NCBI GenBank assembly: GCA_007833815.1
Contig: CP033464.1
Coordinates: 4,954,001 to 5,018,000, forward strand
Direction of reading: 5' to 3'
DNA length: 64,000 bases
Source of the DNA: Brevibacillus laterosporus
Lineage (GTDB): Bacteria; Bacillota; Bacilli; Brevibacillales; Brevibacillaceae
Below are positions 1-64,000 of this stretch, piece after piece (the stretch's first letter is position 1; the number at the start of each line of letters is the position of its first letter). Under the pieces are notes generated by a model. The model had not been told where the DNA came from, made no database searches, and saw only the letters and a program-made list of their open reading frames with translations. The translations under genes and the position numbers were made by a program.

Positions 1-409
1 CTTCGGCTACAACCGTTTGACATGTTTCTCCGTTAAGCAAAATATCACCGAATTTTTCCCGTTTTATGCCTACATGTAACAATGCGCCCATTACATCCCG
101 ATGCTCCAGTGCAACAAAACGCTGGTTACCCGTAATTTCAAACAAACACAAGCGAAAATTGGCATCCTCAGGTACGATATAGGCGGGATGCAACAAAACG
201 CGCACCCTCTCTGCCTCATCATATCCACCGGAAGCCGATACTTTGACGTCCTGGACTTGTGATGTAAGACTTTGTAAGATAAAAAGTTGGCGTGGATCAA
301 GAAAATCCGTTAAGCGTGTGATCTGCCGCTCTTCTACTAGCCTTAGCATTTCCAGCGCCCGTTCTACGAAAGGATATTCTTCTTTTTTAAAATGATGGTA
401 AATACTCAT
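1..409 (-). CDS. ylmH: YlmH-like S4-domain RNA-binding protein (C-terminal part lies outside the window)
   Basis: Reading the minus strand from an ATG at 409 gives an uninterrupted frame to the left edge: it begins MSIYHHFKKEEYPFVERALE and contains FLDPRQLFIL, GYDEAERVRVLL and HRDVMGALLHVGIKREKFGDI. This matches the N-terminal two domains of the YlmH family, whose C-terminal S4 domain binds RNA; the S4 part would lie left of base 1 and is not visible. YlmH is linked to division and ribosome rescue in Gram-positives. It follows ylmG by 18 bases in the ylmD-E-F-G-H block, so it is probably the distal gene of that transcript. The start has only a weak ribosome-binding site. Confidence 0.85.
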   Translation of the reverse strand, partial: MSIYHHFKKEEYPFVERALEMLRLVEERQITRLTDFLDPRQLFILQSLTSQVQDVKVSASGGYDEAERVRVLLHPAYIVPEDANFRLCLFEITGNQRFVALEHRDVMGALLHVGIKREKFGDILLNGETCQTVVAE

Positions 410-427
410 CTGCTCATCGCTCTTTTC

Positions 428-691
428 TTACAGGAACCTACTCAACAGAGAAAATAATCCCTCTCTAGCAAAATACAACGCAAGCATAGCAACCATCGGG
501 GACAAGTCAATAAAGCCAAGAGGCGGAATGAACCGGCGGAAAATAGATAGATATGGCTCTACCAATCGTTCCAACAATTGACCAATTGACGTTTCCCTCA
601 TTTGTGGCACCCATGACATAAAGACATAGGCAATTACCATGTAAAAATAGATTTGAAACGCAAAGTTAATAATTGCACCCAATATATACAT
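428..691 (-). CDS. ylmG: YggT-family membrane protein YlmG
   Basis: An 87-residue protein with two hydrophobic segments (about residues 5-27 and 60-80) separated by a polar loop containing the YggT-type stretch EPYLSIFRRFIPP. The family is small integral membrane proteins encoded beside sepF in Gram-positives and in photosynthetic lineages, with a role in nucleoid or division organisation that is still poorly defined. Length is typical. A GGGGTGAAT ribosome-binding site precedes the ATG. It sits between sepF and ylmH in the standard ylm order. Confidence 0.9.
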   Translation of the reverse strand: MYILGAIINFAFQIYFYMVIAYVFMSWVPQMRETSIGQLLERLVEPYLSIFRRFIPPLGFIDLSPMVAMLALYFAREGLFSLLSRFL

Positions 692-716
692 TTATTCACC
701 CCAGTAACTTGATGTC

Positions 717-1145
717 TTACTCTTCTACTATGACGCTTGAAATGGTTCCCTGAATATCCACATGATCAGGCGTGCAAACAAAAATTTGTTCCCCTACCTT
801 CTGGATGTCTCCATTCAGGGCATATACCGTTCCACTGAGGAAATCAATAATGCGTTTTGCCTGATCGTTCTCCACACGCTGCAAATTAACTACAACAGGT
901 CGTCTATTACGCAAGCTGTCTGCAATATCCTGCGCATCGCTATAATGGCGTGGCTCAAATAGCATGAGTCTAATACCTTCACGATCTCTAGCCGCATGCA
1001 GGCTCACCACATTACTTCCAGCTGATGCTCTTTGCCCATTCTTCTTAGGAGGAGCTTCCTGATCACGATCTTCTTCCACATACTCTTCCACATACTCTTC
1101 ATTTTCCAGACCAAAAAAATTCATTAGTTTATTCATGACTCCCAA
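717..1145 (-). CDS. sepF: SepF, cell division protein that anchors FtsZ
   Basis: A 142-residue protein: an N-terminal amphipathic helix (NKLMNFFGLE) that in the family inserts in the membrane, an acidic linker rich in E, Y and D (about residues 16-32), and the SepF core from about residue 57 (IRLMLFEPRHYSDAQDIAD, RRPVVVNLQRVENDQAKRIIDFLSGTVYALNGDIQKVG). SepF bundles FtsZ protofilaments and ties the Z-ring to the membrane in parallel with FtsA. The chosen start is a TTG eight bases after GGAGG; an ATG three codons later is possible. It lies 40 bases after ylmE. Confidence 0.95.
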   Translation of the reverse strand: MGVMNKLMNFFGLENEEYVEEYVEEDRDQEAPPKKNGQRASAGSNVVSLHAARDREGIRLMLFEPRHYSDAQDIADSLRNRRPVVVNLQRVENDQAKRIIDFLSGTVYALNGDIQKVGEQIFVCTPDHVDIQGTISSVIVEE

Positions 1146-1185
1146 ATTCCTTCCTCCTCTCCGGACAAAAGCCGCTCTTATTCCG

Positions 1186-1890
1186 CTATTCCGGTTGCAC
1201 GAGCACGGAGCCTAGACGCACAAACGTGGCCCCTTCTTCGATAGCTATCTCAAAATCTCCTGACATGCCCATTGATAATTCCTGAACTGTCACACGAGGT
1301 AAGTTACATTCTTTGATCCGTTGTTGCCATTCGCGCAAACCACGAAACACATACCGAATCTCTTCAGGGTCTTCTGTTTGCGGTGCCATAGTCATTAATC
1401 CATCAATACTTATGTGTTCCATATTACTAATTTCTTTGACAAAAGCCAAGACATCATCCGGATGTAAACCAAATTTTGTTTCTTCTTGGGAGATATTTAT
1501 CTGTAGCAAGCAAGAAACGACAATTCCTAGCTTGCTAGCTCGTTTTTCAATTTCTTCGGCCATCGATAATCTGTCTAAGGAATGTATGTATGTAAAACGT
1601 CCCACTACATCTTTTACCTTGTTGGTTTGCAAATGACCGATGTAGTGCCAAACCGCCTTGTCTTTATACGCTTCGTATTTTGGAAGTGCATCTTGGATAC
1701 GATTTTCCCCAATGTGGGCAAGTCCAGCATCGATGATTTCCCCAATCGCAGGTGTATCTACATATTTCGTCACCGCTACCACTTTTACCTCTTCACGCTG
1801 ACGATTTGACCGCTCACAGGCTGCTGCTATTTTCTGTTCAATGTCAACCATACGCTGTTCAACTGTAGCTTTTGCTACCATTCTAGTCAT
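1186..1890 (-). CDS. ylmE: YggS-family pyridoxal-phosphate homeostasis protein (YlmE)
   Basis: A PLP-binding protein of the YggS/PROSC family, which binds pyridoxal phosphate through one lysine and buffers the cofactor rather than catalysing a known reaction. The expected lysine sits in VVAVTKYVD near residue 42; later conserved stretches are GENRIQ, WHYIGHLQTNKVK, LLQINISQEETKFG and LSMGMSGDFEIAIEEGATFVRLGS. The start at 1890 is chosen because AAGGAG lies eight bases upstream and because it gives an ATGA overlap with the ylmD stop, a sign of translational coupling. An in-frame GTG at 1908 would bury the ribosome-binding site. Confidence 0.93.
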   Translation of the reverse strand: MTRMVAKATVEQRMVDIEQKIAAACERSNRQREEVKVVAVTKYVDTPAIGEIIDAGLAHIGENRIQDALPKYEAYKDKAVWHYIGHLQTNKVKDVVGRFTYIHSLDRLSMAEEIEKRASKLGIVVSCLLQINISQEETKFGLHPDDVLAFVKEISNMEHISIDGLMTMAPQTEDPEEIRYVFRGLREWQQRIKECNLPRVTVQELSMGMSGDFEIAIEEGATFVRLGSVLVQPE

Positions 1891-2717
1891 GTTGTTTGCT
1901 CCTTCCACCCAATAAATGAAGCCATTCTACCTGCTTTTCCCTGATCCTTTCGATGAGAAAAGAATAAATCGTTACGACAACTTGTGCAATAATGAGTCGT
2001 ACTAATATGGGAAGCAAGAACCCCTGCCTCCTTTACTATCAACTGATTTAAGTGACGTAAATCTAGCATAAAATGACCGCTAGTGCTGCTGGATTGCACA
2101 GCTTGTTCCCATTGGGAAGTCGCCATACGTACCTGTTGCATTACGCGCTCATCCACTTCATAGCAACAGCCCCCGATACTAGGTCCAATTGCCACATAGA
2201 TATCCTCTGGGTTGGATTGATATTCCCGGCTAAAGGCTTCAACCATTTCCCGAGCGATCAAGGAAACAGTGCCCTTCCATCCTGCATGAGCCAGTCCTAT
2301 TGCTTTCGAGATTGGATCAAGAAAAAAGAGGGGAACACAATCAGCATAAAAAGAGGTTAAAAAAACTCCCCGCTCAGTGGTATATAACCCATCTGTATCT
2401 GCAACGACACTCTCTAAACTATCTCTGCCGGCACCAATCTGGCCGGCAGTAATTTTGGTTACTTTATTGCCATGTATCTGATCAGCGCAGGTCCATGTTT
2501 CAAACAAAAATCCTTGCTGATCAGCAAGTCCCTGACGATTTTTAATCACATGGTTAGGATTATCTCCCACATGTAATCCCAAATTACACGTTTGAGAACT
2601 AGCTGTGCTCTCTTTACCCCACCTTGTCGTAAACCCTGCTGTCAGTCCTGGATAAGCAGACTCCCATTTCTTCAGATGCAAAGTGTGGGTAGTATCGTTT
2701 AACTGAAATGGCTCCAT
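1887..2717 (-). CDS. ylmD: YlmD/PgeF-family laccase-domain protein
   Basis: A 276-residue protein with the family core: TRWGKES, CADQIHGNKVTKI, DTDGLYTTERGVFLTSFYADCVPLFFLDP, LAHAGWKGT, IGPSIGGCCYEV and CTSCRNDLFFSHRKDQG. The histidine and cysteine ligands in FYADC and LAHAGW coordinate a metal in relatives. The family was first called multicopper polyphenol oxidase; members are now reported to act on purine nucleosides or to remove mis-incorporated residues from peptidoglycan precursors. Which applies here cannot be told from sequence. AAAGGAGAG precedes the ATG. It is coupled to ylmE by a four-base overlap. Confidence 0.93.
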   Translation of the reverse strand: MEPFQLNDTTHTLHLKKWESAYPGLTAGFTTRWGKESTASSQTCNLGLHVGDNPNHVIKNRQGLADQQGFLFETWTCADQIHGNKVTKITAGQIGAGRDSLESVVADTDGLYTTERGVFLTSFYADCVPLFFLDPISKAIGLAHAGWKGTVSLIAREMVEAFSREYQSNPEDIYVAIGPSIGGCCYEVDERVMQQVRMATSQWEQAVQSSSTSGHFMLDLRHLNQLIVKEAGVLASHISTTHYCTSCRNDLFFSHRKDQGKAGRMASFIGWKEQTT

Positions 2718-2835
2718 ATATCTGCTCTCCTTTCGTATCTAAAGTCCTTTCTAATATCTTACTGGTTTTGTAGCAGTCAGGGCAAGTAAATCGATCTTAT
2801 TTTTACGACATCTGCTATATCCTACTACTACCTTT

Positions 2836-3114
2836 TCAAGAAAGCTCTTCATCCGTACGTTTGGTATCCAATCTGATAGGTTCCTCTAATCGTACCAACA
2901 CAACATCCTTGCCAATCTTAACAATATTTCGCCATGGAATAACATGCTCATTTGACCCCGCAAATAATCCAAAAAATCGTCCTTCTCCCGGGACAACGAT
3001 AGCCTCGACACGTCCTACTTTTAAGTCGATTTCTAAATCAGAAATTTGGCCTAAACGCTTTCCATCTATTATGTTGACGACCTCTTTGGTTTGGAATTCG
3101 GAAATTTTCACCAT
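2836..3114 (-). CDS. PRC-barrel sporulation-associated protein (YlmC/YmxH family)
   Basis: A 92-residue PRC-barrel protein (MVKISEFQTKEVVNI, DGKRLGQISDLEIDLKVGRVEAIVVPG, IPWRNIVKIGKDVVLV). In Bacillus this family sits between sigG and the ylm block (ylmC) and also elsewhere as ymxH; a role in sporulation is suggested by its neighbours but no reaction is known. It lies between sigG and ylmD with its own short leader, behind the sigG terminator, so it probably starts a separate transcript. The ribosome-binding site is weak and the next codon (GTG) could also be the start. Confidence 0.88.
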   Translation of the reverse strand: MVKISEFQTKEVVNIIDGKRLGQISDLEIDLKVGRVEAIVVPGEGRFFGLFAGSNEHVIPWRNIVKIGKDVVLVRLEEPIRLDTKRTDEELS

Positions 3115-3201
3115 GGGAGTTCACCACTCTTTCTTTTCAACTACTCGCCTACAGCCCTTATTTATGTATATGTATCTTTCGTTGAAAAAGTAGCTCCGTT
3201 A

Positions 3202-3243
3202 AAAATAGCCTTGCCAAGCAACATAACATTGCTTGAACAAGGC
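3202..3243 (-). terminator. Rho-independent terminator after sigG
   Basis: On the minus strand, GCCTTG..CAAGCAA, a seven-base loop, then TTGCTTG..CAAGGC form a long near-perfect hairpin followed by TATTTTTA. It lies about 50 bases past the sigG stop and separates sigG from the PRC-barrel gene. Confidence 0.85.
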
Positions 3244-3293
3244 GTGGTATAAAGCCTGCTATAATTCTGCTAATGGGAACTGTGATTGATTAG

Positions 3294-4073
3294 CTACGAT
3301 TGAACATGCTTTTGCATATGTGAAATCGCTGCTTTTTCCAGTCTTGAGACCTGTGCTTGCGAAATCCCGATTTCCTCTGCTACTTCCATCTGCGTTTTCC
3401 CTTCATAGAAGCGCATAGACAAAATCATTTTTTCTCGATCGCCTAAACGTTGCATGCCTTCACGAAGAGCAATCTCCTCGACCCAGAAGATATCTTTGTT
3501 CTTTTCATCGCTGATCTGATCCATTACAAAGATGGGATCTCCGCCGTCCTGATAGATTGGCTCAAACAAAGAAACAGGGTCCTGAATCGCATCGAGAGCA
3601 AACACGACATCTTCTTTGGATACATTTAATGCACTAGAAATTTCCACGATGGTGGGCTCACGCGAGTGCTTATTCGTCAGACTGTCGCGTACCTGCAACG
3701 CTTTATAAGCGATATCTCGCAAGGAACGGGATACACGAATCGGATTGTTATCACGCAAGTAGCGTCTGATTTCTCCAATAATCATGGGAACAGCATATGT
3801 TGAAAACTTAACGTTCTGTCCCAGATCAAAATTGTCAATCGCTTTCATCAAGCCGATACATCCCACCTGAAACAGATCGTCAACATATTCACCACGATTG
3901 TTAAACCGTTGAATAACACTTAACACCAGACGTAAGTTCCCATTCACCAACTTTTCTCTGGCAGAGTGCTCACCGCTCTGTAATCGTTCAAAGAGCTCCC
4001 GCATTTCTTTGTTGTTTAATACTGGAAGCTTTGAAGTGTCTACTCCACAAATCTCAACCTTGTTGCGTGACAC
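3294..4073 (-). CDS. sigG: RNA polymerase sporulation sigma factor sigma-G
   Basis: A 259-residue sigma-70-type factor (family length 260) that directs late forespore transcription. The opening MSRNKVEICGVDTSKLPVLN is typical of sigma-G. Region 2 is seen in DLFQVGCIGLMKAIDNFDLGQNVKFSTYAVPMIIGEIRRYLRD, region 3 in PTIVEISSALNVSKEDVVFALDAI, and the region 4 helix-turn-helix in KTQMEVAEEIGISQAQVSRLEKAAISHMQ. It follows sigE by about 190 bases, as in Bacillus. Upstream lies a candidate sigma-F promoter (separate entry), in keeping with forespore control of sigG. Confidence 0.98.
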   Translation of the reverse strand: MSRNKVEICGVDTSKLPVLNNKEMRELFERLQSGEHSAREKLVNGNLRLVLSVIQRFNNRGEYVDDLFQVGCIGLMKAIDNFDLGQNVKFSTYAVPMIIGEIRRYLRDNNPIRVSRSLRDIAYKALQVRDSLTNKHSREPTIVEISSALNVSKEDVVFALDAIQDPVSLFEPIYQDGGDPIFVMDQISDEKNKDIFWVEEIALREGMQRLGDREKMILSMRFYEGKTQMEVAEEIGISQAQVSRLEKAAISHMQKHVQS

Positions 4074-4234
4074 ACCATTCCCTCCTCAGAGAAAAAAAGT
4101 CCCTATCCGTATGTACCCTGCCTTATCTTCCGTCCCCCTCCGCATTCGAGGAAAAGAAGCAAATGATCCCATTTATAAAATAGGGTGGCAGGAGAAATGG
4201 TTTGTAAAAAACCACTTTCTGGTATGGATAGGAA

Positions 4235-4263
4235 CAGTATTTCCAGAGGAGGATAAATTATGC
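4235..4263 (-). promoter_or_regulatory. Candidate sigma-F (sigma-G) promoter of sigG
   Basis: On the minus strand GCATA (4263-4259) is followed after 14 bases by GGAAATACTG (4244-4235). The second box fits the sigma-F -10 pattern GGnnAnAnTR at every fixed position, and the first fits the -35 pattern GYATA; the spacer is one or two bases shorter than usual. It overlaps the end of sigE and lies about 160 bases before the sigG start. The match is by eye. Confidence 0.5.
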
Positions 4264-4264
4264 G

Positions 4265-4987
4265 TCACACCATTTTGTTAAATTCTTTTCGTAGTCGTTT
4301 GATTATTCGCTTTTCTAGACGTGAGATATAGGATTGCGAGATACCTAGCAAATCAGCTACATCCTTTTGCGTCTTCTCTTCTTCCCCAGCCAAACCAAAG
4401 CGTAATTCCATAATCACGCGCTCTCGATCCGAGAGCTTGTCGAGCGCTTTATGCAACAATTTACGGTCTACCTGATCCTCGATATTTTTGTAGATCGTAT
4501 CATTCTCTGTGCCAAGTACGTCAGAAAGCAGAAGCTCATTTCCATCCCAATCAATGTTTAATGGTTCATCAAATGATACTTCCGAACGTATCTTATTATT
4601 ACGGCGCAAATACATCAAAATCTCGTTTTCGATACAACGGGAAGCATAGGTAGCCAGCTTGATGTTCTTTTCAGGATCGAACGTATTGACCGCTTTAATT
4701 AAACCAATTGTTCCAATGCTAACTAAATCCTCAATGTTAATCCCCGTATTTTCAAACTTACGGGCAATATAGACAACTAGACGTAAATTGCGTTCAATCA
4801 ACATACTTCGAACTGCCCCATCACCGGATGGAAGGCGAATGAGCAAGACTTCTTCTTCTTCGCGTGTTAGGGGCGGGGGAAGCGCTTCACTGCCACCTAT
4901 GTAATATATTTCTTCCGCTTTCACTCCGATTTTCAGCAAGAAGCGATACCACATTAACTGGACATATAGACGAATTTTTACGTACAT
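4265..4987 (-). CDS. sigE: RNA polymerase sporulation sigma factor sigma-E (pro-sigma-E)
   Basis: A 240-residue sigma factor, the first mother-cell-specific sigma. Its N-terminus ([21 protein letters not shown], then [23 protein letters not shown]) is the hydrophobic, basic pro-sequence that SpoIIGA removes. Region 2 is [46 protein letters not shown], and region 4 ends with [28 protein letters not shown]. The start codon lies one base from the spoIIGA stop, so the protease and its substrate are co-translated from one operon, as in Bacillus. Confidence 0.98.
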
Positions 4988-4988
4988 G

Positions 4989-6005
4989 CTAGCCCTCCTG
5001 TTCTAATGATGATGTATGAACTACTTGTATCATGTTAGCTGATTGAACTGTTTTGGATTCTTTCGTGTTCTCGTTTATTCCCTCTTGCTGAATTAATGCA
5101 GGATGCACGATAGATTCATATTTGCCATCTGCTGATAACTCAATCGGATTTAACCCGATTAATACACGTTCGGTAACGAGGCGCATCCCATCATGTACCA
5201 CCACCACTTGATCAGGACGAATGGCTACCATGAAATCCATTCCTCTAGACACGCTACGAAACGGTACAAGGCGCAATTTCCCTTGCCACTCTAGCGGGAG
5301 TTCATCCATAATGTTCTCCAGTCGCTGAAGCTTTTCTCCCTCCTCTCTTGCTACTTGTAAAATAGGTAGCGGTAAAATTTTTTTAAACAATTTGCATTCC
5401 ATAACCATGACTGGAATGCGTGTTATTGGCTCATGCAATTGGTTGCCTGTGTCTACAAGCCCACGGCATAAAATGATTTGATCGGTAAGTTTCACCTCTA
5501 CCTCCACTAAGAATGCTTCTATTTTTCGTGGCTCTTGGATAGACTGATAGCTTTTTTTACTTAACAGAAATACCAGTACAAATCCTAGAAACACGATGAG
5601 TAGTGTTGGTTTTGTCCCTACGCCGAAACTATCGTTATGGGTAACTAAAATGCCTTGAATAATTTCATTTTGGCTCGTTGTCAATAGAGTAAGGGCAAAT
5701 ACCCCTCCACCAAACACAAATGCAACAAAATAAAATATAGCTAGATGATGTAAAAAATGTGTTAAACGTTTACACCCAAAGGCTATCCATAAAATAAATA
5801 ATGAGAAGAGTAGCTTTGTAAACCACGCATACATACCCGAAAAAGACGGAAAAAAGAAGAAGGCCACATAACAGCTCCCTACTGCTGATGCAATTAACAG
5901 TCTCCACCAAACAATTCGTTCTTTTCGAAAATAAGCGGTAAACCATAACAATAAGGCATCAATTGCAAAATTTAGGAGTAGAATGATATCCAGATAGACC
6001 ACCAT
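4989..6005 (-). CDS. spoIIGA: SpoIIGA, membrane aspartic protease that activates pro-sigma-E
   Basis: A 338-residue protein. The first 150 residues carry about five membrane segments ([81 protein letters not shown]). The cytoplasmic half carries the retropepsin-like motif GLVDTGNQL with the catalytic aspartate at about residue 185, close to the Asp183 of the Bacillus enzyme. The forespore signal SpoIIR triggers the protease to cut pro-sigma-E. GGAGGTGA lies 11 bases before the ATG. Next to sigE; preceded by a sporulation-type promoter. A long polar tail follows the protease domain. Confidence 0.97.
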
Positions 6006-6035
6006 ATACTGTCTTCACCTCCGTCTGGCAAAAAC

Positions 6036-6068
6036 AGTATATCTCAATGTATATGTAAAGTCTGTCAA
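6036..6068 (-). promoter_or_regulatory. spoIIG-type promoter with an over-long spacer
   Basis: On the minus strand a perfect TTGACA (6068-6063) is separated from TATACT (6041-6036) by 21 bases. Ordinary sigma-A promoters have 17. The Bacillus subtilis spoIIG promoter is known for near-consensus boxes set 22 bases apart that need Spo0A-P to be used. The same arrangement in front of spoIIGA supports the assignment. Confidence 0.65.
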
Positions 6069-6102
6069 AACTTGACCGCGTTTTTCCCCTTTTTTTGTTG
6101 AA
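6061..6102. promoter_or_regulatory. Two candidate Spo0A boxes upstream of spoIIGA
   Basis: TCTGTCAAA at 6061-6069 and TTTGTTGAA at 6094-6102 each match the Spo0A box TTTGTCRAA at eight of nine positions and have the same orientation. They start 33 bases apart, about three helical turns. The first overlaps the -35 box of the spoIIGA promoter, as in Bacillus subtilis. Confidence 0.5.
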
Positions 6103-6282
6103 AAAACTGGGGATGTTGGCCCATTTCCCCTTGGCAGTAGCTTATTTTGGCAATAGTAGAATTCTAGACCTTTTCCTGTTTGGAGTCGCACAAATATCCC
6201 CAGCCATTCGCCTCTCCCTCCCGTTGGTCGGTCTCTTTCTTATGTGTATTTGCGTTAAGGATGTAGGAGTAAAGATGTAAAG

Positions 6283-6322
6283 AAAAAAGCAGTCTCTCGC
6301 CTGTTTTTGGGAGAACTGCTTT
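6283..6322 (-). terminator. Terminator at the left border of the accessory island
   Basis: AAAGCAGT and CTCTC pair with GGGAG and ACTGCTTT around a ten-base loop; on the minus strand the hairpin is followed by TTTTTTC. It would stop minus-strand transcription from the radical-SAM/TnpB region before spoIIGA. The bases between here and the spoIIGA promoter (about 6103-6282) hold no supported gene. Confidence 0.75.
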
Positions 6323-6395
6323 GTTATATAGTGAAACTCATATTTTAGTTTCATATTCACTGCTTATAACATAGATGATTCTAGCAAATTTATGA

Positions 6396-6764
6396 ATTAG
6401 CCGAGAACACTCGTGATTTTAATCATGAGATGAATCGGCTTCGGACAAAACGTGTCTTCTGACACGCTAATTGTCCGACTACTTCTTTGAATAACTAACA
6501 AGAACAGGTATACTAATCTTGTACAGATTGCTCATTGAAAACTGAATGTATGGGGTTGCCATAAGGAATGCTTTGTGGCGTAAAACATTCAAGCACCTTC
6601 GTCCTCTCTGACCGAAAAGCGAAAACCAAGCAGTAGGTCAGAGAGAAGAATCCAACGTACACTTTTTTTCAATAACCGTAGGGACTACGGGGATAGCCTG
6701 CTAATTCTCACTTCGTTGGATGTGATAGCGCAGGAATCTCGTGGCTTTAGCCATGAGAGGTTCA
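6396..6764 (+). mobile_element. Probable non-autonomous IS200/IS605-type element carrying only an RNA
   Basis: The two ends carry the same type of hairpin in the same orientation: CTCGTGATTTTAATCATGAG at 6410-6429 and CTCGTGGCTTTAGCCATGAG at 6738-6757, the second followed by AGGTTCAA. End hairpins on one strand with a CTTTAG-type loop are characteristic of IS200/IS605 elements. The interior has no gene but is full of stems, including CGGACAA/TTGTCCG enclosing CGTGTC/GACACG (6442-6477). An ATGA lies just left of the element at 6392-6395. The exact ends are an inference; IS605 insertion makes no target duplication to confirm them. Confidence 0.5.
6530..6764 (+). ncRNA. Omega-RNA-like structured RNA with a pseudoknot
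   Basis: Read on plus: GAATGT (6544) pairs with ACATTC (6585) around GCCATAA/TTGTGGC; CTCTCTGACC (6604) pairs with GGTCAGAGAG (6636); CCGTAG/CTACGG closes a GGA loop (6676-6690); CCTGC and TCAC (6697, 6708) pair with GTGA and GCAGG (6722, 6730); the loop of that stem, CGTTGGAT (6714-6721), is complementary to ATCCAACG (6650-6657), making a pseudoknot. It ends in the IS605 end hairpin. This is the design of TnpB or IscB guide RNAs (omega RNA, also HEARO). The family name and both ends are inferred. Confidence 0.5.
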
Positions 6765-6841
6765 ATTGCCTATAACAAAATTGTGTTGCATGAAGAGACG
6801 AGCACCAGCGTTGCCACAATCCCCCTAATAGAGATGATTCT

Positions 6842-6976
6842 GGTCAACAACTCATGACTAAAGTCACGAGCTTGTAACTACCCGATAGTACAAGCATCTT
6901 TCGACTCCTATCTTTTCTCGCTTTTACAAGCGTGGTGTTACATCAGGGCAGGTTGACATCTACCCAACAAAAGAAG
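6842..6976 (-). ncRNA. Right-end omega-RNA segment of the TnpB remnant
   Basis: Directly downstream of the tnpB-derived stop on minus come CGCTT/AAGCG (a small hairpin), CTTGTA..TACAAG (6871-6894), and finally CTCGTGACTTTAGTCATGAG (6870-6851) followed by TTGTTGAC. In tnpB elements the guide RNA spans the 3' end of the gene and the right end, finishing in such a hairpin, with the guide taken from the adjacent flank (here beginning CAGAATCATCTC). The 5' part probably overlaps the coding frame. Expression and processing are not shown. Confidence 0.45.
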
Positions 6977-7470
6977 CTATGCTCCTGTTGTTACTTCAAC
7001 GATGTACTCTATTCCTTTTCGTTGAAGATTCATGGCCCCAATACGATCATCGTTTGAGGTGTAATGGCAGGCTTTACAGCAGAATACATGTATTTTTTTG
7101 TTTCGATTGGCTTTCTTTGTATGCCCGCACTTTGGACAAGTTTGCGATGTGTATCGTGGGTCAACTGCCATCACCTTTGATCGGTGCATCAAAGCTTTGT
7201 ATTCTATCATTTGACGCAACTGATAGAATGCCCAAGATACATATTCATAACGATTTTTGACACGTACACGTTCAGTAGCATTGCGTACACCTGTCAAGTC
7301 TTCAACAACAAAGAGTGTATTTGCTCCATATTTTTCTACGAGTGCCTTACTGACAGTGTGATTAACATCTGTCATCCAACGGTTTTCTCGTTGACCGATT
7401 TTCTTCAAACGTCTACGTGAAGAAGCAGTTTGCCTCATTTGTAGTTGCTTACGTAAATGTTTATACTTCG
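6842..7470 (-). mobile_element. Remnant of an IS200/IS605 (IS1341-type) tnpB element, left half deleted
   Basis: The C-terminal half of a tnpB gene (7470 to 6977) is followed by a right end with the family hairpin at 6870-6851. The tnpB start, the first RuvC motif and the left end are missing; in their place the frame runs straight out of a radical-SAM gene. No tnpA is present. The remnant points toward the RNA-only element on plus, so two right ends face each other across 6758-6850. Confidence 0.65.
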
Positions 7471-8245
7471 CTCGCAGAGCAATTTTGAATCCACGTGTTA
7501 GTGCCAAGTCGATGTTACTGACTATCTTGTCAAAAGTTCCTTGACCACCAGCTGTGACTCGTCGTTGATCATGAATATGTTTTGGTCCATCAATAGAGAT
7601 CTGAAAAAAATCCCACATTGATTTATATTGTTCAAAAAAATCTAGAAACTCATGTAAGAAAGTACCGTTTGTAATCGCGTAAGAACGAAAACCGTATTCT
7701 TCTATGCCGCGACGTACTACTTCATGCACCGTCTTCTTTGAAGTAGGAAGTAGCGGTTCCCCACCATATAGAAGCATGGTGTGCTGGGCATTCTGGAACC
7801 GGCCTCTCGCTTTTTCAGTCTCCAGAATACGATCAATCGCAAAAAACATGTTGTCCATTTCTTCCTGTGAAAGCGAATGATTGATTTTATGAATATCATG
7901 TCCTTGAAAGCAATAGGGACAGCGTAGGTTACACATGTACGTTGTGCAAACACTAAATACGACACCCAGTGAAGAAGCTTGTAACTGAGCATTCATTTCA
8001 TCTCTAAGCTTAATCAGCTTCTCCCACTCTTGTTCCCTACTTTCAAAGAGGTATCCGCGCTTGAACAAGTAAGATAATAGATTGTCTAGTTCAGCATTTG
8101 AATCGCATTGTGTTTTTGATTTTATCTGATCTAGAACTTTTTTTACATCCGGTTCAATCGTGTCAATCGCTCCGCTTAAAGAGTTGACGATAACATAGCT
8201 TCCGTTTGAAAGCTTATGAAATGAGTTGTACGTACTGAAAAACAT
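6977..8245 (-). CDS. Hybrid frame: radical-SAM peptide-maturase N-terminus fused to TnpB C-terminus
   Basis: With the start at the ATG of MFFSTYNSFHK (GAGGGAGTGG upstream), about the first 258 residues are a radical-SAM protein: cluster motif CNLRCPYC near residues 109-112, GGEPLLP and ISIDGPKHIHDQRR. At RAKYKHLRKQLQ (about residue 259) the sequence turns, in frame, into TnpB: ENRWMTDVNHTVSKALVE, the RuvC-II stretch FVVEDLTGV, DPRYTSQTCPKCGHT with a second cysteine pair CCKAC (zinc ribbon), and the RuvC-III stretch SNDDRIGAMNL. The SPASM half of the maturase and the RuvC-I half of TnpB are absent, so neither activity is expected to be complete. Probably a deletion product. Confidence 0.85.
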   Translation of the reverse strand: MFFSTYNSFHKLSNGSYVIVNSLSGAIDTIEPDVKKVLDQIKSKTQCDSNAELDNLLSYLFKRGYLFESREQEWEKLIKLRDEMNAQLQASSLGVVFSVCTTYMCNLRCPYCFQGHDIHKINHSLSQEEMDNMFFAIDRILETEKARGRFQNAQHTMLLYGGEPLLPTSKKTVHEVVRRGIEEYGFRSYAITNGTFLHEFLDFFEQYKSMWDFFQISIDGPKHIHDQRRVTAGGQGTFDKIVSNIDLALTRGFKIALRAKYKHLRKQLQMRQTASSRRRLKKIGQRENRWMTDVNHTVSKALVEKYGANTLFVVEDLTGVRNATERVRVKNRYEYVSWAFYQLRQMIEYKALMHRSKVMAVDPRYTSQTCPKCGHTKKANRNKKIHVFCCKACHYTSNDDRIGAMNLQRKGIEYIVEVTTGA

Positions 8246-8293
8246 GCTTACCACTCCCTCTTTACCCAAAGAATTTCTCACTTATTCTTATGA

Positions 8294-9574
8294 TTAAATG
8301 GTGGTGAGTTCTTTTCGAATGGAATCGAGATATGAAAGAACTTGTTCCCCTGCATGCGTACAATGCGGTTGATCTAAATTTCCATACACCACCAATGCTT
8401 CCGCGGCACACCCTCCACCACATATTGGTGCAGATGAACAACTGCGACATTGTGGAATAGTAAGAGAATTGAATGATTTCCACTTATCCCACTTCCATTC
8501 TTTAAGAAGAAAATCAGGGTAATAATCACCAATCTTATATTCGGCTCGTCCAATCAAATCTGCACAAGCATATATATGATTATCAGGGCCAAAAGTAATT
8601 TTTCTACCCTGCACTGATTCACAAAATACGATGTTTGGAAGAAATGGGATTGCTTTTCTTTGCAATTCGGGATCTAGCTGCGATACAGAATAAATGTATC
8701 GATACATATCAGAGCCAACTATTATCTTCTGCTGATTTTCCAATTCCTCCAGATTTGAAATATCTCGACGCAATTGTTTCAGAATCTCAATTCCTTGCAT
8801 GAGGTTATCACCTGTACTTTGGCACGTATGATCGGTTACAGGAGCAAAATGTATCTTAAAACCTTCTCTGCCTAATATCTCATTTTCTTTGTAATGCTCT
8901 ATCAGAGTGGAAACGGTATTTATGTTTGTCTTGTCAATGTTGACACGCACTGTTATTGATATTCCCCGATTAAGTACATCAACAATGCTATTATCAATTT
9001 TTTTAAACGTACCTTTTCCTCCCACAAGGATTCGCCTTTGATCATGAATATGTTCTGGACCATCTATTGTGATCGTCAAGTTGAGTCGATCCTTATAGTT
9101 TTCCAAGAGGTCTACAAAAGTTGGTAGATGATACCCGTTTGTGTTACAACCTATTTCAAAATCTAGTTCAACAGCTTTTTCACAAATTTTTTGCACGATT
9201 TTGTGTGTAAATGGTAATAATGGTTCGCCACCAAATAGGTTAATCATTCCTTTTTTCAAACCACTCTCTTGGTGAAAAAAATCAATGGCTTTCCATATCT
9301 CATTGGGTTGTTCATCCGTTAAAAGAGACATTTTCTCGTGGATTTCATGGCTTTCAAAACAGTAAGGACAACGAAAATTGCAAGTATAAGTCGGGCAAAT
9401 CACATACTGCATGACTTGTGTTTTTCTAGCAAACACCATCGCTTGCTTTAGAAGCTCTTCCTCTTCAGCTTCTGAATTGTACACATATCCTCGTTTTATA
9501 AGATGGGAAACAACTTCCATCTGTTCTTCTGTAAATTCATGTTCTTGCATATGGGGAAGATGGTGCACTTTCAA
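8294..9574 (-). CDS. Radical-SAM/SPASM peptide maturase, probably truncated at the 5' end
   Basis: A 426-residue protein with the radical-SAM cluster motif CNFRCPYC (Cys 65, 69, 72), GGEPLLPF, TIDGPEHIHDQRR and a C-terminal SPASM region with many cysteines (CESVQGRK, IYACADLIG, CRSCSSAPICGGGCAAEA, PHC) that bind auxiliary iron-sulfur clusters. Such enzymes modify ribosomal peptides. Compared with its neighbour, about 45 N-terminal residues are missing: the frame opens at a TTG without a ribosome-binding site, about 30 bases beyond the ftsZ terminator. No precursor-peptide gene, transporter or protease is nearby. It may be a pseudogene. Confidence 0.8.
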   Translation of the reverse strand: MKVHHLPHMQEHEFTEEQMEVVSHLIKRGYVYNSEAEEEELLKQAMVFARKTQVMQYVICPTYTCNFRCPYCFESHEIHEKMSLLTDEQPNEIWKAIDFFHQESGLKKGMINLFGGEPLLPFTHKIVQKICEKAVELDFEIGCNTNGYHLPTFVDLLENYKDRLNLTITIDGPEHIHDQRRILVGGKGTFKKIDNSIVDVLNRGISITVRVNIDKTNINTVSTLIEHYKENEILGREGFKIHFAPVTDHTCQSTGDNLMQGIEILKQLRRDISNLEELENQQKIIVGSDMYRYIYSVSQLDPELQRKAIPFLPNIVFCESVQGRKITFGPDNHIYACADLIGRAEYKIGDYYPDFLLKEWKWDKWKSFNSLTIPQCRSCSSAPICGGGCAAEALVVYGNLDQPHCTHAGEQVLSYLDSIRKELTTI

Positions 9575-9601
9575 ATAAGTTAAAAAATAAAATTACAAAG
9601 C

Positions 9602-9635
9602 AAAAAACCTTGCTCTCTATAGGAGAACAAGGTTT
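9602..9635 (-). terminator. Terminator of the ftsA-ftsZ transcript
   Basis: On minus AAACCTTG and TCTC pair with GAGA and CAAGGTTT, followed by TTTTTTG. It lies about 60 bases after the ftsZ stop and marks the right border of the accessory island. Confidence 0.88.
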
Positions 9636-9694
9636 CTATGTTTGTTGGTTGTGGCCTCAGGTTATCCTTATTCCACTCTATTTTATCCGCTTAC

Positions 9695-10843
9695 TTAATT
9701 CTTACGACGACGATTGCGCAAGAATGCTGGGATGTCTAGATTATCCAAGTTGCTTATATTAATAGACTTTTCTTCTTCCATTTCCCGAGAACGGGAAGGA
9801 GAGGATGACTGTTGTGGTGCTATATTACGAGCAGATTGTTGTTGCGTTTCAGCCTGTGGACGACGCGTTGCCGCTGGTACATGGCGTTGGTTATCTGCAA
9901 AACCAGTTGCAATAACCGTTACCAGGATTTCGTTTTTCAGGTCTTCGTTAATAACCGCACCGAAAATCATATTTACTTCCGGATCAGCCGCAGAAGAGAC
10001 AATATCCGCTGCTTCATTTACCTCATATAAGCTCAGGTTGGTACCACCTGTAATATTCATTAGAACACCACGAGCTCCATCAATAGATGTTTCTAGTAAT
10101 GGACTGGAGACTGCTTTACGCGCTGCTTCAGCCGCACGGTTCTCTCCACTAGCCACACCAATACCCATAAGAGCAGATCCACGTTCAGTCATAATTGTTT
10201 TGACATCAGCAAAGTCAAGGTTAATCAGACCAGGGGTTGCAATCAAATCAGAGATACCCTGTACACCTTGACTTAGTACATTATCTGCTGTTCGGAAAGC
10301 TTCTAGCATAGGCGTATTTTTATCAACGATTTCAAGTAGACGATCATTTGGAATGACAATAAGCGTATCTACTTTTTCTTTTAAAGCAGCGATACCCGCT
10401 TCTGCTTGCAGAGAGCGTTTACGGCCCTCAAAAGAGAACGGTCTTGTTACTACACCAACTGTTAGAGAACCTAATTCTTTAGCAATTTCAGCAATCACAG
10501 GGGCTGCACCTGTACCGGTACCTCCACCCATTCCTGCAGTAACAAACACCATGTCAGAACCGCGTAGAGCATTCTCAATTAATTCACGGCTTTCTTCTGC
10601 TGCTTTCTTACCTACGTCAGGATTCGCGCCGGCACCAAGGCCGCGTGTCAACTTTTCCCCGATTTGTAGCTTGATATCAGCGCTAGATAGATGTAGCGCC
10701 TGGGCATCAGTATTCACCGTAATGAATTCGACACCTTTTACACCGCCTGCAATCATTCGGTTCACAGCATTGCTACCGCCGCCGCCACAACCAATAACCT
10801 TTATTTGCGCTAATTGTTCCATATCCAAGTCAAATTCGAGCAT
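9695..10843 (-). CDS. ftsZ: Cell division GTPase FtsZ
   Basis: A 382-residue tubulin homologue that polymerises into the Z-ring. It shows the GTP-binding glycine-rich loop [14 protein letters not shown], the tubulin signature GGGTGTG (residues 106-112), the synergy region [11 protein letters not shown], a low-complexity Q/S/R linker from about 318, and the conserved C-terminal peptide [10 protein letters not shown], which binds FtsA and SepF. GAGGAGGAAC precedes the ATG. It follows ftsA by about 117 bases and ends in a strong terminator. Length and motifs are normal. Confidence 0.99.
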
Positions 10844-10891
10844 CTTGAAAGTTCCTCCTCATTCATTCATACACGCTTTTCTCAATTTTGT

Positions 10892-10919
10892 TAAAAACCC
10901 GTTGTTATAGGACGACGGG
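10892..10919 (-). terminator. Weak terminator-like hairpin between ftsA and ftsZ
   Basis: CCCGT and GT pair with AC and ACGGG around CCTATA, followed by TTTTTAAC on minus. The stem is short with an internal mismatch, so it may only attenuate read-through from ftsA into ftsZ. Confidence 0.35.
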
Positions 10920-10960
10920 GCGAATTTTATTGAACTTCTTTATCTGTTCGGTTGGTTTGA

Positions 10961-12220
10961 TTAAATGAATTCGCTAAACCAATTCTTCATCTTTTCAATG
11001 AAATTCCCTTGAGAATCCCGTTTCGGTGCTGATGGTGCCGGACGGCTTGCCGCTTTTGCAGGGGCAGGCTTCTTGGACTTATAATTCGTCAGCATCGAGG
11101 CATATTGAATGAGGCCCACACCGATGGTATATCCCGGGTCACGTACACCAATATAATCAGGTATGGCGATGCGTACAGGTGCTGCTAGCTCTTCATTAGC
11201 AAGCTCTAACATTCCTGGCATGCAAACCGTGCCACCAGTTAAAACGTATCCACCAGCGATTTCATTCTGGAACCCAAGACGATATACTTCATCTTCAATC
11301 AAGTTGAAAATCTCTGCGGCCCGTGGCTCGATAATATTGGCAAGATCGACTTGAGTGAATTGTTTCTCCACTTCACTACCGATACGTGTTACCTTGAATT
11401 TTTCTTCATCGGATGCTTCATCAATCAGAGCACACCCATGTTTTCGTTTCATTTTTTCTGCTACTTCTGTATGTGTGCGTAAACCGAGAGCAATATCATT
11501 GGTGATATGGTCTCCACCGATTGTGAGCGTGGAAGTAGCTACTAATTGACCCTGTTCAAAAATTGCGATGGTGGTCGAGCCTGCGCCAATATCGACTAGA
11601 ACAACACCTAGATTTTTATCGTCTTTGGTCAAGGCGACGGAGCTTGCGGCCAATGGTTGCAAAAAGATGCCAGCAACCTGTAAATCAGCTCGCTGTGCAC
11701 ATCGTACAACATTGTGGATCACTGTTTTGGATCCAGTAACAATGGTGCCTTCCATCTCAAGACGAACGCCGATCATTCCCCGAGGATCTTTTATCTTTCC
11801 TAAACCGTCAACAACAAATTCCGTCGGTACGACATCGATAATTTCACGATCTGGCGGCAGTGCGACAACCTTTGCAGCTTGAACAACACGATCAATATCT
11901 TCTTCACGGATCTCGCGGTCTTCACTGGAAACGGCTACCACGCCCTGCGTTTCGAATAGCTCTATATGGGTGCCAGATATTCCGACATAAACGTCTTCAA
12001 TTGTTACCCCTACCATACGTTCAGCATGATCGACTGCTTCTCGGATTGCATGCACGGTTTGGTCGATATCTACAATAGTTCCTCTACTAATGCCCTCTGA
12101 ATGGGATTGGCCTACACCAATAATATTGATATTGCCGTTATTTACTTCTCCAATCATAACGCGTACTTTAGAGGTACCAATATCGATGCTGACAATAAGA
12201 TCATTTTGACTGTTTACCAA
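10961..12220 (-). CDS. ftsA: Cell division protein FtsA (actin-like)
   Basis: A 419-residue actin-fold ATPase that tethers FtsZ to the membrane. It opens with phosphate-1 loop IVSIDIGTSKVRVMIGE, has the 1C-domain stretch EDVYVGISGTHIELFETQGVV, phosphate-2 loop VVLVDIGAGSTTIAIF, YVLTGGTVCMPGM, and a C-terminal amphipathic membrane-targeting helix FIEKMKNWFSEFI after a proline- and alanine-rich linker. The start is a TTG ten bases after GGAGG. About 170 bases separate it from sbp, enough for its own promoter, although none was convincing by eye. Confidence 0.98.
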   Translation of the reverse strand: MVNSQNDLIVSIDIGTSKVRVMIGEVNNGNINIIGVGQSHSEGISRGTIVDIDQTVHAIREAVDHAERMVGVTIEDVYVGISGTHIELFETQGVVAVSSEDREIREEDIDRVVQAAKVVALPPDREIIDVVPTEFVVDGLGKIKDPRGMIGVRLEMEGTIVTGSKTVIHNVVRCAQRADLQVAGIFLQPLAASSVALTKDDKNLGVVLVDIGAGSTTIAIFEQGQLVATSTLTIGGDHITNDIALGLRTHTEVAEKMKRKHGCALIDEASDEEKFKVTRIGSEVEKQFTQVDLANIIEPRAAEIFNLIEDEVYRLGFQNEIAGGYVLTGGTVCMPGMLELANEELAAPVRIAIPDYIGVRDPGYTIGVGLIQYASMLTNYKSKKPAPAKAASRPAPSAPKRDSQGNFIEKMKNWFSEFI

Positions 12221-12389
12221 ACCAGTGACACCTCCCCTAGTTCAACTTGTACTTTAATTAAGTGATGACATCTGCATATTTTATTCCACACAGGATACCC
12301 ATTCCCTTTTTTTTCTTACAATCTTTTTTAAAAATCATATTGGTAATTGTAACCAAGTTATAATTTGGTTGAACCCGATGCTCATTTAT

Positions 12390-12740
12390 TTACACATCAC
12401 GCTTATTTAACCATTTTGCCAGCAAAATCCGACGTATGATGGCTAGGTTATTAAATAAGCGTACCCCAAATGCTACAATGGCTGCCATGTACAGATCAAT
12501 GCCTAGAAAAGCTCCAAGAAAGGCTAGTCCAGCGGCAAACAGCGTATTGAAAAAGAACCCAGATAAAAAGACCCGAACATTGAACACTCGTTCCAAATAA
12601 GATCGAATGCCACCAAAAATCGTATCCAAACCAGCCAACAATGCGATCGATACGTAACTACTATACTCTTGAGGTACATTGATGTTTAGATAAAATCCCG
12701 CTATTACTCCTGCAATCAACCCTACAATCGGCAACCACAT
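12390..12740 (-). CDS. sbp: Small basic protein Sbp (DUF1290)
   Basis: A 116-residue integral membrane protein with three to four hydrophobic segments (LPIVGLIAGVIAGFYL, SIALLAGLDTIFGGIRS, FNTLFAAGLAFLGAFLGIDLY, VAFGVRLFNNLAIIRRILL). The DUF1290 family occurs almost always just upstream of ftsA in Firmicutes; its function is unknown. Two bases separate it from the preceding DUF881 gene, so the two are co-translated. Confidence 0.9.
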   Translation of the reverse strand: MWLPIVGLIAGVIAGFYLNINVPQEYSSYVSIALLAGLDTIFGGIRSYLERVFNVRVFLSGFFFNTLFAAGLAFLGAFLGIDLYMAAIVAFGVRLFNNLAIIRRILLAKWLNKRDV

Positions 12741-12742
12741 TA

Positions 12743-13489
12743 TTATGAATCTCCTTTTAACTTCACCGGTTTCATGAACCGCATCTGCTTGTTCCCTGTG
12801 AACGGCGGGATGATGAGATGATCCTGTGCTTCCATTTTTACAATTTTGTTCATCGATTGAAACGTGCTTTCAACACCTTCTAGCTTCATACTGCTTAGTA
12901 AGGTTTCAGGATCACCTAGCGCCTTGATTTCATATGGCAAGCGAATGGTTTTCGTATCCACTTGGATTTCCTCGCCTACATTTCGGATCGAACTATTAGA
13001 AATTAGCCGATTATTATTAATGGCAATCACAGTAGCACCATTCGCTAAAAGTTCATTGGTCAACCAACGCAAGTCAACGTCCAACATCAAGCTAGATGCT
13101 GATTCCTCTATATGAGGAGCGTCTCCTTCCCAATGATCGCCAACTGGCACTTCCATATTTTCAATACGGATGATAATGCCTTTTCCTTCTACAACATCAA
13201 GACCTGCTAGCTTTTTGGTTCGGTTTAATTCTTCTTTCATAACACCGATTGTCTCTACAGAACTTAGAGATGCTTCATATTGGGCTAAAAGTTCTCCCTG
13301 TTTAGATATATCGGCTAAAAGGTCCTTACTTTTTTCCTGTTCTTTTAGTAGGGCTTTCCGAAGTTCAATCACACTTCTCGCATCCGCTTGTTTAGGATGC
13401 TTTGTGCTCTGAATTTGTGTCGCTAACATAATTCCTATGATAGCACTAATAATGGTTAATATAAACGTAATTTTACGGTTTTCCAGCAT
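12743..13489 (-). CDS. ylxX: DUF881 membrane-anchored protein (YlxX type)
   Basis: A 248-residue protein: one N-terminal membrane helix (ITFILTIISAIIGIMLATQI), a coiled-coil stretch (about 42-95, ELRKALLKEQEKSKDLLADISKQ) and a DUF881 domain (GKGIIIRIENMEVPVG, LRWLTNELLANGATVIAINNNRLISNSSIRNVG, IRLPYEIKALGDPETL). The fold faces outside the cell. It is the second of two adjacent DUF881 genes, the usual ylxW-ylxX pair between divIB and ftsA; both are of unknown function, probably accessory to division. Confidence 0.88.
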   Translation of the reverse strand: MLENRKITFILTIISAIIGIMLATQIQSTKHPKQADARSVIELRKALLKEQEKSKDLLADISKQGELLAQYEASLSSVETIGVMKEELNRTKKLAGLDVVEGKGIIIRIENMEVPVGDHWEGDAPHIEESASSLMLDVDLRWLTNELLANGATVIAINNNRLISNSSIRNVGEEIQVDTKTIRLPYEIKALGDPETLLSSMKLEGVESTFQSMNKIVKMEAQDHLIIPPFTGNKQMRFMKPVKLKGDS

Positions 13490-13500
13490 GGTATCACCTG

Positions 13501-14226
13501 TTAGGAGGAAGAGCTTGTTCCCATTTTCACTTCACCTACAAAAGCAGGTAGCTCAAGGGAATCTTTCTTCGCCGTTTCAATTTTTATAAACCCGTCAAAT
13601 GAATCAATAACCCCACCCGGTAATTGAAGCGCTCCCTCTAAAGTCACAGGGTCGCCCACTGCCTTAATAACAAAAGGCGCTGCCGACTTTACGCCGTTTA
13701 CAATAACGGTAGGCCCCACGCAACGGATCGAGGAACTGGTAACCAAGCGTTGGTCATTCACGCTAATTCCCTCCGCTCCAGCGGCAAATAACTCATTTAC
13801 TACTCGCCAAATGTCTTGTTCGTGGACAATGTTTTGTACAATATTGGTGCTAATTGGACTGGGATTATCTCGAAGGGTAACCATCAAACCAGTTCCTGTC
13901 GCCGGTACCGTCCCTGCCAGCATACGCGAACGGTCCAAGGCCGTTAAGAGCGCTGCCGCTTCTGATTGGTGATTAGCCATCGCTGTCTCTACCTGGGATA
14001 CTTTACGCTGAGTTTCCGTATATTGCTGTTCAAGTGCCCGATTCTTTTCTCGTTCCGCAATAATACGTTCATTTAGCTTGGTTTCTTGCTGAAATTCCTT
14101 TTCTGTTTGCACCACTTTTTTATGTAGCTGGGTCAACTCGATGGAGTTAGCCATCAGAAATCCGGTACTAAACATGACCAGCGTAAGATATACATGAAAT
14201 TTCCGAACTCGCATGCCTTTTGTCAC
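13501..14226 (-). CDS. ylxW: DUF881 membrane-anchored protein (YlxW type)
   Basis: A 241-residue paralogue of the next gene: membrane helix FHVYLTLVMFSTGFLMANSI, coiled coil (about 32-95), then the DUF881 domain (GTGLMVTLRDNPSP, WRVVNELFAAGAEGISVNDQRLVTSSSIRCVGPTVIVNG, PFVIKAVGDPVTLEGAL). It lies about 60 bases after divIB and 11 before the second copy. The shared NdqRLvtsSSIRcvG block confirms that the pair arose by duplication. Confidence 0.88.
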   Translation of the reverse strand: MTKGMRVRKFHVYLTLVMFSTGFLMANSIELTQLHKKVVQTEKEFQQETKLNERIIAEREKNRALEQQYTETQRKVSQVETAMANHQSEAAALLTALDRSRMLAGTVPATGTGLMVTLRDNPSPISTNIVQNIVHEQDIWRVVNELFAAGAEGISVNDQRLVTSSSIRCVGPTVIVNGVKSAAPFVIKAVGDPVTLEGALQLPGGVIDSFDGFIKIETAKKDSLELPAFVGEVKMGTSSSS

Positions 14227-14287
14227 CTTTCATTTTCCTTCTAGACGGTTAGCTGGCTCTACTAGTTGCTTGGACTCCTCGAATTTT

Positions 14288-15421
14288 TTACTCAAAAGAA
14301 GTTGTTTCTTCCGTTGAATGGGTATCTTGATTAGTACCAGCCTGACTATTGGTTTGGCTCAGATCATTGTTTTGGCTCTGGTCGTTATTTTGGTTAGAGG
14401 TATTCGAACTACCGTTATTCTGGTTAATAATCCCATTATTCTGATTGTCACTTTGTTGATTGTTCGTATTTTGTCCATTCTTTTGGTCACTATTGTTTTG
14501 ACTATTGTTTTGACTATTGTTTTGACCGTTGTTGTCCTGAGTTTGTGAAGTTTGATCCTGCGTACGATTTTCTGTACTTTCACTAGAGGAAGCATCCGTA
14601 CCAGTACCAGATTGATTAGATGAGCTACCATCAGGATTTGTTACTTGTTGTAATTGTTGTTGATTAGTCACATGATGACTGTATTCTTCAAACCACGTCA
14701 CATCCAAAAGGTTAACAATTCCTTTTTGGTCTTTAGGAATCTCCTGTACAATGGACGGATACCAAGGCATTTTTTTCTTTAATTGGGAGAGTGTACTACG
14801 AACTTCATTCCCATCCCGCATATTTAGCACCACTTGCTGATCGTCATATTTGCTAGGTACTAGCGATAGATCAGAGATTTGGTGCAAAACTCCACCTTGT
14901 AGCGAAATAAGGGCTTCAGCTAACTGTTTTAACATTTTCGGATCCTTACTCGCCCAAGATTGGATAACAGGTCTGTCCATCATGAGAAGTTGTGTTGGAG
15001 GAGCTAATAACGTACCCTCTTCCAATAAATAACTAGGCTGTTTTTGTCCATTTACATACAGGGCTGTCCGGCGATATTCTTGAATATTTAAGCGAATAAC
15101 ACCAGGGAAATCACGGGAGATAGAGATATCCTTGATGCCCTTTAATGTGGAAATACCTGCTTCAACATCGCTATTCCACACATTAAAAAACTGCATGCCT
15201 TTTGTAAGGGTAGATGCCTGAATAATCTGCTCCTTGGTATATAAAATATTCCCATAGACTTGAATATCAGTTACCTTACTGTAAGGAGAGCGGAAAAATA
15301 CAACGCCTAATACTATTAAGAAGAAAATAGCCAACACAATAATTAAACGGCGGTTTCCTTTTTTCTTACGTGGCGTTGCATTTTTTACGAGCGGTATTCT
15401 GTCGTTCTTATACCTATTCAA
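14288..15421 (-). CDS. divIB: Cell division protein DivIB/FtsQ with a long Asn/Gln-rich tail
   Basis: The protein has a basic cytoplasmic N-terminus, one membrane helix (RRLIIVLAIFFLIVLGVVFF), a POTRA domain (VTDIQVYGNILYTKEQIIQASTL) and a beta domain ending near NLLDVTWFEEY. In divisome assembly it works with FtsL and DivIC. The family is usually about 260 residues; this one has 377 because of a tail of roughly 115 residues made almost only of N, Q, S, T, D and G. The tail is partly encoded by three perfect 12-base repeats (14489-14524). Start is a TTG after GGGAGGGGAG. Confidence 0.93.
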   Translation of the reverse strand: MNRYKNDRIPLVKNATPRKKKGNRRLIIVLAIFFLIVLGVVFFRSPYSKVTDIQVYGNILYTKEQIIQASTLTKGMQFFNVWNSDVEAGISTLKGIKDISISRDFPGVIRLNIQEYRRTALYVNGQKQPSYLLEEGTLLAPPTQLLMMDRPVIQSWASKDPKMLKQLAEALISLQGGVLHQISDLSLVPSKYDDQQVVLNMRDGNEVRSTLSQLKKKMPWYPSIVQEIPKDQKGIVNLLDVTWFEEYSHHVTNQQQLQQVTNPDGSSSNQSGTGTDASSSESTENRTQDQTSQTQDNNGQNNSQNNSQNNSDQKNGQNTNNQQSDNQNNGIINQNNGSSNTSNQNNDQSQNNDLSQTNSQAGTNQDTHSTEETTSFE

Positions 15422-15464
15422 CTATTCTCCCCTCCCAACGGTTATTCACTATCCTTATAAAGCG

Positions 15465-15492
15465 TGAAAAGCGGCATAACATCCATGCCGCT
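15465..15492 (-). terminator. Terminator-like hairpin between murA and divIB
   Basis: AGCGGCAT pairs with ATGCCGCT around a seven-base loop, followed on minus by TTTTC only. The short U run suggests partial termination or transcript stabilisation rather than a full stop. Confidence 0.55.
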
Positions 15493-15508
15493 CCCCCACT
15501 TTTGTATG

Positions 15509-16765
15509 CTATATGGTTATACGAGAGATAGAAGCACCCAACTGTTGCAGTTGTCTCTCGATACGTTCGTACCCTCGATCTATATGTTGCGTTTGTTCAA
15601 CATGAGTAGTTCCTTGAGCAGCTAAACCAGCCAATACGAGTGCAGCACCTGCGCGCAAATCTGTAGCCTCTACTGTAGCCCCATAAAACTTATCAACACC
15701 ACGGATAAAAGCTGTTCCTAGGTCTACAAAGATGGAAGCACCCATGCGCTCCAGTTCAGTCACATGCTTGAACCTTCCTTCAAACACCGTCTCCTTCATC
15801 AAACTTGTTCCGTTTGCTAGCGACAGAAACACCATCATCTGCGCTTGCAAATCGGTTGGAAAACCAGGATAGGGAGACGTCATAATGCGATTAATCGCCC
15901 GTGGACGAGAAGTGTTTTTTATTTCCATTATATCATGGTATGTTTTGATTTCAACACCGCTACCACGTACTAGTTCAACCAAAGCAGTTAAATGTTCAGG
16001 AATCGTATTACTAAGTTCAATATGTCCTTTTGACAATCCTACAGCTAACAGATGCGTGCCCGTCACGATCCGGTCCGGGATAACACGATAACTGATGGCT
16101 CTCAGCCTTGGAACACCGTCAATCTCTATGGTATCCGTTCCTGCTCCGCGGACTTTTGCTCCCATTGAATTTAGGAAATTTTGCAGATCAATGATTTCGG
16201 GCTCGCGTGCGGCATTGTATATCCGGGTCGTACCTTTTGCCAGAACAGCAGCCATCATAATATTCTCCGTTGCACCTACACTTGGAAACGTTAAGAATAT
16301 TTTTGTACCTTCGAGCGCTGGTGAACGGAAAGTAATGTAGCCCTCAGCATCAATGTATTGCGCACCTAAAGCAGCCAAACCGGAAAGATGGAGATCAATT
16401 CGTCTCTCCCCGATGGCACAGCCTCCAGGACGTGAAATGGTTACTTCCCCCAATCGTGCTAATAATGGGCCCATGAGGAAAATGGAAGAACGCATTTGTC
16501 CCATTAAATCTTCAGGTACCTGAGTCCGATTAATACCTGTCGTATCAATCGTGACAGTATGCTCTTTGTGACTTACTTTCGCTCCAATTTCGCTCAAAAT
16601 TTTGAGCATTACTTCTATGTCCTTCAAATGTGGTACATCGTAGATATGAAACTGCCCTTCAGCGAGTACAGTCGCAGCTAGAATTGGCAGAGCGGCATTT
16701 TTGGCTCCATGAATCCGTAGCGTTCCGGACAGAGGTTTTCCACCTTCGATAGCAAAAGCTTCCAA
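15509..16765 (-). CDS. murA: UDP-N-acetylglucosamine 1-carboxyvinyltransferase MurA
   Basis: A 418-residue EPSP-synthase-fold enzyme that adds enolpyruvate from PEP to UDP-GlcNAc, the first committed step of peptidoglycan synthesis. Seen: GGKPLSGTLRIHGAKNAALPILAA, the flexible loop RPGGCAIGERRIDLHLSGLAALGA with the catalytic cysteine that fosfomycin targets, and DLRAGAALVLAGLAAQGTTHV near the C-terminus. TTG start behind GGAGGTGAAAG. It lies 15 bases from murB. Firmicutes often have two murA paralogues; this is the one in the dcw cluster. Confidence 0.97.
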   Translation of the reverse strand: MEAFAIEGGKPLSGTLRIHGAKNAALPILAATVLAEGQFHIYDVPHLKDIEVMLKILSEIGAKVSHKEHTVTIDTTGINRTQVPEDLMGQMRSSIFLMGPLLARLGEVTISRPGGCAIGERRIDLHLSGLAALGAQYIDAEGYITFRSPALEGTKIFLTFPSVGATENIMMAAVLAKGTTRIYNAAREPEIIDLQNFLNSMGAKVRGAGTDTIEIDGVPRLRAISYRVIPDRIVTGTHLLAVGLSKGHIELSNTIPEHLTALVELVRGSGVEIKTYHDIMEIKNTSRPRAINRIMTSPYPGFPTDLQAQMMVFLSLANGTSLMKETVFEGRFKHVTELERMGASIFVDLGTAFIRGVDKFYGATVEATDLRAGAALVLAGLAAQGTTHVEQTQHIDRGYERIERQLQQLGASISRITI

Positions 16766-16780
16766 ACTTTCACCTCCGTG

Positions 16781-17686
16781 TTACCCCTCGCCGATCACCA
16801 AAACCTCCGTATGCAAATCTACGTTAAAGTTTTTCAGTACCGTAGCACGAGCATGCTCAATTAAGGTGAGGACGTCGGTCGCCGTGGCTCCTCCTCGATT
16901 TACGATGAAATTAGCATGCATCTCAGATATTTGAGCTCCCCCAATGATAAAGCCTTTTAGCCCTGATGCTTCAATCAAACGTCCTGCATGATCTCCAGGT
17001 GGATTACGGAAAACGCTACCTGCGCAAGGCGAGTTAAAAGGTTGCGTACTAAGCCGACGGTCTTTGAACTGAGCCAGTGATGTAGCAATCTCTTTGCGAT
17101 CTCCGGTCTGTAACTGAAGAGTGGCTTCAATGACAATACCTTTGCGTTGCTGCAATAGGGATGTGCGGTAACTAAACTGCATCTCTTCCTTGGTTACTAC
17201 CTTTGTCTTTCCATCGTTGAAAAGGATTTCGGCACTTGTTAGAATACGTGAAAGATCAGATCCATGCGCCCCGGCATTCATGTAGACAGCTCCTCCAACA
17301 GATCCAGGAATCCCGCCTGCAAATTCTAATCCAGTCAAGCCCTGTTTTCCTGCCTCTACCGCTAAGCGTACCATCGAGTACCCTGCACCAACACACACCG
17401 TTTCTCCCTGAAATTCGCAGTGACTTAGGCCCTGAGCTATCTTAAACACGGCCCCACGTATCCCTCCATCCCTCACTAGAAGGTTGGAACCGCGCCCAAT
17501 AACAGTCCAGGGAATCTCATGTTGATGGATAATTTGAACCGCCCGAATGAGCGCTTCTTTATCTGTAGGCTGGATCATCAGGTCTGCTGGTCCCCCTATT
17601 CGCCATGTTGTATGCTTGGCGAGAGGCTCTTCAACCCATACTTTTCCAACATTTGCTTGTTCTAATGCTTCTGCTACATGCTTCAT
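16781..17686 (-). CDS. murB: UDP-N-acetylenolpyruvoylglucosamine reductase MurB
   Basis: An FAD enzyme that reduces the MurA product to UDP-MurNAc with NADPH. The FAD domain shows TWRIGGPADLMIQP, GRGSNLLVRDGGIRGAVFKI, GLEFAGGIPGSVGGAVYMNAGAHGSD; the C-terminal substrate domain shows FNSPCAGSVFRNPPGDHAGRLIEASGLKG, and AQISEMHANFIVNRG. The start at 17686 is chosen because AGGAGG lies five bases upstream; the in-frame TTG six codons earlier overlaps that site. Together with murA it forms the distal part of the mur run. Confidence 0.97.
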   Translation of the reverse strand: MKHVAEALEQANVGKVWVEEPLAKHTTWRIGGPADLMIQPTDKEALIRAVQIIHQHEIPWTVIGRGSNLLVRDGGIRGAVFKIAQGLSHCEFQGETVCVGAGYSMVRLAVEAGKQGLTGLEFAGGIPGSVGGAVYMNAGAHGSDLSRILTSAEILFNDGKTKVVTKEEMQFSYRTSLLQQRKGIVIEATLQLQTGDRKEIATSLAQFKDRRLSTQPFNSPCAGSVFRNPPGDHAGRLIEASGLKGFIIGGAQISEMHANFIVNRGGATATDVLTLIEHARATVLKNFNVDLHTEVLVIGEG

Positions 17687-17786
17687 AAGAACCTCCTGAC
17701 ACAAATGCTAGGTCGGAACTTTTTTCAATCACGCGTTTGCTCCCATACTATGCGCATTTCCGATCTAGCGTGACAAACGCCTATTA

Positions 17787-18887
17787 TTAGCGTTTTACCT
17801 CTTTTACTATCTGTTGATATAGATTACTCGCAGCTTCTGGCATTCCTAATGAGAGGGATGCCTTTTGCATATTGCTCCACTTTTGTTCATCTGTCAGCAC
17901 GGTATGAAGCGTGGACATCAGTTTCGTAGATGTTAACTCTTTTTCAACTAAGACCGCTGCTGCTCCCGTTCTTTCCAATCCTCGTGCATTTTTCTCCTGA
18001 TGGTTATTGGTTACATACGGAGATGGAATGAGAATCGACGGAATCCCCAGTGCCGTGATTTCTGCCAAAAAAGACGCTCCTGCTCGATTGACAATCACAT
18101 GTGTTGCTGCTAGTAAATCTGGCATATGATCGACGTATGGAACGAGCGTAAAGTTGCTTGGTCGATCTGTCATTTGCTCTACACGTTCTTTAATCGATTC
18201 ATAATGAACCGCTCCCGTTACATAGACAAAGTGACAGTCTGGATACGTGCTAAACTGCGTTAGAGATGAGAGCGTCACTTCATTGATCGCTCGTGCCCCA
18301 CGACTACCTCCTACCACTAGCACAATCTTTTTGTCGCTTGGCAGTCCTAGCATATTTCGTCCTTTACTAGAATCACTATGTATGACTTCCGTAGCCCTCG
18401 GATTACCTATAAAGCTTGTTTTGGCTTGTGGAAAAAATGGCAAGGACTCCTCAAAGGAGACAGCAATTTGATTCACATAGCGAGATAAAAATTTATTGGT
18501 TATGCCGGGGACAATATTTTGTTCATGAATAATTGTAGGAATGCCTAGCTTAGCAGCAGCATACACGACCGGCCCGCAGACGTAACCGCCTGTACCAATA
18601 ACGATGTCTGGCTTAAATTCCTTCAGCATTCGTTTCGAATCAGATACCGCACGTATAAACTTCATGATTGTACGCACATTATCAAAAGAGAGTTTGCGCT
18701 TAAAACCTGCTATCTCTACTGCTTGAAAGGGTATATTAAATTTGGGGACAATAGTAGATTCCAACCCTTTATGGGTACCGATATACAAAAAGGCAGCTTG
18801 CGGTTCATGACGCAAAATTTCTTTTGCAACCGCAAGCGCCGGATAGATGTGTCCTCCAGTTCCTCCCCCTGTTAACACGACTCTCAT
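17787..18887 (-). CDS. murG: MurG, lipid II N-acetylglucosaminyltransferase
   Basis: A GT28 glycosyltransferase that transfers GlcNAc from UDP-GlcNAc to lipid I on the inner membrane face, giving lipid II. Seen: MRVVLTGGGTGGHIYPALAVA, GTGGYVCGPVVYAAAKLGIPTIIHEQN, VVGGSRGARAINE, VNRAGASFLAEITALGIPSILIPSPYVTNNHQEKNA. The ATG at 18887 gives the family-typical MRVVLTGGG start with GGGTGAT just upstream; an ATG four codons earlier is less likely. It directly follows the spoVE/ftsW gene, as in Bacillus. Confidence 0.97.
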   Translation of the reverse strand: MRVVLTGGGTGGHIYPALAVAKEILRHEPQAAFLYIGTHKGLESTIVPKFNIPFQAVEIAGFKRKLSFDNVRTIMKFIRAVSDSKRMLKEFKPDIVIGTGGYVCGPVVYAAAKLGIPTIIHEQNIVPGITNKFLSRYVNQIAVSFEESLPFFPQAKTSFIGNPRATEVIHSDSSKGRNMLGLPSDKKIVLVVGGSRGARAINEVTLSSLTQFSTYPDCHFVYVTGAVHYESIKERVEQMTDRPSNFTLVPYVDHMPDLLAATHVIVNRAGASFLAEITALGIPSILIPSPYVTNNHQEKNARGLERTGAAAVLVEKELTSTKLMSTLHTVLTDEQKWSNMQKASLSLGMPEAASNLYQQIVKEVKR

Positions 18888-18916
18888 AGTATCACCCATC
18901 TCTTTTATGTTATCTG

Positions 18917-20008
18917 TTATCTGGAAAAGCGGGAGATGTTTAACAAGATGCCTACCTGCGTAAGCATAAGCGTTAGCGAGGAGCCACCGTAACTTAGAAA
19001 CGGCAAGGTGATGCCCGTTACAGGAAACATGCCCGTTACAACGCCTACATTAATCGTTACTTGGATGCCGATCATGCCGATAATAGCAAGAGACAACAAA
19101 TTTCCAAACAGATCAGGCGCTGTAATTGCTACTCGCATACCTCGCCATAATAGCAACAAGAATAAGAGCAACACCAGGGTCCCACCAACAAAGCCCAATT
19201 CCTCGGAAATAATGGAGAAAATAAAGTCATTATAAGGCTCAGGTAAGTAGGAAAACTTTTGCCTGCTCTCTCCCAATCCTAATCCTAACAGACCTCCTGG
19301 CCCAATCGCATATAGTGACTGAATGATTTGATAGCCGGAACCTAATGGATCTGACCATGGATCAAGAAACGAAGTAATCCGAGCCATTCGATATGGTGCT
19401 GACAGAATCAGACCAACAAAGCCCACGGCGCCAATCATCCCAAGCCCAACAAAATGGCTTACTCTCGCTCCAGAGGCAAAAATCATTAGAACCGCCATGC
19501 CCATCAAAACGCTTCCAGTCCCTAAATCAGGTTGTAACATAATCAACCCGAAACATGCAACTGGGATTAACAAAGCAGGAAACAATCCCTTTTTAAAATA
19601 AGAGATGTTCTTTTGATTATCTGACAACCATCTGGCTAAAAAAGCCGCAACACCAAATTTGGCAAATTCTCCAGGTTGAATACCGAATGAGCCGAATCCA
19701 AGCCAACTTTTTGAACCATTAACTTCACGACCGATAACCAGAACTACCACAAGCAACGCCAGGCTTATAATAAATCCAACTTTGGCCCATTTCTTCCATA
19801 CCCAATAGTCAATATTCATCATCACATACATGGAGACAATACCCAAAATCGCGAAGATGATCTGCCGTTTGGTAAAAAAATACGGGTCTTGGAATTTGTG
19901 CTGGGCAAACACAGCACTGGCGCTGTAGACCATCACAATCCCTATTCCTAATAAGAGCAGGGTGACAAAAACGATAACAAAATCAGGGGCAGAACGTACT
20001 TTACTCAT
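18917..20008 (-). CDS. spoVE: SEDS-family peptidoglycan polymerase SpoVE/FtsW
   Basis: A protein of about ten membrane helices in the FtsW/RodA/SpoVE (SEDS) family, which polymerises lipid II together with a class B PBP. Seen: VMVYSASAVFAQ, the signature DLGTGSVLMGMAVLMIFASG, SDPLGSGYQIIQSLYAIGPGGLLGLGLGESRQKFSYLPEPYNDFIFSIISEELGF and LPFLSYGGSSLTLML. Start at 20008 because GAAAGGATGGC lies just upstream. The position between murD and murG is that of spoVE; whether it serves sporulation (with SpoVD), division (with PBP2B) or both cannot be decided from sequence. Confidence 0.93.
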   Translation of the reverse strand: MSKVRSAPDFVIVFVTLLLLGIGIVMVYSASAVFAQHKFQDPYFFTKRQIIFAILGIVSMYVMMNIDYWVWKKWAKVGFIISLALLVVVLVIGREVNGSKSWLGFGSFGIQPGEFAKFGVAAFLARWLSDNQKNISYFKKGLFPALLIPVACFGLIMLQPDLGTGSVLMGMAVLMIFASGARVSHFVGLGMIGAVGFVGLILSAPYRMARITSFLDPWSDPLGSGYQIIQSLYAIGPGGLLGLGLGESRQKFSYLPEPYNDFIFSIISEELGFVGGTLVLLLFLLLLWRGMRVAITAPDLFGNLLSLAIIGMIGIQVTINVGVVTGMFPVTGITLPFLSYGGSSLTLMLTQVGILLNISRFSR

Positions 20009-20075
20009 CGCAAGCCATCCTTTCGTACGCCGTCCCCTTGCTTTCATATTTGTCTGAACTCACAAAGGGACATGT

Positions 20076-21449
20076 TTATATAGGCTTGTTTCTAAGTTTA
20101 TGCACGCTATCCTTAAACATGCTCCCTCTTACCTCATAGGAAGGGAACATATCCCAGCTAGCACAAGCCGGGCTTAACAAGACCACGTCATTCGCTTCTG
20201 CGACAGCCGCTGCTTGTTGGACAGCACTATCCACAGTATCGACCGCAAAACGAAGTTCAATCCCTGCTTCTTCAGCTCTTTTCTGTAAAATGGGAGATGT
20301 TTGCCCATATGTCACTATTGCTTTTACTTTGTTTTTCAATGGTTCAACCAATTCGGCAAAATTCACTCCCCGATCTAATCCACCTGCGATAAGCACAACA
20401 GGCTCCTTAAAAGCTTCAATACCTCGGATAGCAGCTTCGGAGTTAGTAGCTTTGGAATTGTTATAATATTTTACATCGTCGATTGTATCAACGTATTCTA
20501 AACGATGTTCAACACCACTAAAACTACGTAATACATGCTTCATCGCATCGTAGTCAGCACCAGCTAATCTACTCATTACGATCGCTGCAAGCGCATTTTC
20601 CTGATTAAATTCCCCTGGCAATGAAATCTCGTTGGCTTTCATAATCTCATCTACCTTGCCATCCACGTTTTTAAAGTAGACAATACCATCCTTGATAAAT
20701 GAGCCACACGGAACCTCTTGCTTACTACTTACATAGAAAGTTTTTGCTCGAATGTTTTGGCAAACCTGCATCACGGGTTCATGATCATACGGCAGAACTG
20801 CATAATCTTCTTCCGTCTGATTGGCAAAAATTTTACATTTCGCCTTGGTATACTCTTCAAACGAATGATGATAATCCAAATGTGCTGGATAAAGATTTAA
20901 GATCGTAGCAATATGCGGACGGAACGTATCGGTTCCTATTAATTGGAAACTGCTTAATTCAGCCACTAAATACTGATCCTGCTTCATCTCTTCCGCCAAA
21001 CTACATAACACCGTGCCAATATTTCCACCAACGATAGCATCCACAGTTGCCGCATGCAAAATAAGTCCCACTAAGGTCGTAGTCGTCGTTTTTCCATTAG
21101 AGCCCGTGATGCCGATCAATGGTGCTTTGGACAATCGATAGGCTAGCTCCACCTCCGTAATAACTGGAATGGACATAGCTAAAGCTTGCTGAACTGGTTT
21201 TGATTCATATGGAATACCTGGATTTTTAACCACTAATGAAACACCCTCGGAGATAAGATCATCAGGGTGTCCACCTGTAATAACTTGTACCCCGAGCTCT
21301 TCTAACTCTTCATATCCGGTAGCTTCCTCACGAGACTTTTGATCATTTACGATGACAATAGCACCAAAACGGTGTAACAGTTTTGCAACCGCCACACCGC
21401 TTTTCGCTAAACCTAAAACAACAACGCGCTTCCCTTTATACATATCCAT
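20076..21449 (-). CDS. murD: UDP-N-acetylmuramoyl-L-alanine:D-glutamate ligase MurD
   Basis: A 457-residue Mur ligase that adds D-glutamate to UDP-MurNAc-L-alanine using ATP. N-terminal Rossmann domain (VVVLGLAKSGVAVAKLL), ATP loop ITGSNGKTTTTTLVG, central domain AELSSFQL and NLYPAHLDYHHSFEEYTKAKCKIF, and C-terminal domain GVEHRLEYVDTIDDVKYYNNSKATN, IAGGLDRG, LLSPACASWDMFPSYEVRG. GAGGTGA lies nine bases before the ATG. One base separates it from the mraY stop. Confidence 0.98.
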   Translation of the reverse strand: MDMYKGKRVVVLGLAKSGVAVAKLLHRFGAIVIVNDQKSREEATGYEELEELGVQVITGGHPDDLISEGVSLVVKNPGIPYESKPVQQALAMSIPVITEVELAYRLSKAPLIGITGSNGKTTTTTLVGLILHAATVDAIVGGNIGTVLCSLAEEMKQDQYLVAELSSFQLIGTDTFRPHIATILNLYPAHLDYHHSFEEYTKAKCKIFANQTEEDYAVLPYDHEPVMQVCQNIRAKTFYVSSKQEVPCGSFIKDGIVYFKNVDGKVDEIMKANEISLPGEFNQENALAAIVMSRLAGADYDAMKHVLRSFSGVEHRLEYVDTIDDVKYYNNSKATNSEAAIRGIEAFKEPVVLIAGGLDRGVNFAELVEPLKNKVKAIVTYGQTSPILQKRAEEAGIELRFAVDTVDSAVQQAAAVAEANDVVLLSPACASWDMFPSYEVRGSMFKDSVHKLRNKPI

Positions 21450-21450
21450 G

Positions 21451-22416
21451 TTAACGTATCACCTCTAAATAAACACCTAATCCGGCAAATAGAATGCCAA
21501 CAAGCCAAAATGTGACCACCACACGCCACTCAGACCAACCAGTAAGCTCAAAATGATGATGCAAGGGGCTCATACGGAAAACTCGTTTTCCGCGAGTTTT
21601 GAAAGATACAACTTGAATAATGACCGATAGCGTTTCAATGACAAAAACAATTCCGATAATCGCCAGTAGCAATTCTGTTTTGGTCATGATAGCAATCCCG
21701 GCCAACGCTCCCCCTAAAGCAAGCGAACCTGTATCACCCATAAATACACGTGCTGGATGTGCATTGAAGACTAGGAAACCTAGGACAGAACCAACCACTG
21801 CTGCACTGAAGATGGCCGTATCCATATTAGATGCATTCCAAGCTATGATCGCATATGCTCCAAAGGCAATTGCACTTGAACCTGCCAACAAGCCATCTAA
21901 GCCGTCTGTAAGGTTAACAGCATTTGTACTCCCCACAAGTAAAAAGACTAAGAACGGGAAGTAGAAGAGCCCCAGATCAATACCTAGTGACGTTCCTGGA
22001 ATCGTCAACGTTGTGGGATGATTCATCTGCAAGAGTAAATAATAAGCACCGATCGCTAATAGGATTTGACCAAAAAACTTTTGTTTCGCAGTTAATCCCA
22101 GATTATGTTTTCTTTTAATTTTAATAAAGTCATCAAGAAAACCGATAAGTCCATAGCCAAACGTAACAACAATCAGAAACAACAACTCCGTGTCCCACTT
22201 CGCAAATTTTAACACGGTTAATAGGAGAGCCATAGCAATGATGGTTCCCCCCATAGTAGGTGTTCCCGCTTTTTTCTGGTGAGATTTGGGGCCTTCTTCA
22301 CGAATGCTTTGACCAAACTTTAATCGGCGAAGCATGGGAATAAACAGCGGACCAATTAAAACAGCAATGAGAAAGGCTGCGATGATTGTTATAAATAAGA
22401 CATTATCAAATGGCAT
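21451..22416 (-). CDS. mraY: Phospho-N-acetylmuramoyl-pentapeptide transferase MraY
   Basis: A 321-residue enzyme with ten membrane helices that moves phospho-MurNAc-pentapeptide from UDP to undecaprenyl phosphate, making lipid I. Signatures: [40 protein letters not shown] (with the Asp pair), [34 protein letters not shown] and the [13 protein letters not shown] motif that binds the nucleotide. AAAGGAGG precedes the ATG. Length is typical. Confidence 0.98.
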
Positions 22417-22454
22417 GCCCCTACCTCCTTTCTTGCATAGTAGCTAATGAGTAG

Positions 22455-23942
22455 TCATAGTTGTTCGTTTCTTTTCTGTTCATGGATAGCTTCCTTTGCT
22501 ATTTCCCGATCATCAAACGGAAAGATCTCACCTTTACTTTCTTGATAGGTTTCGTGTCCTTTACCTGCGATCAGAACACAGTCGCCCGGTTTTGCCTGCG
22601 AAATCGCATGCAAAATGGCTTCGCGTCGATTCACAATCGTAATGAAGCGTTCCTGATCGACATCCTGTAGCCCACCTACCATATCAGCCAAGATGGCTTC
22701 TGGCTCCTCAAAACGAGGATTATCTGAAGTTAAGACGCTGTAGTCAGCATATTTCGTTGCAATCTGTGCCATAATTGGGCGCTTTGTACGATCACGATTT
22801 CCACCACAACCTGCCACACAGATCAGTCGGCCTGTTACAAATTCCTTTGCTGTAATCAGTGCATTTTCTAGGCTGTCAGGCGTGTGGGAATAGTCTACGA
22901 TTACAGCATAATCCTGTCCAAGTGACACAGGCTCAAAACGGCCGTCTACCCCTGGAATATCCTCTAAGCTTTGAATAATAGCTGCCAGTGGAACTCCTTC
23001 CACTAGGGTAGCTGTAATAGCTGCTAATGCATTATAAACATTAAACTTTCCCATTAATTTCATATTAACTGTTGCTTCTCCGGCAAAGCTTTGCACGGTA
23101 AAGCTAGTTCCAGCAGAAGTAATACGAATAGAAACAGCTCGCACATCCGCTTGCTGATCTATCCCATATGTAAGCACGCGAGCTGGGGTCACATGAGCAA
23201 AATACTTCGACACCTCATCGTCCGCATTTAAGATCGCTGTTTTCATGGACTGTTGATCGTAGCTGTTCCCTAACTGGGCAAACAATAGTGATTTTGCCTG
23301 ACGGTAGTTTTCAAATGTCTTATGATAATCCAAATGATCTTGTGTCATATTCGTAAAAATCGCTGTTAGATAGTCGCAGCCATGTACACGTCCCATATCC
23401 AGAGCGTGTGAGGAAACCTCCATAATGGCATAATCCGTATGAATCTCCAACATCCGACGAAAACTAGATTGTAGATCAATAATATCAGGTGTCGTATTTT
23501 TCACCTTCTCAATTTGATCCCCAATGCGCATATGGATCGTCCCAATCAAACCCGTCTTTTTCTGTTGGTCTGTTAGTATTTTATCAATCAGATGTGTGGT
23601 CGTCGTCTTTCCATTGGTTCCAGTAACACCGATCAGTTTTAGCTTCTGTGAAGGAGAACCGTAGAACCGATCCGCTAAGAATGCCATTGCCCGCCTTGAA
23701 TCTGGTACGATGACAACTGTTTTGTCCACCTCGATTTCACGCTCAGCTATAATGGCGATTGCTCCCTTTTCCACCGCTTGAGCAGCAAATTCATGACCGT
23801 CTACCGTAAAGCCAGACAGGCAAATGAATAAGTCCCCGGGCTTAACATTACGCGAATCAGCCGTAATTCCAGTGATGACTACTTGGTCATCCCCTGTTGT
23901 GTGACTGACTAGCAAGGGGGCAAGTAACTCCCTTAACAACAT
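22455..23942 (-). CDS. murE: UDP-MurNAc-tripeptide synthetase MurE
   Basis: A Mur ligase that adds the third stem-peptide residue to UDP-MurNAc-L-Ala-D-Glu. ATP loop LIGVTGTNGKTTTTHLID, MEVSSHALDMGRV, FTNMTQDHLDYHKTFENYRQAKSLLF, VDYSHTPDSLENAL, CVAGCGGNRDRTKRPIM and, for amino-acid choice, TSDNPRFEEP. The DNPR motif marks the meso-diaminopimelate-adding type, so the wall should be of the DAP kind. The start at 23942 (MLLREL) is used because GGGGTG lies seven bases upstream. A consensus-like promoter lies directly upstream, so murE may open its own transcript. Confidence 0.97.
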   Translation of the reverse strand: MLLRELLAPLLVSHTTGDDQVVITGITADSRNVKPGDLFICLSGFTVDGHEFAAQAVEKGAIAIIAEREIEVDKTVVIVPDSRRAMAFLADRFYGSPSQKLKLIGVTGTNGKTTTTHLIDKILTDQQKKTGLIGTIHMRIGDQIEKVKNTTPDIIDLQSSFRRMLEIHTDYAIMEVSSHALDMGRVHGCDYLTAIFTNMTQDHLDYHKTFENYRQAKSLLFAQLGNSYDQQSMKTAILNADDEVSKYFAHVTPARVLTYGIDQQADVRAVSIRITSAGTSFTVQSFAGEATVNMKLMGKFNVYNALAAITATLVEGVPLAAIIQSLEDIPGVDGRFEPVSLGQDYAVIVDYSHTPDSLENALITAKEFVTGRLICVAGCGGNRDRTKRPIMAQIATKYADYSVLTSDNPRFEEPEAILADMVGGLQDVDQERFITIVNRREAILHAISQAKPGDCVLIAGKGHETYQESKGEIFPFDDREIAKEAIHEQKRNEQL

Positions 23943-23966
23943 ACAATGGCACCCCAATCTCCAACT

Positions 23967-23994
23967 AGTATAGACAAAAGATGTTTCGTTTCAA
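23967..23994 (-). promoter_or_regulatory. Candidate sigma-A promoter of murE
   Basis: On minus TTGAAA (23994-23989), a 16-base spacer, then TATACT (23972-23967); five of six matches in each box. It lies about 25 bases before the murE start, downstream of a hairpin that follows spoVD. Confidence 0.5.
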
Positions 23995-24015
23995 AAGTAG
24001 AAAAGCGATAAGAAG

Positions 24016-24037
24016 GGGAGATAAAAAGCTATCTCCC
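24016..24037 (-). terminator. Stem-loop between spoVD and murE
   Basis: GGGAGATA pairs with TATCTCCC around a six-base loop just after the spoVD stop. On minus it is followed by CTTCTTATC, so the U run is poor. It may reduce read-through of spoVD transcripts into murE, which has its own promoter. Confidence 0.35.
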
Positions 24038-24059
24038 TCTACGAACATCTATTGTATAG

Positions 24060-25982
24060 CTAATTAGTCGTTTTGTCACCAAGGTATACGCGAATTTTTG
24101 AGCCTTCTTCCACCTTTATGCCCGGTTTGGGAGACTGTTTAATCACATGAGTTCCTTTACCGGAAACTTCTAAAGGCATGGTATAGTACGAATTGGTAAT
24201 TTCTTTTATGGCCATTCCTACTAGGTTAGGAACCTCCACATACTTTTTATCTCCGTAGGCAATCTCACGTTCGATATCACTGGTGCGTTTCTCTACATTT
24301 AGATAAGGCAGGCTGGATTCTAGCACATTTTTAACAACAGGAGCTGCGATCGTGCCCCCGAATGCTTGAGCTTTCGGATTATCAACAGCTACGTATACTA
24401 GAATCTGTGGATCATCTGCCGGTGCAAATCCAATAAAAGAAACAATGTATTCATTAGATACATAATGTCCATTAGCTGATTTTTGAGCAGTACCCGTCTT
24501 TCCTCCAACTCGATAGCCTTCAATATAGGCATTGTGCCCTGTTCCACGAGATACAACACTTTCCAATGCACTACGCACCTGTTTTGATGTTTCCTCGGAA
24601 ATAACTTGGCGCACTTGAGTGGGTATGGTACGACCGATAATATCGTGCGTTACACTATCCCTCCACTCCTTTGCAATGTACGGTTTCATCAATTTGCCAC
24701 CATTAATTGCCGCTGAGACGGCTGCCATCTGTTGAATAGGTGTTACGGATACCCCTTGACCAAATGAAGTCGTTCCTAATTCGACGGGTCCAACACGCTG
24801 TAATTTAAACAAGATTCCATTCGATTCCCCGATTAAATCCACTTCGGTTTTTTTCCCGAACCCAAAATTTTTGATGTATTCAAACAGCCTTTCTTTTCCT
24901 AGGCGTTGTCCCATTGTCACAAATCCTGGGTTGCAAGAGTTCTCCACTACTTCTAGCATCGTCTCTGAACCGTGCCCCTGCCTTTTCCAGCAACGCAAGG
25001 GGGTACCTGCTACATTTATATGACCTGGATCAAAAAAGTTCTCTTTTAAATCAATGACCTTTTCATTTAAAGAAGCCGCTAACGTAACAATTTTAAACGT
25101 AGAACCTGGTTCGTATGTTTTCCAAATAGGTAAATTGCGGTTATAAATATCTGGTGCATACTCTAGATAGCGGTCTGGATTATAGGTTGGTCTACTGGCC
25201 ATAGCCAGAATCTCTCCCGTTTTCGGATTCATCGCTACCGCTAAAATATCGTCTGGTTGATAAGCAACCATCGCCTGATCTAGTTCACGCTCCAGAAAGG
25301 TTTGAATTTGTTTGTCAATCGTTAGGTACATATCCATGCCATCGACTGGTGACACATACTTCTCCGCGTGCCCTGGCATAGCCCGCCCACCAGCATCAGC
25401 AGGAAAAGATACATGACCTGGTGTACCCGTCAATATCTTATCATACATCTTTTCTAACCCAGTTAGACCTTGATTGTCAATTCCTGTAAAACCAAGCACT
25501 TGCGCTAAGAACGAACCATTTGGATAAAATCGTTTAGAGTCATCTGCTACTTTAACTCCTGGTAACGCAAGAGCTTGTATTTCCTTAGCCTTCTCTTGTG
25601 AAATTTTCCGTCCCCCAGGAACTCGTACGATCATTTGAGAGCGTTTGCTGATTTCAGTGAGTACCTTTTGATCCGACTGACCCAAAATGATCCCCAGTTT
25701 CTTGGCTGTCTCTTCAGGATTTTTTATTTGTGCCGGTATGGCCATCACAGAAGGAACCGTTGTATTTTTCACCAGATCCTCACCATGTCGATCTTTGATG
25801 TTACCACGCTTTGCTTCAAATTTTACGTTGCGGCTCCATAAGTCATTGGCTTCATCCTGCAACCATTGTCCCTGAACTAACTGAATGTAGCCAAGCCGCG
25901 AAATCAATGCCATAAACAAGAATATTCCCACCACGAGTGCGATGAATATTCGCCGACGCACGGTAACATTTGAAACCCGCAT
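24060..25982 (-). CDS. spoVD: Sporulation class B penicillin-binding protein SpoVD
   Basis: A 640-residue transpeptidase needed for the spore cortex. One N-terminal membrane anchor (IFIALVVGIFLFMALISRL), a dimerisation domain, the transpeptidase with STFK (Ser about 294, the same as in Bacillus SpoVD), SCN and KTGTAQ, and one C-terminal PASTA domain (VEVPNLVGMAIKEI, IKQSPKPGIKVEEGSKIRVYL). One PASTA domain separates SpoVD from PBP2B, which has two. Start at 25982 (MRVSNVTVRR) lies ten bases after AAGGAGGAG; the TTG eight codons earlier is inside that site. The ribosome-binding site lies in a strong inverted repeat (separate entry). Confidence 0.96.
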   Translation of the reverse strand: MRVSNVTVRRRIFIALVVGIFLFMALISRLGYIQLVQGQWLQDEANDLWSRNVKFEAKRGNIKDRHGEDLVKNTTVPSVMAIPAQIKNPEETAKKLGIILGQSDQKVLTEISKRSQMIVRVPGGRKISQEKAKEIQALALPGVKVADDSKRFYPNGSFLAQVLGFTGIDNQGLTGLEKMYDKILTGTPGHVSFPADAGGRAMPGHAEKYVSPVDGMDMYLTIDKQIQTFLERELDQAMVAYQPDDILAVAMNPKTGEILAMASRPTYNPDRYLEYAPDIYNRNLPIWKTYEPGSTFKIVTLAASLNEKVIDLKENFFDPGHINVAGTPLRCWKRQGHGSETMLEVVENSCNPGFVTMGQRLGKERLFEYIKNFGFGKKTEVDLIGESNGILFKLQRVGPVELGTTSFGQGVSVTPIQQMAAVSAAINGGKLMKPYIAKEWRDSVTHDIIGRTIPTQVRQVISEETSKQVRSALESVVSRGTGHNAYIEGYRVGGKTGTAQKSANGHYVSNEYIVSFIGFAPADDPQILVYVAVDNPKAQAFGGTIAAPVVKNVLESSLPYLNVEKRTSDIEREIAYGDKKYVEVPNLVGMAIKEITNSYYTMPLEVSGKGTHVIKQSPKPGIKVEEGSKIRVYLGDKTTN

Positions 25983-25988
25983 ACAGCA

Positions 25989-26049
25989 AACACTCCTCCT
26001 TGCCAATAAGGTTTGTCTTTTCCTACCCTATTCAGCAAAGAGGAGTGTT
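25989..26049 (-). promoter_or_regulatory. Inverted repeat that would hide the spoVD ribosome-binding site
   Basis: On minus AACACTCCTC (26049-26040) is a perfect complement of GAGGAGTGTT (25998-25989); after one mismatch four more pairs follow (TTGC/GCAA), leaving a 31-base loop. The 3' arm contains the whole Shine-Dalgarno sequence of spoVD, and the ATG is six bases beyond. No U run follows, so it is not a terminator. The 5' arm begins just after the pbpB stop. Confidence 0.6.
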
Positions 26050-26053
26050 AGAA

Positions 26054-28297
26054 CTACTTGTCTACAGATACATACGCAGGGGAAAGCTTTACTTGAATGG
26101 TCTCTTTACCCGTCAGTATGGCACCTGCTTCTACATTTTGTTCAACTACATATCCGCTACCTGTTGCATTTACTGCAATGCTCAGCAAATTACCATACTC
26201 CAGCACTTCTCGCAATGATTTCCCTTTAAAATTAGGCATTTTCATTGAGGCTTTACCATCTGAGGCAAGAAGTAAGGTCGTGGTGCTCCCTACTTTTTCA
26301 TAGGGAGCCGGGATTTGATTAATGACATTGGTCCCCTCACCAACCACTTCTACCTTAAAACCTGCCTGCTTTGCCCGTTCCTTCGCTTCCGTTAAAGGGA
26401 TGCCTGTTAGTTGTGGTACAGTTGACTCTGGTAACTGCTTCTCTTCCACCACAGCGGCTTGTGCAGCCAAGGTACTTCGGTCAGGCTTCTCTTGCAAATA
26501 TTGCAAGCTTTTTTCCATAATCGCTTGAAACATTGGTGCGATAACTATTCGGCTAACTTGTGAATATTCTACTCCACCGCCTGGATCATCAACTACAATA
26601 TAGACAACCAACCTCGGATTTTCTACGGGAGCAAATCCAATAAAGGAGTAAATATATTTATTATCAATAATTTTCCCTCGCTCATTATACTTCTGTGCCG
26701 TACCTGTTTTACCAGCTACACTAAAATTCTCCAATTTAAAAGCTCGTCCTGTCGCTCCTGATTTTATATCGCCATCAATGACCGTTTGCAAAATTTTGCG
26801 AGTTTCACGTGCCGTTTCTTCTGAGATGGGACGCGAAACTTCTTTAGGCTGATAGCGTTCTAGCACCTGACCTGTACGTGGGTCTGTACGCTCCTTTACA
26901 ATGAGCGGTTGCATCAACTTACCACCATTTGCAATAGCAGCTACAGCCATGACCTGCTGAATTGGCGTTACGGTTACCCCTTGTCCAATTGGTGTGACAG
27001 CCAAGTCACGCGGAGAAAATTTATTTGGTTTTTCAACGTTTGTTAAGTTTCCTACTTCTTCACCGGGTAGTTGTATTTTCGTCTCTTTTCCAAATCCGAA
27101 CGCTTTGAAATAATGCTCTAGCTTAGCTTGTCCTAGCTTCTCATTACCTAACATAGCAAACAGAACGTTACTTGAACGCTGTACACCATTTAAATATGTA
27201 ATAGATCCCCATCCACTACGATTATGATCGTAAATAGCTGGTCCTGACTTCCAAGCCTTGTAATTTCCTGATTTAAATGTCCAATTCGAATGAAATACCC
27301 CTTCTTGAATAGAAGCTGCGAGCGTAATGATCTTAAACGTTGAACCGGGTTCAAACGTATAACTCACACCAAAATTCATATAATTAACGATATTACGGTA
27401 ATTGTTTGGATCATGCTGCGGACGATTGGCCATCGCGAGGATTTCACCTGTATTAGGATCAGCTACGATAACTGTCATACCTTTTGGATGGAACGCCGCA
27501 TCTGTTTTGTCTAACGCCTCTTCTACGTAATCTTGTACCTGATCGTCAAGGGTTAGCTTTACATTTTGGCCATCCTTAGCTGCTTTAAACTCAGTCTCCC
27601 CATCTGGCAACTGATAACCCAGAGCATCCTTCACGGTCTTCAGGACGCCCTCTTCCCCTTTTAATTCGTTCTTAAATTGTCGTTCAATCCCCATCACAGG
27701 TTTTCCCTCATTATCCAAAAAACCCAATACATGAGAGGCAAATTTCCCTTTAGGATAAAAGCGATTGGTTGTTTCCGAAATTTTAATTCCAGGCAATAGA
27801 TTTTGCGGGGATTTTACCCCTTTTTCATCTAGCGGGTACTGCATGGCTATAATTTTTTCCTTTTGCTCCAAGGTTAATTTTGCAGCTTCAGGACCTAGTT
27901 CAACCCATATTGCATTTGGATTTTTGGTCAGACGCTCTAATATTTTGGCCTGTGGCTCATTTATGACCGTAGATAGTTTCTGTGCTGTCATAACTGGATC
28001 TTTCACATAATCCTTCGTGTCATTTTGACCATTTGCCAAGACCTTTGGGCGCACCTGTGCTTCCACTTTATAAGCCCGCCCCTCGAAAGCAAGTAGTCTA
28101 CCATTTCGATCTAGAATACTCCCACGTTTAGGAATTAAGGTCGTATTGCGATTCCATTGGCCCTCTCCCTTTTCCATAATCCATCCAGCCTCTACCACCT
28201 GTACCCACCACAAACGCGATACCAAAAGTAAAAATCCGAGCAAAATCCCCATTCCCACAAGTAAAATACGCATGTTCATTCGCTTTTTTGTTGTCAC
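26054..28297 (-). CDS. pbpB: Division class B penicillin-binding protein PBP2B (FtsI type)
   Basis: The septal transpeptidase. Membrane anchor ILLVGMGILLGFLLLVSRL, dimerisation domain with RGSILDRNGRLLA, the transpeptidase with STFK (Ser about 319), SSN and KTGTAQ, and two C-terminal PASTA repeats (TVPQLTGIPLTEAKERAKQAGF and MPNFKGKSLREVLEYGN). It works with FtsL, DivIB and the FtsW-type polymerase. The start is taken as the GTG at 28297 after GAGGGAAAGG; an ATG six codons later is possible. Upstream in-frame codons fall inside a terminator hairpin and are unlikely to be translated. Confidence 0.95.
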   Translation of the reverse strand: MTTKKRMNMRILLVGMGILLGFLLLVSRLWWVQVVEAGWIMEKGEGQWNRNTTLIPKRGSILDRNGRLLAFEGRAYKVEAQVRPKVLANGQNDTKDYVKDPVMTAQKLSTVINEPQAKILERLTKNPNAIWVELGPEAAKLTLEQKEKIIAMQYPLDEKGVKSPQNLLPGIKISETTNRFYPKGKFASHVLGFLDNEGKPVMGIERQFKNELKGEEGVLKTVKDALGYQLPDGETEFKAAKDGQNVKLTLDDQVQDYVEEALDKTDAAFHPKGMTVIVADPNTGEILAMANRPQHDPNNYRNIVNYMNFGVSYTFEPGSTFKIITLAASIQEGVFHSNWTFKSGNYKAWKSGPAIYDHNRSGWGSITYLNGVQRSSNVLFAMLGNEKLGQAKLEHYFKAFGFGKETKIQLPGEEVGNLTNVEKPNKFSPRDLAVTPIGQGVTVTPIQQVMAVAAIANGGKLMQPLIVKERTDPRTGQVLERYQPKEVSRPISEETARETRKILQTVIDGDIKSGATGRAFKLENFSVAGKTGTAQKYNERGKIIDNKYIYSFIGFAPVENPRLVVYIVVDDPGGGVEYSQVSRIVIAPMFQAIMEKSLQYLQEKPDRSTLAAQAAVVEEKQLPESTVPQLTGIPLTEAKERAKQAGFKVEVVGEGTNVINQIPAPYEKVGSTTTLLLASDGKASMKMPNFKGKSLREVLEYGNLLSIAVNATGSGYVVEQNVEAGAILTGKETIQVKLSPAYVSVDK

Positions 28298-28323
28298 GGA
28301 CCTTTCCCTCTTCCTTTCTGGCA

Positions 28324-28361
28324 AAAAAGAAAATGTTACTCCCTCTTGCGTGAGTAACATT
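28324..28361 (-). terminator. Terminator or attenuator between ftsL and pbpB
   Basis: On minus AATGTTACTC and GAGTAACATT form a perfect ten-base stem with a ten-base loop, followed by TTCTTTTTTG. It starts inside the ftsL stop codon and ends about 25 bases before the pbpB start, in the middle of an operon of co-dependent genes. Confidence 0.65.
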
Positions 28362-28779
28362 ATTGAACTTTTTCAGCTTGTTTTGTTTTATCGGCTTTTT
28401 TATTCTCTTCCAATGAAATACCACCCATATTGCGAACCGATTTCATATCAAGAACCATTCCCATTTTTTCCGCTTCGGTTCCAATACGCTTGGGATTGCT
28501 CATTTCATCCACTTTTAATTGCATGGACTCAATCTCGCCCTTGGTAACTTCAATCTCTTTTTTCAACAGCTGAACTTGGTAGTTATTTTGTGAAATCTGA
28601 TTATAACGGAAGCCGATAATGCTTGTAGCAATGACCAAAGCAAAGATGAGCAGCAAGTACATCAATTTTTCACTTGTGGGTACCCCGGGTCTGATTTTAA
28701 CAGTGCGCTTCATCTTTTTTGGAGATGGCGATCGTCTGTTTACTTCATATGCCAAATTCCCACGGGAATAATAACTCAA
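28360..28779 (-). CDS. ftsL: Cell division protein FtsL
   Basis: A 139-residue bitopic protein: basic cytoplasmic N-terminus, one membrane helix (KLMYLLLIFALVIATSIIGF) and an extracellular coiled coil with leucine-type heptads (VQLLKKEIEVTKGEIESMQLKVDEM), then SNPKRIGTEAEKMGMVLD. It joins DivIC and DivIB to activate septal synthesis. Sequence is poorly conserved in the family, so the call leans on topology and on its place between rsmH and pbpB. TTG start; ribosome-binding site GGGGGGAA. Confidence 0.92.
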   Translation of the reverse strand: MSYYSRGNLAYEVNRRSPSPKKMKRTVKIRPGVPTSEKLMYLLLIFALVIATSIIGFRYNQISQNNYQVQLLKKEIEVTKGEIESMQLKVDEMSNPKRIGTEAEKMGMVLDMKSVRNMGGISLEENKKADKTKQAEKVQ

Positions 28780-28839
28780 CCTAGTTCCCCCCCTGCTTAT
28801 GTATAACTGGCTTCCTCGTTCATATGTTTTGTACTAGTG

Positions 28840-29772
28840 CTATTTTTTCTCTGCAATACGCAACTTGGCCGATCTGGCACGTGGATTATCCGTAAGTTCT
28901 TCTTCAGACGGTAACAATGGCTTTCTTGTGATAATCTTAACAATCGGTTCATTGCCGCACACACATTGCGGGAACCCCGGTGGGCACGTGCAACCTTGTG
29001 CTTTTTCCAAATAAGCATGCTTGCAAATACGGTCTTCTAAAGAATGGAAAGTAATGACACTCACTCTACCACCCGGACGCAAAATATCAATAGCGTCTGA
29101 AACCGCAGTCTTGAACACATTTAATTCATCGTTCACGGCAATACGAATTGCTTGAAACGTTCTCTTCGCCGGATGAGGTCCTGTACGACGAGCGGGAGCT
29201 GGAATTGCTTCCTTAATAATCTCTACAAGCTGACTAGTTGTTTCAATCGGCGCCTTCTCACGATGAAGCACGATTTGCCGGGCAATTTTACGGGCAAACT
29301 TCTCTTCGCCATACGCAAAGATGATTTTGGATATCTCAGCTTCCTCCCATTCATTCACGATGTCATAAGCAGACAGGTCAGCTTGCTGATCCATACGCAT
29401 ATCAAGAGGCGCATCGCCATTATAGCTAAATCCACGCTCTTCCACATCCAACTGAGGAGAAGATACACCTAGATCAAACAAGACGCCATCTACGCCATCA
29501 AGACCTAAATCTTGCACGACATCCTTTAGATAGCTAAAGTTACTTTTTACCAAAATCACTTTATCTCCATATGACTGTAGTTTTTCCTTGGCATTTGCAA
29601 GTGCTACATCATCTTGATCAATAGCAATTAATTTACCCTGATCGCCTAACTTTGAAGCAATCAAAGCACTGTGGCCTGCCCCACCCAAGGTGCAATCCAC
29701 ATAAATTCCATCAGGACGAATATGTAATCCTTCTACGGCTTCCTGTAATAAAACGGTAACATGGTGAAACAA
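28840..29772 (-). CDS. rsmH: 16S rRNA (cytosine-1402 N4)-methyltransferase RsmH
   Basis: A 310-residue AdoMet methyltransferase (MraW) that makes N4-methylcytidine in the 16S decoding region. Seen: [104 protein letters not shown] and [17 protein letters not shown]. The start is the TTG at 29772, seven bases after GGGAGTGA and giving the family-typical MFHHVTVLL; longer in-frame extensions would run into mraZ. Confidence 0.96.
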
Positions 29773-29791
29773 AATGACGTCACTCCCGAGT

Positions 29792-30223
29792 CTATAAATT
29801 AAAATCAACGAGCTTTTCAGCAATCTCGCCAAAAGAATGTTCTTGTTCCAAAGAATACGCATCCCATTCTGCCCTACCCCAAATTTCCATGCGATTCTGC
29901 ACGCCAATAATAACACATTCTTTTATAAGATGGCTGTGTTCTCGCAAATGAGGGGGTATGTTTACCCTTCCCTGCTTGTCCCACTCGCATTCAGTAGCAC
30001 CAGAAAAGAAAAAGCGGGTAAATGCCCGAGCGTCTGCTTTGGTAAATGGCAAAGATTTTAGTTTCTCTGTTAACGCCTTCCATTCTTCCATCGGGTAGAC
30101 GAATAAACAACGATCAAGGCCATGGGTTACAACGAAGGACGTACCGAGCATGTCACGGAATTTAACTGGGATTGTCAGGCGGTTCTTATCATCGATGTTA
30201 TGTTGATACTCACCCATGAACAT
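29792..30223 (-). CDS. mraZ: MraZ, transcriptional regulator of the dcw cluster
   Basis: A 143-residue protein with two AbrB-like swapped-hairpin domains ([26 protein letters not shown] and [22 protein letters not shown]), the D-x-x-x-R motif appearing in each. MraZ binds short direct repeats in front of its own gene and controls dcw expression. Such repeats are present here (separate entry). The start at 30223 gives the standard [10 protein letters not shown] opening; in-frame codons upstream fall in the operator. Confidence 0.96.
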
Positions 30224-30250
30224 TCCATCTTCCCCACTTTCCTTCCGAGG

Positions 30251-30280
30251 GCCACCACTATCCCCCACTTTTCCCCACTT
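30251..30280 (-). promoter_or_regulatory. MraZ operator: three 10-base direct repeats
   Basis: On minus AAGTGGGGAA, AAGTGGGGGA and TAGTGGTGGC lie end to end (30280-30251), giving TGG-rich half sites every ten bases. A fourth copy, AAAGTGGGGA (30240-30231), is in the same phase after a ten-base gap. Known MraZ operators are TGGG-type repeats with ten-base spacing between promoter and mraZ, as here. Confidence 0.75.
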
Positions 30281-30293
30281 CTTGCCTCTCCTT

Positions 30294-30323
30294 ATTATAG
30301 AAAAAAAACCTGCTATTTGTCAG
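30294..30323 (-). promoter_or_regulatory. Sigma-A promoter of mraZ, overlapping the ahcY terminator
   Basis: On minus CTGACA (30323-30318), 18 bases, then a perfect TATAAT (30299-30294). The -35 box lies in the loop and stem of the terminator that ends the ahcY transcript. The start site should fall just before the MraZ repeats. Confidence 0.65.
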
Positions 30324-30334
30324 CAGGTTTTTTT
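30302..30334 (-). terminator. Terminator after ahcY
   Basis: AAAAAAACCTGC pairs with GCAGGTTTTTTT around a nine-base loop; U-rich on both sides, so it could work in either direction. It ends the ahcY transcript 40 bases after the stop. Confidence 0.85.
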
Positions 30335-30372
30335 CTTCAATTTTTGATGCCATTTCCCAGCGAAATTCTTAC

Positions 30373-31632
30373 CTATTCGACCCAGCTTTCTAGGTAATCT
30401 TTTTGCTCTGGAGTCAATTTGTCGATACTTTTTCCAAGCGCTTCCAATTTATAACGAGCAACGGTTTCATCTAACTCATACGGTACGTTTAATACAGTTT
30501 TACCAATTGCTTCGTAGTTTTTACTAACATATTCAAGACCTACTGCTTGTAGAGCAAAAGTCATATCCATAATCTCCGCAGGGTGTCCATCACCTGCAGC
30601 TAGGTTTACGAGACGTCCTTCTGCTAACAGGTAAATTTTACGGCCATCTTGCATGACAAATTCTTCAATATCTTTACGAACAACACGTTTGCTCGTCGAC
30701 AATTCATTTAGTTCCACTTTGTTTACTTCGACATCGAAGTGCCCAGCATTAGACAAAAGAGCCCCATCTTTCATGCTTTCGAAGTGAGCTTTGCGGATAA
30801 TATCGCGGTTACCGGTCACCGTAACGAAGTAGTCACCTAGTTTAGCTGCCTCATCCATAGACATGACTTCGAATCCATCCATATATGCTTCTACAGCTTT
30901 AATTGCGTCAATTTCAGTTACGATTACTTTAGCACCCAAGCCTTTTGCACGCATCGCCACACCTTTACCGCACCAGCCATAGCCAGCTACAACTACAGTT
31001 TTACCTGCAACAACTAGGTTTGTTGTACGATTGATGCCATCAAATACGGATTGGCCCGTACCATAGCGATTGTCAAACAGATACTTACAATAAGCATCGT
31101 TTACAGCTACCATCGGGAATTCAAGCTTGCCTTCTTTTTCAAGTGCACGTAAGCGTAGAATTCCTGTCGTGGTTTCTTCCGCTCCACCTTTTACATTTTC
31201 TAATAGATCACGGCGTTCTCCATGCAATAATGTAACGAGATCCCCACCGTCGTCAATTAGAAAATCAGGACGAGTTTCCAGCGTTTTAATGAGGAGTTCT
31301 TTATACTCTTCTTCGGATGGATTGTATTTAGCAAATACGCGAATACCGTCTTCCACCAAAGCAGCGCATACATCATCTTGTGTTGACAAAGGATTAGAAC
31401 CGGTAATAGTAACTTCAGCACCACCTGCTTGAACCACTTTTGCCAGATAAGCTGTTTTTGCTTCTAAATGGAGTGAGATTGCTACCTTTTTACCCGCGAA
31501 TGGTTTCTCTTGTTCAAAGCGTTCCCGAATACGGTTTAATACCGGCATGTGTTCTTTTACCCAATCAATCTTTAAATGGCCGTTAGGCGCTAGGGCCATG
31601 TCTTTTACGATGCTCTCTTGAACTATAGTCAT
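30373..31632 (-). CDS. ahcY: S-adenosylhomocysteine hydrolase
   Basis: A 419-residue NAD-dependent enzyme that splits S-adenosylhomocysteine to adenosine and homocysteine, recycling the product of methyltransferases. Seen: SLHLEAKTAYL, the substrate stretch NDAYCKYLFDNRYGTGQSVFDGINRTTNL, the NAD fold VVVAGYGWCGKGVAMRAKGLGA, VTVTGNRDIIRKAHFESMKDGALLSNAGHFDVE and LAAGDGHPAEIMDMTFALQ. GAAGGAGGG precedes the ATG. Bacillus subtilis instead uses the Pfs/LuxS route. It forms a single-gene unit just upstream of mraZ. Confidence 0.97.
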   Translation of the reverse strand: MTIVQESIVKDMALAPNGHLKIDWVKEHMPVLNRIRERFEQEKPFAGKKVAISLHLEAKTAYLAKVVQAGGAEVTITGSNPLSTQDDVCAALVEDGIRVFAKYNPSEEEYKELLIKTLETRPDFLIDDGGDLVTLLHGERRDLLENVKGGAEETTTGILRLRALEKEGKLEFPMVAVNDAYCKYLFDNRYGTGQSVFDGINRTTNLVVAGKTVVVAGYGWCGKGVAMRAKGLGAKVIVTEIDAIKAVEAYMDGFEVMSMDEAAKLGDYFVTVTGNRDIIRKAHFESMKDGALLSNAGHFDVEVNKVELNELSTSKRVVRKDIEEFVMQDGRKIYLLAEGRLVNLAAGDGHPAEIMDMTFALQAVGLEYVSKNYEAIGKTVLNVPYELDETVARYKLEALGKSIDKLTPEQKDYLESWVE

Positions 31633-31764
31633 TTGCTAAAAACCCTCCTTCTATAAATGTGAACCCGTCTTCTTCTATATCTTACCACATAGGTAGGAAT
31701 TACATCACCTTTTATGCTGAATTTTTGTGCAGTTCGCCATACTCTATCAGTTATGTTGGATAGC

Positions 31765-32850
31765 CTATTGTTCTTTCAATAAATAAAGCGCATATTGAAT
31801 GGGTCGGACTACCGCTTCTTTGTAAACCTTGCCACGTTTTAATTTACGAAAAATATCACGACCAGGCTTCGGATTAATTTCAATTAAATAGGGACAACCT
31901 GATATGTCAATCCCTACATCAAGCCCCAACTCGATCATACGTCCGTAAGAAGTTTCCACTGCTTCAGCTGTCTGATGAGCGAGCTCATAACAATTATGAA
32001 TGATCTTGGTTGCTTGAGACTTACCAAAACGTTTTGTAAGTAATTGCTCCGCGTCTTTAGCCAGCCCACCCCCATGTAAATTAGAGGTAGAGCTTTTTTC
32101 TCCTCCTATGCGCATCCCAAGCCCAGTCACTTCCCACTCGCCCCACTCCGTCTTTTGAATAAGAATGCGAGTATCAACAGTTCGTCCCGGTATCAGTTCA
32201 AGCTGCAAACCTTGTTGAAGAAGAAAAATCTCTTCACCTAATCTCTCTGTTTTTACCCAGTCTTGTACATAGCGATGAAGTTCTGAGCGATTATTTACCT
32301 TGTGACTAACCTTATTTAAATGCAAGCCTCTCCCTAGTAGCTCATAACCAGAAGAAATCTGTTTAATGCGCAAGATACTCCGACCAGCTGTTCCTTGCGC
32401 CGGTTTTACATAAACCAGTGGATATTTTTGTAACATGCTGGTCAATACATCCCTTTCATAGGCAAACGTCTCCGGTAACCACGGTTGCATGGATGGCTCT
32501 TGACTTAACACCTGATGTACATTCCATTTAGAACTAAATCGACTGTTAGCATAGGTAAACAACGGACGTTTGCGAAAAGAAAGATACCCCTGATGCTGTG
32601 GTTTCGGGTAATAACGATAACGATCTATCACGATATCAGGCCAATCGAACATCTTACTTTTCCATGTCTTATCCGGCCCAGGAATGAATCCTCTGATCTG
32701 ACGTTTTGATTCAAAAACATCTTTTGGTGAAAATAAGAACAGCGTCGCCCCTAGCTTTTCTCCCTCTGCAAGTAAATGCCGAAAGAATAACGGTTCATTA
32801 AAGCGTTTGCCGTTTCGATAAGTTAAAATACCGATTCGTCTTTTCTGCAC
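31765..32850 (-). CDS. YheC/YheD-family spore-coat-associated ATP-grasp protein
   Basis: A protein of about 361 residues of the YheC/YheD endospore coat family. The N-terminal part has IGILTYRNGKRFNEPLFFRHLL; the ATP-grasp fold shows YPLVYVKPAQGTAGRSILRIK, GRTVDTRILIQKTEWGEWEVTGLGMRIGG, and the metal-binding end LGLDVGIDISGCPYLIEINPKPGRDIFRKL. The substrate is unknown in the family. The GTG at 32850 lies nine bases after GAGGTG and is preferred over the GTG four codons earlier, which overlaps that site. Confidence 0.88.
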   Translation of the reverse strand: MQKRRIGILTYRNGKRFNEPLFFRHLLAEGEKLGATLFLFSPKDVFESKRQIRGFIPGPDKTWKSKMFDWPDIVIDRYRYYPKPQHQGYLSFRKRPLFTYANSRFSSKWNVHQVLSQEPSMQPWLPETFAYERDVLTSMLQKYPLVYVKPAQGTAGRSILRIKQISSGYELLGRGLHLNKVSHKVNNRSELHRYVQDWVKTERLGEEIFLLQQGLQLELIPGRTVDTRILIQKTEWGEWEVTGLGMRIGGEKSSTSNLHGGGLAKDAEQLLTKRFGKSQATKIIHNCYELAHQTAEAVETSYGRMIELGLDVGIDISGCPYLIEINPKPGRDIFRKLKRGKVYKEAVVRPIQYALYLLKEQ

Positions 32851-32940
32851 TGTCCGATACACCTCTTTTGCAGGTTATATTGGCAGTGTATGATCTAAGA
32901 CCCGATATGTTCGCCTATTGCCTATCTGATCATTTTTGCG

Positions 32941-33192
32941 TCATTTCAGCATTTTTTGCTTGATCAGTTCAATATGGCGAATCCCTTTCAAAAACTTCTG
33001 TTCCGTTATATTCCCCTGTTCGTATAACCACTCCATATAATTTTGTAATGATAAAAGATCAACCCAGGCTAGTTTTGATTGTGGGTTTTGGTCAGGGACT
33101 TCTCCTGTCACATCTCCATTTAGAATGGCAGTTGCTAATTCCTTTTCGCGAAATCCTATTTTGTTTGAAATTTGATGTAATGTTATTTTCAT
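32941..33192 (-). CDS. Small unknown protein
   Basis: An 83-residue soluble, charged protein (MKITLHQISNKIGFREKEL, NPQSKLAWVDLLSLQNYMEW, GIRHIELIKQKMLK). No family is recognised. The start at 33192 has a perfect GGGAGGT site six bases upstream, which supports translation; the frame stays open further upstream without another site. It lies between the bshC terminator and the spore-coat gene, on the same strand. Confidence 0.6.
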   Translation of the reverse strand: MKITLHQISNKIGFREKELATAILNGDVTGEVPDQNPQSKLAWVDLLSLQNYMEWLYEQGNITEQKFLKGIRHIELIKQKMLK

Positions 33193-33269
33193 AGGGTACC
33201 TCCCGGGCAAGCAATTGATTTGGGGTGATTCTACAACAGAGACTACCTTATTTGCAAGCATAGGATAGA

Positions 33270-33302
33270 CAAAAACAGCGCTCCATTCATGCGAGCGCTG
33301 TT
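33270..33302 (-). terminator. Terminator after bshC
   Basis: On minus AACAGCGCT pairs perfectly with AGCGCTGTT around an 11-base loop, followed by TTTTTGTC, 14 bases after the bshC stop. Confidence 0.88.
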
Positions 33303-33315
33303 ACATAGGTAAAAA

Positions 33316-34941
33316 TTATAGATAGACAACGTGGTGAGATCCATCGCGCTCGAAAGCTGTAGTCACCAATCGATCCACCAAATCAGGTCCAAAGCGGTTC
33401 AGATACGTAAAAATCGGATATACGCGCTCTTGCCAGTTTTCCTGAGGAACGATGGCTTGTTCTAAACGCAGAACTCGATCCACCTCTACTTGATGTTTGT
33501 AAAGAATAGCTTCTTTAGTGCGCTTTTGCATAAAATCAACATCCTGTACAACACGCTCTACATTTTTTTGGGCCAATTGAGCCAAGCCCTGATCATACGC
33601 TACTATATCTTGTAATAGATCCTGATACTGCATCTTTAATTCACGTTTCTTCTGTTCAAAACGCTGAGCAAATCCCTGATCATCCAGCGATTGTAGCCAC
33701 TCATTTTTCCAATCAGTAAATCGGGTAAATAGCGTCTCATAACTTACTTGCTTTTGTTCTCTAATTTTCTCTAGAGCACCCTCCATCAACGTGACAGAGG
33801 TTCGTTTCAAGACGATAGGCATCTCATAGCCAAATGCGGCAAAATACTTTTTAAAGTAGGCCCAATAAGCGACTTCCCCTGGACCACCAACAAAAGCCAA
33901 GGTTGGTAATAAATGCTCCTGCATCAAGGGACGCGTTACTACATTGGCACTAAAACGCTCTGGTGCTTCTTCAAGAATGTCGAGCAATTCTGTTTGTGTA
34001 TAAACATTGCCTCCATCTTTACTTTGAAACCCACCTTCGACCCGTTCCATTAATACACGCTCTCTTTGTTCATAGAAAAAGAAATTCGCTTGTTGAGGTT
34101 GAATGTCGAGCTGCTCAGGATAACCCTTTTCTCGCAGGTCAGCCTGTGTCTGTAATAACGCCTCATTCATCTTCTCATTTTCCCGTATGATTTGTTCAAA
34201 TACAGGCTGCTCAAGCTGACGTACAATAGGTAGAGAGGATTCAATGAACACCAGTCCGTGCGAACCAAACAGGCGCGCCATCAGTAACGCGAACCAATCC
34301 ACTAATGTATGCGAGCATCGGGCCGTCTCCTCTAGACAACATCGGATTGTCTCGCTATAGTCCGTCTCGGTTTCTTCAGCAAAGAAGTCTTCGATGACCC
34401 GCAACATATCAGCTTGTTCCACAGCTATGTCTGTAGCAGAGTGTTTCCCAATATGTTTTGCTTTTATTTTTACTTTTCGAATCTCTTTCGTTTGCGTTTG
34501 TTGATAAAAATGATTAATTTCTTCCCAATCGTGATCTTCGCCAGCAATCCAGAACATCGGAATGACCGATACACCCAACTGTGCAGAGGTCTGCCTAGCC
34601 AATTGAATGACATCAATCGCTTTGTATATGGTATAAAGAGGTCCCGTAAGTAGCCCTGCCTGTTGACCCGATACCACAACCAAGGAATCAGATTCACGTA
34701 GCTTCTCTATCATGTCTAAAGCCGCTTCATGATTTTCGATATCCTGATTATAGGTATGCAGAGCATCCGCTAACAAATTACGATGCGGATAGCTTTGCTT
34801 AGACACATGACGCATGCGCGTGACATACGATTGAGAGTCATAGGGAGCATATGTAAAAAAAGAGAGAGCTCTAGAGCTTTCCTTCTGAAAATCGCTTTGA
34901 AACGGATTTACTGCTGGTACGTGCCATTTTGTAGTATTCAT
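33316..34941 (-). CDS. bshC: BshC, putative cysteine ligase of bacillithiol synthesis
   Basis: A 541-residue protein of the BshC (YllA) family, which adds cysteine to glucosaminyl-malate in the last step of bacillithiol synthesis. Seen: VVVSGQQAGLLTGPLYTIYKAID, VIPMFWIAGEDHDWEEINHFY, PLMQEHLLPTLAFVGGPGEVAYWAYFKKYF and a coiled coil near 380-470. The order panE, DUF3397, bshC, mraZ matches Bacillus, here with a cupin regulator, ahcY and others inserted. A TGC-TATAAT extended -10 lies upstream at 34980-34988. Confidence 0.95.
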   Translation of the reverse strand: MNTTKWHVPAVNPFQSDFQKESSRALSFFTYAPYDSQSYVTRMRHVSKQSYPHRNLLADALHTYNQDIENHEAALDMIEKLRESDSLVVVSGQQAGLLTGPLYTIYKAIDVIQLARQTSAQLGVSVIPMFWIAGEDHDWEEINHFYQQTQTKEIRKVKIKAKHIGKHSATDIAVEQADMLRVIEDFFAEETETDYSETIRCCLEETARCSHTLVDWFALLMARLFGSHGLVFIESSLPIVRQLEQPVFEQIIRENEKMNEALLQTQADLREKGYPEQLDIQPQQANFFFYEQRERVLMERVEGGFQSKDGGNVYTQTELLDILEEAPERFSANVVTRPLMQEHLLPTLAFVGGPGEVAYWAYFKKYFAAFGYEMPIVLKRTSVTLMEGALEKIREQKQVSYETLFTRFTDWKNEWLQSLDDQGFAQRFEQKKRELKMQYQDLLQDIVAYDQGLAQLAQKNVERVVQDVDFMQKRTKEAILYKHQVEVDRVLRLEQAIVPQENWQERVYPIFTYLNRFGPDLVDRLVTTAFERDGSHHVVYL

Positions 34942-34979
34942 TCGTCCCCTACTTTCGCCCTTTCAAATTGTTATTTTAA

Positions 34980-34988
34980 ATTATAGCA
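34980..34988 (-). promoter_or_regulatory. Extended -10 promoter of bshC
   Basis: On minus TGC directly followed by a perfect TATAAT (34985-34980), about 40 bases before the bshC start. No good -35 box is seen 17 bases upstream, which is allowed for extended -10 promoters. Confidence 0.45.
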
Positions 34989-35002
34989 CGGCGAGCAAGC
35001 AC

Positions 35003-35034
35003 GAAAAACAGGACCCCTCCCTGGAAGTGTCCTG
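35003..35034 (-). terminator. Terminator after the cupin regulator gene
   Basis: On minus CAGGAC pairs with GTCCTG, followed by TTTTTCG, 27 bases after the stop of the upstream gene. It separates that unit from bshC. Confidence 0.75.
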
Positions 35035-35060
35035 CAAAGTTTATTTTTTATCACCAATCT

Positions 35061-35618
35061 TTAAAATCTAGGTGAAGAAACGGACCAAATAGCAATGGTT
35101 TGCGCATCGCTCACATTGGCAACCGTATGTAACTGTGCCTTGTCAAAATAAATACTGTCTCCGGCTTCCAGTTGATACTCATCCTCTGTCAATTTAACCT
35201 GCAACTGACCTTCTACTACGACTAGACACTCTTCCCCCTCATGAGAGACAAAGACATCCTTCGCCTGTTCTCCAGGCTGTAGACGTACCTCCATAACTGC
35301 CAGTTTAGAGGCACCACCGCCAGATAATAACGAATATGTGCCTGTAGAGTCAGGGAACACCATTTGTCGACGCTTATCTTTACGAACGACATGGATATGA
35401 CTTTGCTCTACATCTTCAAAAAAGTGAATCAGCGGAGCCTCCAGGGCTTTCGTGATGCGCCACAAAGATTCCAAAGATGGCTGTGAAATTCCTCTTTCTA
35501 CTTGACTTAATAAGCCTTTGCTTAAACCCGTTTTTGAGGCCATAACTTCCAAGGTGTATCCTTTTTCCTTACGAACGGCCCTAATTTTGTTTCCTATTAG
35601 CTCTATGGGTAACGTCAT
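35061..35618 (-). CDS. XRE-family transcriptional regulator with a cupin sensor domain
   Basis: N-terminal helix-turn-helix (GNKIRAVRKEKGYTLEVMASKTGLSKGLLSQVERGISQPSLESLWRIT) followed by a cupin barrel (VMEVRLQPGEQAKDVFVSHEGEECLVVVEGQLQVKLTEDEYQLEAGDSIYFDKAQLHTVAN) that should bind a small ligand. Similar proteins control polyamine, amino-acid or stress genes; the target here is unknown. Weak ribosome-binding site; an in-frame TTG four codons earlier is possible. It lies 18 bases after the DUF3397 gene and may be co-transcribed with panE. Confidence 0.88.
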   Translation of the reverse strand: MTLPIELIGNKIRAVRKEKGYTLEVMASKTGLSKGLLSQVERGISQPSLESLWRITKALEAPLIHFFEDVEQSHIHVVRKDKRRQMVFPDSTGTYSLLSGGGASKLAVMEVRLQPGEQAKDVFVSHEGEECLVVVEGQLQVKLTEDEYQLEAGDSIYFDKAQLHTVANVSDAQTIAIWSVSSPRF

Positions 35619-35636
35619 CCTATGCACCAACCTTCG

Positions 35637-36047
35637 TTACATGATAGACAAACCAACATGCGCGGCCTGCATCGTTTTATAGATGCCGGTTGTAAATAGA
35701 TAGAAGTAGGTAAACACGAACATGATAAAGGAAATTCGCCAAGTAGAAAAACCTATTTTCTTCCAGGAAACCCTTCCGCGCACCTTCATTTGTAGAAAGA
35801 ACAGCATTCCTGCCAAGCCAAGGAGAAGCAATAGAATTAGTATCCAAGCAGAAACTGCTTCAGGCCATATTCCTTTGTAGATCTGAGCAACCGAAATAAC
35901 AAAAAAAATATTCGTAATATTCACAGACCACACAACAGCTTTTTTTTGCTGTTTTTTCCAAAAAAATACTGTAAAGAACGTGATTATGAAAGCTACGAAA
36001 GGAAAAATGGTTAATACACCCCAAAAATTTTTAAAGAGAGAGAGCAA
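35637..36047 (-). CDS. DUF3397-family membrane protein
   Basis: A 136-residue protein with four membrane segments (WGVLTIFPFVAFIITFFTVFF, VNITNIFFVISVAQIY, WILILLLLLGLAGMLFFL, ISFIMFVFTYFYLFTTGIY). DUF3397 proteins are found in Bacillales between panE and bshC. The function is unknown. Five bases separate it from panE. Confidence 0.82.
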   Translation of the reverse strand: MLSLFKNFWGVLTIFPFVAFIITFFTVFFWKKQQKKAVVWSVNITNIFFVISVAQIYKGIWPEAVSAWILILLLLLGLAGMLFFLQMKVRGRVSWKKIGFSTWRISFIMFVFTYFYLFTTGIYKTMQAAHVGLSIM

Positions 36048-36052
36048 TGGAC

Positions 36053-36994
36053 TTATCCCCTTTGGGCCATCAAGCCTGCTTTGAGAAGAGTTGCTTTGTA
36101 TACTGCCTCCTGCTGTGGCGTTGCTATATTAAGCTCTCTTCCTCGCTTTACAATATAGCCATTGATTGCTTCAATCTCCAATGGACGATAATTCAGCAGG
36201 TCCTGTAGCATTGAAGAATAATTTCTGGATGTATTTCGGCAAATTTGTACAATTTCCTGCCAAGTTGATTCGTCAATTTTTTGCCCGTGTAAGGATGCGA
36301 CTTCTTTTGCCTCTACAAATAGCCTTTTCATAAGGCTCACTGTATCTGGAGAATCAAGCAATGCACCATTCGGAATTTCAAATAGAGTAGTCAGCGGATT
36401 AATGACAGCATTCGCCATCAACTTTCGCCACATCACCATATGAATGTCTAAAACATACATGATGTCAAGCCCAGCCACCTCCCCCATAGAAAGGAATGCT
36501 TCGATTATTGGGTCTAAGATGAGTGACTCCTGATCTTGTCCGACAATCGAACCTAATTGCCAAATCCCCTTACCCGTATGTTCCACTTCCGTAAAAGAGT
36601 GGCGTCGCGCCCCTTCGGTATGAACGCCAAGATAAATCTGGTTAAGAGCCAGCACCTCCTTCAGTTGATCGTCGTGACCCATGCCATTTTGTACAGCAAG
36701 AATGCGTGCACTCGGAGCAAGTTTACGTAAGACAGGCAATACCTCAGTGAGACTTGTCTGTTTGACCGCTAACACATAGAGATCAGCTTCTGGAAGGGCA
36801 CCCTCCATAGAGACGGCTTGTATGTGAATTCGTTTCTGTTCGCCTTGTAAGGAGCGCAACAGTAGACCGTACTGAGTTAGTTCATCCGCCTGCTGTCGCG
36901 TACGTGTAATCACCTGCACCTGTGAACCTGCTAGACACAATCTGGCAGCCAACAACAATCCAACAGATCCGCCACCAATGATTGCGATTTTCAT
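36053..36994 (-). CDS. panE: 2-dehydropantoate 2-reductase
   Basis: An NADPH-dependent ketopantoate reductase of pantothenate (coenzyme A) synthesis, about 313 residues. Nucleotide fold MKIAIIGGGSVGLLLAARLCLAG, then YVLAVKQTSL, ILAVQNGMGHDD with the conserved Asn, and in the C-terminal domain WRKLMANAVINPLTTLFEIPNG with the catalytic Lys. The start at 36994 follows GGGAG by five bases; the TTG four codons earlier overlaps it. The family also contains ketopantoate-reductase-like enzymes of other use, so the substrate is an inference. Confidence 0.9.
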   Translation of the reverse strand: MKIAIIGGGSVGLLLAARLCLAGSQVQVITRTRQQADELTQYGLLLRSLQGEQKRIHIQAVSMEGALPEADLYVLAVKQTSLTEVLPVLRKLAPSARILAVQNGMGHDDQLKEVLALNQIYLGVHTEGARRHSFTEVEHTGKGIWQLGSIVGQDQESLILDPIIEAFLSMGEVAGLDIMYVLDIHMVMWRKLMANAVINPLTTLFEIPNGALLDSPDTVSLMKRLFVEAKEVASLHGQKIDESTWQEIVQICRNTSRNYSSMLQDLLNYRPLEIEAINGYIVKRGRELNIATPQQEAVYKATLLKAGLMAQRG

Positions 36995-37144
36995 AAAAAC
37001 TCCCAACCTTTATCACATAAGTTAGATACAATCAGCATAACAAATAATCACGAGGCGGAAAATGCCTTACATAAAATTTTTTGTGGAATGTTTCTGAAAA
37101 CTAACTTATAATCCCCTTGAAAACAACTAGAAGGTGGGTTACGT

Positions 37145-37834
37145 ATGGAATATCATATTATGGGCTCTACCATGCAAGCTCTCCAATTTAACTTACAACC
37201 CGGTGAGCGACTGTTTACCGAATCGGGATCAATGACTTGGATGAGTGAAAATATCAAAATGGACACCAGCTTTAGGGGAGGCATGCTCAAATCTCTTGGC
37301 CGAGCGTTTGCTGGAGAATCTTTGACCTTCACCATTTTTGAAGCGCAACGTACACCTGGTATGATTGCTTTTGCGCCAGCAGCGCCAGGTAAAATAATTC
37401 CGTTAACCATCCAACCGGGATACGAAATTATTGCTCAAAAACACGCCTTTTTGGTGGGAACAGAAAACATTGATGTCTCCATCCATTTCCAAAAAAAACT
37501 AGGTACGGGCTTTTTTGGCGGAGAAGGCTTCATCATGCAGCGTTTAAGTGGTCGCGGAATGGTCTTTTTAGAAATCGACGGCGAAGTAGCTGAGATGGAA
37601 TTACAGCACGGGGAGGTCATTAAGGTGGACACAGCCCATGTTGCAGCCTATGAATCCTCTGTTGATATGAGCATTGAGCGTATTAAAGGCATTAAAAATG
37701 TTATTTTTGGCGGAGAAGGTCTATTTTTAACAACCTTACGTGGTCCAGGTAAAATCTGGCTACAAACCATGACTATCGCCGGATTGGCAGGTAAAATTGC
37801 GTCTAGCATGGGAAAGTCCGGTAACGGCGGATGA
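37145..37834 (+). CDS. AIM24/TIGR00266-family protein
   Basis: A 229-residue protein of the AIM24 (TIGR00266) beta-helix family: MEYHIMGSTMQALQFNLQPGERLFTESGSMTWMS, TPGMIAFAPAAPGKIIPL, GTGFFGGEGFIMQRLSGRGMVFLEIDGEV and GLFLTTLRGPGKIWLQTM. The bacterial role is unknown; the yeast namesake is mitochondrial. A TATAAT lies at 37107-37112 with no clear -35 box, and GAAGGTGGG precedes the ATG. It is a single-gene unit divergent from panE. Confidence 0.9.
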   Translation: MEYHIMGSTMQALQFNLQPGERLFTESGSMTWMSENIKMDTSFRGGMLKSLGRAFAGESLTFTIFEAQRTPGMIAFAPAAPGKIIPLTIQPGYEIIAQKHAFLVGTENIDVSIHFQKKLGTGFFGGEGFIMQRLSGRGMVFLEIDGEVAEMELQHGEVIKVDTAHVAAYESSVDMSIERIKGIKNVIFGGEGLFLTTLRGPGKIWLQTMTIAGLAGKIASSMGKSGNGG

Positions 37835-37894
37835 TTAACGGAGTTGGAGATTTATTTAAGGATTGAATTCCCGTCGTTCTATAGTAAGGCTAGA

Positions 37895-37928
37895 AAGGGA
37901 CCCCTACTGCGGAGTCCCTTCTTTTTTA
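37895..37928 (+). terminator. Terminator between the convergent AIM24 and acyl-CoA carboxylase genes
   Basis: AAGGGAC pairs with GTCCCTT around a 12-base loop and is followed by CTTTTTTA on plus. It touches the stop codon of the opposing gene and may also serve the minus strand weakly. Confidence 0.8.
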
Positions 37929-39467
37929 TACTGGATAAACCGGATGTTTGCGATTGGTAAACGTTTGCTGTTTACATTGGTAAGCATCAAAGCGCCAGAT
38001 TAACTCAGTTCGCAGGTTAGACGGTTCAATAATAGCATCCACAATCAATTCAGAAGCAAGTAGATAAATGTCGATATCCTCTTGATACTCCTGACGTTTT
38101 TCCATAATAAATGCCTGACGCTCCTGCGGGTCCTCAATCGCTTGAATTTTGTTACTATAGACAGCATTTACGGCCGCCTCTGGTCCCATCACAGCAATTT
38201 GTGCATGAGGCAAAGCAAGAGTAGCATCTGGTTCAAATGCAGAGCTAGCCATCGCATACAGACCGGCACCGTAGGCTTTTCTCACAATAACAGAAATTTT
38301 TGGTACAGTCGCTTCAGCCATTGCTGAGATCATTTTAGCTCCGTGGCGAATAATGCCAGCACGCTCTACCGCTGTCCCGATCATAAATCCTGGCACATCG
38401 GCAAGGAACAAGAGAGGAATATGGAAGGCATCACATAAGGTCACGAAGCGCGCTGCTTTATCCGCTGAATCAACGAACAACACGCCACCTTTGACACGTG
38501 GTTGGTTCGCTATAATTCCTACTGGTTTTCCGTCTAAACGAGCTAAACCGGTAATCAACTCTTGAGCAAATAATTTTTTGATTTCAAAGAATGATCCATC
38601 GTCTACCAGCGTATCAATCAAATCATACATGTTAAATGGCGCATTCTGATTTTCTGGGATGAGTGCATTGATATCTTTTGCTGTCTCTACTGGAGATTTG
38701 GCTTCTACCACTGGCGGTTGTTGTTGATAATGCGATGGGAAAAAGCCAAGATAACGACGTGCTGATGTAATAGCTTCTTGTTCGCTTGCAGCTAGGACAT
38801 CCCCACAACCGCTCACGCTACAATGCATACGAGCCCCGCCCAGTTCTTCTAGCGATACTTTTTGACCAATAACCATCTCAGCCATCCGTGGAGAACCTAA
38901 GTACATACTTGCATTATTTTCTACCATGATCACGATATCGCAAAAAGCTGGTATATATGCCCCTCCTGCAGCAGAAGGGCCAAAGAGGATGCAAATTTGC
39001 GGGATTTTACCTGATAATTTCACCTGATTATAAAAAATGCGTCCTGCTCCACGACGACCTGGGAACATTTCCAACTGATCTGTGATACGTGCTCCCGCTG
39101 AATCAACAAGATATAGCAGGGGAACGCATAGTTTTTCCGCTGTCTCTTGAATACGAATAATTTTTTCTACCGTTCTGGAGCCCCATGATCCCGCCTTCAC
39201 TGTAGAATCGTTGGCCATGACGCATACCGTTTGTCCATTTACTTTACCAATCGCGGTGACTACTCCATCTGCCGGTAGATCGCCCGCCTTATAGTTCGCA
39301 AACAAACCATCCTCTAGCGTATACTCACCCTGGTCAAACAATAGAGTCAGTCGATCACGCACAAACAGCTTACCTTGTTCCTTTTGCTTTTCATGGTATT
39401 TCGGATCTCCACCTTGTTTTACTTGTTCCATCCGCTGCCGCAATATCTCTTCCATTGATTGGCTCAT
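37926..39467 (-). CDS. yngE: Acyl-CoA carboxylase carboxyltransferase subunit (YngE type)
   Basis: A 513-residue biotin-dependent carboxyltransferase: RDRLTLLFDQGEYTLEDGLFAN, LVDSAGARITDQLEMFPGRRGAGRIFYNQVKLSGKIPQI, FGPSAAGGAYIPAFCD in the first half, and PVGIIANQPRVKGGVLFVDSADKAARFVTLCDAFHIPLLFLADVPGFMIG, KAYGAGLYAMASSAFEPD in the second. Probable substrate is 3-methylcrotonyl-CoA, because the operon also encodes an enoyl-CoA hydratase and an HMG-CoA lyase; propionyl-CoA cannot be excluded. Last gene of the operon. In Bacillus the yng operon is expressed in the mother cell. Confidence 0.93.
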   Translation of the reverse strand: MSQSMEEILRQRMEQVKQGGDPKYHEKQKEQGKLFVRDRLTLLFDQGEYTLEDGLFANYKAGDLPADGVVTAIGKVNGQTVCVMANDSTVKAGSWGSRTVEKIIRIQETAEKLCVPLLYLVDSAGARITDQLEMFPGRRGAGRIFYNQVKLSGKIPQICILFGPSAAGGAYIPAFCDIVIMVENNASMYLGSPRMAEMVIGQKVSLEELGGARMHCSVSGCGDVLAASEQEAITSARRYLGFFPSHYQQQPPVVEAKSPVETAKDINALIPENQNAPFNMYDLIDTLVDDGSFFEIKKLFAQELITGLARLDGKPVGIIANQPRVKGGVLFVDSADKAARFVTLCDAFHIPLLFLADVPGFMIGTAVERAGIIRHGAKMISAMAEATVPKISVIVRKAYGAGLYAMASSAFEPDATLALPHAQIAVMGPEAAVNAVYSNKIQAIEDPQERQAFIMEKRQEYQEDIDIYLLASELIVDAIIEPSNLRTELIWRFDAYQCKQQTFTNRKHPVYPV

Positions 39468-39483
39468 CTTTTATCCCCCTAGC

Positions 39484-40257
39484 TTATTCCCCTCGATATA
39501 CGGGCTTCCGTTTTTCTGCAAAAGCTACAAGTCCCTCTAGGCGGTCTTTCGTTGGAACTAGGATTTGGTATGCATTACTCTCTATCGCTAATCCTGTTGC
39601 CATGTCCACCTCCATGCCAAAATCAATCGCCCATTTAGCTTGAGCAAGGGCAATCGGTGCGTTCAAAGCTATCTGTTGAGCAAGAGAAAGAGAAGTATCT
39701 AGCACCTGTTCTACTGGAGCTATTTGATTAACCAGACCAATTTCCAGTGCTTCTTGGGCTCCAATGCGACGTGCTGTCAGAATTAATTCCTTCGCCTTTC
39801 CTTTTCCAATCAATCTAGGTAGTCTCTGTGTCCCCCCAGCACCTGGGATAATTCCAAGCGATGTTTCGGTTAAACCCGTTTGTGCTGTCTCACTCATAAC
39901 ACGCAGATCGCAAGCAAGAGCAAGTTCCAAACCACCGCCAAAAGCAACCCCGTTCATTGCAGCAATTACCGGTACAGACAAACGTTCCACTTGGGTAAAT
40001 ACATCGCGGATCGTGCGAATATACTGCTGCACCTGTGACTGTTGCATCGTTTTTCTCTCTTTTAAATCGGCTCCAGAACAAAAGGCTTTGTCACCAGCTC
40101 CCGTAATGACTACAACACGGATCTCTGCATCAGTAGCTACCTCCGTCAGTAGGCGCTGAAATCGCTCTAGCGTCACTAGATTTAAGCAATTGTATACCTC
40201 TGGACGCTGAATGGTAAGGATGCCCACCTGACCTTGTCTTTCAAGTTGAATGCTCAT
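39484..40257 (-). CDS. yngF: Enoyl-CoA hydratase, probably methylglutaconyl-CoA hydratase (YngF type)
   Basis: A 257-residue crotonase: GAGDKAFCSGADLKER and AAMNGVAFGGGLELALACDLRV form the oxyanion hole, and LTETSLGIIPGAGGTQRLPRLIGKGKAKELILTARRI holds the catalytic glutamates. In leucine breakdown this enzyme hydrates 3-methylglutaconyl-CoA to HMG-CoA. Its place between the carboxylase and the lyase supports that substrate. AAGGAGGGG precedes the ATG. Confidence 0.92.
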   Translation of the reverse strand: MSIQLERQGQVGILTIQRPEVYNCLNLVTLERFQRLLTEVATDAEIRVVVITGAGDKAFCSGADLKERKTMQQSQVQQYIRTIRDVFTQVERLSVPVIAAMNGVAFGGGLELALACDLRVMSETAQTGLTETSLGIIPGAGGTQRLPRLIGKGKAKELILTARRIGAQEALEIGLVNQIAPVEQVLDTSLSLAQQIALNAPIALAQAKWAIDFGMEVDMATGLAIESNAYQILVPTKDRLEGLVAFAEKRKPVYRGE

Positions 40258-40270
40258 ACGCCCCTCCTTA

Positions 40271-41155
40271 TCACCCTGTCGCCGTCTTTAATACTTTGGA
40301 TGGTAATTCTCGTCCCAAGATTTTCTGAATGAATTGACCTGCTTCAACCAACTTATCTAGATCAATTCCAGTGTCATAGCCCATTCCATGCAATAAGTAC
40401 ACAACATCTTCCGTAGAAATGTTGCCTGCAGCTCCGGGAGCATAAGGACATCCCCCCAGGCCACCAATCGAGCTGTCAAATGTGCTAATTCCATGTTGCA
40501 AAGCCGCTACCACATTAGCTAAACCTGTTCCTCGTGTATCATGAAAGTGACCAGCAAACCAGGTAGCCCCCCACTCTTTGTCAAAAGTAGCAAATACCTC
40601 ATGTACCTGCCGCGGAGTTGCAACTCCAATGGTGTCACCGATGGATAGCTGATACACACCCATAGCGAGTAGCTTCTCCACGACTCGCATACTTTCCGTC
40701 AAAGACACCTCACCCTCATAAGGACAACCAAAAACAGTAGAGATATAGCCGCGGACCCGCAGCCCCATCTTTTGTGCTTCTTCAGCCACTTCTGCCAATA
40801 CACCATAGGTATCTTCCCGTGTTTTATTAATGTTCTTGAAATTATGGGCTTCACTGGCCGACATGAAAATCGCTATCTCATCCACCTGATTCGCAGTTAT
40901 TCGTTGCAGACCTGTCAGGTTAGGCGTCAGCACACTATAGTGAACGCCATCTAATCGAGATATACCAGCAAGAACCTGCGTGGCATCGGACAATTGCGGA
41001 ATCCATTTAGGATGCACGAGCGAGGTCGCTTCAATATGGCGGACTCCCGATTGTGCCAGCTTCTCGATCAGCTCGATTTTATGTTCTGTACTGATGACCG
41101 CCCCTTCATTTTGTAAACCATCTCGCGGTCCTACTTCATACACGGTAATCTGCAT
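40271..41155 (-). CDS. yngG: Hydroxymethylglutaryl-CoA lyase (YngG type)
   Basis: A 294-residue TIM-barrel lyase of the HMGL family that splits HMG-CoA to acetoacetate and acetyl-CoA. Seen: YEVGPRDGLQNE (metal and substrate Asp/Arg), EATSLVHPKWIPQL, AEEAQKMGLRVRGYISTVFGCPYEGEV, SIGDTIGVATPRQV, WFAGHFHDTRGTGLANVVAAL (metal His pair) and the catalytic loop GGLGGCPYAPGAAGNISTED with its cysteine. It closes the leucine route begun by the carboxylase. Confidence 0.95.
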   Translation of the reverse strand: MQITVYEVGPRDGLQNEGAVISTEHKIELIEKLAQSGVRHIEATSLVHPKWIPQLSDATQVLAGISRLDGVHYSVLTPNLTGLQRITANQVDEIAIFMSASEAHNFKNINKTREDTYGVLAEVAEEAQKMGLRVRGYISTVFGCPYEGEVSLTESMRVVEKLLAMGVYQLSIGDTIGVATPRQVHEVFATFDKEWGATWFAGHFHDTRGTGLANVVAALQHGISTFDSSIGGLGGCPYAPGAAGNISTEDVVYLLHGMGYDTGIDLDKLVEAGQFIQKILGRELPSKVLKTATG

Positions 41156-41205
41156 AGGAATTCAGCTCCTCAACCGAACGATCGCTCAGTTTGTTTGCAA
41201 AAAAA

Positions 41206-41418
41206 TTATTCTAACTCTAGAAGAACATCTCCCTCATTGACAAAATCCCCCACATTCACTTTAACCGTCGCCACTTTTCCAGTAATCTCTGCTTGAATCG
41301 GCACTTCCATTTTCATGGATTCTAACATAACAACATCTGCTCCCGCACTTACTTCCGCCCCTGCTTGCGCCAATAATTGAATAACCGTTCCTGCCATACT
41401 TGCTGTTACTTGTTTCAT
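41206..41418 (-). CDS. yngHB: Biotin carboxyl carrier protein (YngHB type)
   Basis: A 70-residue biotinyl domain: VTASMAGTVIQLLAQAGAEVSAG, the biotinylation motif LESMKMEVPI (lysine 36 or so), and VKVNVGDFVNEGDVLLELE. It carries carboxybiotin between the biotin carboxylase upstream and the carboxyltransferase downstream. It is a free-standing carrier as in the Bacillus yng operon, not fused to the carboxylase. AAAGGAGTG precedes the ATG. Confidence 0.93.
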   Translation of the reverse strand: MKQVTASMAGTVIQLLAQAGAEVSAGADVVMLESMKMEVPIQAEITGKVATVKVNVGDFVNEGDVLLELE

Positions 41419-41423
41419 CTCAT

Positions 41424-42770
41424 TTACACTCCTTTAGGTTCTCTCATTTGTTGGATAAATTGGGTGTCGTAGCATCCCTTTTGAAAGGCTGGGTGCTCTA
41501 AAACATCCTGCAAAAACGAAAGGTTAGTTTTTAACCCTTCAATTTTATAGCTCTGAACCGCTTGCTGTGCAAGTAAAACGGCCTGTTCACGTGTCTCGCC
41601 TGATACGATCAGCTTAGCAATCATCGGATCATAAAACGGGGTCACTATCGTGCCAGTTTCCACTGCATCGTCAATACGAACATTTTCCATCTGGGGTACG
41701 TGATAGGCAGTAATCGTACCAGGTGATGGAAAAAAGGTAACGGGATCTTCCGCATAAATCCTTAGTTCTATCGCATGTTGCTTCGCTTTGACCTCTTCTT
41801 GGGTAAAAGATAATGCCTCGCCACGAGCTATACGAAGTTGCCATTCGACTAAATCAAGTCCAATCATTTCTTCTGTAACGGGATGCTCCACTTGCAGACG
41901 AGTGTTCATTTCTAGAAAGTAAAAGGTGCGATCCCCATCCATAATAAATTCGACAGTTCCTGCCCCCGTATATCCGACCGCCTTGGCAGCTGTTACGGCC
42001 ATTGCACAAATACTAGCCCGCGTCTTTTCATCCAAAAACGGTGATGGACTTTCTTCAACAACCTTTTGATGTCGACGTTGGATGGAGCATTCACGTTCCA
42101 ATAAGTGTAAGATGCTTCCCTTTTGGTCTGCTAAAATTTGCACTTCAATGTGATGCGGTTGCTCAATATAACGCTCCAAAAACATGGTGTCATTGCCAAA
42201 ATAAGCTTTTGCTCTTCCTTTAGCTGAAAGGAATGCGTGGCGCATCTCATCGTCACTATGACACACCTGCATGCCGATGCCTCCGCCCCCTGCACTCGCT
42301 TTAAGCATGAGCGGATATCCAATTGAAGCTGCTAATCGGACTGCGTCCTCCGCTGTCTCTAGATGATCTTCAATACCCGGTACAACAGGTACACCTGCTC
42401 TGCGCATGAGTTGTCTTGCTTTTACCTTATCTCCCATTTGCTCGATGACAGATGGAGAAGGCCCAATAAAGAGTAAGCCCACTTGTTCACAGCGCTCAGC
42501 AAACTCACTATTTTCAGAGAGTAGTCCATAGCCTGGATGGATAGCATCCGCACCCGCTTCTTTGGCGGCGGAAATAATGGCCTCCTTATTTAAATAGCTT
42601 TGTGGTACTGGTGGCGGTCCAATCCGAATTGCTTCATCTGCTTCTTTAACAAATAAAGCGTCTTTGTCCGCATCGGAATATACAGCTACGGTTGCTATGC
42701 CCATCTGTTTGCAGGTACGTATGACTCGTCTTGCAATTTCCCCCCGATTGGCGATACAAACCTTTTTCAC
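41424..42770 (-). CDS. yngHA: Biotin carboxylase subunit of acyl-CoA carboxylase (YngHA type)
   Basis: A protein of about 448 residues: KKVCIANRGEIARRVIRTCK, YSDADKDALFVKEADEA, AIHPGYGLLSENSEFAE, the ATP-grasp loop PLMLKASAGGGGIGMQ, HIEVQILADQKGSILHLLERECSIQRRHQKVVEE and FYFLEMNTRLQVEHPVTEE with the catalytic residues. It carboxylates the small biotin carrier with bicarbonate and ATP. The GTG at 42770 is eight bases after GGAGG. First gene of the operon; the acyl-CoA ligase and dehydrogenase found upstream in Bacillus are absent here. Confidence 0.95.
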   Translation of the reverse strand: MKKVCIANRGEIARRVIRTCKQMGIATVAVYSDADKDALFVKEADEAIRIGPPPVPQSYLNKEAIISAAKEAGADAIHPGYGLLSENSEFAERCEQVGLLFIGPSPSVIEQMGDKVKARQLMRRAGVPVVPGIEDHLETAEDAVRLAASIGYPLMLKASAGGGGIGMQVCHSDDEMRHAFLSAKGRAKAYFGNDTMFLERYIEQPHHIEVQILADQKGSILHLLERECSIQRRHQKVVEESPSPFLDEKTRASICAMAVTAAKAVGYTGAGTVEFIMDGDRTFYFLEMNTRLQVEHPVTEEMIGLDLVEWQLRIARGEALSFTQEEVKAKQHAIELRIYAEDPVTFFPSPGTITAYHVPQMENVRIDDAVETGTIVTPFYDPMIAKLIVSGETREQAVLLAQQAVQSYKIEGLKTNLSFLQDVLEHPAFQKGCYDTQFIQQMREPKGV

Positions 42771-42907
42771 GACCTCACCCTCCTTTTCACACAAAAAATT
42801 AGTCTCTTCTTTATTTTGCCACTAATTCGTCAATTCTTCTAGATATCAGGTAGAAATTTTTTCATAACACGAAATTTTCCCTCTAAGCACACTTATCAGT
42901 ATTCATT

Positions 42908-42938
42908 TTGAGCATTTCCGGGTAATCACGTGTATAAT
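42908..42938 (+). promoter_or_regulatory. Candidate promoter of the ylbP-like gene
   Basis: TTGAGC (42908-42913), a 19-base spacer and a perfect TATAAT (42933-42938), about 40 bases before the start. The spacer is two bases longer than optimal. Confidence 0.4.
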
Positions 42939-42976
42939 AAAAAGGCAGACGTTATTTTTGAAAGGGGGCCATATAA

Positions 42977-43444
42977 ATGTATGAAGTAGTACGCTTGCAT
43001 ATTAATTATAAAACGTTGGAAGAGTTCCAAAAATTCCGTGAGTTCGGTCTTGAGGAGCTGTCTATGAAAGAAGATTTGCAAGCTAATATCATCGAAAACG
43101 ACTCTGAATCTCCCTTCTATGGGATTTATCATGAGGATCGTTTAGTTGCCCGCATGAGTCTATACAAAATTGACGCGAAATATGATCGTTATTTTGAACC
43201 ACAACAAGATTATTTTGAATTATGGAAACTAGAAGTATTACCAGAATATCGAGACAATGATTATGGAACTGCACTAGTCAACCATGCCAAGAGCTTTGGT
43301 TTACCAATCAAAACCAGTTCTCGTTGTAGAGCAGATCAATTCTGGACCAAAATGGGGTTCTTCCCTGTAAAATATAACCCAGTTCGCGATAGAGGAGAAA
43401 ATCCCTACGCCTGGTTACCTACCACGGTAGGTTTACAAGAATAG
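42977..43444 (+). CDS. ylbP: GNAT-family N-acetyltransferase (YlbP-like)
   Basis: A 155-residue protein with a GNAT fold: YGIYHEDRLVARMSLYKI, then the acetyl-CoA-binding segment LWKLEVLPEYRDNDYGTALVNHAKSFG, followed by FWTKMGFFPVKY. The substrate is unknown. Neighbouring genes of ylbO and panE type make YlbP the likely counterpart in Bacillus, where ylbO, ylbP and panE (ylbQ) are adjacent. GAAAGGGGG precedes the ATG. Confidence 0.85.
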   Translation: MYEVVRLHINYKTLEEFQKFREFGLEELSMKEDLQANIIENDSESPFYGIYHEDRLVARMSLYKIDAKYDRYFEPQQDYFELWKLEVLPEYRDNDYGTALVNHAKSFGLPIKTSSRCRADQFWTKMGFFPVKYNPVRDRGENPYAWLPTTVGLQE

Positions 43445-43475
43445 CTTTTTTTCTAGTTATTACCTACCTATGAGT

Positions 43476-43508
43476 AAGCTGACCCATCATTATGTCAGCT
43501 TGCTTTTT
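43476..43508 (+). terminator. Terminator after the ylbP-like gene
   Basis: AAGCTGAC pairs with GTCAGCTT around a ten-base loop and is followed by GCTTTTTC on plus. Confidence 0.85.
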
Positions 43509-43516
43509 CATTCAAC

Positions 43517-43542
43517 GAAAAGCGGTCCCATCTAGGACCGCT
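43517..43542 (-). terminator. Terminator after the ylbO-like gene
   Basis: On minus AGCGGTCC pairs with GGACCGCT around a six-base loop and is followed by TTTTCG. With the plus-strand terminator beside it, the two convergent genes are separately closed. Confidence 0.75.
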
Positions 43543-43564
43543 CATCCACATAACTTTTAATCGT

Positions 43565-44329
43565 TTATTCAATCCGTTCTAGGTTGCCATTTGAATCCAT
43601 TTTAAAGACCGGCTTTGTTGATTCCTCTTCTTTCAAAAATGCCAATCGTCTTGCGCGATCCATGATCTGCAACAGGGCTTTATAATCGTTGTTTACCCCG
43701 ATATGATCCTCTAAATTTTTTCTTAGCTGTAAATTGTGTTCTTTTAAATCTTTTATTTCTCGTTCTCGTTGTTCCAATTCTCGCTCTAACTGCTTAGATC
43801 TACGCACAATATCTTTATAGCCTTGTAACAATCTTATAGCCGACTCCACCTGCTGTTCCTCACCCACTGCTCTAGAGGTTTCTATAGCCTGTGTAAACGT
43901 CGGTATGGGCATAGCTACCGCTGGCTTTATTTCCTGAGCCTGCGAAGTGCTTTCGTGTAGATGAAACTGTTGGGAGATAATTGAATCCAAAACTGGGTCA
44001 TTCTTCGGCTTTTCGCGTGGCTCTGGTGCACTAGCTTCTATTGGTTCACTTGAAAGCTTTGTATTATCTACACGGATATCTGGCTGAATTCGTCCCAACT
44101 TTTTCATTTGTTGACGCTGCGCCTTAGCTATGGAAATCGCGGCATCATATTGTTTACGTACAGTGCTATTCCAACGAAAACCGCATGCGGCGGAGGTACG
44201 TCCCAACCGCTGCCCTACTTCTTCAAAAGCTGCCAACTGCGTACCACCCTCGCGAATATGGCGAAGTGTTACTTCTGCGAGTACCAGATCATCATCTTCC
44301 GTCCAAGCATCTTGTCTTGAAGCTACCAT
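43565..44329 (-). CDS. RsfA/YlbO-family sporulation transcription regulator
   Basis: A 254-residue protein with an N-terminal Myb/SANT-like DNA-binding domain (RQDAWTEDDDLVLAEVTLRHIREGGTQLAAFEEVGQRLGRTSAACGFRWNSTVRKQY), a variable middle, and a C-terminal coiled coil (about 165-225, SKQLERELEQREREIKDLKEHNLQLRKN). This is the RsfA/YlbO pattern; Bacillus members tune sigma-F (RsfA) or sigma-E (YlbO, GerR) genes. Synteny with ylbP and panE favours the YlbO type. GGGAGGG precedes the ATG. Confidence 0.88.
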   Translation of the reverse strand: MVASRQDAWTEDDDLVLAEVTLRHIREGGTQLAAFEEVGQRLGRTSAACGFRWNSTVRKQYDAAISIAKAQRQQMKKLGRIQPDIRVDNTKLSSEPIEASAPEPREKPKNDPVLDSIISQQFHLHESTSQAQEIKPAVAMPIPTFTQAIETSRAVGEEQQVESAIRLLQGYKDIVRRSKQLERELEQREREIKDLKEHNLQLRKNLEDHIGVNNDYKALLQIMDRARRLAFLKEEESTKPVFKMDSNGNLERIE

Positions 44330-44469
44330 ATATAAAGTCCCTCCCGTTAACTGATAAGAACGATGTAGTTCATTCTATGCTTTTCCCTACTCTTCTAGAA
44401 TCGCAATTACTAGAAAAAAGTATCTCCAAGCTGACTGTTCTTTAAACGGGAGTGAATCTATTTAACTAG

Positions 44470-45231
44470 CTATTCGTTTTTACGAAAAAATGTGGATATA
44501 TAGTGAAGGTGTTCGTTGTTCCCCCATAACGTCGCACATTGCTCTAGCTCCAACTGAATGGATTCTGGTAGCGATATACCGTTTTTCTTCCAAGCTAGCA
44601 TGTTCATATAAGCTGAAATACTCTCCAATGGTTGCCTAGCAATGGCTTCGGCAAATTCAAACGTCTTCTCTCTCAGTTTGTCCTCCTGGTACACACCTTC
44701 CACTAACCCTATCTGTAAAGCTGCTTGAGGTCCCACCTTCTCCCCGGTCAACAACAAACGTAACGCTCTAGATTCTGGCAATTTCACAAAAAGGCGACTA
44801 CCCCCACCAAATCCCGTAGTAATATGCATATTAATTTGCACAAAAGCAAAGACAGCTAGTTCGCTCATAAAGCGAAAATGACAAGCACAGGCAAATTCGG
44901 CTCCACCACCGATAGCAGGGCCATTTACCATCGCAATGGTTGGTTTACGAAAGGAATCAATTCTTGTTAACAATTGCTCTGCCTTCTGTAATAAAGGCAG
45001 GGAATCGGCTCCCTTAACTGCTCCAAATTGATGCAAGTCCCCTCCTGATACAAATGCGCTACCTTTTCCGGTAAATAAAATCACCTTTATAGAAGCATCC
45101 TTTTCGCACGTGGTAAGAGCATCTTGCAATTCCTCAATCATCTCTAGGCTTAATGCATTACGTACATGGGGACGATTACAGATAATCTCGGCGATACCAT
45201 TCTGTTTATGTACTAAGATGTTTTGGTACAT
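44470..45231 (-). CDS. Enoyl-CoA hydratase/isomerase family protein
   Basis: A 253-residue crotonase-fold protein: FTGKGSAFVSGGDLHQF and AMVNGPAIGGGAEFACACHFRF form the oxyanion hole. The usual catalytic glutamate region is replaced by FAFVQINMHITTGFGGGSRLF, so the classic ELG-type acid is not evident and the reaction may differ from hydration. The ATG at 45231 is chosen because AAGGGAG lies eight bases upstream. Single gene; not part of the leucine operon. Confidence 0.85.
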   Translation of the reverse strand: MYQNILVHKQNGIAEIICNRPHVRNALSLEMIEELQDALTTCEKDASIKVILFTGKGSAFVSGGDLHQFGAVKGADSLPLLQKAEQLLTRIDSFRKPTIAMVNGPAIGGGAEFACACHFRFMSELAVFAFVQINMHITTGFGGGSRLFVKLPESRALRLLLTGEKVGPQAALQIGLVEGVYQEDKLREKTFEFAEAIARQPLESISAYMNMLAWKKNGISLPESIQLELEQCATLWGNNEHLHYISTFFRKNE

Positions 45232-45402
45232 GACAAACACTCCCTTCGCAACTTCCTCCATTGTAGTATGGACAAGGTCGTCGCGAAAACCCGTTTCCTC
45301 ACTATATTCAGTAGAAAAGGGATTTTTCAACGTTTTACACGCATATCAAATAGTAGCAATCAGCACATTACTATTCATATAATTTTATATTTTTTTATAC
45401 AA

Positions 45403-45480
45403 CAAAAAAAATGTCCACGCATGCAGGCTTGTCGCAAATGTGCTGGAAAGCAGTTCAAGCCCTGTTATCATGTGGACATT
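45403..45480 (-). terminator. Large branched hairpin terminator after the Spx/MgsR-like gene
   Basis: On minus AATGTCCAC (45480-45472) pairs with GTGGACATT (45418-45410), enclosing CAGGGCTTG/CAAGCCTG (one bulge) and a smaller CTGCT/AGCA hairpin, and is followed by a run of eight U. At about 70 bases it is far longer than the other terminators in the window. The remaining bases of 45232-45533 show no gene. Confidence 0.7.
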
Positions 45481-45533
45481 CTTTGGATAAATGATAAAAT
45501 AACGAGTAAATCCAATTAGTTACTCAATTCCTT

Positions 45534-45914
45534 TTATAGAAAAAATTCTTTCATCGCTGATTGGTTGTAGCCAACAATTAGGTGCTCACCGTCAGTCAAG
45601 ATGGGACGCTTCAGCAATGCAGGATCTTCGCTCAACATTTCCAAAAGTTCAGATACAGTCATGTCATTAATATCCATGTCCAAATCTTTGAACTTCTGAC
45701 TGCGAGTCGATAACAATTCATCCAAACCGCTTGACGTCATCTTAGCAATTTCCAAAAGTTCGCGCACGCTTGGTGGGTTTTTGAACAGGTGACGTTCTTC
45801 GTAATTTACTCCGTTTTCAGCCAACCACGCTTTTGCCTTACGACAGGACGTGCAACTCGGATATGTAAAAAACGTTAGGGTACCGAGATTTGCATCTTTC
45901 ATAGCTGTTGCCAT
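45534..45914 (-). CDS. Spx/MgsR-family (ArsC-fold) regulator
   Basis: A 127-residue thioredoxin-fold protein with the redox switch YPSCTSCRKAKAWL (C-x-x-C), MTSSGLDELLSTRSQKFKDL and LLKRPILTDGEHLIVGYNQSAMKEF. Spx and MgsR bind RNA polymerase alpha and redirect transcription under disulfide or general stress. Length fits MgsR (about 126) more than Spx (131), and the nearby DUF2626 and YqgX-like genes match the Bacillus yqgX-yqgY-mgsR neighbourhood. An ArsC-type enzyme is a less likely reading. The ATG at 45914 follows GGAGG by eight bases. Confidence 0.87.
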   Translation of the reverse strand: MATAMKDANLGTLTFFTYPSCTSCRKAKAWLAENGVNYEERHLFKNPPSVRELLEIAKMTSSGLDELLSTRSQKFKDLDMDINDMTVSELLEMLSEDPALLKRPILTDGEHLIVGYNQSAMKEFFL

Positions 45915-45979
45915 ATTGCATTCCTCCATGTAATAAAGGTGTAATATTAATGATGAAGTCACTTTACTTTATATAGTAG

Positions 45980-46009
45980 ATTCTAGTCCTTTATTTAACA
46001 CTATGTCAA
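45980..46009 (-). promoter_or_regulatory. Promoter of the Spx/MgsR-like gene
   Basis: On minus a perfect TTGACA (46009-46004), an 18-base spacer and TAGAAT (45985-45980), about 65 bases before the start. Confidence 0.65.
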
Positions 46010-46132
46010 TAGTATTTAATATAAAATCTTAATAAAAATTATTTACAAATCAAGGATATATAACAGAAGCTTAACAATTCACTAGAAATGGGCTACACTA
46101 TAAGACGAATGTTTTTGAAAGGGGGGATTCTT

Positions 46133-46840
46133 ATGGAAAAGGCGCTAAAATTAACCAGTGCGCTCGCAGACCCCACACGTTTTTCTATCTATCAATATGT
46201 AACCGATTCAAGCAAACCCACAACAGTTCATGAAGTGGCGGAACAGTTTTCCATTCACCCTAACGTAGCCCGTCTGCATTTAACTAAATTGGAAGACGTT
46301 CAATTACTCCAATCTCAACTGGACAAAAGCGGAAAGGGCGGGAGACCAAGTCGACTTTACTCTATTTCAGAAGAAGTTGTCAGTCTGCAGTTTCCTCCAA
46401 GAGACTATCAGCTTTTGGCAGACATTGCTATTGAATCACTCCTTTCCTTGGGAGTAGCAGGACAGGAAGCTTTAATTACGATGGGAAAACGCTTGGGTCT
46501 AGAAGCAGCTAAACGTGCAAAAGACACAAACAGACTGGCTCCTTCACGCACGCTTGAAGACAAATTGGATTGTATCTATCGACTTGCTTTAGCACAGGGA
46601 TTACGTCCCCAGTTCGAAGTAATGGACGATCGTCACGTTCGTTTCCGCGTATTTAACTGTACATTCTCAGAAATCGCTAAAAAACATCCGGCCAACATTT
46701 GCAAAATGCATCACGCCATGCTAGAAGGTATTTTTCAGGCCTACTTTGGCGATATTGAGCTGGTACCTGAAACGTCCATGATTGGTGGATGCGAGTCATG
46801 CAATTATGTGATCGCTGATTTACAAGAGCACCTGACATAA
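46133..46840 (+). CDS. ArsR/SufR-like winged-helix regulator with C-terminal cysteines
   Basis: A 235-residue protein: N-terminal winged helix (LKLTSALADPTRFSIYQYVTDSSKPTTVHEVAEQFSIHPNVARLHLTKLEDVQLLQSQ) with the ArsR-like wing KGGRPSRLYSIS, a middle helical domain and a C-terminal region with cysteines in RVFNCTFSEIAKKHPANICKMHHAM and GGCESCNYVIADL. Four spaced cysteines resemble the iron-sulfur ligands of SufR; metal or cluster sensing is an inference. The ATG at 46133 follows AAAGGGGGG. Divergent from the Spx/MgsR-like gene. Confidence 0.82.
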   Translation: MEKALKLTSALADPTRFSIYQYVTDSSKPTTVHEVAEQFSIHPNVARLHLTKLEDVQLLQSQLDKSGKGGRPSRLYSISEEVVSLQFPPRDYQLLADIAIESLLSLGVAGQEALITMGKRLGLEAAKRAKDTNRLAPSRTLEDKLDCIYRLALAQGLRPQFEVMDDRHVRFRVFNCTFSEIAKKHPANICKMHHAMLEGIFQAYFGDIELVPETSMIGGCESCNYVIADLQEHLT

Positions 46841-46859
46841 TTCTGTCAAACCTCAATCG

Positions 46860-46888
46860 TTTACACTGCTTGACATGTCCTATATAAT
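46860..46888 (+). promoter_or_regulatory. Sigma-A promoter of the DUF2626 gene
   Basis: TTTACA (46860-46865), exactly 17 bases, then TATAAT (46883-46888); 11 of 12 consensus matches, 48 bases before the start. Confidence 0.7.
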
Positions 46889-46935
46889 GAAAACGACAAT
46901 CTTTTCAAAAAGTTCTGCCAAAAGGGGGGATACAT

Positions 46936-47208
46936 ATGGATCGCATGTTTCGCGTGCTTAGCTTCTGGACACTAATGATCGCTATTATGGCCTTCTGGGG
47001 TAAATTATTCCCGATGTCATTGTTGTTCTTTGGATTGACGGCTATTTTCCTGGCCCTTGGTTATATGCGTCTTACGGAAAGAACCTATCTGAATCTTTTC
47101 TTCTGTTTTATGTTTGTTTCATTCGTGGGATTTACGTATTACACGTTCTATGGAATGCCACCAGCATCAGCAGGAGGAGAACATTCTTTCCTGCACTTAT
47201 TAATGTAA
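46936..47208 (+). CDS. DUF2626-family membrane protein
   Basis: A 90-residue protein beginning MDRMFRVLSFWTLMIAIMAFWG with three membrane segments (8-24, 27-45, 53-73). DUF2626 proteins (Bacillus YqgY) lie beside mgsR and yqgX; the function is unknown. AAAAGGGGGG precedes the ATG, and a consensus promoter and a terminator frame it as a single-gene unit. Confidence 0.88.
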   Translation: MDRMFRVLSFWTLMIAIMAFWGKLFPMSLLFFGLTAIFLALGYMRLTERTYLNLFFCFMFVSFVGFTYYTFYGMPPASAGGEHSFLHLLM

Positions 47209-47230
47209 AAATCATTTCTTAAGAAGCAAC

Positions 47231-47264
47231 AAAGAGCGAACCTAAACGGATTCGCTCTTTTGTT
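47231..47264 (+). terminator. Terminator after the DUF2626 gene
   Basis: AAAGAGCGAA pairs perfectly with TTCGCTCTTT around a ten-base loop, followed by TGTTTG. It lies between convergent genes and may act in both directions. Confidence 0.8.
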
Positions 47265-47286
47265 TGCCTTTGCTACCACTCATATA

Positions 47287-48513
47287 TCATTTTCTCTTTT
47301 TTCTCTGCGTTTTCTCCTGAATCAGCACTCGAAATAATCCGCCCAATCCGCTTGGTAAAAGCAACTGTTGAATGGCTCTATTGCGCTTCATTGCCACACT
47401 TGTAAAGGGATCGGTGTCTTGATGTGCCTGAGCCTTCTCTAAAATACCGTTAGCCAGCAAAAATTGATCCTGACGTGTAAACGACTTCGTAACAAGTCCG
47501 ACCGCATCTCCACACTCCATCAATCTGCTGAAATTAACATGGGCGGTTATATCCTGCTCTCCTACCCGTTCTAAATAATTTTCATTCATCTGGTGCTGAT
47601 AATAACAAGAAAGTGTTCCTTTTCTTCGACTAGGATGATAAAGGTCTTCTGCTATATCCCCGTAGTCAATACTAATTACACGTCCTCGTTCTAGCATGCT
47701 ACTAAAGGCGTTCATCACCTCTGCTATCCCCGACTGCACTTCTATCCGCATTCCATCTGGTAATTCTATGGGAAGTCCTGGAATGATAGCAACGACTTCT
47801 GGCGATATTTCAGGCATATTCCATTCTTGAAAAACAATATCTTGTGATTCATCTACATGTGCTAGTTGCAAAGTTTTTGATGCTTCTGTTGTAGAAGTTG
47901 ACAATATTGCTGTTGCTGTAAATCTTTCTTCTGTATCTGGTATCACTTTCGGGTCAAAACCAATTCCTATCTCATGCCACTCCCCTTGTCTTTTTTCCAA
48001 TAAGTGAACAGGGAATGCGTCAAAATATTCATTTGAGAAAATAACACCCTCAAAACGTTCATTTCGCGCCGCTTCCTCTACAGAATCGTACCAAACTTTT
48101 GGAAGTAAAAAGGAATGTAGACTCTCTTGTTGCAAGCAGACATGGTACGGACTAATTTCTACCATAATCACTCTAAGTCTCGCATATAATTCAGCATCTA
48201 CCTCTCTAATTCGAGTCAAAACCTGTTGCATTAAACGCCCTGTTCCTCCTCCTACTTCCATTAACACCGGGTCTATCATTTCATTCTGTCTAAAAAATAG
48301 GAGAATAGAATCAGATAACGTCTCTCCAAAGATGTTACCAACTTGGGAACTAGTATAAAAGTCCCCGTTTTTACCTACTTTGTTTTTCTGCTTCATGTAG
48401 TAACCTAATTCTTGATGATATAAACAAATTGCCATAAATTCAACAAATCGAATCATTTTTTTCTTCTGATTTTTCATTTCTTGGCATAGATATCTTCTTA
48501 GTTCGAATGTCAT
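47287..48513 (-). CDS. MidA/DUF185-family AdoMet-dependent methyltransferase
   Basis: A protein of about 408 residues of the DUF185 (MidA, NDUFAF7) family: IRFVEFMAICLYHQELGYYMKQKNKVGKNGDFYTSSQVGNIFGETLSDSILLFF, the AdoMet loop VLMEVGGGTGRLMQQVL, EGVIFSNEYFDAFPVHLLEKRQGEWHEIGI and GRVISIDYGDIAEDLYHPSRRKGTLSCYYQHQMNENYLERVGEQDITAHVNFSRL. The mitochondrial homologue methylates an arginine of complex I; the bacterial substrate is not known. The ATG at 48513 follows GGGGAG by nine bases. Confidence 0.88.
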   Translation of the reverse strand: MTFELRRYLCQEMKNQKKKMIRFVEFMAICLYHQELGYYMKQKNKVGKNGDFYTSSQVGNIFGETLSDSILLFFRQNEMIDPVLMEVGGGTGRLMQQVLTRIREVDAELYARLRVIMVEISPYHVCLQQESLHSFLLPKVWYDSVEEAARNERFEGVIFSNEYFDAFPVHLLEKRQGEWHEIGIGFDPKVIPDTEERFTATAILSTSTTEASKTLQLAHVDESQDIVFQEWNMPEISPEVVAIIPGLPIELPDGMRIEVQSGIAEVMNAFSSMLERGRVISIDYGDIAEDLYHPSRRKGTLSCYYQHQMNENYLERVGEQDITAHVNFSRLMECGDAVGLVTKSFTRQDQFLLANGILEKAQAHQDTDPFTSVAMKRNRAIQQLLLPSGLGGLFRVLIQEKTQRKKRK

Positions 48514-48638
48514 GTATATACACTCCCCAATCTGCAAATATGTTCGTTAAAAATGAAACAGCTTTTTTTTTTACACACAAATTGGTAAAGAACGTCTATA
48601 ATGGTATAGGTATTATGCAAAAATTTAGGAGGTTTATA

Positions 48639-49739
48639 ATGAAAACGTTTAAGACCAAGCTACCAATCTTTCTTGCTATCTTCGCTATGTTTGCCCTTAT
48701 TCTTGCGGGCTGTGGGGCAAAACAGTCAGGAAAAGATGTAGCACAAGAAGCTTTCAAGAAACAAATTTCTATGAATGCTTACAGCTTTAGTGGTTCCTTG
48801 AAATTCAAAGTAGATGCAACAAACGAGCAATTAGAAAATGATCCACAAGCAAAAATGGTTCTAGATGTGTTAAAAAATTCCGAGCTTACATATCGTGGGA
48901 ACCAATCTTTAGAACCTTTTCAAACAGAACTTATTCTTGATGCAAAAGTAAATATGCAAGGTGTTAATACTACTTTCTCCGTACCAATGATTATGAATCA
49001 AGATAAAATGTGGATTAAAGTTCCTGCTCTTGGTTTCCTTCCTGGTATGGAACAGTTAGAAGGTAAATACATTGAACTTGATTATAAAGAAATGAAAAAA
49101 ATGGCTGATGCTCAAGGCCAACCAGCAGCAGTACCAGATTTCTCACCAGAAGCCATGAAAAAACAAAAAGAAGCAACAGTAAAACTAGCTGATACACTCT
49201 TTAAGCATTATGGTCCTGAATATTTTGTAGAAGCAAAGAAAGAAGACATTCCTAATCTACCAGCTGAGATAAAAGCTGATCGTGTAATCAACATGAAACT
49301 GACTAATGAAAATCTGGTTCCATTCTTGAAAACAACGGTAGATAATGTAATTCCAGAAGTAGTTAAAGCTATGTCTGAAACACCTGCTTATAAAGATATC
49401 TTAGCACAAGATTCCACTCAACTTGAGGATATGAAAAAAGGATTGAAAGATCTATCTGCTGACATCGATAAAAACAAAGATTTGATCAAATCAAACTTTA
49501 ACATTCAAAAAGGAAATTCTTTTGTAGTAGTGGATAAAGACAACTATATTCCATACCAATTGGTAGATTGGGATGTAAAAGTATCTGACAAAGAAGACCC
49601 TGACATGGGCTCAATCGGTATCTCGTTTATCTTGGAACTAAAATATTCCAATTTCAATGTAGCTCCTAAATGGGAACTGGCGCTTCCTAAAGCTGATGAA
49701 ATTATTCCGCTTTCTCAGCTGATGCAAGGCAATTTGTAA
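48639..49739 (+). CDS. Secreted lipoprotein of unknown function
   Basis: A 366-residue protein with a lipoprotein signal (MKTFKTKLPIFLAIFAMFALILAGC) whose lipobox LAGC gives Cys at about residue 25. The mature part has LmeA/DUF6612-like character: MNAYSFSGSLKFKVDA, LIMNQDKMWIKVPALGF, KYIELDYKEMKKMAD, and repeated beta-rich stretches; the family link is only an impression. AGGAGG precedes the ATG at 48639; open codons upstream are out of reach of a ribosome-binding site. It is probably co-transcribed with the next gene, 16 bases on. Confidence 0.8.
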   Translation: MKTFKTKLPIFLAIFAMFALILAGCGAKQSGKDVAQEAFKKQISMNAYSFSGSLKFKVDATNEQLENDPQAKMVLDVLKNSELTYRGNQSLEPFQTELILDAKVNMQGVNTTFSVPMIMNQDKMWIKVPALGFLPGMEQLEGKYIELDYKEMKKMADAQGQPAAVPDFSPEAMKKQKEATVKLADTLFKHYGPEYFVEAKKEDIPNLPAEIKADRVINMKLTNENLVPFLKTTVDNVIPEVVKAMSETPAYKDILAQDSTQLEDMKKGLKDLSADIDKNKDLIKSNFNIQKGNSFVVVDKDNYIPYQLVDWDVKVSDKEDPDMGSIGISFILELKYSNFNVAPKWELALPKADEIIPLSQLMQGNL

Positions 49740-49755
49740 TTATTGATGGAAGCCT

Positions 49756-50814
49756 ATGCGTAAAAGAATCCTATTTTTCCTTTGCTTCCTGTTAGCTCTT
49801 CCTCCGTCTCTAGCTACAGCGGAGGGAGCTCTCCCTTTGGAAAAAACGATTTTACAACAACATCTAACACAGTTGGAATTAGAGCGTAACTTACAACTAT
49901 TAAAACATGATGAGAGTAAACTCAATAGGGATTTGGCAGAGCTTGAACTAGAGGCAAAGAAGCAAGAACTAACGATCTCATCCAAACGCAAACATGCTGG
50001 AAAAGTAGCTAGAGCCTATTACATGGGGAAACGAAATGATTTGGTAACCCTGCTGTTTAGTGCGGACGATTTTAACCAAGTGCTGGCAAGTGCACGTCTA
50101 TTGGAAACAATTTTTACTAGTGACATGAAAAAGCTGGAGAGTTTTCAAATAGAGTTAGCTCGTGCCAACAACTTGTCTATTCAAAAACAAGGTCAACTAA
50201 AAAAGATTAGAGAACTAAGGCAGATGTATGAAAAACGTCTTGCCGACATGATTGCCATCAAGATGTTAAAGGAAGAAAATCTGCTTAAATTATCTGATTC
50301 CTCTTCCGTTGAAGCATTAATGGAAAATCTAATCAATGATTGGCGTTCGCGTGGCTTACCTGTATTTCGAGACTTTTTTGGCGTGCTTGCCAGAGTGATG
50401 CAAGATCTTCCTCAACTAATCACTCCGGATCACATTCAGTCCGAAGGCTTATTCACTCACAAGCTAACGATTACAGAAGAGGAATTTAATAAGTTCTTGC
50501 TTTCAAAAGATCCGATCTTCCAACACGCATACTTTGCATTTGACCATAATGAACTGGAAGTAGTAGGTAACTACAATCAGGTGAATTTGAAAATTATAGG
50601 TTCTTACGAAGTGGTCTCCCCCACCGAGTTACGGTTTCATATTACTAAACTAATGTTTGATGGATACGAACTGCCGGAAAGTACAGCAGAGGAAATGACA
50701 AAAGAGTATGACCTCGGCTTTTATCCTGCTTTAATCAATCCAAACATTCAAGTACAAGAAGCCACTTTGGATGGGCACAAGCTACAAATTAAGGTGAAAT
50801 TCAATATTTTGTAA
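49756..50814 (+). CDS. Secreted coiled-coil protein of unknown function
   Basis: A 352-residue protein with a cleavable signal peptide (MRKRILFFLCFLLALPPSLATA), a long coiled coil (about 28-190; LELERNLQLLKHDESKLNRDLAELELEAKKQEL, ARAYYMGKRNDLVTLLFSADDFNQVLASARLLETI) like the N-terminus of CwlO/EnvC-type proteins, and a beta-rich C-terminal half without a recognised enzyme domain. The YMGKR..LLFSADDFNQ part is the typical hairpin of hydrolase activators, but no LytM or NlpC domain follows. Just downstream of a lipoprotein gene, suggesting a cell-surface pair. Confidence 0.78.
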   Translation: MRKRILFFLCFLLALPPSLATAEGALPLEKTILQQHLTQLELERNLQLLKHDESKLNRDLAELELEAKKQELTISSKRKHAGKVARAYYMGKRNDLVTLLFSADDFNQVLASARLLETIFTSDMKKLESFQIELARANNLSIQKQGQLKKIRELRQMYEKRLADMIAIKMLKEENLLKLSDSSSVEALMENLINDWRSRGLPVFRDFFGVLARVMQDLPQLITPDHIQSEGLFTHKLTITEEEFNKFLLSKDPIFQHAYFAFDHNELEVVGNYNQVNLKIIGSYEVVSPTELRFHITKLMFDGYELPESTAEEMTKEYDLGFYPALINPNIQVQEATLDGHKLQIKVKFNIL

Positions 50815-50837
50815 GATAGTCCTATACAACAACCAGC

Positions 50838-50877
50838 AAAAAGCTAGCACAGGAATTATACCTGGAGCTAGCTTTTT
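50838..50877 (+). terminator. Bidirectional terminator after the coiled-coil gene
   Basis: AAAAAGCTAGC pairs perfectly with GCTAGCTTTTT, with an inner CAGG/CCTG pair. It serves the plus-strand gene and also lies behind the opposing hydrolase gene. Confidence 0.88.
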
Positions 50878-50943
50878 ACTTATACTTCTATTTGGTTGCG
50901 TCTACTTTAAACGTTCATTTTTAAGAGGATACCTGAACAGGAA

Positions 50944-51579
50944 TTATCCCAGTGAACCAGAAACGTATGGATTAAACGTTTTTTCGCGATCAATCGTAGT
51001 CAATGGTCCGTGCCCAGGATAGACAATCGTCTCGTCAGGTAGTTCAAATAACTTCTCATGAATACTCTGAATCAATGTGTTGTAATCTCCACCTCTCAAA
51101 TCAGAGCGTCCGATTGAATTGGCAAACAAGACATCTCCGCTAAAGCAATGCTGACCAATTACGAAAGTCGCACTTCCTGGAGAATGGCCTGGTGTGTGTA
51201 AAACCTGGATAGTCAATCCTGCTATCTGAAGCTCTTGTCCATCTTCTACCGTGTATTCAGCAGGCTCACAGATAATCGGTGTGAACCCAAAGCGTTGTGA
51301 GCCATTTAACTCAGGATCAGTCAACCAGCTTTGCTCGATAGGATGGATGTATACTGGCGCTTGGGTCTGTTCACGAAGCTCTGTCAGACCACCAATATGA
51401 TCTAAGTGAGCGTGAGTTAGTAAAATACCTACTACCTTCTCTGACTTCATTGCTTGTAAAAGAGGACCAGGATTAATACCAGGGTCAACCACGATTGTTT
51501 CTCCTGTCTCCTGATTTTTGATCATATAGGCGTTCGTCTCAAACGGCCCTAATTCAACAGAACGTACTTCAATGTCCAT
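50944..51579 (-). CDS. Metallo-beta-lactamase-fold hydrolase (YqgX/glyoxalase II-like)
   Basis: A 211-residue MBL-fold hydrolase: VVDPGINPGPLLQ, the metal motif LLTHAHLDHIGG (H-x-H-x-D-H), LHTPGHSPGSATF, FSGDVLFANSIGRSDLRGGD and VYPGHGPLTTI. It resembles YqgX/YcbL-type enzymes that hydrolyse thioesters such as glyoxalase II substrates; in bacillithiol-making bacteria that thiol may be involved, which is inference. The ATG at 51579 follows AAGGAG by six bases. Confidence 0.9.
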   Translation of the reverse strand: MDIEVRSVELGPFETNAYMIKNQETGETIVVDPGINPGPLLQAMKSEKVVGILLTHAHLDHIGGLTELREQTQAPVYIHPIEQSWLTDPELNGSQRFGFTPIICEPAEYTVEDGQELQIAGLTIQVLHTPGHSPGSATFVIGQHCFSGDVLFANSIGRSDLRGGDYNTLIQSIHEKLFELPDETIVYPGHGPLTTIDREKTFNPYVSGSLG

Positions 51580-51673
51580 AAAAAACTCCTTCCCTTGCCT
51601 CAACGGTTGTCTTTACATACAATGGCAATAATTGCTACAGTAATATAGTATCAGAGAGATAGGAGGCAAAACA

Positions 51674-52177
51674 ATGGTACCCCTTTTATATGGTGTCGAA
51701 TTAGAAATGCCCAAAGGAAAGCTACCTGGTTTCTATGCGCAGATCGTACATAAGATTGGTGAACAAGTAAAGGTAATCGATCGTGATAAAAAATTAATGA
51801 TCGTTTCCACAACGGATGACCAACAACAATTGTTACAAATCGCAGCTAAGTATCAGGCGAAAACAGAATGCTTCTCCTTGTGGTTGCTTCCAGAAGGCGT
51901 GACAAGCCCAAAACTTAGTGATTACGGATTTATTAGTCTAAATGACCGTCAATATGTATACGCTAATCTCGTGAGCTTCTTTCGCTTTCCTGACAATCCT
52001 CTCACTCATGATCATCAGGAAGCATACGAACAAATGAAGCAGCATATCCTGGTTTCTTTTACTGCAAAGGACCAAACCATTTATATTACGGACACCAACC
52101 ATAAGGAGTTACTAGATCAATTAGCTAGTCGCTACAAGGTCGTGCTGGACTGGCATCCAGGTATTCCTACTACATAA
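51674..52177 (+). CDS. Unknown 167-residue protein
   Basis: A soluble protein with no family that I recognise: MVPLLYGVELEMPKGKLPGFYAQIVHKIGEQVKVIDRDKKLMIV, ECFSLWLLPEGVTSPKLSDYGFISLNDRQYVYANLVSF, then an alpha/beta tail. AGGAGG lies seven bases before the ATG, so translation is credible. It is divergent from the MBL hydrolase gene, and its terminator was split by the IS3 insertion. Confidence 0.65.
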   Translation: MVPLLYGVELEMPKGKLPGFYAQIVHKIGEQVKVIDRDKKLMIVSTTDDQQQLLQIAAKYQAKTECFSLWLLPEGVTSPKLSDYGFISLNDRQYVYANLVSFFRFPDNPLTHDHQEAYEQMKQHILVSFTAKDQTIYITDTNHKELLDQLASRYKVVLDWHPGIPTT

Positions 52178-52237
52178 AGATATTCATGTATTGGTATATC
52201 ACACTTACAATAAAAAAAGGAGCATCTCTCTACTATC

Positions 52238-52269
52238 CTGGTATTATCCCCTTCTGGTATTATCCCCTT
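52238..52269 (+). repeat. Tandem duplication of the IS left end
   Basis: CTGGTATTATCCCCTT occurs twice in direct succession without a mismatch. The second copy is continuous with the inverted repeat; the first abuts the target duplication. Confidence 0.9.
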
Positions 52270-52337
52270 ACAGTAGACAGTAAAAAAAGAGTTCATGATA
52301 TCATGGATTCATTACTGTTGACCGGAGGGGTTTTTTC

Positions 52338-52676
52338 ATGCCACCAAAAAAGGGACAAATCTTTACTCGCTATAGTGAAGAAATTAAAAAGGAAGCTGTG
52401 CGCCTACGGGTCGAAGACCAGTGGAGCTATGCCATGATCAGAAAAAAACTGGGAATTAAAAGTGATGCCCAAATCATCGCGTGGGTTCAGAAACATAAAA
52501 ACGGAGAATCGTTTGTGGACTATCGAGGGCACTGGAATAAGAAGCACTTCAGCAGCGTAGAAGAGGAAAATGCCTACCTGAAAGCGCAGGTAGAATATCT
52601 AAAAAAGCTCAATCCGAATCTTCATGGGGAGGGAAGTTGGATAAGCCAGCCCGATTTAGGACCATCGAAAAAATGA
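52338..52676 (+). CDS. IS3-family transposase OrfA
   Basis: A 112-residue protein with a helix-turn-helix (YSEEIKKEAVRLRVEDQWSYAMIRKKLGIKSDAQIIAWVQKHK) and a C-terminal leucine-zipper-like segment (SSVEEENAYLKAQVEYLKKLNP) typical of OrfA. GGAGGGG precedes the ATG. A run of six A (52668-52673) just before the stop is the probable site of -1 slippage onto orfB. Confidence 0.92.
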   Translation: MPPKKGQIFTRYSEEIKKEAVRLRVEDQWSYAMIRKKLGIKSDAQIIAWVQKHKNGESFVDYRGHWNKKHFSSVEEENAYLKAQVEYLKKLNPNLHGEGSWISQPDLGPSKK

Positions 52677-53488
52677 GTCAGACCTACTCCATCACGACAC
52701 TATGTAAAATTGCGGAAGTATCACGTGCTGGTTTCTACAAGTGGAAATCGGCCTTAGGATCTCGTCAGATCCAATTTGAGCTGGAAACCAATCTAAAAGA
52801 ACATATTCTTGCTATTCATCGACTTCGTCCTATTTTCGGTTATAAACGCATGCGAACAGCCCTTCTCAAAGAAGGGTTCCTGGTTAACCACAAAAAGGTG
52901 CGTAGGCTCATGCGAGAGCTGGGGATTCGCTCTGTCATCCGTAAGAAACGCCCCTTTGCGGGGCGAAAACCATCCGTTGTCTTTCCGAATGTTCTCAACC
53001 GAGAATTTACAGCAGAAACGATTTTGAAGAAATTTGTAACGGATATTACCTATATCCGAGTTGGTCATGATTTTGTCTATTTATCGGTCGTTTTAGACCT
53101 TTACAACAACGAAGTTGTCGCATGGGACATGTCATCTCGTAACGATCTACAACTCGTTTTGGGCACGGTAAAGTATTTGAATGCACAAGGGGCCATTTTG
53201 CATTCTGATCAAGGATTCCAATACACAACAAAGTCTTACAAGAGAATGCTTGAAGAGAAACAGCTCATTGGAAGCCATTCAAGAAGGGGAAATTGTTTTG
53301 ATAACGCCTGTGTGGAGTCGTTCTTCTCACATTTGAAAACAGAGAAACTTTACCTTGAAAAACCAGCAAGTCAAATGGAGGCTCGAAAACTGATCACGGA
53401 ATATATCAATTTTTATAACCAAGAACGTTTCCAGAAAAAACTTGGCGATCTCTCCCCGGTAGAGTACCGTGAAGCGATCGCCGCATAA
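52637..53488 (+). CDS. IS3-family transposase OrfB (DDE integrase domain)
   Basis: A 283-residue frame, -1 relative to orfA and overlapping it by 40 bases. After an HTH_21 region (HRLRPIFGYKRMRTALLKEGF, HKKVRRLMRELGI) it has the rve integrase core with the acidic triad in FVTDITYIRVG, ILHSDQGFQYT and NACVESFFSHLKTE, ending NQERFQKKLGDLSPVEYRE. The functional product is probably the OrfAB fusion made by frameshifting; the TTG at the frame opening need not be a start. No damage is seen. Confidence 0.93.
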   Translation: MDKPARFRTIEKMSQTYSITTLCKIAEVSRAGFYKWKSALGSRQIQFELETNLKEHILAIHRLRPIFGYKRMRTALLKEGFLVNHKKVRRLMRELGIRSVIRKKRPFAGRKPSVVFPNVLNREFTAETILKKFVTDITYIRVGHDFVYLSVVLDLYNNEVVAWDMSSRNDLQLVLGTVKYLNAQGAILHSDQGFQYTTKSYKRMLEEKQLIGSHSRRGNCFDNACVESFFSHLKTEKLYLEKPASQMEARKLITEYINFYNQERFQKKLGDLSPVEYREAIAA

Positions 53489-53574
53489 CAAACTTACTCT
53501 TTTTTCATTGTCTACTTGACGGGGCTACAACCATCCAATCCAGTAAGAGATGCTCTTTTTCCTCTTGAGTAGCA

Positions 53575-54144
53575 TTACTTATCCAGAACATCAAAGCGAT
53601 AACCAAAAACCTTGCCGTTATTTAAGCTAAATACTACTTGGTAGTTGCTTCCCTTATACGTAAGCTCTTTATCCCCAGTTGCGTCTCCATAGAGTTGCTT
53701 CACTTTGTCTATACTTTCATACATAGACAGTCCTCTGTTGGTTTTAAATTTGTCACCTTTATCCTGCGGAATACCACCCACCATGATACTGGTTACTACT
53801 CCTTTTTGGACTGTTAGTAACACCTGCGCCTGATCAGCAAATAATATGCCTGTAGTAATATTCCCTTCGCCTTTTGCCAACTGTTCAACCGTTAGCGATT
53901 CTCGACTAACCATATCCATAAATTCATACTTTTCTGGTTTCAAAGCATCCATAGCTTCTTTAATTCCTTCTCCGACATAGGCTCCACGAATACCATACTC
54001 CTTGGCATTTTCAGGATCAAATGCTGGAGCCAAAGTTGTGTTCTCTGTAGGAGTTGGAGCTGTTGTCCCCGGCGGCTGACAACCTGTTAACGCTACAACA
54101 GATGCAAGTACAGCACTTCCTACAATCACTTTCCAATTATTCAT
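53575..54144 (-). CDS. Unknown lipoprotein
   Basis: A 189-residue protein with a lipoprotein signal MNNWKVIVGSAVLASVVALTGC (lipobox LTGC), a threonine- and proline-rich linker and a mature domain (YGIRGAYVGEGIKEAMDALKPEKYEFMDMV, VTSIMVGGIPQDKGDKFKTNRGLSMYESIDKVKQLYGDATGDKELTY). The latter pattern resembles domains that occur in Firmicute secreted proteins with a recurring YGKP-like turn, but no function is known. AGGGGAA precedes the ATG. Its terminator arm was separated by the IS3 element. Confidence 0.8.
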   Translation of the reverse strand: MNNWKVIVGSAVLASVVALTGCQPPGTTAPTPTENTTLAPAFDPENAKEYGIRGAYVGEGIKEAMDALKPEKYEFMDMVSRESLTVEQLAKGEGNITTGILFADQAQVLLTVQKGVVTSIMVGGIPQDKGDKFKTNRGLSMYESIDKVKQLYGDATGDKELTYKGSNYQVVFSLNNGKVFGYRFDVLDK

Positions 54145-54262
54145 CTCTATGTTCCCCTATCTTGCCATTCATTCGTATGTTTGAGTTCATCTACAGCAAT
54201 ATCGATATCTTACCCTAGGGATAATAAAGTTCGCAAGTTTTTACACAATTGTTCCTTCCTGC

Positions 54263-54700
54263 TTACTTTCCACCGATTTTTTGTGTTGGTTTAGGAGGCA
54301 GATTGTTGCTGACAGTCTGTTGGTAGCCTTGTAAGATTTTTAAGATGGAATGAAATAAAGGGGATCCAAACACAGCCACAATTCCCCACGTCCAAATACG
54401 GGCCCCCCAGGCATCCGCTACATAAGCTGTCTTTGTTCCCATTAGGATTTGTGCGGGATCTAATCCTAATTCCGCAAAAATACAGCCAGCTGCTAATACA
54501 GAGAAGACGAGATTAAATAATTTTTTAAGCTGTTGTCTCTTACCAGCTTCATAATGTGCTTCGCAACTATCATTATCTGGGACATAATCATACGTTAAAA
54601 AGGGAATAACGCTTTTAGCGATCTCGGTTACCCCAGCAGCCGCGCTGGAAACAGCTGTAATATAAATTAAAAAGGAAATGGTTGAATCCAATGTCACCAT
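54263..54700 (-). CDS. Unknown membrane protein
   Basis: A 145-residue protein with about three hydrophobic stretches (STISFLIYITAVSSAAAGVTEIAKSVIPFL, LFNLVFSVLAAGCIFAELGL, IWTWGIVAVFGSPLFHSILKIL) and a proline-rich tail. No family is recognised; size and topology resemble holin-like or phage-derived proteins, which is only an impression. The ATG at 54700 follows AAGGAGGGAG. Single gene. Confidence 0.65.
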   Translation of the reverse strand: MVTLDSTISFLIYITAVSSAAAGVTEIAKSVIPFLTYDYVPDNDSCEAHYEAGKRQQLKKLFNLVFSVLAAGCIFAELGLDPAQILMGTKTAYVADAWGARIWTWGIVAVFGSPLFHSILKILQGYQQTVSNNLPPKPTQKIGGK

Positions 54701-54833
54701 GATACTCTCCCTCCTTGGTACATGTGTATGTCCAGAGAAAGACAAGCATGTTTAAAATTTTTCTAGTAAAATTTTTTCGAGATAATGAAAGCTTCTTGCC
54801 CATATTTCTCATAAGCATCAGAAAGCAAAATGC

Positions 54834-54864
54834 AAAAGCCGCCTCTTTAAAGAGACGGCTTTTT
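54834..54864. terminator. Bidirectional terminator in the 54701-55157 gap
   Basis: AAAAGCCGcCTCTTT and AAAGAGaCGGCTTTT form a near-continuous stem, U-rich on both sides. On minus it could close the ylaK-like transcript. The rest of the 457-base gap holds no gene I can support; only very short frames on minus (for example one opening MANRFFFINRFFGG near 54960) are present. Confidence 0.65.
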
Positions 54865-55157
54865 GGTCGGGTTATTTCAAATGGTTTGGGCAATCCGTAA
54901 CTCTTCTTTAGCTCATCTACCTCCGAAAAAGCGATTTATAAAGAAAAATCGGTTAGCCATTTCATTTGGGGTAGTAACGATTCATGCTTGCGATCTTTCG
55001 CCTCCTGATTGGAATAGGCACTCCACTAGCATTGGCTAATGAAATGACGCCTGATTCTCCTGAAGCGATCCCAAACGTTCGTTACCAACAACCTCGACAC
55101 CTCTATCTTTCACAGGGGGATATACTCTTATACATTTTTTTCGCTAACAAAAAAACC

Positions 55158-56492
55158 TTACAGAATATCAGCAGCCAATTGAGCTAACACACTTCTTTCC
55201 CCTTTTTCAAGCTTTATATGGCCTGCTAGCTTTTGCTCTTTAAACATTTCGACCACGTAGGTAAGTCCGTTATTACTTTCGTCTAAATATGGGTGATCTA
55301 TTTGTTCTGGATCGCCCATCAAAACAATTTTGGAACCCTCACCTACTCTGGTTAGAATCGTTTTTACCTCATGTTTGGTTAAATTCTGCGCTTCATCAAT
55401 GATAATATACTGCCCTGGAATAGATCTTCCCCTAATGTAAGTCAAAGCTTCTACCTGAATACTACCCATTCCATCTAGAATTTTGTCTAAGTCACCAGAT
55501 TGCTTTGTGTTAAACAAATACTCCAAATTATCATAGATTGGTTGCATCCAGGGGCGTAGCTTCTCTTCTTTTTCACCAGGGAGGTAACCTATATCTTTTC
55601 CCATCGGTACAATCGGTCTTGCAACCAACAATTTTTTATACTTCTGTAAATCCTCGATTTGTAGCAGACCTGCGGCAAGCGCAATCAAAGTTTTGCCCGT
55701 CCCCGCTTTTCCTGTCATGGTGACAAGGGGAACATCATCTCGCAATAATAATTCGATGGCCATTTTTTGTTGAGCATTGCGTGCTTTAACACCCCAAATG
55801 GGGTCATCATCGCCGACGAGAGGTTCAAAATATTTTGCCTCTCCATCAATCTTGCCAATTGCAGAGATGGATGGATTACACTCATCCTTTAAGATCAGGA
55901 ATTGATGTGGGTAAAATTCCTCATGAGGAAAGGCTGTCGCTAGAGAAAGACGGCGGATGCTGTAATACAATTTAATCACGTCTGAGGGAACCGTTCGTTT
56001 TTCATAGCCGAGATAAATGCTTGAATACTCCCGAACCACTCGATCTGATAAAAAATCTTCAGCAGTTAACCCTAGCGCATCCGCTTTTACTCTCATCAAT
56101 GCATCCTTGCTAACCAGAATCACAGGACGTCCTTGTCCAGTGGAATTTTCTTCCTCTTGTAGGTTGAGAGCTACTGCTAGAATTCGATTATCATTGGTCA
56201 TCTCATGGAATTGCTTCTGCATATTCCCCATCGCAGAATGATTTAATTCCACCCGTAAGGTAGCTCCAGTCTCCAACTGTATGCCCTGATGCAAATGACC
56301 ATTGAGCCGTAAACGGTCCAATAGCCTCGCTACATGCCTAGAATTACGCCCAATTTCATCCATGTACCGCTTTTTTGAATCCACTTCTTCTAATACGACT
56401 GCTGGAATAACGATATCGTTGTTGTGAAAGGAATAGATCGCCATTGGATCTTGCAGGAGCACGTTTGTATCAATTACATAGATTTTTTTCAA
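55158..56492 (-). CDS. ylaK: PIN-PhoH family ATPase (YlaK-like)
   Basis: A 444-residue protein with an N-terminal PIN nuclease domain (KIYVIDTNVLLQDP, VLEEVDSKKR, TNDNRILAVAL, LVSKDALMRVKADALGL) joined to a PhoH ATPase (Walker A MTGKAGTGKTLIALAAG, GKDIGYLPGEKEEKLRPWMQP, Walker B YIIIDEAQNLTKHEVKTILTRVGEGSKIVLMGDPEQID). PhoH2-type proteins unwind and cut RNA. TTG start after GGGGAGG. It is divergent from the YlaJ-like gene, the same pairing as Bacillus ylaJ and ylaK. Confidence 0.93.
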   Translation of the reverse strand: MKKIYVIDTNVLLQDPMAIYSFHNNDIVIPAVVLEEVDSKKRYMDEIGRNSRHVARLLDRLRLNGHLHQGIQLETGATLRVELNHSAMGNMQKQFHEMTNDNRILAVALNLQEEENSTGQGRPVILVSKDALMRVKADALGLTAEDFLSDRVVREYSSIYLGYEKRTVPSDVIKLYYSIRRLSLATAFPHEEFYPHQFLILKDECNPSISAIGKIDGEAKYFEPLVGDDDPIWGVKARNAQQKMAIELLLRDDVPLVTMTGKAGTGKTLIALAAGLLQIEDLQKYKKLLVARPIVPMGKDIGYLPGEKEEKLRPWMQPIYDNLEYLFNTKQSGDLDKILDGMGSIQVEALTYIRGRSIPGQYIIIDEAQNLTKHEVKTILTRVGEGSKIVLMGDPEQIDHPYLDESNNGLTYVVEMFKEQKLAGHIKLEKGERSVLAQLAADIL

Positions 56493-56752
56493 ATCATGAT
56501 TCGCCTCCCCTTACCCATCTTCGATATTTTATGCATTTTTTTTATTCTTGTTTGTTGGATTTCTTCTATTTTCTTCCCTTTTTTCATGACACCCGACCTA
56601 AAGGGAAGTGTATAAAGATTTGCTGATAGTCAATATGTATGTGGCAAGCATAAAAGATAGACGAACTCCTTCTCCGTTCGTATAAAAAGCAAGGGAGAGC
56701 AAACACTAGGGGCATAATATCGGAGTGAGTTCCGTGGAAAGGATTGATCATC

Positions 56753-57421
56753 ATGAGAAGACTTATCTCTACTCTAGCTTGTTTCTTATTACTCACAGCT
56801 TGTCAAAGTCATACCCAAAAACCCCAGACAAAGGGGGCTGGAACTCCCAAAGGGGTACAGAATGTAGCAGGTTCCCAACAAGGTAATCATCCATCTGCAC
56901 CAAAAACACAGCGGGTTGAACAAACACAGCCTTCCCCCAAGTATGATCAATCTCCGCAAGCGACAGCCGACCGTTTGGTTAAGCTGGCGAATCGGGTGAA
57001 AAATGTAAAAAAAGCTACAGCAGTTGTTATGGGAAAATATGCGATTGTAGCCATTGACGTAGGCGAAAAATTAGATCGTCCCGAAGTCGGTGTTATTAAA
57101 TATTCCGTGGCTGAAGCACTTAAGGAAGACCCACAAGGTGCTACTGCCTTAGTGACTGCTGATGCAGATTTGCGCCAGCGTTTGGTAGAAGTACAAGCTG
57201 ATATGAAGATTGGCAGACCGATAGCTGGTATTATGCATGAATTGGCGGATATCACAGGTCGTATTATTCCTCAGTTCCCAAGTGATGTGCGCACGAAGAA
57301 ACAACCTCCTCAAAATACTCAGCAGTCAGGCACCCGTTCGCATAAGCCAGGTGCTAAGGGAATGAAGCGTCCTGAAAAAGAACCACAGAAAAAACCCGCT
57401 CAACCCTACATGAACAAATAA
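56753..57421 (+). CDS. ylaJ: YhcN/YlaJ-family sporulation lipoprotein
   Basis: A 222-residue protein with lipoprotein signal MRRLISTLACFLLLTAC, a polar linker, the YhcN/YlaJ domain (ATADRLVKLANRVKNVKKATAVVMGKYAIVAIDVGEKLDRPEVGVIKYSVAEALKEDPQGATALVTADADLRQRL) and a basic, proline-rich tail. The family is found in spore membranes and linked to germination or cortex. A CATAATA at 56713-56719 resembles a sigma-G -10 box. The ATG at 56753 follows AAAGGA by ten bases. Confidence 0.9.
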   Translation: MRRLISTLACFLLLTACQSHTQKPQTKGAGTPKGVQNVAGSQQGNHPSAPKTQRVEQTQPSPKYDQSPQATADRLVKLANRVKNVKKATAVVMGKYAIVAIDVGEKLDRPEVGVIKYSVAEALKEDPQGATALVTADADLRQRLVEVQADMKIGRPIAGIMHELADITGRIIPQFPSDVRTKKQPPQNTQQSGTRSHKPGAKGMKRPEKEPQKKPAQPYMNK

Positions 57422-57598
57422 AATTTACCTGTCTACAACCTATCCCCTGCCTCACGCATCAGATGGCTTTGGATGGGTTGTTTTGTTGCTTCCTTCTTTT
57501 TGTCAGATTGACAGTACCTGACACCATTCAGTCACATGTAACCATATATGAACTTTCCTAGCAGAAAATAAACATGGTAAGATAAGGCATAGTTGATC

Positions 57599-57615
57599 AT
57601 TATTATTATTATTAA
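57599..57615 (+). repeat. ATT trinucleotide microsatellite before the aldo/keto reductase
   Basis: Five uninterrupted ATT units lie just before AAAAAGGAGAG and the start codon. Length changes would alter the distance between any promoter and the ribosome-binding site. Confidence 0.7.
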
Positions 57616-57631
57616 AAAGGAGAGATTATCT

Positions 57632-58675
57632 ATGAAATATAGAACTTTTCCCGGCACAGATCTTTCTGTCTCTGAAGTGGGGTTCGGCGTATGGTCTGTA
57701 GCAACCAAATGGTGGGGAGTTTCTGATGTAGAAATAGGAAAACGCTTGCTTCGCTCTTCTTATGATGATTATGGAGTTACTTTTTTTGATACAGGCGATG
57801 TTTATGGAAATGGATTAGGAGAAACGATCTTAAAAGATGCTCTTGGCGATATTCGCGAAAAGGTTGTCATTGCTACGAAATTTGGCTACGACATTTATAA
57901 TCTTCCCGGCGAACGTAAAGGGCATTCTGAATTGCCGCAAAACTGGTCCAAAGAAAATATCCGCCATGCTTGTGAGCAAAGTTTAAAACGATTAGGTACT
58001 GATTATATTGACTTATATCAATTGCACAATCCGCGTATGGAATCAGTACTAAATGACGAGGTTCATGAAACATTGGAGCGTTTGAAAGAAGAAGGAAAAA
58101 TTCGCCATTACGGAGCAGCAATGGGTCCTGACATCGGTTGGGAAGAAGAATCAATTGCAGCCTTGAAACGCCCAGGCTATTCAGCTATTCAAATTATCAA
58201 CAACATTGTAGAGCAAGATCCTGCACGTAATCTATTCCCAATTGCTGAACAAGAAAACCGTGCTTTAATCGTTCGTGTACCACATGCTTCTGGTCTATTG
58301 GATGGTAGCTATGATCCTGAGAAACATTTTGATAAGAGCGATCACCGCAGTCATCGCCCTACAGCGTGGATGCAAGCAGGTGTTGACGTTGTACAAGAAA
58401 TGAAGCAACAAGGTTTATTTGATGGCAAAGATAGAACGATTGGGCAATTAGCAATCCAGTTCTCCTTATTCCGATCAAGTGTTGTAAGTGTTTTACCTAA
58501 CATTACTAACGATGCAACGCTAAAAGAGTTCTCACTAGCGTCTGAAGTAGCCCCGCTTACAAAAGAACAATTTGAGATGATTGATGCACTCTGGGTTAAT
58601 GGGTACAACGAACGTCTGAAACAGCATATGTCTAATTCTCAAACGAAACCAACACCAATCTTGCATGAAGCATAA
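57632..58675 (+). CDS. Aldo/keto reductase
   Basis: A 347-residue TIM-barrel oxidoreductase: [46 protein letters not shown] (catalytic Asp and Tyr), [10 protein letters not shown] (catalytic Lys), [16 protein letters not shown], and a C-terminal NADPH-binding region with [15 protein letters not shown]. The substrate is unknown. The ATG at 57632 follows AAGGAG by nine bases. It is a single-gene unit with a strong terminator. The 57422-57598 stretch before it shows no clear promoter. Confidence 0.92.
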
Positions 58676-58725
58676 TGGTTTATTGAGTAATGGATTAGAA
58701 AACAGTATGCTATCATACAGACTGA

Positions 58726-58758
58726 AAAAAGTTCCTCACTAATTGTGAGGAACTTTTT
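58726..58758. terminator. Terminator after the aldo/keto reductase
   Basis: AAAAAGTTCCTCAC pairs perfectly with GTGAGGAACTTTTT around five bases. Bidirectional in form; it serves the plus-strand gene. Bases 58759-58974 hold only A/T-rich leader with TATAAT-like boxes at 58895 and 58936. Confidence 0.88.
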
Positions 58759-58974
58759 AGTAGGTCGAGAGGATCATAAAATGGCAGGTAACATTATACA
58801 TTATATAAGCAATTAGCCCCAAGCGTCGGATCCGAACTTCTTCACAAAAACGCACCCCCATTGACCTTTTGCAATTTTGCTTACAAATATATCTTATAAT
58901 AGTAAGAAAAATATGTCAATTTAGTAATTTCTATGTATAATAAAAAATAAAAACGGGAAAAGGTGGATATATTT

Positions 58975-60231
58975 GTGACACATGTTGGTAAGCGTTTACG
59001 TTACTTCCGTAAAAACCTACGTATGACTCAAGAAGAATTGTCTGTTGGCATTTGTAACCGTAGCTATGTTAGTCAAATTGAAAAGGGCAATGTCATACCA
59101 TCACCCGAAATTCTTGATCAATTGGCCAAGCGGTTACAAACCGATTTAAAAGAACTTTGGACTGAATCAGAATCTCCTATTGGATTTTCTGAAGTAGAAA
59201 TTCAAAATGCATTGCGACACATTGTTAATCGTTTAGAAGCAAATGATATTGAAATTTCGCGTAAATGGTTATTTAAGTTAAAAGGTCAGCAGTTACGCAC
59301 AGAGGATCAATGTATCTATTTGTGGGCAAAAGCTGAACTAGCTTTGCATGACCAACGTTTTGAGGAAGTGGAAGAACTATTACTAGAGAGCATCTCTCTT
59401 GCCCGTGATGTGGATGATCCTGTTTCCTTAGTACGTAGCCTCCAATCACTAGGAGATTACTATGGAATGACTCGACAAGCAAAAAAGGCAATACCTTTCT
59501 TAAGCGAAGCTCTGCAGTTGGTGAATCGCTTTGAAATCGGTGGTCTATTACGAATCTCCCTTCTCTATACGTCTGCAAAAATGCATGGAAGTCTAGAAGA
59601 GTATTATTCAGCCGTGGAATTACTAAACCAAGCGGTTCAATTGAACGATGCGTATGGAACCATGTACAAAAGTACATCTATCTACATGGGACTAGCCATT
59701 TGTCATCTGCACCTGCATCAACATGAGCAGGCTGAAAAATACAATCTTCTCGCCCTTGATGTGCTCCAGCTCGTACCAGATGAAAAGCTAATAGCGAATA
59801 CGTATAATAACCTAGGCATCTTGTATCGGGTAACGAAACGCTACGATAAATCTGAAGAATACTTGTTAAAGGCAATTGATATCTTGCAGAAATTAGAGCA
59901 GAAGCATTGGTTTAACAACGCCACCAATGAGTTAGCTCACCTTTATCGAGATATGGGTTACTACCAGCGAGCCAAGAAGCTTTGCGAAAGCGTCATTCAC
60001 AATTCCAACAACCCACATCTACTAGCTGAGATCAACCTGAATTATGCTAATATTTTGACCGATTGTGAGCATTATGAACAAGCACTCTATCATTTAGAAC
60101 AAGCTATGCAATATTTTACGGCTGAACGATCCACTCAATATGTCGTACGTTCCTATGAAGTGCTTCTTAAAATCAGTACAAACTCTCAGCAACCCGAAAA
60201 AATTGCTCGTTTATCTTTACTACACAAATAA
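58975..60231 (+). CDS. HTH-TPR regulator of the peptide-pheromone-receptor type (first copy)
   Basis: A 418-residue protein: N-terminal XRE helix-turn-helix (VGKRLRYFRKNLRMTQEELSVGICNRSYVSQIEKGNVIPSPEILDQLAKRL) followed by about seven to nine TPR-like repeats to the end (for example NTYNNLGILYRVTKRYDKSEEYLLKAIDI, EINLNYANILTDCEHYEQALYHLEQAM). This is the layout of the RRNPPA group (NprR, PlcR, AimR), which bind short secreted peptides. The GTG at 58975, eight bases after AAAAGGTGG, aligns with the MTQVGKRL start of its tandem paralogue. No pheromone gene is seen beside it. Confidence 0.85.
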   Translation: MTHVGKRLRYFRKNLRMTQEELSVGICNRSYVSQIEKGNVIPSPEILDQLAKRLQTDLKELWTESESPIGFSEVEIQNALRHIVNRLEANDIEISRKWLFKLKGQQLRTEDQCIYLWAKAELALHDQRFEEVEELLLESISLARDVDDPVSLVRSLQSLGDYYGMTRQAKKAIPFLSEALQLVNRFEIGGLLRISLLYTSAKMHGSLEEYYSAVELLNQAVQLNDAYGTMYKSTSIYMGLAICHLHLHQHEQAEKYNLLALDVLQLVPDEKLIANTYNNLGILYRVTKRYDKSEEYLLKAIDILQKLEQKHWFNNATNELAHLYRDMGYYQRAKKLCESVIHNSNNPHLLAEINLNYANILTDCEHYEQALYHLEQAMQYFTAERSTQYVVRSYEVLLKISTNSQQPEKIARLSLLHK

Positions 60232-60274
60232 ACTATAGAGTACTATAAACAATTTATTATATCAATATACTTTT

Positions 60275-60322
60275 AACAAACACGAAAAAGAGGCTTTATA
60301 TCGCCTCTTTTTCGTGTTTGTT
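60275..60322. terminator. Perfect 20-base-pair hairpin terminator between the two regulators
   Basis: Twenty bases (60275-60294, AACAAACACG..) pair without mismatch with 60303-60322 around an eight-base loop. The stem contains AAAAAG/CTTTTT and is U-rich at both ends. It closes the first regulator's transcript. Confidence 0.85.
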
Positions 60323-60356
60323 TACATTTGATAATGAATAAAGACATATAAATTCG

Positions 60357-60465
60357 ATCAAAATTTTAATTTTGATACTATATTCTTCTTTCACAACTCA
60401 AATTTAATTGTTACATTTTGTATAATAAGTTGTATAATGATAATATTCACGAAACAATCAAAATT
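60357..60465. promoter_or_regulatory. ATCAAAATT repeats around the second regulator's promoter, candidate operator
   Basis: ATCAAAATT (60357-60365) and its inverse AATTTTGAT (60368-60376) form a palindrome with a two-base centre; a third copy, ATCAAAATT, lies at 60457-60465, exactly 100 bases after the first. They bracket the promoter at 60410-60438. The symmetry suits a dimeric HTH protein, perhaps one of the two regulators. Inference only. Confidence 0.4.
60410..60438 (+). promoter_or_regulatory. Candidate promoter of the second HTH-TPR gene
   Basis: GTTACA (60410-60415), 17 bases, then TATAAT (60433-60438), 49 bases before the start. A second TATAAT at 60421 has no matching -35 box. Confidence 0.5.
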
Positions 60466-60486
60466 AATAACAAGGGTGTTTGCTAT

Positions 60487-61755
60487 ATGACGCAAGTAGG
60501 AAAAAGACTGCGCGAATTCCGCAAAAGGCTAAAGATGACTCAAGGAGATTTGGCAGAAGGCATTTGTAACCGTAGCTATGTCAGCCAAATTGAAAAAGGT
60601 CAGGTTATCCCGTCGCCTGAAATTTTGGAACAATTGGCAAAACGACTACAAACCGAAATTAAAGAACTATGGACTGAAACCGAAAACCCTTCTTTCACGC
60701 TTGTGGAAATTCAAAATTCCTTACGCCACATTATTAATCGTATTGACGAACAAGAATGGGAAATCGCTCGCAAGTGGCTACTCAAGCTACAAGGTGCTAT
60801 TATTCCTCAGTCTGAAGAAGGTGTTTATCTCTGGGCAAAAGGAAAAATCGCTGAAGTGGATGGTCGCTTGGAACAAGCAGAAGATCACTATAGCAATAGT
60901 ATTGTTCTCACCCAAGATTCAGATAATCCAACTGTCTTGATTCGCGCTCTAGATTCCCTCGGTCACTTCTACTGTGAGCATGATCAGCCAGAAAAAGCCG
61001 TTCATCTTTTGAATGAAGCTCTTCAATTATTAAATCGCTATGAAATTAGTGGATTATTACGTATTTCTGTTCTGTTGCATGTAGGCAGTATGCATGGAAA
61101 ATTGGGTGAATTTTATTCAGCCATCGAACATTTACAGCAAGCAAAAGAATTAAACAAAAATTACGGTATTTTATATAAGAGCGGCGACCTTTATTTGTCG
61201 CTAGGACATTGTTATCATCAAATTCAACAATATCAAGAAGCTGAATCCTTCTACAGACAAGCCCTATCTATTTTTGAAATTGCCAGCAATCCGGTGAGAT
61301 TGGCAGAAGTGCAGTTGAATCTAGGGCTCATGTACAAAGAGACGCTGGTTTACGACAAAGCAGAAAACTGTCTAAAACAGGCTCAACAATTCTTATCTAA
61401 TCAAATAGCAGATGAACTTCTCAATTTTACACGTATAGCTCTAGCTGATGTATATCGGTTGCAAAAACGTTTAGAAGAAGCGAAAAACCTTTGCCAATCC
61501 GTTATTTCATCAGATAGTGAAAAAATGTTGGCTGAAGCTCAATTTATCTTAGCTGAAGTGATGTTAATGCAAGGAGAAGATGATGAGGCTCTCGTCCATC
61601 TAGAAAATGCTAGGGGTTATTTTACGATTAAAAATATGCAAGCATTTTTAATTAAGACCTACCAATTGTTGGGCCATATCCATTTAAAAAATCAACGCTT
61701 TGAGCAAGCAGCTAAAATGTATGAACGATCTATCACTTTTACAGCAGAAGCTTAA
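60487..61755 (+). CDS. HTH-TPR regulator of the peptide-pheromone-receptor type (second copy)
   Basis: A 422-residue tandem paralogue of the previous gene. The HTH is nearly identical (VGKRLREFRKRLKMTQGDLAEGICNRSYVSQIEKGQVIPSPEILEQLAKRLQTEIKELWTETENP); the TPR part has diverged (LYLSLGHCYHQIQQYQEAESFYRQALSIFEI, AEVQLNLGLMYKETLVYDKAENCLKQAQQFL). Conserved DNA reader with changed sensor suggests related targets and different ligands. The ATG at 60487 follows AAGGGTG by eight bases. No candidate peptide gene between it and the next genes. Confidence 0.87.
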   Translation: MTQVGKRLREFRKRLKMTQGDLAEGICNRSYVSQIEKGQVIPSPEILEQLAKRLQTEIKELWTETENPSFTLVEIQNSLRHIINRIDEQEWEIARKWLLKLQGAIIPQSEEGVYLWAKGKIAEVDGRLEQAEDHYSNSIVLTQDSDNPTVLIRALDSLGHFYCEHDQPEKAVHLLNEALQLLNRYEISGLLRISVLLHVGSMHGKLGEFYSAIEHLQQAKELNKNYGILYKSGDLYLSLGHCYHQIQQYQEAESFYRQALSIFEIASNPVRLAEVQLNLGLMYKETLVYDKAENCLKQAQQFLSNQIADELLNFTRIALADVYRLQKRLEEAKNLCQSVISSDSEKMLAEAQFILAEVMLMQGEDDEALVHLENARGYFTIKNMQAFLIKTYQLLGHIHLKNQRFEQAAKMYERSITFTAEA

Positions 61756-61810
61756 AAAATTCCTTTCTGATGTGAAATTGCATTTCCAGACTACTATATA
61801 ATTTTAACAG

Positions 61811-61854
61811 GGCTAACTATCCAATCCAGACGATTTCATTAGTTAGCCTTTTTA
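61811..61854 (+). terminator. Terminator after the second HTH-TPR gene
   Basis: GGCTAACTA pairs perfectly with TAGTTAGCC around a 20-base loop and is followed by TTTTTA. Confidence 0.8.
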
Positions 61855-61931
61855 TTTCCTCCTGTTAAGCCTTTTAACCTCACCCCCCTCTCCTTTCCTT
61901 TTTTTCTTTTGTACTCACTTTCTTTATCCAA

Positions 61932-61968
61932 AAAGAAAAGAAAGATGGAATAGACCACCTTTCTTTTT
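61932..61968 (-). terminator. Probable terminator after the flavin-type oxidase gene
   Basis: On minus AAAAAGAAAGGTGG pairs with CCATCTTTCTTTT around TCTATT, with one mismatch, followed by CTTTTTGG. The stem is A/U-rich. The rest of 61756-62042 is pyrimidine-rich and holds no gene. Confidence 0.5.
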
Positions 61969-62042
61969 CCTAAACAATTTTGCCTCTTTTTTTCAAATGC
62001 TTGCATGAGCCCGATTCTTTTCGCTTAAGCTAAGTAATGAGC

Positions 62043-62495
62043 TTACGCTCGAAGTGCTGTCATCACTTGTAGATCTAATTTAGCTGCTGCTTTTTGATCA
62101 TATGTTTTCTCGTATTGCGGCTCTACACTAATACGGGAACCATAAAACATAATATCTCGTACACTTTCAATTTTTACTTCCAGCATGCTTAATTTAAGCG
62201 GTACACCTTCCAATTTTTCTACGATAACCTTAGCTATTCCGTTAATCGCATAAGTGGAGCCACAACCAATTAAGTTCAGCACTACTTTTGGTTCCTGACT
62301 TACATTAGTAAGGATACGTGAACGACTATCCAAAGCAATTCGAATCGTATGATTATCCATTGCCAGTACCCAGGAGATCGCACTTAAAACCGGAGCCTTT
62401 GTCTCGTGGTCAATACTACCTAACGTCATATATCGTTCATGTTGCAGAAATTCAAACAACTCTTCAGATAATGATTGTGCTACTGTTTCTGCCAT
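62043..62495 (-). CDS. Pyridoxamine 5'-phosphate oxidase-fold protein
   Basis: A 150-residue FMN-binding split-barrel protein: LFEFLQHERYMTLGSIDHETKAPVLSAISWVLAMDNHTIRIALDSRSRILTNVSQEPKVVLNLIGCGSTYAINGIAKVI. Members bind flavin or heme; the substrate is unknown. Bacillus YlaL, near ylaK and ylaJ, is of similar type, so it may be that gene displaced by the regulator pair. GGAGGATGATGAT precedes the ATG. Confidence 0.8.
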   Translation of the reverse strand: MAETVAQSLSEELFEFLQHERYMTLGSIDHETKAPVLSAISWVLAMDNHTIRIALDSRSRILTNVSQEPKVVLNLIGCGSTYAINGIAKVIVEKLEGVPLKLSMLEVKIESVRDIMFYGSRISVEPQYEKTYDQKAAAKLDLQVMTALRA

Positions 62496-62614
62496 ATCAT
62501 CATCCTCCTCTTTTCATTACATACTGTTTATTGTACATGGGCTTAGTCACTCTCGCAATGATGCCATCCGAAAAAGATGCCAATTCTTACATCATATATA
62601 AGGAGGAGACATCT

Positions 62615-62953
62615 TTGGGCACTCCACCAGCTTCCCCTGATCGTCTCGTGCAAGAGCTAGAAAAGGCAATTGAAGAATTGCAACAGGTCCGTCAATTAAA
62701 TGCCACTTTGCACAAAATCGGCTTGTATCTAGAAGATATTCGATTGGCTGATATCGTTCTTAATTACACCGCCCCTCGCCGATTAATCTGGACCAATTTC
62801 GTTGCAGGTTTAGCCAGAGGATTAGGTTTAACGATTGGTACTGCCATTGTTCTAGCGTTACTGGGCACCCTATTGTCTAAGTTCTTATCCATTCCTATTA
62901 TTGGAGATTACATTAAGGAAATAATTGAGTATGTACAATCCTATCGTCAGTAA
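62615..62953 (+). CDS. DUF5665-family membrane protein
   Basis: A 112-residue protein: a soluble N-terminal coiled part (RLVQELEKAIEELQQVRQLNATLHKIGLYLEDIRLADIVLNYTAPRRLIWTNFVAGLARG) and one or two C-terminal membrane segments (GLTIGTAIVLALLGTLLSKFLSIPII), the DUF5665 pattern. Function unknown. The TTG at 62615 is chosen because AAGGAGGAG lies six bases upstream; earlier in-frame codons overlap the opposite gene and lack such a site. Confidence 0.8.
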   Translation: MGTPPASPDRLVQELEKAIEELQQVRQLNATLHKIGLYLEDIRLADIVLNYTAPRRLIWTNFVAGLARGLGLTIGTAIVLALLGTLLSKFLSIPIIGDYIKEIIEYVQSYRQ

Positions 62954-62969
62954 GGTGACAGCTACGAAC

Positions 62970-63003
62970 AAAGGCCAGGACCTACTGTGTCCTGGCTTTG
63001 TTT
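62970..63003 (+). terminator. Terminator after the DUF5665 gene
   Basis: AAAGGCCAGGAC pairs with GTCCTGGCTTT (one bulged G) around seven bases, followed by GTTTATA. The U run is modest. Confidence 0.65.
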
Positions 63004-63079
63004 ATACTATTATTAGTCTCGACACCGCTTCTCCCAATTATCTTTTCAGTCGGCCCACTTTTTTTCGTCTTTCTTGCCC

Positions 63080-64000
63080 TTACTCTTTGTGTTTTTGTTC
63101 TTTATCTTTCTTCTTTTGCTCTTTCTTTTGCTCTTTCTCTTGATTTTTTTGTTCTTTTTGCTTTTCCTTATCATGTTGAGGCTTATCAGTTGACTTTAAT
63201 TTGGCATAATTTTTAACTTCTAAGTCTTGCTCATACAGTAAGGTTTTCCCATTATAAAAAGCAACATGTACACTTGTAACATTATGATTTGGACCCTTAA
63301 ACGGGAATTTTAAAACATACTCATCCCGATCTCCTTGCTCAATGATTACTTCTATCTTTTGTTCATGCTTCTTGCCATCTGGTGATGTCACAACCACCTT
63401 CAATGGCTCTAATGCCTGTTTTGGTAATTTTTCTAGTTGTTTTCTTAGGTTATCCCATTTACCTTTTAATCGAAGCATATTATCTTTTTTGTCAAAATAG
63501 GCATCACCCTGCCATTGCTTAAACATATCCCATACCCCATCGACATCCTTCCAGATATTTACTACCTGAATGGTTTGACGATCTATCAGCTTACCCTTAG
63601 CAAAGACTTCTACGCTTGCAGTAGAAGGGATATTATCGCCTAAAACAGGCATTTGCCATGAGAAGGAACCTACATAACTCCAGAATCGTTCGATTGGAAT
63701 CTCTTTGGTTGTTCCGTTATACGTAATTTTTACTTGGTCAGCAGAGCTTTTTACCTTCCCCTGAAATGAAACCTCTTTATTATGGGAATTATATTTTGCT
63801 AAGGAATAAACAAGCGCATTTTCCGTAAGTACAGGAGCTTCTTTAACTCGTAATTTGACACTTTCAACTAATTTATTTTGCTGGTAAGCCTGTATCGTTA
63901 GCATTTCCCCTGCGGATGCTTGCGGCATGCTGACACGGAATGTATGCTTTGAAGTGAATTGTAGCACTTCTACTTTATTTCCCTTTTCGGTAGAAATAAC
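63080..64000 (-). CDS. Secreted or surface protein with a Lys/Gln/Glu tail (N-terminal part outside the window)
   Basis: The minus-strand frame is open from the right edge (VISTEKGNKVEVLQFTSKHTFRV) to the stop at 63080, giving at least 307 residues. It shows repeated beta-sandwich-like units (GEMLTIQAYQQNKLVESVKLRVKEAP, TASVEVFAKGKLIDRQTIQVVNIW, VTSVHVAFYNGKTLLYEQDLEVKNY), suggesting Ig-like extracellular domains, and a C-terminal tail of about 35 residues of only K, E, Q, D, N and H. The protein family is not recognised. A GTG at 63967 is internal and not proposed as the start. Confidence 0.7.
   Translation of the reverse strand, partial: VISTEKGNKVEVLQFTSKHTFRVSMPQASAGEMLTIQAYQQNKLVESVKLRVKEAPVLTENALVYSLAKYNSHNKEVSFQGKVKSSADQVKITYNGTTKEIPIERFWSYVGSFSWQMPVLGDNIPSTASVEVFAKGKLIDRQTIQVVNIWKDVDGVWDMFKQWQGDAYFDKKDNMLRLKGKWDNLRKQLEKLPKQALEPLKVVVTSPDGKKHEQKIEVIIEQGDRDEYVLKFPFKGPNHNVTSVHVAFYNGKTLLYEQDLEVKNYAKLKSTDKPQHDKEKQKEQKNQEKEQKKEQKKKDKEQKHKE

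Follow-up and report, generated by a model that had tools for sequence, protein, structure and literature searches.

The window analysed here – a stretch of 64,000 nucleotides of Brevibacillus laterosporus DNA, lying within a 5.56-Mb contig of a 5.76-Mb genome – contains, at positions 6389–6765 of the forward strand, a 377-bp IS605-type element that appears to consist of RNA-specifying sequence and mobile ends; no gene was found within it. One of its neighbour genes is spoIIGA. On the reverse strand, at 6977–8281, lies a 434-aa frame in which a radical-SAM domain (aa 113–266) is in frame with a TnpB zinc domain (aa 352–419), apparently a radical-SAM gene truncated by the remnant of another TnpB type; a second radical-SAM gene is found at 8294–9574, also on the reverse strand. 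The right ends of this TnpB remnant (CTCGTGACTTTAGTCATGAGTTGTTGAC, 6843–6870, reverse strand) and of the 377-bp element point towards each other and are 77 nt apart.

The edges of the element were set by aligning its full-length copies. A search of the genome with 6380–6800 as query returned 42 matches, 16 of them full length and 97.6–100% identical to the window copy, with flanks unrelated to one another. All 16 start with TTTATGRATTAGCC and end with GAGAGGTTCAA – that is, with TTTAT and GGTTCAA, respectively – and because the same edges recur between different flanks, the element can be delimited to 6389–6765; a 17th copy in the same genome lacks the left end. An earlier note on this DNA, made from its letters, had placed the element at 6396–6764 with a guide directly after it. 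The position of the guide just beyond the right end holds, whereas the edges shift slightly: as the element ends at 6765, the presumed guide would begin at 6766 (TTGCCTATAAC..), and the first 16 nt of host flank that would serve as guide, placed by their position beside the RNA scaffold described below, occupy 6766–6781 and differ in each of the 16 copies. The TTTAT at 6389–6393, the target site and presumed TnpB TAM, is found on the left side only in all 16 full-length copies, and also marks the left edge of two tnpB-bearing elements, L022 and L023.

The absence of a gene, claimed in the earlier note, was borne out. A coding remnant was considered and rejected: the forward frames contain stops, and a run of about 60 open codons, which one frame has at the 3′ end, shows by eye no TnpB C-terminus. 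Across the joined flanks, open reading frames of more than 100 aa occur in 1 of the 16 copies. The strong stems listed by the same note are reflected in the minimum-free-energy (MFE) fold of 6389–6790, which reaches −133.4 kcal/mol (z −7.3, a value equalled by none of 100 shuffles), and its IS605-type hairpins, in the same orientation, do lie near both ends (6410–6429 and 6738–6757).

The left hairpin, CTCGTGATTTTAATCATGAG, is the inner part of a left-end structure at 6399–6440, and a second left-end hairpin, CGGACAA..TTGTCCG, at 6442–6477, is paired in the MFE fold. The left-end structure falls inside a 91-bp stretch sharing 94% identity with the left end of L022, an autonomous 1797-bp IS605-type element at a TTTAT site in the same genome, and the right ends of the two are 94% identical over 34 bp. 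L022 carries full-length tnpA (143 aa, Y1_Tnp) and tnpB (370 aa, OrfB_IS605 with a TNB zinc domain). The two elements share, besides their ends and target site, the layout of the scaffold; they differ in that L022 has about 1.6 kb of tnpA and tnpB where the RNA-only element has about 190 bp of leader and a hairpin termed P3, and in the inner hairpin of the scaffold. A second copy of the L022-type element retains a full-length tnpB next to a broken tnpA, and the genome as a whole yields 12 TnpB zinc-domain matches and 8 TnpA matches. The RNA-only element is presumably mobilised by TnpA in trans.

The last 93 nt of the element (6673–6765) are, on the evidence of homology and covariation, a TnpB-type omega-RNA scaffold. 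They share 88% identity with the 3′ end of L084, a tnpB element from a genome of another family, and in an alignment of 29 sequences (8 tnpB-linked, 21 not) double changes were found in 17 of the 22 predicted pairs. The scaffold comprises a stem-1-like hairpin (6676–6690), a closing helix CCTGC/GCAGG around the hairpin 6708–6725 (6697–6734 overall; 100% and 88.8% of cells paired, with double changes, and the same in tnpB-linked copies) and the right-end hairpin (6738–6757), whose UUUA tetraloop lies at 6746–6749. Upstream of it, the hairpin P3 (6604–6645, strands 6604–6613/6636–6645) holds the conserved GCGAAAACCAAGC in its loop and shows double changes in 5 of 10 pairs. Counted together, the six helices other than a pseudoknot proposed in the earlier note pair in 89.7% of cells compared with 74.2% in shuffles, and contain 98 double-change cells against 33.4 in shuffles (0 of 500 shuffles); for P3 alone, where the alignment is imperfect, 63.6% of cells are paired.

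The proposed pseudoknot itself, between ATCCAACG (6650–6657) and CGTTGGAT (6714–6721), fared less well. The complementarity exists but has little comparative backing: across 16 diverged elements 57.9% of cells pair, compared with 60.3% in shuffles, and one of eight pairs is doubly changed; the pairing does exceed that of slid versions (20.6–42.1%), as is usual for a structure taken from one aligned sequence. Being no better than shuffles, it was set aside. In several members the conserved GCGAAAACCAAGCAGUAGG could instead pair over a long range with the 3′ module, but this alternative is confounded by a helix already present. A different pseudoknot, of the type found in ISDra2, is supported by the alignment: the loop GGA of the stem-1-like hairpin (6682–6684) would pair with UUC at 6761–6763, and these positions pair in 95.4% of cells, compared with 89.2% in shuffles and 6.9–58.6% in slid versions, the best of all slides. 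Its 3 double-change cells, in 3 of the 29 sequences, possibly stem from one event, and the single doubly changed pair was equalled in 142 of 500 shuffles. The first-hairpin loop, GGA or GAA, faces UUC, and ends reading GUC go with the loop GGC; in 4 of the 29 sequences, those with GGTGC loops, one of the three pairs is broken.

Counted back from the guide, the UUUA tetraloop occupies −20 to −17 and UUCAA −5 to −1. In ISDra2, the UUUA tetraloop has the same numbering, and −5U to −3C, flanked by −6G and −2A, pair with −105G to −103A (PMC10097598). The GUUCAA of the element fits −6G, −5U, −3C and −2A, and its pseudoknot would similarly join −5 to −3 to an upstream G-to-A stretch; the origin of the guide from the right flank, presumed here, is also shared (PMC8612924). 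Thus a right-end hairpin with a UUUA-type loop, a guide-proximal UUC, a loop-to-end pseudoknot and homology to tnpB 3′-end RNA were all found, and overlap with the 3′ end of a tnpB of its own was not: the ISDra2 omega-RNA overlaps the 3′ end of tnpB (PMC10097598), whereas the 377-bp element has a separate promoter and leader and no tnpB. With no tnpB in the element or – with one exception, on the opposite strand – near 59 relatives, the omega-RNA can be called stand-alone.

At gathering thresholds, Rfam gave no match in the whole window, and thus neither HEARO nor RAGATH-18 on the element. At E values up to 5, the single match in 6300–7000 was a sub-threshold one to Ref70 (Enterococcus sRNA 70, RF02841; 6670–6774, forward strand; E 0.019, 26.8 bits against a 115-bit threshold); Ref70 may itself be a TnpB omega-RNA of Enterococcus. 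The earlier note had left room for a guide-RNA element of the HEARO/IscB type, and the IS605-type ends and structured RNA would suit one, but HEARO (RF02033) gave no match in 6300–7000 even with E values as high as 5, there is no space for a 5′ guide beside the promoter and leader, and the scaffold is of the TnpB type with the guide on its 3′ side, which makes this reading extremely unlikely. A known parallel is the reRNA of IS607 elements derived from RAGATH-18, likewise a conserved structured guide of TnpB: 64% of RAGATH-18 RNAs adjoin IS607 TnpBs (PMC11061315). That RNA nonetheless belongs to a different transposon family, and no leader of the present kind is described in the available part of that report (PMC11061315).

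Where tnpB would be located, the element carries a leader composed, in this order, of a sigma-70-like promoter, a boxA-like sequence and a covarying two-helix domain. The promoter-like sequence TTGAAT-16-TATACT (6487–6514) has 9 of 12 matches; such sites number 2 in the region compared with 1.4 in shuffles and are not significant alone. At the equivalent place in the family, within 32 nt upstream of the leader domain, a −10 hexamer with at least 5 of 6 matches is present in 40 of 54 members, with 15.2 expected. The boxA-like TGCTCATTGAAAACT (6529–6543), at the presumed 5′ end of the transcript, is followed by the leader domain (6543–6591), in which the helix P1 (6543–6549/6585–6591) encloses the hairpin P2 (6558–6565/6572–6579). 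An alignment of 48 sequences, on which the leader model R1 draws, supports 15 pairs in this domain, 10 of them with double changes. Mismatched pairs read on the forward strand are far more often G.T than A.C (124 against 3, 60 against 17 and 57 against 9 in three alignments), which points to an RNA from that strand, even if structures predicted for the forward strand lean that way anyway.

The exact TGYTCWTTGAAAACT, contained in the boxA-like sequence, has 10 matches in the genome: 9 within these elements and 1 just upstream of what is presumably the start of a 23S rRNA; a reversed-pattern control gave 1. A match to the host rRNA boxA is thus found near the 5′ end of the predicted transcript in this genome. 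The BoxA of rRNA is bound by Nus factors, which play a part in antitermination and in the folding of the RNA (PMC5725501), and it is on this ground that we propose their recruitment by the leader. A core with at least 10 of 12 matches is present in 15 of 16 loci from Bacilli, which were found by BLAST rather than by pattern. Since 6 of 18 distant census genomes reach this level, boxA is not universal in the family. A host rrn boxA was comparable in 2 of the 15 named genomes asked, being near in Bacillus niameyensis and less near in a Bacillota MAG. The sequence might instead resemble rRNA boxA by convergence, the domain binding some other protein or being processed by a host RNase. In favour of this reading, which concerns the leader alone and is compatible with the overall explanation preferred below, the core falls below 10 of 12 in 12 of the 18 distant genomes while P1/P2 persists; the near-constancy of the core in Bacilli and the location of its sole non-element match beside rRNA speak for a true boxA, and we regard convergence as somewhat unlikely.

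No Rfam 15 family for the leader was matched in the window or in 18 other loci scanned. The idea of an intron was rejected, as no intron family matched an element in the 18 loci, the lone group II match (in L164) lying about 4.8 kb from the leader. In four relatives from Virgibacillus, Symbiobacteriaceae and Butyrivibrio (L129, L142, L160 and L113), the conserved AACCAAG motif – in Virgibacillus of the form GCGAAAACCAAGC – is inside the P2 hairpin and not in P3, and hence shifts between helices.

Relatives with the same RNA start module are, as sequence comparison indicates, present in many Gram-positive bacteria. BLAST found relatives in 58 of 399 genomes of the class, many of them through short end matches only. 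A pattern scan of named genomes gave at least 119 stretches, some of which are not real; 80 were read and all 119 were scored with the model. As the pattern fixes TTGAAAACT, A, TAT and GGTTG, the constancy of these letters in pattern-found loci reflects selection, most of the covarying positions being elsewhere. The R1 model matches 19 of 398 sampled genomes of the phylum, that of the window included, in a census with stricter filters in which weak matches are lost. Pattern-found loci titled Synergistaceae, Fretibacterium and the cyanobacterium Hydrocoleum are matched as well; the leader-domain match in Hydrocoleum sp. (L123), outside Firmicutes, has an E value of 1e-9, and no TnpB-like ORF was seen in the sequence nearby.

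In the loci examined, the leader occurs only in elements without tnpB. Among 59 loci drawn from 137 leader matches, some of which end within 2.5 kb, 58 have no TnpB-like ORF up to 2.5 kb to either side, as judged with a TnpB profile that was built from loci of this analysis and that distant TnpBs may escape; the 59th has one TnpB-like ORF on the opposite strand. Conversely, R1 matched nothing in a first set of TnpB loci except L097, a separate leader element beside a TnpB fragment, and had 0 matches in 34 further TnpB/TnpA loci, which span about 1.5 kb on each side of the zinc domain, a range that a far-upstream leader would exceed.

The leader is found joined to tails that resemble those of tnpB elements. 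Among 60 leader-element tails, 32 resemble one or more of 19 tnpB-linked ends, in several cases through the right end alone. The TnpBs to which these ends belong clearly differ, examples being the TnpBs of L084/L079 and those of L241–L244 (about 28% identical to the L022 protein where aligned); a third TnpB type, L246/L247, matches leader tails by the right end only. The best match of an RNA-only tail is the tail of the resident TnpB in 7 of 19 testable cases, from 6 genomes, compared with 0.56 expected and a maximum of 4 in 2000 label shuffles, the TnpB tails tested being one per genome and four for the genome of the window; in the other 12 a non-resident tail matched better. The tail of the window element itself is closer to a TnpB element of another family (88%) than to the four resident tails tested, and 14 of 37 RNA-only tails matched no TnpB tail tested. 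In L277 and L286, the element is 91–98% identical to the resident TnpB element both at its left end (over 53 and 65 nt) and across its final 165–175 nt, the junction lying about 30–40 nt inside tnpB; only the interior differs. In several genomes, then, and for two distant clades, the leader is by sequence joined to the omega-RNA end of the resident TnpB.

Of 41 leader-positive genomes, 39 have a TnpB match (in two of them below the family cut-off), compared with 7 of 20 leader-negative ones (Fisher p 9e-7); for TnpA matches, the counts are 34 of 41 and 9 of 20, respectively; the leader-negative genomes are those listed and not a random sample, and the leader-positive set includes 13 of the 15 named genomes, G410 and G415 having been left out. 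A Synergistaceae MAG (G404) gave neither a TnpB nor a TnpA match. In the draft genome of Virgibacillus chiguensis (G406), no PF07282 (TnpB) match was found among its sequences, which hold at least 8 copies of the element – 99–100% identical in three compared pairs – and 16 TnpA matches. The element can thus possibly spread without a present TnpB, which fits TnpA alone.

This last case favours the reading of the element as an ordinary PATE, moved in trans by TnpA, in which the folds matter as single-stranded DNA only and the omega-RNA part is a passive right-end remnant. Like the element – which is too short for a transposase, carries near-terminal palindromes and lacks a target duplication – PATEs are protein-less, have near-terminal IS605-type palindromes without inverted terminal repeats and are presumably moved in trans; one is known in which 28 nt from the left end are combined with the final 58 nt of tnpB and the right end (PMC3119063, PMC7290912). 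In the parts of these sources at hand, however, PATEs are described as core-deleted or ends-only (PMC3119063, PMC7290912), whereas the core of the present element forms a conserved RNA gene, made up of promoter-like sequence, boxA-like leader and omega-RNA. The suggestion of the earlier note that such a unit may have lost its nuclease is, in this respect, incomplete, the interior being more than a deletion. Against the PATE reading, the promoter and leader are correctly ordered and oriented, and G.T exceeds A.C on the forward strand. TnpA requires only the ends of an element, but the interior is conserved and covarying, and L071, whose left-end match is down to 16 nt, keeps the core at 79%. 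We therefore consider the PATE reading unlikely.

A further alternative accepts that the RNA is made but sees in it mainly a decoy or regulator, the scaffold occupying TnpB and lowering the activity of autonomous elements, or the leader regulating neighbours, with the guide incidental. The ratio of 16 full-length RNA-only elements to 2 full-length L022-type tnpB genes in the genome would suit such a role, and even an RNA whose guide is mismatched would keep TnpB occupied. Conservation of the guide-proximal letters, and of the pseudoknot that involves −5 to −3, speaks against it, however, and we hold this to be very unlikely.

We consider it probable that the element acts as a mobile guide-RNA gene transcribed from its own promoter, with TnpA moving it and TnpB using its RNA in trans, its transcription and loading being what we infer from the features above. 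This agrees in its core with the earlier note, which had proposed an RNA-only IS605-type unit with an omega-RNA, reliant on proteins encoded elsewhere: the copies, the shared ends and the covarying scaffold support it, and of the details the missing gene, the stems and the end hairpins stood, the exact edges and the named pseudoknot did not. That note had also named what would count against it – stems without covariation or with uncompensated breaks in homologues, or no other copies in related genomes – and the helices do covary, and copies and relatives are many.

On the preferred reading of a trans-acting guide-RNA gene, RNA polymerase would start near 6521, transcribe the leader and scaffold and continue beyond the right end, the first ~16 nt of host DNA thereby supplying the guide. 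After probable trimming on the 5′ side, the RNA would be loaded on a TnpB from another element. TnpB can trim its own mRNA into omega-RNA in vitro (PMC10278001), and the leader would take over the role that the tnpB mRNA has in autonomous elements. As cleavage by ISDra2 TnpB does not depend on the RNA that precedes the scaffold on the 5′ side (PMC10097598), the leader should serve synthesis, folding or trimming, and not cutting; its boxA would most likely recruit Nus factors so that an untranslated, structured RNA gets finished and folded. TnpA excises IS605-type elements strand-specifically, and a proposed role of TnpB is to bring them back through a cut at the empty site (PMC8612924); here, TnpA would peel the element off, TnpB would cut the emptied site (TTTAT plus guide) and repair would copy the element back. 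More than once, the same leader would have become attached to omega-RNA ends from different TnpB clades.

More tentatively, and with somewhat less than even confidence, these elements may form an unnamed class of mobile RNA genes, in which one leader module (promoter, boxA and P1/P2) launches guide RNAs and has been recombined onto the omega-RNA ends of host TnpBs in Bacilli, Clostridia and Synergistota. Each insertion would give a new flank guide, and the few TnpB copies would be supplied with a growing, dispersed set – a genome-wide trans counterpart of a CRISPR array, kept selfishly by homing.

PATEs and omega-RNAs are already known, and among PATEs there is one in which 58 nt of tnpB remain together with the right end (PMC7290912). 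As far as our searches show, what is new is a family-wide leader with a promoter and boxA that makes protein-less IS605 elements RNA genes; no RNA-only TnpB guide element with its own leader was found in the open-licence literature searched. Stand-alone omega-RNAs have reportedly been seen with IscB elements, and in non-autonomous IS605 elements of Geobacillus copies of the guide RNA are said to lie apart from the nuclease gene; neither is known to have a dedicated promoter–boxA leader family common to several TnpB clades. The elements would represent a guide RNA split from its nuclease gene in nature, and suggest how a free guide-RNA gene may originate, from a promoter-bearing leader and a TnpB scaffold. 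Stand-alone tracrRNA genes and CRISPR RNAs have been proposed to stem from a split omega-RNA ancestor (PMC10097598), and the present elements would be a living group with a related separation of guide from nuclease. The reading predicts trans-homing and guide-RNA parasitism on TnpB, and would provide natural expression leaders and scaffolds.

Copies are also found on mobile DNA. In a plasmid collection 385 records matched; among the 20 listed, one is near-identical (97%, on a plasmid of Brevibacillus halotolerans), one, from Bacillus arachidis, is a relative with 71% identity and 18 are left-end matches from Enterococcus. Two records of a phage collection show a left-end match only. A pattern scan of IMG/VR gave 6 stretches with 4 leader matches, one of these weak (E 0.0027); two contigs, 2911860687_000004 (L330) and 2911860687_000002 (L332), hold leader copies very near that of the window, and prophage-like regions of this kind may spread the element. 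Finally, at another site of the B. laterosporus genome (L021 1344–2629; G000:C4:3183843-3185128), a diverged leader element is lined up with an opposite-strand 288-aa ORF – methyltransferase-like by eye – and another solitary right end, possibly as cargo between IS605-type ends or through chance nesting.
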